Positions 1-20,181 of a DNA stretch of 20,181 bases are shown here, piece by piece (the first letter of the stretch is position 1; each line of letters starts with the position of its first letter). Source of the stretch: a virus. Made by a program: the position numbers and the translations under genes. The notes under the pieces were generated by a model. It was given only the letters and a program-made list of their open reading frames with translations. It searched no databases and had not been told where the DNA came from. The DNA lies in the IMG/VR virus record IMGVR_UViG_3300013100_000038, positions 1-20,181 of that record; one strand, written 5' to 3'.

Positions 1-321
1 GGAGGCGTCCGTCCTCACCGACTTCTGCAACAAAAAATGCGCAACCTTGTTGCCGCAGGCGAGCAGGTCGGCCGGGTCCATGCCGGCGGCTTCGGTGGCG
101 GTGATGCTCGGCGAGGTAATGCGTGGCAGCACCTTGAGCAGGGCGGCGACGTCGAGGTTCAGCAGGTCCACCAGGTGAACGCCACGCAGTTCGCCGGAAC
201 AAGGCTTGCGCAGGGTGAGGCTGTCGATCTGACTCTTGCCGCGCTGGATAGCGGTATCGAGGATGACAGTGTTGTCATCGACTGCCGGCAGAGCTTCGGT
301 ATTGGTTTCTTCGGTGTTCAT
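1..321 (-). CDS. E: Tail assembly protein gpE (partial at window edge)
   Basis: The reading frame opens with ATG at 321 behind GGAG at a good distance and stays open to the left edge (107 codons seen). The translation contains LRKPCSGELRG, DLLNLDV, LPRIT and MDPADL, which match the core of P2 gpE (tail assembly chaperone family). In P2, E and its -1 frameshift product E' act as chaperones for the tape measure protein during tail assembly and are absent from the finished tail. It follows tube gene FII by 33 bases, as in P2. The N-terminus is about ten residues longer than I recall for P2. The stop codon and the E' extension lie outside the window. Confidence 0.9.
   Translation of the reverse strand, partial: MNTEETNTEALPAVDDNTVILDTAIQRGKSQIDSLTLRKPCSGELRGVHLVDLLNLDVAALLKVLPRITSPSITATEAAGMDPADLLACGNKVAHFLLQKSVRTDAS
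31..37 (-). promoter_or_regulatory. Programmed -1 frameshift slippery heptamer T TTT TTG (E to E')
   Basis: On the minus strand gene E reads GCG CAT TTT TTG TTG, so the heptamer T TTT TTG is in the X XXY YYZ register needed for -1 slippage. The same heptamer is the established site for E+E' synthesis in P2. The -1 frame after the site is open to the window edge (VAEVGEDGRL...). This parallels the G/GT frameshift of lambda, conserved across tailed phages. The downstream stimulatory structure, if any, is outside the window. Confidence 0.75.
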
Positions 322-354
322 GTGCTGCTCCAGGTAATGGATTTAGGGAGGGGT

Positions 355-870
355 TCAAAGGCCGATGGCGGAGCGCTGTTTCTCCAGCATGTCCACGCCG
401 TTGACCTTCTCGATGAAGTTGAGCAAGTCGATCTCGATGATTTCCTCGTTATCGACGATCAGCTTGTAGTAGGTGCAGGTGGTGGTGATGCTGTGTTCGG
501 TGTCTTCGCCGGGCTGCGCGTCGCCCATCTCAATGGTTTCGTGGCGACCACGCAGCACAACTTCCACAGCACTGATTTCGCCGGTGTCGTCCTGCTGGAA
601 CGAGCCGGCGAAGCGCAGGGAGACGCCCGACGCATTCACCGCGCCGAACTGTTTGAGGGAAATCAGATCCAGCCCGCCGGTCTTCCATTCGAACTGGATA
701 CCGTCGTCTGAAAAGCCGAGGTCAGCCTTGACCGGGCCATTCATGCCGCCGCCCCGATAGGCTTCCATCTTGCGGCCGAGCGGGGGCAGGGTGACCGACT
801 TGACCACGCCCACGTAGTTGTTGGCGTCGTTGAAGAGGTTCAGGTTTTTGAGTTTGCGTGGCATGGCCAT
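355..870 (-). CDS. FII: Major tail tube protein gpFII
   Basis: This 171-aa protein begins MAMPRKLK and ends in EKVNGVD.LE..R..IGL, both nearly identical to P2 FII (about 172 aa). It also carries SVTLP.L.RK.E.YRG.GMNG near residues 25-47 and RFAGS.Q.DDTGE in the middle. It polymerises into the inner tube of the contractile tail, through which DNA passes. The ATG at 870 is preferred because P2 starts the same way and GGAG lies nine bases upstream. It follows FI after 55 bases that include a strong hairpin, and is translated before E. Confidence 0.97.
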   Translation of the reverse strand: MAMPRKLKNLNLFNDANNYVGVVKSVTLPPLGRKMEAYRGGGMNGPVKADLGFSDDGIQFEWKTGGLDLISLKQFGAVNASGVSLRFAGSFQQDDTGEISAVEVVLRGRHETIEMGDAQPGEDTEHSITTTCTYYKLIVDNEEIIEIDLLNFIEKVNGVDMLEKQRSAIGL

Positions 871-901
871 GGCGGTGTTCTCCGGTACTCAGGCACGGGT
901 T

Positions 902-920
902 GACTCCCCTCGGGGGAGTC
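902..920 (-). other. Intercistronic hairpin between FI and FII
   Basis: A perfect 8-bp stem (GACTCCCC / GGGGAGTC) with a TCG loop lies between the FI stop and the FII start. No T-tract follows on the minus strand, so it does not look like an intrinsic terminator. An mRNA-stabilising or processing structure that sets the sheath-to-tube ratio is an inference. Confidence 0.55.
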
Positions 921-925
921 CCGGC

Positions 926-2095
926 TCAGCTGTTTACTTTGGCGGCGAAGTTGATGAGATAGCGGTCAGTGATGCGCTGGCGCAGCGTGAGATCTTCCAA
1001 CGGTGGTACAGGCGTGTAGTCGTAGTCGATGTACAGCTTGCCGGCCTTGAGGGTGTCTTTATCGTTGACGTCTTCCGGGTACCAGCAACTGCCGCCAAGC
1101 AGGTAGCCGTTTGCTGTCAGCTCGCGGAACTTTGCGTTGTTGCTCTCGATGATGTCGCGCACCAGGGAGGGGTTCATGGGCTTGTCGATGGCCCACATCT
1201 GCGCCTCGGCCATGGTGTCGGCGAGGATCTGCGCGGTGCGGGTGTAGTTCTCGAAAGCAAACAGCGGATCGTCGCTGCAAGTGCGACTGCCCCAGAACCG
1301 GAAACCGCTTTCATTGATCAGGGTGGTGACTTCGTTGCCGTTGAGGTAATTGGCATCGGTGGCTGGGTTTTGCAGATCCCAGAACACGTCGGCGCTGATG
1401 CCGGTGACACCGTTCACTGCAACGTTGGACAGGGTTTTGTGCCAGCCCACTTCCTGATCGATCTTGGCGCGTAACCCGAGGGCACGGGCGACGGCCGAGG
1501 CGTTTACGGTTTTGTTGGTTGCGGTATCCCAGTTCTGGAAATCGGGCCAGATCACCATCACTTCACGGGCACCGAAGTTCTCGCGATAGGCGACCGCTTC
1601 TTCCTTGGTTTTGCAGTCCCAGGCACTGACGTAGTTGAAGGCGCGTAACTGCTGGCCGATGCTGACCAAGGCGGTGGCTACCGGTTGGCTGTCGAGGCCT
1701 GGCACGCCGAGGATACGCGGCACCATGCCGACTCTGGCCTTGGCAGCGAGCAACGCTTTCATACCGGTGTATTTGCCATCGGCGGTGGTGGTACCGATCA
1801 GTGCTGAGGTTGTTTCTGCCTCGGTAGCACCTTCCTTGACCCGAACCACGATGGTGTAGGGTTTGGTTTGGTCGGCAATCGCTTGCAGGCTGATCGCGAG
1901 GGTGCCCTTTACGCCTGCCTTGGCAATGGCGGTCTGCACATTGGTCAGCAGTACCGGTGTGTCCAACGGAAAGAACGTGGCATCAGCATCGTCTGCCGTG
2001 CAGACCAGTCCGATGACGGCGGTGGGGATGGTGCGAATGGGGCGGGTGCCGTCGTTGAGTTCGAGCACCCGCACGCCGTGAAGATAATCGGCCAT
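926..2095 (-). CDS. FI: Major tail sheath protein gpFI
   Basis: This 389-aa protein starts MADYLHGVRVLELNDGTR and ends with LYIDYDYTPVPPLEDLTLRQRITD, both close to P2 FI (about 396 aa). Shared central blocks include SLQAIADQ, RILGVPGLD, ARALGLRAKIDQE and GWHKTLSNVAVNGVTG. It forms the contractile sheath around the FII tube. The reading frame extends upstream to 2131, but the start at 2095 aligns with P2 and has AGG at a suitable distance (AGGCAAAACC-ATG). It is the first gene of the F operon. A TGTA-N11-TACA palindrome lies about 86 bases upstream of the start, where P2 has late promoter PF. Confidence 0.97.
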   Translation of the reverse strand: MADYLHGVRVLELNDGTRPIRTIPTAVIGLVCTADDADATFFPLDTPVLLTNVQTAIAKAGVKGTLAISLQAIADQTKPYTIVVRVKEGATEAETTSALIGTTTADGKYTGMKALLAAKARVGMVPRILGVPGLDSQPVATALVSIGQQLRAFNYVSAWDCKTKEEAVAYRENFGAREVMVIWPDFQNWDTATNKTVNASAVARALGLRAKIDQEVGWHKTLSNVAVNGVTGISADVFWDLQNPATDANYLNGNEVTTLINESGFRFWGSRTCSDDPLFAFENYTRTAQILADTMAEAQMWAIDKPMNPSLVRDIIESNNAKFRELTANGYLLGGSCWYPEDVNDKDTLKAGKLYIDYDYTPVPPLEDLTLRQRITDRYLINFAAKVNS

Positions 2096-2171
2096 GGTTT
2101 TGCCTGCGCAGTAAATGGGATGACAGTGCACAGGCTGCCGCGCGCGCGCCGGATCGGCGAGCGTGCGGGTT

Positions 2172-2190
2172 TGTAGTCAGGGGAATTACA
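2172..2190. promoter_or_regulatory. Late-operon palindrome TGTA-N11-TACA upstream of FI
   Basis: TGTA at 2172-2175 and TACA at 2187-2190 flank 11 bases. It lies in the 107-base gap between the fibre assembly gene and FI. The same arms and spacing recur at 6677-6695 and 14325-14343, also upstream of late operons. P2 Ogr/Delta zinc-finger activators bind TGT...ACA dyads upstream of late promoters. I recall a 12-base gap there, whereas all three sites here have 13 bases between TGT and ACA. Confidence 0.6.
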
Positions 2191-2202
2191 GCGTGTAGCG
2201 GA

Positions 2203-2664
2203 TTACTGGATGTTCTCGGTAAGCCATTCAGGCTCGGTAGGTCGATGCTCGATCAATGGAAACTGCGAGCCTTGTGGCCAGTCACGAAGCTGACGCCGGT
2301 AAGCTTGCAACTCGGTGTACTGCTCCGCTGTTAGAGTGGTCGAACTGCCTTGCTCGATCTCATCGCGGTGACGCGATACCAACGGATCGGTAAGGATCAA
2401 TTGTCCGTCCCGCCAAGCACGCTCGATTGATTCCAGCGCCTCGACATCCAGGGGCGGCGGGTCTATCGCAATCGGATAACCGTCAGGATCGGGGACAATC
2501 AATTTTCCATTACTCTGCGCGGCTACCAGGTCCGCGTGAAGTTCATCTGTGATTTCCCTGGCTCCGTTCGGAATTATGCAGCCAGGACTTCCCATTTGCC
2601 CATGAGTGTCCGAGTCAAAAAAGCCACCCCGAGTATCATCGATACGACTGTAAAACTTGCCCAT
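2203..2664 (-). CDS. Tail fibre assembly protein (gpG-equivalent chaperone)
   Basis: This 153-aa protein has a C-terminal signature LRDWP......FPLIEHRPTEPEWL, typical of the phage tail assembly chaperone / fibre assembly family. The N-terminal part (GKFYS...GGFFD) is the usual variable region. It sits directly after fibre gene H, where P2 has gpG, and is expected to fold or attach the fibre tip. A TTG at 2670 is an alternative start. ATG at 2664 was chosen because it follows the H stop (2667-2669) by only two bases. Such proteins usually match the H C-terminus of the same phage. Confidence 0.85.
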   Translation of the reverse strand: MGKFYSRIDDTRGGFFDSDTHGQMGSPGCIIPNGAREITDELHADLVAAQSNGKLIVPDPDGYPIAIDPPPLDVEALESIERAWRDGQLILTDPLVSRHRDEIEQGSSTTLTAEQYTELQAYRRQLRDWPQGSQFPLIEHRPTEPEWLTENIQ

Positions 2665-2666
2665 GC

Positions 2667-4193
2667 TCAATACCCGATAGCGATGTAGTCAAAGTAAAAG
2701 TTGGCGTTCGATCCTCTGGAGATGGTGGCTCCAGATTTATCCCGCCCGTTATGTGAAAACGCAGATCCAGACGTTGACCACGGCGTAATCACCAGACCGA
2801 CACAGGCATTGGGAAACGAGACCGGAAACGTCAGCGGGATGGCTGTCGCGGTGGAAGCGTTAGCGATATTCCCCGCTTTAATGATCAAGCCGGGCAATTG
2901 CTGATTCGCCGTAGAAGGCGCGGTTACAGCGGCGAACTCCGGGGCGTACTTCAACGCCGACATCCCATCCTCGACAACCCATTGGCTGTTACCCGCCGTG
3001 ACTACAATGGTTGAGGTTGACTGGAGCGTCACCGACGTCAGCGCACCGCTGTTGAACGCCGCAATAATATCTGTGCCTTGCCGAACGACGGTGACGACGC
3101 CCGGTGTTGTGTTGAACAGATAAAACTTGGCTCCGGTGGGCACGGAACCAACAGGCGGAAGGGTCAGTGTCCCAGACGCAGCGATCACGATGCGGTGCCC
3201 AGCGTATGAGGCATTCATTGTCGCGGGCAATGCCGCAATATCCACACGCCCAGCGAAGTTCCCCTGCGCCCGTTGCGCAAATTCCGTCGTGGCGATCTTC
3301 AGCGAGCTATCGAATAGAAGCGGCGTGTTTGCTGTCGGATTGATTAGCGCTGGGGAATTGATCGGTGCTAGGCCTTGCGTCACGTTCTGAAATGTCAGCG
3401 CCGTGGTGCCCAAAACAATTGTCCCGTCGGTGACCAACTGCCAACGAGTGTCGGCCAAGGTCGTACCTTGTTCGACTGATACCAGCAACGCGGAAGTGAC
3501 CTCGGCGTTGACGTCTGCATCTGCCGCACGCGTCCAGCTGCTGGCCGACGCTACCCATATGCCGTTGTCCTTGGCTGCGGCTTGATTCTTCACCAATACC
3601 CGGTCCCCGGTCGCCAGCAACACGCCGTCAACGATCTGAAGCCCGGCGAGCGCGATATTGGCCGTGGTTGCAGCGCGTACTGATTGCTTGTTATCGAGCT
3701 TATTCAACTCTTCCAATATGCGCGTATCGACGTATTCACGGGTCGCCAGTACAACCGACGGATCAATCTTCAACTGAATGTTCGACGTGCCGCTGGTGAT
3801 GACGTGCATGCGCACAACCTGGTTGCGGCCCGACCCTTGTGCGAGCAAGGGCTTATAGCTTGGCGCCACGTTGGCCACGGCTGAGAACACGCCATCCTTA
3901 TCTTCGAGCGCTAATTCGCGGATCCACCATCCGCCAACGTCCGGCGGTAGCACCAGTTCAGCGATCAGGACGTTGTCGTCTGTTGGGGAAACGCGCAGCT
4001 GATTGAGCTGGGCGCGGTACCGCTGATTGATCAGCTTGGTTTGCGCGGGGCTGGGCACGGGGTCGGTGCCGTTGGCGTCGCCGATCAGCATGTAGCGCGG
4101 TTCCCACGGAATGCCGAGGGCGTCGCAATTGGTTTTCTTGGCGGCGCCCAGCGTGGTCAGCATGCCGCCGAAGATAGAGTTCTGATCAACCAT
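2667..4193 (-). CDS. H: Tail fibre protein gpH
   Basis: This 508-aa receptor-binding fibre starts MVDQNSIFGGMLTTLGAAKK, the usual start of Pseudomonas P2-like fibres. An upstream ATG at 4205 is possible but less typical. Residues ~1-165 (GDANGTDPVP, LVLPPDVGGWWIRELAL, SYKPLLAQGSGR, LKIDPSVVLATREYVD) match the P2 gpH N-terminal domain that attaches to the baseplate. A repeat-type segment follows, of the ATTANIAL..LQIVDGV...GDRVLVKNQ kind widespread in prophage fibres. The end, NANFYFDYIAIGY, resembles fibre tip domains. It is shorter than P2 gpH (about 669 aa), so the shaft is reduced. It overlaps the 3' end of I by eight bases. Confidence 0.92.
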   Translation of the reverse strand: MVDQNSIFGGMLTTLGAAKKTNCDALGIPWEPRYMLIGDANGTDPVPSPAQTKLINQRYRAQLNQLRVSPTDDNVLIAELVLPPDVGGWWIRELALEDKDGVFSAVANVAPSYKPLLAQGSGRNQVVRMHVITSGTSNIQLKIDPSVVLATREYVDTRILEELNKLDNKQSVRAATTANIALAGLQIVDGVLLATGDRVLVKNQAAAKDNGIWVASASSWTRAADADVNAEVTSALLVSVEQGTTLADTRWQLVTDGTIVLGTTALTFQNVTQGLAPINSPALINPTANTPLLFDSSLKIATTEFAQRAQGNFAGRVDIAALPATMNASYAGHRIVIAASGTLTLPPVGSVPTGAKFYLFNTTPGVVTVVRQGTDIIAAFNSGALTSVTLQSTSTIVVTAGNSQWVVEDGMSALKYAPEFAAVTAPSTANQQLPGLIIKAGNIANASTATAIPLTFPVSFPNACVGLVITPWSTSGSAFSHNGRDKSGATISRGSNANFYFDYIAIGY

Positions 4194-4809
4194 GAGGGTA
4201 AACATCCAGTTCGTCGAGGGTGTAAAGGCTCACGCCGCTGTAGGCCCGGATCGGGACATCGATGTCCGGGTTGTTCCAGGGGTACACGTCGATCTCATCG
4301 CCGTCATAGACCGCAAAGCCAGCGAACGCGTCGAGTTGGGTTTCAAGGACAATATCCAGGCCGGTCAGGTGCCGGGTCAGGGGCTTGGCGTCATCGATCA
4401 GCCACACCAATTCCTGATACATCGCTTCGGTGATGCCGGAGTCGAGGACGCCGATGCGCAAGGCGAACGTACCGGGCGTGCCAGGTGGAACGGTCTGCCA
4501 CCACTCGGCGACCTCAATCAGATAACCAAGAGGCTCGACCACCCGGCGCAGGGCGCCGATGGTGCCCTTGTGCGAGTGGACGTAGTAGGCCGCGCGGCAC
4601 GCAGCGCGCTTCGCGGCTTCCGGCCACTTGCCGTCCCAGCGATCTACCGAGAAAGCCCAGGCCAGGTACGGCAACAGGGGGAGGGGACACTGGTCAGGGT
4701 TGTAGAGCGTGCGCAGCGGAATCGGCACGCGTTGGATTTCTGCCAAGGCCTGCGCGGCTTGGCGTTCCAGTGGGGTCGAGTTGCCGGGTAGCAGTGGCTG
4801 GTAGGTCAT
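4186..4809 (-). CDS. I: Baseplate protein gpI (tail protein I family)
   Basis: This 207-aa protein has the family core LLPYLAWAFSVDRWDGKWPEAAKR.A.R.A...H..KGT.GALRRVVEPLGY, as in P2 gpI. The N-terminus LLPGNSTPLERQAAQAL is also typical. It is a wedge-level baseplate component acting with gpJ and gpW. The extra length over P2 (about 176 aa) is at the C-terminus, a repetitive acidic tail (DEIDVYPW..., LDELDVYPHG). The start codon overlaps the J stop by one base (TAATG), so translation is probably coupled. Confidence 0.93.
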   Translation of the reverse strand: MTYQPLLPGNSTPLERQAAQALAEIQRVPIPLRTLYNPDQCPLPLLPYLAWAFSVDRWDGKWPEAAKRAACRAAYYVHSHKGTIGALRRVVEPLGYLIEVAEWWQTVPPGTPGTFALRIGVLDSGITEAMYQELVWLIDDAKPLTRHLTGLDIVLETQLDAFAGFAVYDGDEIDVYPWNNPDIDVPIRAYSGVSLYTLDELDVYPHG

Positions 4810-5720
4810 TATTCAACCCCCAGCGTCAGTTCAACGCTCGTGCAATACGGCGCCTGGTACTTGGTGGCGACGATGTCTTCCCAGTCCTCCAGCACTACTT
4901 TGCGCACGCCCTCAACATGCAGCGCGGCGTGCACGATCGACTCTGAAACCTCCAGCGCTAGGCGTCGGCGTTGGTGCACGAATTTGAGTAATTGGGCTTC
5001 TGCAGCGGCGAGGACAAGTTCGGTTTCCGGTCCGTTGCTGAGCGGGTAGATCTTGGCCTTGATCTGATAGTTGATGATCTCCGCGCCTTGCACGGTCAGA
5101 CGATCCGCAACCGGTCGGCGGTCATCGTCGCTGAGATAGGCCTTCACCTTATCGAGCAGTGCCTGTGACGCGGTACCGTCGCCCAGCACGGATTGCACCG
5201 TAACCACAGCCTCGGCCGGCGCCGGGCTTTCGGCGGTGGCGTCGGCGACCTGACCGTCAGCAGAGCGAGCGTGGAAGATGTAGCTATTGCGTGGGCCGGC
5301 GGTGCTGAGGCCTTCCCATGCCATCTGTGCCCGTTCGCGCAGGCTATCGTCACTTTCCATCAGCTTGGGGAGCGGCGGCACGGCTGTCGGATTTGCAGCC
5401 TGAATCACCAGGCGCTTGACGGCGAAATTGGCGGCGAGCTGTTCGAGGTCGGTGCCTTTGGCCAGGGCGAGCATGTTGGCGACGGAGGCTTCGTTGACCC
5501 GCTGCCGCCAGATGATTTCGCGGTAGGCGTTTTCCTCAAGCAGTTTGGTCAGCGGCTCCGACTCCATGTTGAGGCGTGCAGCGATCTCGGCTTGTTCCTC
5601 CGCAGGCCAAAGACTGACGGCGTAGGCCTTACGCTCGGCGAGGATCTGCTCGTAGTCGATCTGTTCGACGATCTGCGGCGCCGGTAGTTGGCCGAGGTCG
5701 ATGGCGACGAAAGTGTTCAT
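4809..5720 (-). CDS. J: Baseplate assembly protein gpJ
   Basis: This 303-aa protein is the same length as P2 gpJ (about 302 aa). It contains LLEENAYREIIWRQRVNEAS..NMLALAKGTDLEQLAA and DSLRERAQMAWEGLSTAGPRNSYIFHARSADGQVADA. The latter is the Baseplate_J family core shared with Mu gp47 and T4 gp6 wedge proteins. It builds the baseplate rim that holds the fibres. ATG at 5718-5720 overlaps the gpW stop as ATGA, so W, J and I form a translationally coupled block. Confidence 0.96.
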   Translation of the reverse strand: MNTFVAIDLGQLPAPQIVEQIDYEQILAERKAYAVSLWPAEEQAEIAARLNMESEPLTKLLEENAYREIIWRQRVNEASVANMLALAKGTDLEQLAANFAVKRLVIQAANPTAVPPLPKLMESDDSLRERAQMAWEGLSTAGPRNSYIFHARSADGQVADATAESPAPAEAVVTVQSVLGDGTASQALLDKVKAYLSDDDRRPVADRLTVQGAEIINYQIKAKIYPLSNGPETELVLAAAEAQLLKFVHQRRRLALEVSESIVHAALHVEGVRKVVLEDWEDIVATKYQAPYCTSVELTLGVE

Positions 5721-6061
5721 ACGCTGCCCCCCAGTTGCAGAGGCACGCTCAGGCTCAGCGGCTGGTTGTTGTCGACAATGGTGCCTTCGAACACCAGCGA
5801 CGCTTGGCCCTGAAGGTTCGCGCCGATGAACTGGATACGACTGAGGCTGATGCGGGTTTCCCAGCGCATCAGGGCCATGACGGTGGCGGCGTAGACCTGC
5901 AAGCGGGTGAAGTCGTTAAACGGCTGATCCACCAACTCAGGGAGCAGGCTGCCGTATTCGCGGCGCATGACGCGGGTGCCTATGCGAGTGGTCAGGATGT
6001 CGGTGATCGACTGGGCGATGTGTTCGACCAGGCCGAGGGCTGCGCCGGTTTCTCGGTTCAT
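5717..6061 (-). CDS. W: Baseplate wedge protein gpW (gp25-like)
   Basis: This 114-aa protein has the GPW/gp25 signature: EHIAQSI.DIL.T..GTRVMRREYGS.LPEL.DQP and the end DNNQPLSLSVPLQ. Both are close to P2 gpW (115 aa), a T4 gp25 homologue with the EPR-like core motif. It links sheath and baseplate wedges and has lysozyme-fold relatives without enzymatic activity. The start ATG overlaps the V stop (ATGA), and the stop overlaps the J start. Confidence 0.95.
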   Translation of the reverse strand: MNRETGAALGLVEHIAQSITDILTTRIGTRVMRREYGSLLPELVDQPFNDFTRLQVYAATVMALMRWETRISLSRIQFIGANLQGQASLVFEGTIVDNNQPLSLSVPLQLGGSV

Positions 6062-6630
6062 ACCGGCTTCTCCGTTTTCGCACCGCCGGGCATGACACCG
6101 CCGTGCAGGTGCTTCACCAGACTGATGCCGGCCGCGATGACGTCTTCGGACGCGGTGACCGTGCCGGTGATGTTCTGGTTGCCGGTCTGGGTGTAGTCGC
6201 CCTCATGCGTAATCGGGCCAACGATGTGGATGCCTCCGGTGCTGACTAGGTTGGTGGTGCCGCCTTCGGCCAGCGTGGCGTTGAGGTGGTGTGCGACGCT
6301 GTCGTACTCGATGACGGTTCCGTCACGGTAGGTCGTGCGGTGCAGGCCTTCGCGGTCGCCGTTGGCCGGCATGTTGTCGCTGAACAAGCCGGTCAGGACC
6401 ACGCCGTTGCCGAGTTGGCCGGAGGGGCTGAAGAGGATGACCTGTTCGTCAACGGTCGGCGGGTTCCACTCGCGGTCGGCACCGGCCCGCGCGGCTATCC
6501 AAGGGAGCCAGCCCGTGGTCAAGGTGCCGGTTTTGACCTGCACGCGCGGAGGCTTCACCTGGACGGCAGCGATGGTGCCGAGTCGGATGAGGTTTTCGAT
6601 CAGGCGGGCGAGGGTGGCTAAGTCGTTCAT
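6058..6630 (-). CDS. V: Baseplate spike protein gpV
   Basis: This 190-aa protein is the membrane-piercing spike of the tail. The N-terminal OB-fold region reads LIENLIRLGTI..., then RAGADREW.PPTVDEQVILFSPSGQLGNGVVL.G, aligning with P2 gpV. It then has beta-helix-like glycine/threonine repeats and a tip with a H-x-H motif (KHLHGG). In P2 gpV and its relatives H-x-H residues coordinate the iron ion of the trimeric tip. It is about 20 residues shorter than P2 gpV. The start has no convincing Shine-Dalgarno. It opens the V-W-J-I-H block, with the second TGTA-N11-TACA site about 56 bases upstream. Confidence 0.95.
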   Translation of the reverse strand: MNDLATLARLIENLIRLGTIAAVQVKPPRVQVKTGTLTTGWLPWIAARAGADREWNPPTVDEQVILFSPSGQLGNGVVLTGLFSDNMPANGDREGLHRTTYRDGTVIEYDSVAHHLNATLAEGGTTNLVSTGGIHIVGPITHEGDYTQTGNQNITGTVTASEDVIAAGISLVKHLHGGVMPGGAKTEKPV

Positions 6631-6676
6631 ACGCCGATGGTGGCTCTACGCGTGCGCAAGCGCAGCTCTGTCAACT

Positions 6677-6695
6677 TGTAGCAAGCTTGGTTACA
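6677..6695. promoter_or_regulatory. Late-operon palindrome TGTA-N11-TACA between V and the divergent cargo gene
   Basis: TGTA at 6677-6680 and TACA at 6692-6695 flank an 11-base core that is itself palindromic (CAAGCTTG). It lies in the 134-base region between V (minus) and the 263-aa gene (plus), about 56 bases from the V start and 79 bases from the cargo start. The arms and spacing equal those of the other two sites. This matches the position of P2 late promoter PV. No clear -10 or -35 box is visible in either direction. Confidence 0.6.
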
Positions 6696-6764
6696 GTCCA
6701 GTAATGTGCTGCTGTGACGGACGGGTCAACCACTCTCAACGGTTCAGAAATCAAAGGAATGTAA

Positions 6765-7556
6765 ATGAAATATATCTCACCATCTATAGAAGAAACTGCA
6801 TTCAACTGTCCGCACTGTGGGGCATTAGCTAAACAGTTTTGGTCAAGTGTGTTCATTGACGTACATTCCGAAGATAAACCGCTTCCTAGACTTATTGATA
6901 AGTCTTTTCTTGATGATTTGGATCTTGGCGATATAAAGGATTCTGCTGAGCGAGAAAGACTTCATTCTTGGTTTGTACGGTTGGCAGGAGGCGCGCCTTT
7001 TATCGATGTTAAGGATGATGGCACTTATTTGAGGCGTCAAATTAAGAATTGCAATATTAGTAACTGTTTTAACTGTCAGAAAATTTCGATTTGGATCTAC
7101 GATAAATTAATGTATCCAGTTGTTGGGGGTGTTGTTCCTGCCAATTCCGATATGTCTGAAGATATTAGACGTGATTATGAAGAGGCTGGATCGATTCTAA
7201 ATCAGTCACCTCGTGGGGCTGCAGCGCTTTTAAGACTTGCCATTCAAAAGCTTTGCAAGGAACTCGGACAGCCTGGCGAGAATATTAACGAAGATATTAA
7301 GTCACTTGTTGCAGCCGGATTGGATGCAAGAGTTCAGCAATCGCTTGACGCCGTCCGCGTGATTGGTAACTCAGCTGTCCATCCTGGGAAAATTGATATT
7401 CGGGATGATCGTGCAACTGCTGAAGCTTTATTCAAACTTCTTAATTTGATTGTTGATAAAACTATTTCCGAACCCAAGCACATTAAAGAAATATATGAAT
7501 CGTTGCCTGAAAACCTCCGGGAGGCGATTGCTAAACGCGATACCCCTAAGTCATGA
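6765..7556 (+). CDS. Zinc-ribbon / DUF4145-like protein, probable cargo gene
   Basis: This 263-aa protein is not part of the P2 core. The N-terminus has CPHC (Cys15, Cys18), and a second pair is CFNC (Cys101, Cys104), with Cys96 nearby. Together they suggest a zinc ribbon interrupted by about 80 residues. The C-terminal half (~135-240) reads YEEAGSILNQSPRGAAALLRLAIQKLC and later VRVIGNSAVHPG, the signature of DUF4145, a helical domain seen alone or fused to restriction and other defence proteins. The specific activity is unknown. AAAGGA precedes the ATG at 6765. The gene is visibly richer in A+T than its neighbours and lies opposite the late operon. Its stop overlaps the gpS stop by six bases, which suggests insertion as a moron. 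Confidence 0.85.
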   Translation: MKYISPSIEETAFNCPHCGALAKQFWSSVFIDVHSEDKPLPRLIDKSFLDDLDLGDIKDSAERERLHSWFVRLAGGAPFIDVKDDGTYLRRQIKNCNISNCFNCQKISIWIYDKLMYPVVGGVVPANSDMSEDIRRDYEEAGSILNQSPRGAAALLRLAIQKLCKELGQPGENINEDIKSLVAAGLDARVQQSLDAVRVIGNSAVHPGKIDIRDDRATAEALFKLLNLIVDKTISEPKHIKEIYESLPENLREAIAKRDTPKS

Positions 7557-8015
7557 AGTGCTTGTCAAATGTGCCAGGAGGCTGTCGCGGATCGAGTCTA
7601 TATCCTCGTCGACGAAGCCAAGTATCTCTCGTTGTTCGTACCTCACATCCGGTGCACCGCGTTCGGCCCTGTCTTTCAAACCGTACTGGTGCACCCTGGA
7701 GATTCGGGCGATTCGTCCTGTAAACCCGACGCTAATATTGTTTGCGTCGCCTTTAACTTTCAAAAAGCTCGCTGTGCGCAGCTTCTGAAACATCTGCACC
7801 TTTCGCTTCACCCGTCCTTGTTTCCCCCGCAGGTTGCGCTGCTTTCGCGGCGCGTATTTGCTGCCATCGGGGTTCTGCTGAGCAATGATTCGTTGCTGCT
7901 GGCTGCGCCTTAAAGCCTGGCCAACGCTCCGAGCCAACTTATTGCGCGCCGCCGGTTCAAGCTGGCCAAGCAATCCCGCCGCCCAGTCTTCCAGCGCTTC
8001 CAATCGGTTTGTCAT
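7551..8015 (-). CDS. S: Tail completion protein gpS
   Basis: This 154-aa protein (P2 gpS about 150 aa) matches the virion morphogenesis / tail completion S family. It has DWAAGLLGQLEPAARNKLARSVGQALRRSQQQRI..Q.NPDGSKYAPRK near the N-terminus. GFTGRIARISRVHQYGLKDR and VRYEQREILGF follow in the second half. It is needed to join heads to finished tails. ATG at 8015 forms ATGA with the gpR stop; the reading frame opens slightly upstream at 8030. In P2 gene V follows directly, but here the plus-strand DUF4145-like gene is interposed, so S ends its transcription block. Confidence 0.93.
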   Translation of the reverse strand: MTNRLEALEDWAAGLLGQLEPAARNKLARSVGQALRRSQQQRIIAQQNPDGSKYAPRKQRNLRGKQGRVKRKVQMFQKLRTASFLKVKGDANNISVGFTGRIARISRVHQYGLKDRAERGAPDVRYEQREILGFVDEDIDSIRDSLLAHLTSTS

Positions 8016-8488
8016 TGCGGCAGTACCCACTCGCTACCAGTACCTTGGGCGCCAGGTATCCAGTTCGGATCGAGAAAGTCAGCAGCTCGTTGCGGTTCGC
8101 CGGGGTGTCGAATGGTGGTGTTGCCCTGGTCATCCTTGCCCACCACCACACGCTCGGTCAGCGGCAGTGTCAGGCTCATATCCACTTTGCTGTTGTCGAG
8201 AATGTCAGCCTCGAATTGGATGCCATCAGCGGACTTGCTCAGGTTCTCCAGCAGTTCGGACTGATGGACGCTTAACCACCCGAGCAGCGGCAACATGACG
8301 CTATCGGGGTGGCCGGCGAAGTCTGTGAGGATGACCTGCAAATCGAAGCTGTACTCGAACGACAGCGTCTGCGCGGCGGTACAGCGGATCTTGCCGTTGT
8401 CGATGAAGATCAACAGTCGGTCGGGGTTGTGCTTGAGTTCGGCCACGGTGGCGAGCAGGTGCGCTTTCAGGCTGTCGGGCTTGTTCAT
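8012..8488 (-). CDS. R: Tail completion protein gpR
   Basis: This 158-aa protein is like P2 gpR (155 aa). It starts MNKPDSLKAHLLA and includes LLIFIDNGKI.CT....SFEYSFDLQVILTDFAGHPDSVMLPLLGWLSVHQSELL, the family core. It terminates the tail tube together with gpS. The start at 8488 overlaps the LysC stop as ATGA, so it is coupled to the lysis cassette as in P2. Confidence 0.95.
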   Translation of the reverse strand: MNKPDSLKAHLLATVAELKHNPDRLLIFIDNGKIRCTAAQTLSFEYSFDLQVILTDFAGHPDSVMLPLLGWLSVHQSELLENLSKSADGIQFEADILDNSKVDMSLTLPLTERVVVGKDDQGNTTIRHPGEPQRAADFLDPNWIPGAQGTGSEWVLPQ

Positions 8489-8742
8489 GGTCGGGCCTGC
8501 TGGTGCTGGTAAACCATGTCCACCTGGCTCGCACAGTCTGCCCACGCGGCCTCGACGCGATCCTGATCGGTCAGCTGATCGCCGTTATTGCGCGGGCTGG
8601 TCGCCGGTAGGGTGCAGGGCACCACGGCTGGACAGCCACTGACGATAAGCGTCGGCGCCGGTGAGGGCGGGGCGCTCGCGCAGCCGGCGAGCAGCATCAG
8701 GCAAAAGCTGTGCAGCCCAGTTACGTAGATCGGCGTTTTCAC
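8485..8742 (-). CDS. lysC: Outer-membrane spanin lipoprotein LysC (Rz1-like)
   Basis: This 85-aa ORF is largely nested in another frame inside the 3' half of lysB, the standard architecture of P2 lysB/lysC and lambda Rz/Rz1. The N-terminus is a lipoprotein signal with lipobox LLAGC (Cys21). A proline-rich stretch (PPSPAP) follows, as in other o-spanins. The lipid-anchored mature protein should bind LysB across the periplasm and fuse the two membranes at the last step of lysis. No strong Shine-Dalgarno is seen, and the exact start is uncertain. Confidence 0.85.
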   Translation of the reverse strand: MKTPIYVTGLHSFCLMLLAGCASAPPSPAPTLIVSGCPAVVPCTLPATSPRNNGDQLTDQDRVEAAWADCASQVDMVYQHQQARP

Positions 8743-9028
8743 GTTTCAGAGCCTCGATGGTGAGTTCGCGCTTTGCCAGGCCTTGGCGCAGTTGATTCTG
8801 TTGCGCGCGCAGCGTGGCCTGGGCGTTGCGCTCCTGTTGCAGGGTGTCGCGCAACGCGTTGGCGTTGGCGAGGTTGTGTTCGGCTTGTTCTTGAGCGCGG
8901 CTGGCGTCTTGCTCGGCCAGTCGGGTGTCCTTGTTCGCCCCGCTGATGCGCAGCTCCTGGCTCCAGACCAGCAGTCCCAGAGCTGCAAGCAATGCAACGC
9001 CGAGCAAGGCTTGCCGCAAGATGGTCAC
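8585..9028 (-). CDS. lysB: Inner-membrane spanin LysB (Rz-like)
   Basis: This 147-aa protein has one N-terminal membrane segment (residues ~6-22, ALLGVALLAALGLLVW). A long coiled coil rich in Gln, Glu and Arg follows (~35-105), then the conserved LPDAARRLRERPALTGADAYRQWL end of the LysB family. It is the i-spanin partner of LysC. The start codon is GTG, forming GTGA with the stop of the upstream 68-aa gene. P2 LysB (about 141 aa) has the same place and role. Confidence 0.92.
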   Translation of the reverse strand: MTILRQALLGVALLAALGLLVWSQELRISGANKDTRLAEQDASRAQEQAEHNLANANALRDTLQQERNAQATLRAQQNQLRQGLAKRELTIEALKRENADLRNWAAQLLPDAARRLRERPALTGADAYRQWLSSRGALHPTGDQPAQ

Positions 9029-9231
9029 GCCCGGTACCAGCCGAGCTGGTTCATGTCGCCGATGTCCATGTGCTGGATCGGGCCACGAATGATGATGACT
9101 TTACGCTGAGGGTTCTGGATGCGGAGCGCGTCGCGCAGTTGCACCATGTCCTGCTGATCGCTGTCCTCTGGCACCACCAGCAGGTCGCCGTCTTGGACAT
9201 TCAGCCGCTGCACCGCGTCGAAGTCGATCAT
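9025..9231 (-). CDS. Hypothetical 68-aa protein in the lysis cassette
   Basis: The function is not recognised. The protein is acidic (MIDFDAVQRLNVQDGDLLVVPEDSD) and ends with a hydrophobic strand and short helix (KVIIIRGPIQHMDIGDMNQLGW). It has no signal peptide or membrane helix, so it is probably cytoplasmic. ATG at 9231 overlaps the endolysin stop (ATGA), and its own stop overlaps the GTG of lysB, so it is co-translated within the lysis operon. Its position matches P2 lysA, but there is no sequence or topology resemblance, since LysA is a membrane protein. The frame extends upstream to 9252, but the overlap supports 9231. Confidence 0.8.
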   Translation of the reverse strand: MIDFDAVQRLNVQDGDLLVVPEDSDQQDMVQLRDALRIQNPQRKVIIIRGPIQHMDIGDMNQLGWYRA

Positions 9232-10073
9232 GCGGCCACCGCCTGCCCACAACCGCAGTCATCGTGCCGCTCATAGGCGCGCTGGAGTTTGATGTCGTAC
9301 AGATTTCGCTGGTAGTCCGGCCCGTTGTAGAGCTTCGCAAACTCGGCCCATTTGCGGCTCTTCAGCGCCTTGTGCAGCACCGGGTCGGTCTCGATGAAGC
9401 GCACGAACGCATCGAACTGCTGCGACTCGTCGGTGCTCATGGCAGCGACAAAAGCCTGCACGCTGCTATAGCCCAGGCGCTGCCAGTGAAAACCCATGAT
9501 CTGGAACGCCCCCCAAGAGGCGGACTCCAGCGCGGCGGTGTCATCGATCAAGCGAGCGGTTGCCAAGCGCTGGTGTTCGGCGCTGCCGCCGGCATAGCCA
9601 CCCGATTTCGGATTAACGATTGCAGGGTTGGTCGCGGCCAACTGGTCAGCGTGTAGTTTCAACGCTGCCGGATCGTCGCCTTCATGCCGCACCTTCGACA
9701 GTTGGCGATACATGATGTGTCGTTCGAACAGAATCACCGGCTTGCCATTGTCGAGGAAGCCATTACCCTTCGACTCGACTTCATTGACGGCGCAGACGCT
9801 GGCCAGCGGCACGCCGAGACGTTCGGCGGCGTTGACCAGGTCGGTGTTTCTCAGCAACTGCTGGCAATCATTACCGGCGAGTGCGGCCAGCGTTTTGTTG
9901 CCGGCGACTCCGTCGACGACCAGGCCGACTTTGAACTGATAAGCGCGCACGGCGGCCTCTGTGGCATCGCCGTAATCACCGTCGATTTCCAGCTTGGCGC
10001 CGTGTTGGTTGAGGATCTTTTGCAGGGTACGCACCGCTTGCGAGCGATCCCCATGACGTAAAATCGTGGTCAT
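9228..10073 (-). CDS. Endolysin: peptidoglycan-binding domain plus N-acetylmuramidase
   Basis: This 281-aa protein replaces P2 gpK. Residues ~8-66 form a PG_binding_1 repeat (GDRSQAVRTLQKILNQHG...IDGDYGDATEAAVRAYQ...VDGVAGNKTLAAL). Residues ~80-275 match the N-acetylmuramidase (DUF3380) family, with VCAVNEVESKGNGFL holding the expected catalytic glutamate (Glu98 or Glu100), then LFERH and SWGAFQIMGFHW. There is no signal peptide, so release depends on the holin. The start at 10073 was chosen because GAGGG lies eight bases upstream and overlaps the stop of the preceding gene. The frame stays open to 10367, but that would overlap the preceding gene extensively. Confidence 0.93.
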   Translation of the reverse strand: MTTILRHGDRSQAVRTLQKILNQHGAKLEIDGDYGDATEAAVRAYQFKVGLVVDGVAGNKTLAALAGNDCQQLLRNTDLVNAAERLGVPLASVCAVNEVESKGNGFLDNGKPVILFERHIMYRQLSKVRHEGDDPAALKLHADQLAATNPAIVNPKSGGYAGGSAEHQRLATARLIDDTAALESASWGAFQIMGFHWQRLGYSSVQAFVAAMSTDESQQFDAFVRFIETDPVLHKALKSRKWAEFAKLYNGPDYQRNLYDIKLQRAYERHDDCGCGQAVAA

Positions 10074-10083
10074 GTGTTGGCCC

Positions 10084-10443
10084 TCAGCAGGTGGGTAGGT
10101 TATTGCTGGTTGCTTCGGAACAAAACCGCCGAGCCTCGGCTCTCGCGACTTCCTGCATGGTCGAATTTCCTCCGGCCTCCCAAGGTACGAAGCCCGGTTT
10201 TTCTGCCCAGCTTTCGTAGATGCGGCGAGCGTCGGCTTCGATCTGCAGCACTGCTGAGTCGTCTGGGCATTTGGAAAGTTCTGCTTCAAGCGCCTGGTTC
10301 TTAAGGCGATCGAGAAAGCTGCACATCTGTAACTGTGTGTGCTTGATTCGGTGTTTGCCGCTCTCACAAATTGTCAGAACTTCTGCTCGGAATTTCTCAA
10401 GTTGCTCGACTCGTTGCACAAGCGTTTCGTGCGTACTTTTCAT
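10084..10443 (-). CDS. Hypothetical 119-aa helical protein between holin and endolysin
   Basis: The function is not recognised. It is mostly alpha-helical with coiled-coil character near the start (THETLVQRVEQLEKFRAEVLTICE) and a Cys-containing C-terminus. No membrane segment or signal peptide is seen. ATG at 10443 has a very strong AGGAGG five bases upstream. An in-frame ATG at 10473 that overlaps the holin stop (ATGA) would add ten residues. P2 has no equivalent here, because Y is followed directly by K. A cytoplasmic lysis-timing regulator or a small accessory gene is possible; nothing in the sequence decides. Confidence 0.75.
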   Translation of the reverse strand: MKSTHETLVQRVEQLEKFRAEVLTICESGKHRIKHTQLQMCSFLDRLKNQALEAELSKCPDDSAVLQIEADARRIYESWAEKPGFVPWEAGGNSTMQEVARAEARRFCSEATSNNLPTC

Positions 10444-10469
10444 GCTGCCTCCTCGGGGAAATAGGGCGC

Positions 10470-10793
10470 TCATAGCTGTTCTACCTTGCGGGTGAAAAAC
10501 TTCCTTGCTGCGGCGCGGGTACCTTCGACGCCCAGAAGGCCGATGGCGCCGCCGAAGAATGGTGCGGTCGAGACGGGTATCCCCAGCAGCGACAGCCCGT
10601 GGCTGACGGAAACGGCGAGGGCACCGCAGAGCGGCGCTTCGATCAGCATCCGGCGCCAGGTACCACCACCGTAAATGACGCGAAGCCCCGCGATGACCAA
10701 GGCCAACAAGCCGGCATATAGGGTGGGCCAGTTCTGTTCGAGCCAGGCGGCGAGCCAAGCCCAGGTGTCGGGACGGTCAGGCATGCGTTTCAT
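10470..10793 (-). CDS. Holin, lambda S-type, with possible dual start
   Basis: This 107-aa membrane protein has three predicted hydrophobic segments (about residues 22-42, 49-72 and 77-96) and a basic C-terminus (FFTRKVEQL). The LRVIYGGG turn after the first segment resembles the lambda S family (YLRGRYNGG). It forms the inner-membrane holes that release the muramidase. The N-terminus MKRMPDRPD has two in-frame Met codons at 10793 and 10784, like MKMPEK in lambda S. There the longer form, with an extra positive charge, is the antiholin. GGA elements lie in front of both starts. It occupies the position of P2 gene Y. Confidence 0.85.
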   Translation of the reverse strand: MKRMPDRPDTWAWLAAWLEQNWPTLYAGLLALVIAGLRVIYGGGTWRRMLIEAPLCGALAVSVSHGLSLLGIPVSTAPFFGGAIGLLGVEGTRAAARKFFTRKVEQL

Positions 10794-10838
10794 TCCATGA
10801 TCCAGAGTGGTTGGGTTCAATGGCGTGGTGCGGGCGCT

Positions 10839-11051
10839 TCAGTCCCATAGGTTCACCATCTGCCGTTGCGGGGCGGCGGCTTGGGCTTCTGGCATTTGCA
10901 CCAGGAGGCCTTGCGGTAAGGTCGGGCCGTGGTCGGCGAGTCCGTGGTTGGCTTCGAGTACTGCTTCGGTCACACCGGCGGTGCGGCCGTAGTGACGCCA
11001 GCACAGGGCATCGACGGTGTCGCTCTGCTGGGCACGGATGCTGACGGCCAT
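10839..11051 (-). CDS. X: Tail protein gpX
   Basis: This 70-aa protein (P2 gpX about 67 aa) belongs to the tail X family, a small LysM-like fold. It has the core VSIRAQQSDTVDALCWRHYGRTAG.TEAVLEANHGLAD.GP.LPQGL.VQMP. It is an essential tail component, probably at the baseplate hub. Its ATG overlaps the L stop by one base (TGATG), so it is coupled to L. The reading frame ends 45 bases before the holin start. Confidence 0.93.
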   Translation of the reverse strand: MAVSIRAQQSDTVDALCWRHYGRTAGVTEAVLEANHGLADHGPTLPQGLLVQMPEAQAAAPQRQMVNLWD

Positions 11052-11521
11052 CAGATCAACTCCACGGTGGTGCGGCCGAGGCCGAGGAAGTCACGCACGG
11101 CCCAGCGCTGGTCGCGGCGCAGTTCGTCGATGCTCGGGGTCAGTTCTTCGGCGTTTTGGTTGCCGCTGTTGGTGCTGTCGTAGGAGCGATAGCGCTCGCA
11201 GATTTCCGCACCGGTCGCGGCGTAGATCGCCCGCTGATAGAGGTGAACGAGTTCAGACTTGTCTTCGATCTGCTCGGCCGGTACGTCCGCAAGCGTGTCG
11301 TAGCCTTCGGCCCGCTTGGCGCGGCGCCATGCAGCGAACTCGCGGTTCACGCTGATGGCGGCGGCGATGGTCGCGGTTTCCAGACGGATCGGCGTGACGC
11401 TGGAGTCGATGCGCAAAGTGCCGCGCACGTCGTCGAGGTCGATCGATGGCCAGAAGGGGTCGGTGTTGATGTGGCCGCTGGGGGCCGGAGTAGTGCTGCC
11501 GCCCGCTACGAATCCGCTCAT
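11051..11521 (-). CDS. L: Head completion/stabilisation protein gpL
   Basis: This 156-aa protein (P2 gpL about 169 aa) has the family pattern DPFWPSIDLDDVRGTLRIDSSVTPIRLE.A...A...VN.E...WR and, later, YQRAIYAATGAEICERYRSYDST..G...AEELTPSIDELRRDQ.WAVRDFLG. It joins the portal vertex and stabilises filled heads before tail attachment. A 104-base GC-rich gap separates it from M. No strong Shine-Dalgarno is visible before the ATG at 11521. Confidence 0.93.
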   Translation of the reverse strand: MSGFVAGGSTTPAPSGHINTDPFWPSIDLDDVRGTLRIDSSVTPIRLETATIAAAISVNREFAAWRRAKRAEGYDTLADVPAEQIEDKSELVHLYQRAIYAATGAEICERYRSYDSTNSGNQNAEELTPSIDELRRDQRWAVRDFLGLGRTTVELI

Positions 11522-11625
11522 GAATCTGCGCTCTGTTGTAGGTCGCCGGTGGTCGGGGCTTCACGTTCAGGAGGAGCGGCCTGGCCGATCCGCCCCGAGC
11601 CGGCGGGGTGCGTGGGGACGCTCGG

Positions 11626-12327
11626 TTAGCTGCCAGCGGCAGCGAGTTTGTTGAGCAGGCGTTCGGCCCGCTCCAGATCCTTTTTGCCACCGCAGGCGTC
11701 GTGCAGATCAATGGCTTTTTTCAGCAGGTCGATACCTGCTTGCACTTGACCAGGTTGGCCGGGTTTTTCGTCGGTGATGCCTTCCAGCGTTGCGCGGCCC
11801 ATGGCGAGGAACAGCTTGGCGCGTGCCTGGTCCGGCATGTCTTCGGCGTCGGTCAGTTCAGCGGTGCGGTGCAGGATGGCCAGGTCGAACGGTTCGCCGA
11901 CTTTCTGCGCCTTGAACGCGGCGGTCGCGACTTCTTCTGCTACCAGGCAGCCCAACGTGCGGGCGAAGCGATCTGGCATGACCATCTTGTGTTGCAGCAC
12001 GTACTGGGCGATGTCTAGGCCGCCGGTGAAGTCGCCGGCATCGAAGCGCCAGACCATGATGGTGGTCAGCACTTCGTCTTGGGCGCCTTGGCCGGCGTCC
12101 AGCACGCCTTGCACGTAGGGGATGTATTCGGGCAGCAGCTGACGCTTGAGTTCGGCCTTGCCTTGGTTCGATTGCACCTGTTTCAGGCGCAGGCGGTCTT
12201 GCAGCAGCTGGTTGAGCTGATGTTCGTAAGCCGTGGCGCCGGCCATGGTTTGAGTCGGCTCAGTCGCTGCCGCCTCGATGGCGGCAGTAACTCGTTGGAA
12301 GTGCTGTTTGGCGAGGCTGCTGGCCAT
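11626..12327 (-). CDS. M: Terminase small (endonuclease) subunit gpM
   Basis: This 233-aa protein (P2 gpM 247 aa) starts MASSLAKQHFQRVTAA. It contains KRQLLPEYIPYVQGVLDAGQGAQDEVLTTIMVWRFDAGDFTGGLDIAQYVLQH, which aligns with the conserved core of P2 gpM. In P2 this subunit carries the nuclease that cuts cos and works with ATPase gpP. The C-terminus is shorter and lacks the long Lys/Arg/Pro-rich tail of P2. It starts three bases after the N stop. Confidence 0.94.
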   Translation of the reverse strand: MASSLAKQHFQRVTAAIEAAATEPTQTMAGATAYEHQLNQLLQDRLRLKQVQSNQGKAELKRQLLPEYIPYVQGVLDAGQGAQDEVLTTIMVWRFDAGDFTGGLDIAQYVLQHKMVMPDRFARTLGCLVAEEVATAAFKAQKVGEPFDLAILHRTAELTDAEDMPDQARAKLFLAMGRATLEGITDEKPGQPGQVQAGIDLLKKAIDLHDACGGKKDLERAERLLNKLAAAGS

Positions 12328-12330
12328 GGC

Positions 12331-13347
12331 TTAAGCCTCAAGTTCGATATTTTCGATCAGGCAGCCGAGGCCGTAATCCTCGACGACGTAGGCGTCGTTG
12401 CTGGATTCGTAGTTCTCGATACGGTTTTTTTCCGGCGCCTCTTTCACGTAGCGACGACGCCCGCCGATCTGCCAGTAGATGGCGAGGTTGGCCAGTGAGG
12501 TGATCAACGCTGCACCGTCCGGCACATACGGGACTTCGACCGGTTGCTTACCGCCCATGCGCTTTTGCGACAGGATCATATCGGTGGCCAGCTTCTCGGA
12601 TGCCGGCTGTTCCTTGTTGATCAGCGGGAAGTATTTGTCGTGCACCAGGTTGCTGCCGAGGATGACCACGATGCCCGGGTCCTTGCGGTGCCACGGGTCG
12701 ATCAGGTTGGCGACGGCGTCGAACACCAGGGCGTCGAGGTTGTTGTAGTCCGCGCTTGCGCCTGTACCGATGACGATCTTGCCGGCAGCCTTACCGTCCT
12801 TGAGAACGCGGGCAGGGGCATTGGTGCGGTACTGCTGAAGCCAGCCGATGTTGACGTCCTGCAGCAGTGGGTTGGCCTGACGGTCGGTGGTGGCGGCAGC
12901 GCTGACGCCGTTGAAGCCGACCATGATGCGGTCGAGGGCTTGGCGCTTGAGAATCGCGTCGCGCAGGCGTGCCTGGAAGTCTGGAAACTTCGCCCATGCG
13001 TCGAGCTGCGCGTAGCGGATCGCGGTGTCGAAGTCGGTGTGCTTGGCTTCGTAGCCTTTCTTGTCCAGCGACGACACGTCGCGAGGTTGGCGCACACCAT
13101 TGCCGGTGGTGTCGGTGCGGCCGGCGATAGTGCTGCTGACGCCAAGACCAACTTTTTCGCCCTGCAGCTCATCGACGCCGATGATGCCGATCTGGCCGAG
13201 GAATTCGCTGGATTCCTGCATGCGGGTTTCCAACGTTTGCTGCACGGTCGGATCGACCGCGAAGGTGGCGGCGGTCGAGGACACGCCGTTGAGGCGTGCC
13301 AACTGGCTCAGGTAAGCGTTGAAGTGTTCGCGAGTGTCGTTACGCAT
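12331..13347 (-). CDS. N: Major capsid protein gpN
   Basis: This 338-aa protein (P2 gpN 357 aa) has an HK97-type fold by family. Diagnostic blocks include FNAYLSQLA.LNGV, MQESSEFL..I.I, DFDTAIRYAQLDAWAKF.DFQ.R, KRQALDRIMVGFNGV, LLQDVNIGWLQQYR, DKYFPLINKEQ and RIENYESSNDAYVVEDYGLGCL. In P2 the first 31 residues are removed by the gpO protease; the matching segment here ends near the VDPTVQQTL block. Start ATG 13347 follows AAGGA. It comes 43 bases after O, with a hairpin over the O stop. Confidence 0.97.
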   Translation of the reverse strand: MRNDTREHFNAYLSQLARLNGVSSTAATFAVDPTVQQTLETRMQESSEFLGQIGIIGVDELQGEKVGLGVSSTIAGRTDTTGNGVRQPRDVSSLDKKGYEAKHTDFDTAIRYAQLDAWAKFPDFQARLRDAILKRQALDRIMVGFNGVSAAATTDRQANPLLQDVNIGWLQQYRTNAPARVLKDGKAAGKIVIGTGASADYNNLDALVFDAVANLIDPWHRKDPGIVVILGSNLVHDKYFPLINKEQPASEKLATDMILSQKRMGGKQPVEVPYVPDGAALITSLANLAIYWQIGGRRRYVKEAPEKNRIENYESSNDAYVVEDYGLGCLIENIELEA

Positions 13348-13383
13348 GGATATCGTCCTTCGTTGATCGGGGCTGTGGGTGGG

Positions 13384-13401
13384 CCGACTGTCAGCAGTCG
13401 G
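13384..13401 (-). other. Hairpin spanning the O stop codon at the O-N junction
   Basis: CCGACTG (13384-13390) and CAGTCGG (13395-13401) form a perfect 7-bp stem with a 4-base loop that contains most of the TGA stop of O. No T-tract follows. It may insulate capsid translation from scaffold translation or protect the abundant N mRNA; this is inference. Confidence 0.5.
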
Positions 13402-14221
13402 TCATGACCTTGTTGTCGCCACCGGTTACCGGAGGGCGGGTCTTTTGGTTGTGGTCTTGGGTGGTGGAGAGCTTGCCCTTCAACTCGGTGAAGTCCTTGC
13501 TCAGTTGATCAAGCTTGGTGCTCAGGCCTGCGGAGAATTTCTTCTCGGCGGCGAGTTGGTCAGGCAAATCTTTGACGTGCACGGCCACGGCTTCGACGGC
13601 CTCACTGATCTGCGAGAACTCGGCGTCATCCTTGGCCTGTTTGCCGCCCAACAGGGCTTGTACCTTGCTGAAAAGCTGGGCGCCGAGGCTTGGTTTGTCC
13701 TCGATTTCCTCGAAGGTCAGCTCGGTCTCAAGCGCTTCGGTGAACATGGAGGTTGCGGAGTAGTGGCGATCCTTGAACGGGCTGACGTCGGGTTTCTGTG
13801 CTGAGAACGCCAGGACGTCGGTACCGAGGCTGGCCGGTGAGTCGGTGACCGCCAGACCGACGATGTAGGCCTCGCCGGTGTCGGCGAAGCTGTCATCGAT
13901 TTCGATGGACGTGTAGATCTTCTGTTTCGCCTTGTTCATGGCGATCAGGTCGGCGGTCGGCTCGACCTGCGCGAACAGGGCCAGTTTTTTCTGGCCGTTC
14001 ACGTCCACTTCTTCGGTTTTCACGGCCAGCACATCGCCGTAGGCCTTGAACGGGCTGTCAGGCAGCAGGCTGCGGAAATGCTCCAACCAAATGCGCGCGC
14101 CGTAGGTGGCGGGGTTGAAGTTCTTCGCGGCTTGCTCCAGCCAGCTGCGTTTGATGGTGCGCTTGTCCGAGGTAGCGCCCTCGACGGCGACGCGGAACCA
14201 GTTGCTGCGAAATTTCTTCAT
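13391..14221 (-). CDS. O: Capsid scaffold and maturation protease gpO
   Basis: This 276-aa protein (P2 gpO 284 aa) serves as internal scaffold and head protease. With ATG at 14221 (AGGA eight bases upstream) the predicted catalytic residues fall at Asp19, His48 (WLEHFR) and Ser105 (YTSIEI). They match the P2 triad Asp19, His48 and Ser107 closely, which supports this start over the upstream ATG at 14236. Other matches are YGDV, DLIAMNKAKQK and IVGLAVTDSPASLGT. The C-terminal scaffolding part is helical (DDAEFSQISEAVEAVAVHV) and the protein ends MTDC, like MTNC in P2. Confidence 0.97.
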   Translation of the reverse strand: MKKFRSNWFRVAVEGATSDKRTIKRSWLEQAAKNFNPATYGARIWLEHFRSLLPDSPFKAYGDVLAVKTEEVDVNGQKKLALFAQVEPTADLIAMNKAKQKIYTSIEIDDSFADTGEAYIVGLAVTDSPASLGTDVLAFSAQKPDVSPFKDRHYSATSMFTEALETELTFEEIEDKPSLGAQLFSKVQALLGGKQAKDDAEFSQISEAVEAVAVHVKDLPDQLAAEKKFSAGLSTKLDQLSKDFTELKGKLSTTQDHNQKTRPPVTGGDNKVMTDC

Positions 14222-14324
14222 GCGAGGAATCCTCATTGCTTGGGGCGCCTGCTGGTGGCTGAGCAGTGCGTTGCGATGAGGGGCATGGTCGTGACGCGCG
14301 CGAGTTGCGGCAACGAGGCGGGAC

Positions 14325-14343
14325 TGTAAGGGCGGGGGCTACA
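14325..14343. promoter_or_regulatory. Late-operon palindrome TGTA-N11-TACA between divergent P and O
   Basis: TGTA at 14325-14328 and TACA at 14340-14343 flank 11 bases in the 169-base divergent region. The centre is about 57 bases before the P start and 113 bases before the O start. It is the third copy with the same arms and spacing. P2 has divergent Ogr-dependent late promoters PP and PO at this place. A small palindrome (GTTGC-G-GCAAC, 14304-14314) lies beside it on the O side. Confidence 0.6.
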
Positions 14344-14390
14344 AGGGGCGGTGCTATTGAGTCGCGGTCGCGGGCGGCAGCATCGCGGCC

Positions 14391-16148
14391 ATGACTACGA
14401 CCGCACTGCTGCCCATCGATCCCCGCCGCCAATCCAAGTTTCTCTACTGGATGGGTTGGCGCATCTGCGAGATTGCCGAGGCTACGGGCGAAAAGGAAAA
14501 AACGCTACACAGCTGGAAGGCCCGCGACGAGTGGGATCGGGCCGACAACGTCGAGCGAATTGGTGGGGCGTTGGAAGCGCGGCTTGTGCAGTTGATCCTG
14601 AAGGACAACAAGAGCGGCGGCGACTTCAAAGAGATCGACCTGCTGCACCGGCAGTTGGAGCGCCAAGCTCGGATCCAGCGCTTTCAAGGGGGCGGTACCG
14701 AAACCGACCTTAATCCGAACCTTGCCAAGCGCAACGCCGAGCCGAAGAAAAAGGCCGTCAAAAACGAGATTGATGAAGACCAGATCGAGCTGCTGCGCGA
14801 GGCCTTCATCGATGGCTGTTTTGACTACCAGAAGGACTGGTACCGCGCCGGCAATCAGCGCACACGCGTCATCCTCAAAAGTCGGCAGATCGGCGCGACG
14901 TACTACTTCGCCCGCGAGGCGTTCATCGATGCGCTGGACACCGGGCGCAACCAGATTTTCCTGTCGGCTTCGAAGAACCAGGCCTACCTGTTCCGGGGCT
15001 ACATTCAGGCGTTTTGCCGCGAAGTGATCGGCGTTGAACTGACCGGTGACCCCATCGTGTTGCCCAACGGCGCCGAGCTGTTTTTCCTCGGCACCAACGC
15101 CCGCACTGCCCAGGGCTACCACGGCAATTTCTACTTCGACGAATTCTTCTGGACGTTCAAATTCGAGGAATTGAACAAGGTCGCCTCGGGCATGGCGATG
15201 CACAAGAAGTGGCGCAAAACCTACTTTTCCACGCCGTCGAGCATGGCTCATGAGGCGTACACCTTCTGGACGGGCGAGCGCTTCAACAAGGGCAAGCCTG
15301 CTGCGCAGCATACGAAGGTGGACGTTTCCCACGGCTCATTGCAGCAGGGCCGATTTTGTGAGGATCGGCTGTGGCGCCAGATCGTCACGATTCTGGATGC
15401 GGAGCGGGGCGGGTGCGACCTGTTCGACATTGAAGAGCTGCGCCGCGAATACAGTCCCGAGGCGTTCGCCAACCTGCTGATGTGCGAGTTCGTCGACGAC
15501 GGCGCGAGCATCTTCCCGCTGACCCTTTTGCAGTCGTGCATGGTGGACAGCTGGGTCGAGTGGGCCGAGGACTACAAACCCTTTGCCATGCGCCCGTTTG
15601 GCGATCGACAAGTCTGGATTGGCTACGACCCGGCCGAGACGGGCGACTGTTCCGGCATGGTCGTGGTCGCGCCGCCCCTGGTACCGGGCGGCAAATTCCG
15701 CATCCTCGAACGCCACCAATTCCGGGGCATGGACTTCGCCGCACAAGCCGCGTTCATCAAAAGCGTCTGCGACCGCTACTGGGTGACCTACATCGGGATT
15801 GACGTGACCGGCCTGGGCAGCGGCGTGGCCCAGCTGGTGCGGCAGTTCTTCCCGGCGGTGACCACCTTCAGCTACTCGCCCGAAGTCAAAACCCGCTTGG
15901 TACTCAAGGCCTACGACGTAATCCACAAGGGCCGGCTCGAATTCGATGCTGGCTGGACCGACATGGCCCAGTCGCTGATGGCGATCCGCAAGACCATCAC
16001 CGCCGGCGGACGCCAGTACACCTACACCGCCGGCCGCAACGACAACACCGGCCACGCCGACCTGGCCTGGGCGCTCTTTCACGCATTGCACCACGAACCG
16101 CTTGAGGGGCAGACCACTGCCAACACCGGGCGCATGGAGATTTACTGA
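14391..16148 (+). CDS. P: Terminase large (ATPase) subunit gpP
   Basis: This 585-aa protein (P2 gpP about 590 aa) powers DNA packaging. It has an N-terminal helix-turn-helix (residues ~22-43, ICEIAEATGEKEKTLHSWK) and the TGGDFKEID-like SGGDFKEID linker. The Walker A-like segment is LKSRQIGAT (162-170) and Walker B is YFDEFFW (248-254). An RNase H-like C-terminal domain has candidate metal-binding Asp413 (GYDPAETGD), Asp471 (GIDVTG) and Asp557 (HADLAW). The start has no clear Shine-Dalgarno. It is transcribed away from O and coupled to Q by a one-base stop/start overlap (TGATG). Confidence 0.97.
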   Translation: MTTTALLPIDPRRQSKFLYWMGWRICEIAEATGEKEKTLHSWKARDEWDRADNVERIGGALEARLVQLILKDNKSGGDFKEIDLLHRQLERQARIQRFQGGGTETDLNPNLAKRNAEPKKKAVKNEIDEDQIELLREAFIDGCFDYQKDWYRAGNQRTRVILKSRQIGATYYFAREAFIDALDTGRNQIFLSASKNQAYLFRGYIQAFCREVIGVELTGDPIVLPNGAELFFLGTNARTAQGYHGNFYFDEFFWTFKFEELNKVASGMAMHKKWRKTYFSTPSSMAHEAYTFWTGERFNKGKPAAQHTKVDVSHGSLQQGRFCEDRLWRQIVTILDAERGGCDLFDIEELRREYSPEAFANLLMCEFVDDGASIFPLTLLQSCMVDSWVEWAEDYKPFAMRPFGDRQVWIGYDPAETGDCSGMVVVAPPLVPGGKFRILERHQFRGMDFAAQAAFIKSVCDRYWVTYIGIDVTGLGSGVAQLVRQFFPAVTTFSYSPEVKTRLVLKAYDVIHKGRLEFDAGWTDMAQSLMAIRKTITAGGRQYTYTAGRNDNTGHADLAWALFHALHHEPLEGQTTANTGRMEIY

Positions 16149-17170
16149 TGACCGAACCACTCGCCAGCCAGACGTTGCCCGCGACGACACCCGCCACTGG
16201 CGCGGGGACTCAGGTGTTTTCCTTTGGCGAGCCGACGCCGGTGCTGGGTGGCCGGGAGGTTTTCGATTACCTGGAATGCTGGTTCAACGGGCGGTGGTAT
16301 GAGCCGCCGCTGTCATTGGATGGACTAGCCCGGTCGGTGGGAGCGAGTGTGCATCTGCATTCCGGGTTGATGTTCAAGCGCAATCTGTTGAGCAAGACAT
16401 TTATCCCGCATCCGCTGCTGTCGCGGGCTTCGTTTGAGCAGTTTGCTTTGGACTTTCTGTGCCTGGGCAATGGCTACCTTGAAGGGCGCCGCTCGCGGTT
16501 GGGCGGGGTGCGCAAATTGGAAACGCCGTTGGCCAAGTACATGCGCGCTGGGCCGGAAGGGCAGTTCTATCAGGTGCGTGGGTGGAAGGACGAACACGCC
16601 TTTGACCAGGACAGCATTTTTCACCTGCGTGAGGCGGATCTGCACCAGGAAATTTATGGACTGCCGGAATGGATCAGCGCGTTGCAGTCGGCGCTTTTGA
16701 ACGAGTCGGCGACGTTGTTTCGGCGCAAGTATTACGAGAACGGGAGTCATGCCGGGTTCATCTTGTACATGACGGATGCGGCGCAGACCGAGGCGGACAT
16801 TGACGCATTGCGTAAGGCTCTGAAGGAATCGAAGGGGCCAGGCAATTTCCGGAATTTGTTCGTCTACTCGCCGACCGGCAAGAAGGACGGGATCCAGCTG
16901 ATCCCCGTCAGCGAGGTCGCGGCGAAGGATGAATTCAACTCGATCAAGAATCAGACGCGGGATGACGTGCTGGCAAACCTGCGGATTCCACCGCAGCTGA
17001 TGGGAATTGTTCCGCAGAACGCGGGGGGGTTTGGGTCGATTCGGGAGGCGGCGCAGATTTACGCGGCCAATGAACTGGAGCCGATTCAGACGCGAATGAT
17101 GCAGTTGAACGACTGGCTTGGTGAGGAAGTTGTCCGATTCAGAGCATACGAAATCGGGCAAGAGAGTTAA
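16148..17170 (+). CDS. Q: Portal protein gpQ
   Basis: This 340-aa protein (P2 gpQ 344 aa) belongs to the phage portal family. Family blocks include VFSFGEPTPVL, SVHLHSGLMFKRN, FLCLGNGYLE, IFHLREADLHQEIYGLPEWISALQSALLNESATLFRRKYYENGSHAGFILYMTDA and NLRIPPQLMGIVPQNAGGFGSI. It forms the ring at one capsid vertex through which DNA enters and to which the tail joins. In P2, Q lies next to cos and is read toward it. Here the same orientation holds, but two accessory genes lie between Q and the probable cos. Confidence 0.97.
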   Translation: MTEPLASQTLPATTPATGAGTQVFSFGEPTPVLGGREVFDYLECWFNGRWYEPPLSLDGLARSVGASVHLHSGLMFKRNLLSKTFIPHPLLSRASFEQFALDFLCLGNGYLEGRRSRLGGVRKLETPLAKYMRAGPEGQFYQVRGWKDEHAFDQDSIFHLREADLHQEIYGLPEWISALQSALLNESATLFRRKYYENGSHAGFILYMTDAAQTEADIDALRKALKESKGPGNFRNLFVYSPTGKKDGIQLIPVSEVAAKDEFNSIKNQTRDDVLANLRIPPQLMGIVPQNAGGFGSIREAAQIYAANELEPIQTRMMQLNDWLGEEVVRFRAYEIGQES

Positions 17171-17189
17171 CTTTGAGTCGATTTCAAAG
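17171..17189. repeat. Inverted repeat at the portal/cargo junction
   Basis: CTTTGA (17171-17176) and TCAAAG (17184-17189) flank seven bases, immediately after the Q stop codon. It marks the boundary between the GC-rich phage core and the AT-rich accessory gene. It is too short and has no T-tract to call a terminator; an operator or insertion scar is possible. Confidence 0.35.
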
Positions 17190-17293
17190 TGGGGCTGGTC
17201 TGGTCGCTGAAGAAACCTGGCTTTAATGCTTTGGAAGTTGCGGAAGGTTTGTGGCTTAATCGTTTTTCTCAGCCAAGGACTGTCGGAGTCACC

Positions 17294-18112
17294 GTGATCT
17301 ACGAAAAGAAAGAAGAGACGAATGGTAAATATATTCTCGGGGTGGCCTTGCTGGCATGTGTTTTAATCATTGAGTTGTTCTATCTGTATGCGGATTTTTC
17401 GAAAGAGTTTTGGGGGATTAAATTTGTTGATGTGGCAAATATTATTGCCCAATTTGCCACGGCGGCCGCATTTTATTTAGGTTTTCATCAGTATCATAGG
17501 AATAAAAAGGTAGAGCGGCAGGCAGTTATAGTATTGGAGTGTAAGAATTTAATATTGAAGATGGTGGCCGTAAGCAAGGAGTTTGATGTCGGAGAGGGTA
17601 CTAGTTTCTCCAATATTAAATATTGCTGTACAAAACTTGGCAATCTTGGGTCTGACTTTAATGTGTTGTTTACTGCCTTAGATGAAGGCATTCAAAAAGC
17701 AATAGTTAGGATGCACTGGCAGGAAATGTATTTTAATGAGCTTCTGCACGTGATGCAGGGTCTTGAGCTGCGCTCGGCCGTTAGCTCTACTGATGGCGAA
17801 AAGTTGTATTATTTTGTCGTTCGAGATGATGCTCGTAGGAAAGCTAAAGCTGAAAATGTTTTAGAGGTTTTTTTAAACTATTTTATTTTAAAGGAGGTTT
17901 TAACTCATTACGCTGAGTCGGAGTTGTTAGGCTTTACGTTTGAATTCTCGGATCTTTATTTTTTCTTTCTGTTCTTTTTTGAAAGTAAATACACAAATGA
18001 TTATATGTATGGAAATATGGCGCGGTTGGATGTTAGAGCGAGAGCGCCAATGATTGCCGCTATAAAGGATGTGTATAAAATCGACATCGAAATGTTTGCT
18101 CCAAAAAAATAA
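17294..18112 (+). CDS. Two-transmembrane accessory protein, candidate exclusion gene
   Basis: No known family is recognised. The frame opens at GTG 17189, but GTG at 17294 has GGAG five bases upstream and gives 272 aa. Two hydrophobic segments lie near the N-terminus (ILGVALLACVLIIELFYLYADF and VANIIAQFATAAAFYLGFHQY). A basic stretch (HRNKKVERQ) and a helical, Phe/Tyr-rich cytoplasmic domain of about 180 residues follow. Base composition and codon use are far more AT-rich than in Q. It is co-directional with Q and convergent with the next gene. P2-like phages carry tin, old and other exclusion genes in this cos-proximal interval. That context suggests a membrane-linked anti-phage or superinfection-exclusion role, but this is inference. 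Confidence 0.75.
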   Translation: MIYEKKEETNGKYILGVALLACVLIIELFYLYADFSKEFWGIKFVDVANIIAQFATAAAFYLGFHQYHRNKKVERQAVIVLECKNLILKMVAVSKEFDVGEGTSFSNIKYCCTKLGNLGSDFNVLFTALDEGIQKAIVRMHWQEMYFNELLHVMQGLELRSAVSSTDGEKLYYFVVRDDARRKAKAENVLEVFLNYFILKEVLTHYAESELLGFTFEFSDLYFFFLFFFESKYTNDYMYGNMARLDVRARAPMIAAIKDVYKIDIEMFAPKK

Positions 18113-18141
18113 TAAAATCTGGTAGGGGCACTCCCATATCT

Positions 18142-18849
18142 TTAAGGTTTAGTCACAAAACCTTTACCCGAGCAGATCGGACATTCTTCGCTTTGTCCGA
18201 ATCGGTCACGACAGACGGGGCATGTGCAGAAAGCTGCTGACTCGATAAAGGGGCGTAGCTTTTCAAACGCGTGCAAGTCCCTCTCTTCTTGAGCAACCTG
18301 TGCCGCATTAACCAGAGCACGATAAGTGTCCGGATCGTCTAGGGGTTTACGGTCAACTCCGGCAATCACCCGGTCAGTTTCAATCAGCCGGTATCGTCGT
18401 CCATTCATTTCTAGGATCAGTCCTACGATTTTCCCGATCTTCCGGGAAAGACCCATAGTCAATCGCACACCGTCCGTATCGGAGTAAACCTTCCCGTCAT
18501 AGGTAGACGAGGCGCCGCGCGGTTCCTCAGTCGTGAAGTTGAAGATCGAGCGGCTGATTGTGCCCAGCAGCTTGCCATTGGTGACCTGCACGACGTTGTA
18601 GGTCGATGCGCCACGGTAGTGATCAGGTGAATTCTGCAGTTCCTCGACGGTGTGCCAGTAGGCTGCGTCTGCCATCTCGTTCATATCAAACCGTTCAAGC
18701 TGATCGATCAGCCCCTCGTCAAACAACGCAGCTGCCATCTCGTGGAGTGTTTCCCGGTGCGCCTCGGGGTTTTGCATTCGAAAGTCCTTATCGTCGAGGG
18801 TCAAACGCCATCGCTGCATCCTGAGAGCTTTAGCCTGTCCGAAGTTCAT
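18142..18849 (-). CDS. SOS-controlled protein with C-terminal zinc ribbon
   Basis: This 235-aa protein is not in the P2 core and its family is not recognised. The N-terminal third is helical and charged (AHRETLHEMAAALFDEGLIDQLERFDMNEMADAAYWHTVEEL). The middle has beta-type sequence, including GLILEMNGRRYRLIETD. The C-terminus has CPVC and CPIC separated by nine residues, a CxxC...CxxC ribbon followed by SGKGF, as in DnaJ-like zinc modules. ATG 18849 is preferred. A GTG at 18867 lies only three bases from the LexA box, and neither start has a good Shine-Dalgarno. The near-perfect LexA box just upstream implies DNA-damage induction. It may be an antirepressor-like switch, as Tum is in phage 186, but it shows no DinI/Tum similarity that I can see. 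Confidence 0.8.
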   Translation of the reverse strand: MNFGQAKALRMQRWRLTLDDKDFRMQNPEAHRETLHEMAAALFDEGLIDQLERFDMNEMADAAYWHTVEELQNSPDHYRGASTYNVVQVTNGKLLGTISRSIFNFTTEEPRGASSTYDGKVYSDTDGVRLTMGLSRKIGKIVGLILEMNGRRYRLIETDRVIAGVDRKPLDDPDTYRALVNAAQVAQEERDLHAFEKLRPFIESAAFCTCPVCRDRFGQSEECPICSGKGFVTKP

Positions 18850-18870
18850 GAAAATCAATCGCTGCACAAA

Positions 18871-18890
18871 TACTGTATGTGCGTACAGTA
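18871..18890. promoter_or_regulatory. LexA (SOS) box
   Basis: TACTGTATGTGCGTACAGTA is a perfect 7-bp-arm palindrome that contains CTGT-N8-ACAG. It matches the Escherichia coli LexA consensus at 16 of 20 positions by eye and fits the pseudomonad CTGT-N8-ACAG pattern. It ends 21 bases before the ATG of the minus-strand zinc-ribbon gene. No plus-strand gene lies downstream, so that gene is the evident target. Confidence 0.85.
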
Positions 18891-18953
18891 ATTGGCTCGG
18901 TGGGTTAACGCGAGCGTGGGGCGACGAGCTGTCACGAAACTGGGGGAATTGGC

Positions 18954-18979
18954 GTGCTTCACGGTGCTAGTGACGTGCT
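18954..18979 (+). repeat. Three phased GTGCT repeats beside cos
   Basis: GTGCT occurs at 18954-18958, 18964-18968 and 18975-18979, that is at 10- and 11-base steps, on the Q side of the cos core. Helical phasing beside a packaging site suggests a protein-binding array, for example for terminase, comparable in concept to lambda cosB. No function is shown by the sequence alone. Confidence 0.4.
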
Positions 18980-18999
18980 ACACGCACTTGGCGCGCGCC

Positions 19000-19018
19000 G
19001 TCGTCCCCCCACCTCGCC
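19000..19018 (-). other. cos: Probable cos site (packaging cohesive-end core)
   Basis: The minus strand reads GGCGAGGTGGGGGGACGAC. The P2 cohesive end as I recall it is GGCGAGGCGGGGAAAGCAC, giving 14 of 19 identical bases, including the first seven. Orientation also fits: reading from this core along the minus strand one meets Q on the complementary strand, then P, then O, as from the P2 left end. Here terminase M/P would make staggered cuts to give 19-base ends. Two accessory genes lie between it and Q. Confidence 0.65.
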
Positions 19019-19063
19019 TGCGGGCTAAATAGGTCTTTTTTTCCGCAGTCCTGCACCTGGCCA

Positions 19064-19085
19064 AGCGCCCCCACAGCCGGGCGCT
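19064..19085. repeat. GC-rich hairpin to the right of cos
   Basis: AGCGCCC (19064-19070) and GGGCGCT (19079-19085) form a perfect 7-bp stem with an 8-base loop, about 50 bases past the cos core. Neither strand has a following T-tract. Confidence 0.35.
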
Positions 19086-19220
19086 GTAGCAGTGAAATCG
19101 AAGGTGAAAGAGCCTGCGGATCCCTGCGAAGGGTGGGGTCTGACAGGGCTGATCTGGTGAAGCGGAAGGCAGGTAGATGAAACCATTCGGTGCGTCTTTT
19201 TCAGGAACACCATCGGAAAA

Positions 19221-19531
19221 AAGTAATGTGGTAATTCGAATATCGGAACACCGGTGAAAGCCCCGGATTCATTGGCTTTGCTGGCTTACTTCAGAAAGTA
19301 ATTTTGAGTAATGAAAAAGGTAATGTTGCTGTAAGTGGTTGATTTATAAGGAATGCAAAAAAAACAAATATTACTTCCTTAAAAGGTAATTACCTTACTT
19401 CTACATTACTCAAAAATTACTTCATGCCAATCCTTTGCAGCCCAGTAAAATCAAGGCTCTCAGTCAGATTGACCGTTCGGCTTACCAAAATTACCTTTTT
19501 CCGATGCCTTTCCCGAAAAAAGAACATTACC
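19221..19531. repeat. AT-rich cluster of GTAAT/ATTAC elements with inverted repeat and palindrome
   Basis: About twelve copies of RGTAAT or its complement occur in 311 bases, near 19221, 19230, 19297, 19307, 19319, 19370, 19385, 19389, 19404, 19416, 19490 and 19525. Within it, AAGTAATTTTGAGTAATG (19296-19313) is the inverse of 19404-19422 with one extra A. AAGGTAATTACCTT (19383-19396) is a perfect 14-bp palindrome between the arms. GGAACACC is also repeated at 19204 and 19245. It lies on the early-gene side of cos and has no convincing gene. It could be a cooperative binding region, a packaging enhancer or an origin-like element. Confidence 0.55.
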
Positions 19532-19574
19532 TATCAGGCGGTAGAGCCGATCGCCTCGCCACTCACTCATGCAG

Positions 19575-19856
19575 ATGACGAAGAGACACTCGTGCGCAGA
19601 TCGTTTTGCCCGCGACGGAAACGCTTGTAGGAAGTGCTTGGGATTGGAGCGACAGGCGAGGGTACCGACGATGCGAGAAGAACGCCGCTTTACGCTTGGG
19701 GAGAAAAAAGAGAGTGGGGTGGTACGAAAATGGTACGCGCGTTTCTTGATGAGGCTGGAGGCCAGAGGTTTAGCGACCTACAGGATTAGCCGTGCCAATC
19801 CATCATCGGAACGACGGACAGCGCTTGAAGTAGGGCCACATTGCTCTTTGCGCTGA
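19575..19856 (+). CDS. Doubtful small ORF, 93 aa
   Basis: An open frame from ATG 19575 (or 19569) encodes a basic protein starting MTKRHSCADRFARDGNACRKC, with three N-terminal Cys and many Arg. No Shine-Dalgarno is visible, no family is recognised and codon use is not clearly coding. It is the only sizeable frame in the 18891-20181 stretch that could be a gene. It may be a remnant or spurious. Confidence 0.2.
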   Translation: MTKRHSCADRFARDGNACRKCLGLERQARVPTMREERRFTLGEKKESGVVRKWYARFLMRLEARGLATYRISRANPSSERRTALEVGPHCSLR

Positions 19857-20031
19857 TGACCGTATCTTGTCGATTAACTTGCTCTTAGAACCTTCGCGAA
19901 CAGAAAAACGCGCTGTTTAAATGAGGCATGTTTTTGCAGTCCCATTCCTACACCACCTTGCGCCTCCCCCTACACCTAAGACAGAATCCGCCGGCTTGTG
20001 CGTCTAGCTCGCGGGTTCTATCGTCCCTCCG

Positions 20032-20181
20032 TCACTGAAAACCAGTGATCGGGTTTGGTAGCCCGTCTCCGTCAGAAGCACAAGACTACTGTCTTGCGAG
20101 GGCGTTTCTCGTCTTCGTTTTATGGTGGTCATGCGCGGGGCGTCTTCGGATGCGCCGGGGTTCCTGACGACCGGTCTACCA
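20032..20181 (+). ncRNA. C4-antisense-RNA-like Pseudomonas element (partial)
   Basis: The stretch has three ordered hairpins: TCACTG-AAAAC-CAGTGA (20032-20048), CAAGAC-TACT-GTCTTG (20081-20096), and a GC-rich stem closed by a TTCG loop near 20138-20160. It ends ACCGGTCTACCA at the window edge. The combination of TGGTAGCCC, TATGGTGG...GCGGGG and CCGGTCTACCA resembles a dispersed Pseudomonas element that I associate with the C4 antisense RNA family of phages P1/P7 and with short downstream ORFs. The call is from memory of the pattern, and the 3' half is outside the window. If right, a plus-strand gene under antisense control should follow. Confidence 0.4.

Follow-up and report, generated by a model that had tools for sequence, protein, structure and literature searches.

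An AT-rich gene lies between the genes for the baseplate spike (V) and tail completion (S) of a P2-like Pseudomonas phage. What is this gene, what kind of place does it occupy, and what may its product do for the phage that carries it? The window analysed here is the whole virus record of 20,181 bases, which contains the late genes of the phage. Further in this study the gene and its product are referred to as the cargo gene and the cargo protein, and the stretch between S and V as the S–V junction or slot.

The cargo gene and its neighbours

The cargo gene occupies positions 6765–7556 of the plus strand, starts with ATG and encodes a protein of 263 amino acids with a zinc ribbon and a DUF4145 domain of predicted HEPN fold, belonging to the PD-T7-4/RAZR family. 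The Shine-Dalgarno sequence AAAGGAA (6753–6759, plus strand) is located 5 nt upstream of the start codon. At the corresponding position of 11 homologous slots, AAAGGA or AAGGGA was found in nine and GGGGGG in the two most distant ones. In 500-nt windows, the GC content equals 39.6–40.0% in the cargo gene versus 56–66% in the flanking genes. Gene V (6058–6630, minus strand) was recognised by its matches to PF04717 (Phage_base_V, 3.6e-14) and PF18946 (Apex motif, 1.9e-7), and gene S (7551–8030, minus strand) by its match to PF05069 (Phage_tail_S, 5e-37). The cargo gene and S are convergent and overlap by six bases, with the stop codons at 7554–7556 and 7551–7553, respectively. The scan of positions 6500–7700 yielded neither a sigma-70-type promoter on the cargo-gene strand nor an intrinsic terminator. 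Another open reading frame in the junction (86 aa, overlapping V) has no relative in the junction set and was discarded as a chance frame. The cargo gene is a real gene, and the initial annotation had correctly described its AT-rich composition, its own Shine-Dalgarno sequence, its orientation opposite to S and V and the identity of both neighbours.

The S–V junction in P2 and its relatives

According to the initial annotation, V follows S directly in P2, and the S–V junction might be a further hotspot for inserted genes. The former statement is wrong for the P2 genome (NC_001895), where S (8915–9367) is followed by a putative terminator, Orf30 (9439–10224), an activator site (10239–10266) and V (from 10308). 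Orf30 is annotated as nonessential and is encoded on the strand opposite to S and V. Hence the cargo gene sits where P2 has orf30, rather than breaking up a compact S–V junction. It has the features of that locus, being located between S and V, ahead of the activator site of the V operon, and dispensable. The two genes are alike in their place, in their strand and in their length of about 260 codons, whereas the protein sequences are not: homology of the cargo protein to Orf30 was considered and rejected for want of sequence similarity (11.5 bits, E 21).

Variation at this site has been reported. PMC3091744, citing Nilsson and Haggard-Ljungquist (2007), states that P2-like phages very often have genes that P2 lacks in their TO, Z and orf30 regions, and PMC6823313 describes a different 741-bp open reading frame at the orf30 position of R18C. 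The S–V site was therefore already known to vary. As to defence hotspots, the parts of PMC9122126 and PMC9519451 that we consulted show only the two other sites.

The junction was compared in 171 sequences, that is, 170 loci and the present record. Both S and V were present in 158 of them, yielding 97 distinct junctions (alleles). The S–V spacing ranges from 58 to 2855 nt with the median of 974 nt; the neighbouring spacings are nearly fixed, at −20 to −16 for R–S (n = 97), −19 to 5 for V–W (n = 94) and always −1 for W–J (n = 90). Cargo occupies the junction in 94 of the 97 alleles. The other three (L056, L077 and L081) are empty, with S and V 67 nt apart; thus phages without S–V cargo exist. 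The median GC content of the cargo is 42.8%, compared with 57% for S and 64% for V, and in 59 of the 94 occupied alleles the longest cargo reading frame is antiparallel to the late genes. The cargo forms 47 blastp clusters, one of which is a spurious frame of the present record, so that 46 are real. The variation among relatives on which the proposed hotspot depended is abundant, and the junction is a cargo hotspot as had been suggested; it is not a new one, given the earlier descriptions of the orf30 region.

Single representatives of 41 of the 46 clusters were scanned against the PADLOC profiles. At the threshold of 1e-5, 11 clusters matched, namely PD-T7-4, PDC-S15, AbiV, PDC-S31 (two clusters), PDC-M36A (partial match), PDC-S45, SduA (Shedu), PifA, PtuA and PtuB (both Septu), while 30 had no match; names starting with PDC denote candidate systems. 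Five short representatives were covered by the pooled PADLOC scan only, for which 25 of 203 families were listed. The matching clusters hold 30 of the 94 occupied alleles, 12 of them with PD-T7-4. The commonest cargo after PD-T7-4 is the cluster of L080:5478–6278, which is present in 11 alleles and has no PADLOC match at 1e-5. Some slots hold several genes: a Septu-type pair of PtuA and PtuB is accompanied by a third gene at L059:1819–4331, and the slot of L098 (about 2.7 kb) contains genes from the PDC-S15 and PDC-S31 clusters with a third gene between them.

A probable late activator box at the edge of the slot

The V operon is preceded by the palindrome TGTA-N11-TACA (6677–6695, minus strand), which forms a fixed edge of the slot. 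Two further copies are located at 2172–2190, in front of the operon that starts with the tail sheath gene (FI), and at 14325–14343, between the genes for scaffold (O) and terminase (P), which are divergent. The three exact copies in the 20,181-nt record compare with 0.06 expected. The pattern TGT-N13-ACA is found 65–67 nt before V in all 97 alleles (0.4% in shuffled sequences), and the V activator site annotated in P2 lies at a matching distance, its spacer being two bases shorter. We infer that the palindrome is probably an Ogr-like late activator box. In each empty allele, the stop of the S reading frame falls within the box. The point of cargo entry therefore always lies past the end of S and ahead of this putative activator site.

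Other cargo sites and genes of the window

The G–FI junction (2132–2202), which corresponds to the Z/fun cargo site of P2, is about 70 nt long and seems to lack cargo, unlike the orf30 and portal-side sites, both of which are filled. The portal-side site, at the tin/old-type cargo place of P2 directly after the portal gene (Q, 16148–17170), holds a second AT-rich gene (17189–18112, plus strand; about 37–47% GC) with an uncertain start codon, whose product has two N-terminal hydrophobic stretches. It had no Pfam match above the cut-off, no PADLOC or NCBIfam match and no relative in phage records, and we regard it as a candidate defence gene. The cargo sites of P2 all seem to be located at the ends of late operons. 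The gene at 18142–18867 (minus strand) is a phage gene (PHROG 19595, 2.4e-87) whose product ends in a CxxC-rich, zinc-ribbon-like stretch.

Family assignment

Residues 139–214 of the cargo protein match DUF4145 (PF13643) with E 2.7e-16 and 59.9 bits, the cut-off being 23.1. The match to PHROG 1305 (1.7e-32) links it to relatives labelled "DNA binding protein", and NCBIfam gave only a chance match far below the cut-off. In PADLOC the protein belongs to PD-T7-4 (PDLC04109, 4.1e-82), the best of the two matching stretches covering residues 90–260. The sole solved sequence relative is PDB 9y9c (E 7.1e-55; the next row of the profile search had E 0.33), a "DUF4145 domain-containing protein" of 219 residues that occurs in 24 chains. 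This entry, titled as the in vitro reconstituted RAZR:GP77 complex, is a map with fitted AlphaFold models. RAZR is a ring-activated zinc-finger RNase. The RAZR chain stretch itself falls into the PD-T7-4 family of PADLOC (5.4e-86), and as both it and the cargo protein match one profile, PD-T7-4 and RAZR are a single family by that test.

Vassallo et al. 2022 (PMC9519451) describe 21 systems, PD-T7-4 among them, each of which lowered plating of the phage used for its selection; PD-T7-4 was selected experimentally. One system is ascribed there a zinc-finger-like and ribonuclease-family architecture, and from the architecture we infer that PD-T7-4 is meant. In PMC12447246, PD-T7-4 is one of the systems associated with the resistance of Pseudomonas strains to some phages. 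The cargo protein resembles PD-T7-4 in being encoded by a single gene, in the profile match and in this architecture, but the profile has 211 positions, and the cargo protein has a longer segment between its two zinc knuckles and is encoded in a P2-like tail-gene slot. With RAZR it shares the sequence match and the PADLOC family; RAZR differs in its length of 219 residues and its short inter-knuckle segment, and the cargo protein superimposes on it loosely. The defence context suggested at the outset has thereby gained a precise family name, PD-T7-4, that the initial annotation did not give. The cargo gene is a further example of a known anti-phage family at a known variable site; the combination is new.

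Predicted fold

An AlphaFold model based on 16 sequences was poor (pLDDT 66) and was replaced by a model based on 85 aligned sequences, with the mean pLDDT of 89.9 and pTM of 0.69. In this model, a split zinc ribbon precedes a HEPN fold (residues 129–263; positions 7149–7553, plus strand). In the comparison with 993 chains by VIA-align 2, the best row was 2hsb (Z 13.1, rmsd 3.1 over 111), along with 1ufb (Z 11.0, rmsd 3.4 over 110) and 2q00 (Z 10.2, rmsd 2.7 over 106). The lower HEPN rows include 1wol, Csm6', MntA-HepT, AbiA, AbiV, MtlR and prophage HepS. Z-scores up to 13–14 can arise for helical bundles, and helical rows other than HEPN occur too, such as RC3H2 ROQ with Z 10.5. Mcl-1, vinculin and receptors in the Foldseek and VIA-align lists are unrelated helical proteins and were set aside. 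The C-terminal domain is assigned to the HEPN fold at the level of the model because HEPN entries dominate the fold list and DUF4145 is placed in the HEPN superfamily in the part of PMC3710099 that we consulted; the HEPN-like fold anticipated by the initial annotation is thus borne out by prediction.

Taken over its whole length, the model fits 9y9c loosely (VIA-align Z 8.8, rmsd 7.1 over 164), which is also the sole Foldseek match below 1e-3 (E 2.7e-9, rmsd 8.5). The viral fold library yielded one match (5.7e-6), the unnamed protein A0A482IIS2. HepS of the Gifsy-1 prophage (PDB 9oij/9oik) is another prophage-encoded HEPN fold (VIA-align Z 7.0, rmsd 3.7 over 113) and, by the entry title, its structure has also been determined in complex with the J tail tip of phage lambda. 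It differs from the cargo protein in its sensor part, lacks a sequence match to it and has Foldseek E 0.45.

Conserved motifs and uneven rates

From 96 extracted homologues, six with lengths outside 150–420 aa were dropped, and the remaining 90 were aligned. The putative active-site motif R198-V-I-G201-N202-S-A-V-H206 (7356–7382, plus strand) is located at the end of helix 188–205, which in the model stops one residue short of H206. R198, G201 (at the place before N202), N202 and H206 are identical in all 90 proteins. The canonical HEPN motif given in the cited part of PMC3710099 is Rx4-6H, and zinc ribbon fusions are listed there for DUF4145. The cargo protein agrees with that description in its predicted fold, in the histidine at the end of helix 3 and in the fusion to a zinc ribbon, but it has seven residues between R198 and H206 (R-x7-H); due to this spacing, it is filed under DUF4145/PD-T7-4 rather than among the HEPN RNases with the canonical motif. 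R-x7-H is a spacing variant of Rx4-6H. The initial annotation had considered the motif a possible degenerate active site, which is unlikely in view of its complete conservation, and the Arg, Asn and His that it had proposed to mutate are among the invariant residues.

Two CxxC knuckles precede the DUF4145 domain, as in PD-T7-4/RAZR proteins, and putatively bind zinc, in keeping with the zinc ribbon noted earlier. The first one is C15-P-H-C18 (6807–6818, plus strand; C15 and C18 each 95.6% conserved, n = 90), and the second one is C101-F-N-C104 (7065–7076, plus strand; 97.8% and 98.9%, respectively, n = 90). The knuckle-to-knuckle length, measured in 85 proteins, is mostly bimodal, with 20–49 residues in 44 and 70–89 residues in 36 of them. 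F13, C15, P16, C18, Q24 and W26 are at least 90% conserved across both groups. The inter-knuckle segment has 82 residues in the cargo protein versus about 20–50 in many shorter relatives, hence its trigger may differ from theirs.

Most of this segment, residues 27–96 (6843–7052, plus strand), evolves fast and is a candidate region of sensor specificity. In 10 slot homologues, the mean amino-acid identity equals 88.0% for residues 1–26, 42.6% for 27–96, 66.1% for 97–128 and 88.6% for 129–263. In the five closest ones, the mean dN for the same regions is 0.023, 0.117, 0.074 and 0.006, so that dN of the segment is about 20 times that of the HEPN domain, while pairwise dS is of similar order in both (0.28–0.61 and 0.10–0.51). 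A near-frozen effector joined to a fast N-terminal module would fit a protein composed of a sensor and an effector, and the contrast in rates points at the N-terminal module as the sensor. As dN is lower than dS in residues 27–96, relaxed constraint would also explain the fast segment.

Distribution of the cargo gene

Twelve alleles contain the cargo gene. Seven of these entered the set solely through searches with the gene itself and one is the present record; with this selection bias removed, the gene is present in four of the 89 alleles fetched via S or V. In the genus of Pseudomonas sp. LD120, homologues at E ≤ 1e-15 were found in 18 of 398 genomes (19 matches). The three most similar ones are located between S and V (L254, L256 and L257); in the short flanks examined for the other 16, neither S nor V was found. 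S itself has a relative at 1e-30 in 60 of the 398 genomes. Among 30 S loci examined, 28 have V in the flank. V is 58 nt away in seven of them (empty slots) and 694–1361 nt away in the other 21, three of which carry the cargo gene. A DNA search of complete E. coli genomes found nothing.

Proposed function and alternatives

We propose, with a probability of about 0.7, that the cargo gene is a moron-type gene for a single-protein abortive-infection effector of the PD-T7-4/RAZR family, in which a sensor is combined with a HEPN RNase switched on by a phage oligomer. The proposal builds on the family match, the fold model, the conserved motif, the uneven rates and a slot that relatives fill with Shedu, Septu, PifA, AbiV and PDC-type genes. 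The rest follows by analogy: a defence phenotype is expected because the PD-T7-4 relative came out of an experimental selection, and an assembly with a phage protein because the RAZR:GP77 entry contains 24 chains of a DUF4145 protein. The R-x7-H spacing, the loose whole-chain fit to 9y9c and the lack of a recognised promoter speak against it. The C-terminal HEPN-fold domain would be the RNase, and the N-terminal split zinc ribbon with its fast inter-knuckle segment would be the sensor. Expression in a lysogen would depend on the gene's own signals, at a time when the flanking late operons are silent, and the product would be held inactive. Once a large oligomeric (ring-like) protein is produced by a competing phage, many copies of the cargo protein would assemble on it, the HEPN sites would become active, RNA would be cleaved, translation would stop, and the superinfecting phage would fail.

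The nature of the trigger is where an alternative carries some weight. The protein could be a defence RNase of the PD-T7-4 family that responds to something other than a ring-like phage protein, for example a nucleic acid (DNA or RNA) at its zinc ribbon or a specific small phage protein, its 80-residue segment marking a functionally distinct branch. The two main groups of knuckle-to-knuckle lengths, the loose superposition on 9y9c in the parts beyond the HEPN domain and the PHROG 1305 label would agree with this, but the same six residues around the first knuckle are kept across both length groups, which suggests a shared mode. We consider another trigger unlikely. The "DNA binding protein" label, together with the adjoining late-promoter activator box, could also indicate a gene that regulates the phage's own cycle (lysogeny or the late promoter) and has no part in defence. 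A regulator of this kind would hardly be confined to so few of the S/V-fetched alleles, be replaced by unrelated genes in the others or be missing altogether from the empty junctions, and the family that the protein matches is a defence system; this reading is quite improbable. Still less credible is an inactive, decaying HEPN remnant. It would account for the non-canonical spacing of the motif, but the reading frame is intact, the motif is invariant, and the low dN of the HEPN part against its dS indicates purifying selection.

Implications

Returning to the ring-sensing effector, we tentatively suggest, at less than even odds, that Pseudomonas P2-like phages have in the orf30 slot a third hotspot dedicated to defence, located, like the two known ones, where a late operon ends, and that RAZR-type cargo is a modular ring sensor whose inter-knuckle segment would be retuned to rival phages and blind to the portal ring of the carrier. 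A recently named and structurally studied defence family is carried here by temperate phages that need a ring-shaped portal of their own. This poses a testable question, namely, how a ring-sensing effector carried by a phage would ignore that phage. Moreover, a slot bounded by a fixed late-promoter box, with most of the singly scanned cargo clusters (30 of 41) lacking a PADLOC match, may be a practical source of candidate defence genes.

Follow-up and report, generated by a model that had tools for sequence, protein, structure and literature searches.

A very likely LexA-controlled Pseudomonas prophage gene and its candidate role beside SRAP on damaged DNA

The 235-aa gene described here, which lies near the probable cos of a P2-like Pseudomonas prophage, is very likely repressed by LexA, and is more likely to encode a DNA-damage helper than a new induction switch, because a LexA box is near-universal upstream of its relatives and an SRAP gene is often found next door. 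The explanation we favour, with a probability of just over one half, is that the gene is portable prophage cargo under LexA repression whose product assists a protein of the SRAP/YedK type on damaged DNA. According to this explanation, host LexA would hold the promoter closed until DNA damage leads RecA to trigger LexA cleavage, whereupon the promoter would open in the manner of host SOS genes. The product, predicted to be a helical and beta protein with a C-terminal zinc ribbon, would most likely assist the SRAP/YedK-type protein that is encoded just downstream in most relatives and that traps abasic sites in single-stranded DNA, with the outcome that host and phage DNA could survive damage around prophage induction. 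Because no SRAP gene occupies the slot in the phage analysed here, its protein would use the host SRAP or act alone.

The predicted LexA box and its surroundings

The whole stretch of DNA that was analysed, referred to as the window, is a virus record of 20,181 bases and represents part of a P2-like Pseudomonas prophage, in which P2-type capsid, terminase and portal genes were recognised by profile search. The portal gene is followed by a 307-aa gene, the 235-aa gene and then a non-coding stretch with the probable cos (Table 1). The placement of the 235-aa gene between portal and cos in the preliminary description thus stands, with the addition that the plus-strand 307-aa gene separates it from the portal. 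The cos assignment draws on the resemblance of GGCGAGGTGGGGGGACGAC to what we take to be the P2 cos, and many P2-like relatives likewise have the motif GGCGAGGNGGGG on the far side of the portal. The 307-aa gene is accessory cargo outside the SOS unit; a small number of other P2-like phages encode relatives of its protein, 51-75% identical, at the corresponding position. A further cargo gene, of the PD-T7-4-like defence type (6765-7556, plus strand; PADLOC E 4e-82, Pfam DUF4145), is located in the tail region of the window, where the flanking tail genes are on the opposite strand.

Table 1. Features of the window around the 235-aa gene
Feature	Position	Strand	Basis
Portal protein, P2 Q type, slot boundary	16148..17170	+	Profile match
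307-aa membrane-type protein, convergent with the putative SOS gene	17189..18112	+	ORF in portal-cos slot
Putative SOS gene, 235 aa, phrog_19595 family	18142..18849	-	Start by conservation; purifying selection
GTGCAG, in the place of the conserved third half-site GTACAG 3' of the box	18862..18867	-	Comparison of relatives
Predicted LexA box TACTGTACGCACATACAGTA (gene direction), core 18873-18888	18871..18890	-	Conserved in relatives
Conserved upstream element CAGCTCGTCGCCCCACGCTCGC, with constant spacing to the LexA box	18910..18931	-	Comparison of relatives
Probable cos, GGCGAGGTGGGGGGACGAC	19000..19018	-	Motif shared with P2-like relatives

The palindrome TACTGTATGTGCGTACAGTA is present as originally claimed, just 5' of the ATG at 18849; this ATG (MNF..), and not the GTG at 18867, is the start conserved among relatives. 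CTGT-N8-ACAG occurs once in the window, which is unremarkable alone because 0.24 occurrences are expected by chance (the average of shuffled windows). That a palindrome of this type appeared in 19 of 100 shuffled windows favours the reading of a chance or non-LexA site, with the gene outside SOS control. Relatives were gathered from virus contigs and genomes and yielded 97 distinct upstream regions, a number that counts distinct sequences and not independent events, many of the relatives being close and from metagenome contigs. The strict palindrome was found at positions -65 to -20 in 86 of these regions (shuffled mean 0.05), and the half-sites CTG-N10-CAG at the same positions in 95 (shuffled mean 1.2), a conservation by which a chance palindrome was ruled out. 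In the aligned set, which was itself selected by that motif, CTG and CAG were invariant and the adjoining outer letters nearly so, while the centre of the box was free to vary (CTGTACATGCATACAG, CTGTATGCGCATACAG, CTGTATATAAACACAG and others). The box was kept at 30% protein identity, in phages LPPA36 and Meadow, and was also found in subfamilies at 27-40% identity with differing box sequences. Furthermore, a search with a similar pattern of a complete Pseudomonas genome containing a sister prophage gave 11 matches, as opposed to none for the reversed control. These matches include the 235-aa gene family as well as genes that, named from their sequence, we take to be a UmuD-like gene, a host SRAP gene and a radical-SAM gene.

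As the box is conserved in relatives and the pattern recovers likely host SOS genes, LexA repression of the 235-aa gene is very likely, and its SOS control, which had initially been proposed from one palindrome, is strongly supported by the comparison of promoters; a site unrelated to LexA is hardly credible. Other elements of the promoter are less uniform. A third half-site, GTACAG, is conserved just 3' of the box but is missing in divergent subfamilies, and the GTGCAG in its place in the window is possibly a -10 element or an extra LexA contact. In the window, TTACTG is followed at about 17 bp by a weak -10, which is clearer in divergent relatives (TATAAG, TAATAA). Literature searches found no published expression data for the phrog_19595 family. 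A copy of the gene with the LexA box CTGTACATAAAACCAG was also observed at locus L118 (9216-9926), adjoining an rmuC-like gene.

The encoded protein and the SRAP neighbour in relatives

The 235-aa protein matched phrog_19595 (PHROGs v4), a PHROG with no recorded function, over its full length (residues 5-234, E 2.2e-87). The family is widespread in Pseudomonas prophages, both P2-like and of other kinds, and most carriers are not P2-like and have the gene elsewhere than in the portal-cos slot; the gene is hence a member of a widespread uncharacterised family and not peculiar to this P2-like phage. Values of dN/dS among close relatives were 0.07-0.20, indicating purifying selection. The C-terminal CxxC...CxxC that had been pointed out is invariant among relatives, where it takes the form C-x2-C-x-D-x-F...C-x2-C-x-G-x-GF, the four Cys and GxGF being unchanged throughout a diverse alignment. 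The motif is zinc-ribbon-like and may well bind zinc. Its profile match to the DnaJ zinc region was weak (E 0.21), and the DnaJ-type zinc finger has four CxxCxGxG repeats where the 235-aa protein has one CxxC and one CxxCxGxG. The cut-off was reached by none of the Pfam and NCBIfam families, and PADLOC gave LmuB alone, with a marginal E of 0.0095; matches to RING finger, DUF3323, UPF0047 and LmuB were set aside as marginal, and those to methionyl-tRNA synthetase and CD-NTase-associated profiles (E 0.01-0.05) were absent from the fold searches. The PF02586 domain with its MCGR start is absent, and the protein is accordingly not itself an SRAP.

AlphaFold modelling led to no convincing fold match and to none that points to a biochemical function. 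Sequences of annotated phage records were left out of the modelling. With a diverse alignment the pLDDT was 86.6, compared with 64 for an alignment of close relatives only. The predicted structure consists of a helical domain at residues 1-72 and a beta domain at 82-167, along with two helices and the Cys motif. Foldseek searches against solved and viral structures gave no match at E <= 0.001; only helical-bundle look-alikes were returned, for residues 1-75, and the listed fold matches cover mostly the helical N-terminus. Small proteins consisting of the N-terminal helical domain alone are common in Pseudomonas (for example L096 2178-2384, L104 and phrog_6137), and one such relative was found with a LexA box and an SRAP of its own.

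The gene following that of the 235-aa family encodes an SRAP protein (PF02586) in 55 of the 97 distinct relatives, at every identity tier, leaving about 43% of distinct relatives without an adjacent SRAP. The spacing is mostly 5-31 nt and about 270 nt in one subfamily. The neighbouring SRAP matched E. coli YedK, the 'abasic site processing protein', over its whole length (E about 1e-48) with the MCGR start kept. The most divergent group, about 30% identical to the protein of the window, has a separate lineage of SRAP, which shares 47-48% identity with the reference SRAP, so that the link is old. In the genome with the sister prophage, the gene that we take to be the host SRAP likewise has a LexA box. 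SRAP genes have been described as generally present in SOS neighbourhoods and prophages, and Zn-ribbon proteins are encoded in some SRAP operons (PMC3765255). Assistance to an SRAP protein is thereby the most likely role, although adjacency falls short of proof and neither the window nor the P2-like phages closest to it have the SRAP gene. The comparison establishes the conserved box, the operon-like arrangement with SRAP in relatives, purifying selection and the presence of the gene in several phage kinds, and from these LexA binding, induction, zinc binding and a physical or functional partnership with SRAP are inferred; control by LexA, the link to SRAP and phage-to-phage spread would each be new for phrog_19595.

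The SRAP neighbour also bears on the possibility that the gene encodes an SOS-induced growth inhibitor or toxin directed against the host. Small LexA-controlled effectors of this sort are known, and a host target might be bound through a zinc ribbon. However, the conserved partner is a repair protein, no similarity to toxins or antitoxins was detected among Pfam, NCBIfam and PADLOC profiles, and no antitoxin-like partner was seen, making a toxin decidedly improbable.

Switch, effector or slot cargo

Two roles had been put forward in the preliminary description. That of an SOS-triggered effector fits better, given the coupling to SRAP, whereas that of a new SOS switch is weakly supported in view of the lack of Tum or DinI similarity and the repeated transfer of the gene. 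A switch would act in the manner of Tum, as an antirepressor under LexA control that induces the prophage by binding the phage repressor. Such proteins have precedents in Tum, AntC and GfoA/GftA (PMC3121763), and the P2-like carriers offer a setting for one: among the 10 with records of at least 31 kb, none has an S24 repressor, their repressors being short HTH proteins without the S24 domain. In the near-complete sister record G002 (39.9 kb), the repressor is a 126-aa HTH protein and a scan found the gene's own box as the sole LexA-like box, so that the gene could be the only SOS link of P2-like carriers. An S24 match in the 86.7-kb record G003 was rejected as a P2-like repressor, its ORFs placing it in a neighbouring non-P2 prophage, and this record was left out of the repressor comparison.

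Several observations nevertheless make an antirepressor unlikely. Neither Tum of phage 186 (best E 14) nor orf97 of the same phage showed similarity to the 235-aa protein, which also gave no DinI match at E up to 1, compared with 1.8e-17 for the control, 186 Tum. Tum is sited between gene A and cos, whereas the 235-aa gene lies between cos and portal. P2-like phages share about 85% identity in the protein but only 22% in their repressors, over the HTH region, and the tree requires the gene to have switched at least five times between P2-like phages and other kinds, the kind being assigned from marker genes within the fetched stretch. All 11 of the non-P2 carriers checked have an S24 protein, probably a self-cleaving repressor, and for this reason would be SOS inducible without the gene. 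This co-occurrence does not settle the matter, as FsoA works as an antirepressor in Fels-1 even though that phage is induced through cleavage of its repressor (PMC3121763). A gene with an AntA antirepressor domain is already present in one of the P2-like relatives that were checked, the gene of interest is coupled to SRAP, and the copy at L118 has its box in a chromosomal setting where no phage structural genes were recognised. Genes of the AntA/AntB antirepressor-domain type were noted just after the repressor region in the P2-like relatives L237 (10235-10840, Pfam) and L235 (17625-18224, near-identical by eye).

The position of the gene raises a further possibility, namely that it is SOS-induced anti-phage or superinfection-exclusion cargo of a cos-proximal hotspot. 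In P2-like phages, antiviral systems are known to cluster in the A-cos-Q region (PMC9122126), and the content of the portal-cos slot was highly variable across 80 P2-like relatives, with the phrog_19595 family present in eight. Against such a role, which we consider quite unlikely, stand the near-universal LexA box, the frequent SRAP neighbour, the lone marginal LmuB match with PADLOC, and the fact that most carriers are not P2-like and have the gene outside the hotspot. In about nine of the 80 relatives, an unrelated LexA box with a different upstream sequence directly drives a different SRAP, so that a LexA-controlled SRAP appears to have entered the slot more than once. This second promoter type, with GGCAATAGGGCCTAGAATTGAAAAGCTCATGACGCACG upstream, drives SRAP in some P2-like phages and precedes other or broken ORFs at L265, L267, L278, L286, L290, L315 and L316. 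In the sister prophage, an OLD-like ATPase/TOPRIM gene was observed beyond cos (L126 18185-19561), matching the position of old in P2.

A proposed composite promoter and comparison with known systems

Upstream of the LexA box, an element CTCGTCGCC is found at a fixed 38 bp (start to start), in most relatives in the form CAGCTCGTCGCC..CTCGC. Sequences beyond the element are unrelated between phages, so the shared module begins at about this point. The element was ruled out as part of cos, as it occurs outside P2-like phages too and the probable cos is 70-90 bp further on; it is probably the site of a second regulator. When 299 Pseudomonas genomes were searched with a joint pattern of element and box, 26 sites were found, in 22 of the genomes (reversed control, 0), and these were always 55 or 56 bp overall though the pattern permitted 21 spacings. 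Eleven of the sites are followed by the 235-aa gene family and the other 15 by coiled-coil genes of an unrelated family, whose proteins have 93-149 aa and typically the sequence MNIDEDT..WLGCPTPLEM (L130, L131, L133, L135, L139-L141, L144-L147 and L151-L154, all in Pseudomonas genomes), with SRAP downstream of the coiled-coil gene at three loci (L135, L140 and L152). A broader and more tentative proposal is that a mobile composite SOS promoter, made up of the LexA box and the fixed upstream site for a second regulator, is spread across unrelated Pseudomonas prophages with interchangeable first genes, for a zinc-ribbon or a coiled-coil protein, and often with SRAP; this would constitute a DNA-lesion response unit whose first gene encodes a new SRAP partner.

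If the favoured explanation of LexA-repressed cargo assisting SRAP is true, a transferable SOS unit centred on the protection of abasic sites is present in many Pseudomonas prophages, and the phrog_19595 family is a probable SRAP partner through which it becomes possible to test what SRAP does in prophages, a role that is poorly understood. It would also caution against taking a LexA box near cos for an induction switch. Were the antirepressor reading true instead, P2-like Pseudomonas phages would have become SOS inducible in a way that is unrelated to Tum.

Among known systems, the tum-orf97 operon of phage 186 (NC_001317) is likewise LexA-controlled and near cos in a P2-family phage; the 235-aa gene differs from it in sequence and in having no DinI domain, and is read away from cos, whereas Tum is read towards cos from the other side. 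The antirepressors GfoA/GftA/FsoA and AntC (PMC3121763) are also LexA-controlled and encoded outside the immunity region of their prophages, but the 235-aa protein is larger, has the four-Cys motif, is often encoded beside SRAP and would be a putative antirepressor at most. The P2-like cos-proximal hotspot (old/tin; PMC9122126) similarly has cargo that is swapped in the interval from portal Q to cos. In the slot analysed here, LexA boxes precede several of the cargo genes; the text of PMC9122126 makes no mention of LexA or SOS. Finally, SRAP/YedK (PF02586) shares the link to LexA with the 235-aa gene, which itself encodes no SRAP and is found, in the window, without an SRAP gene.
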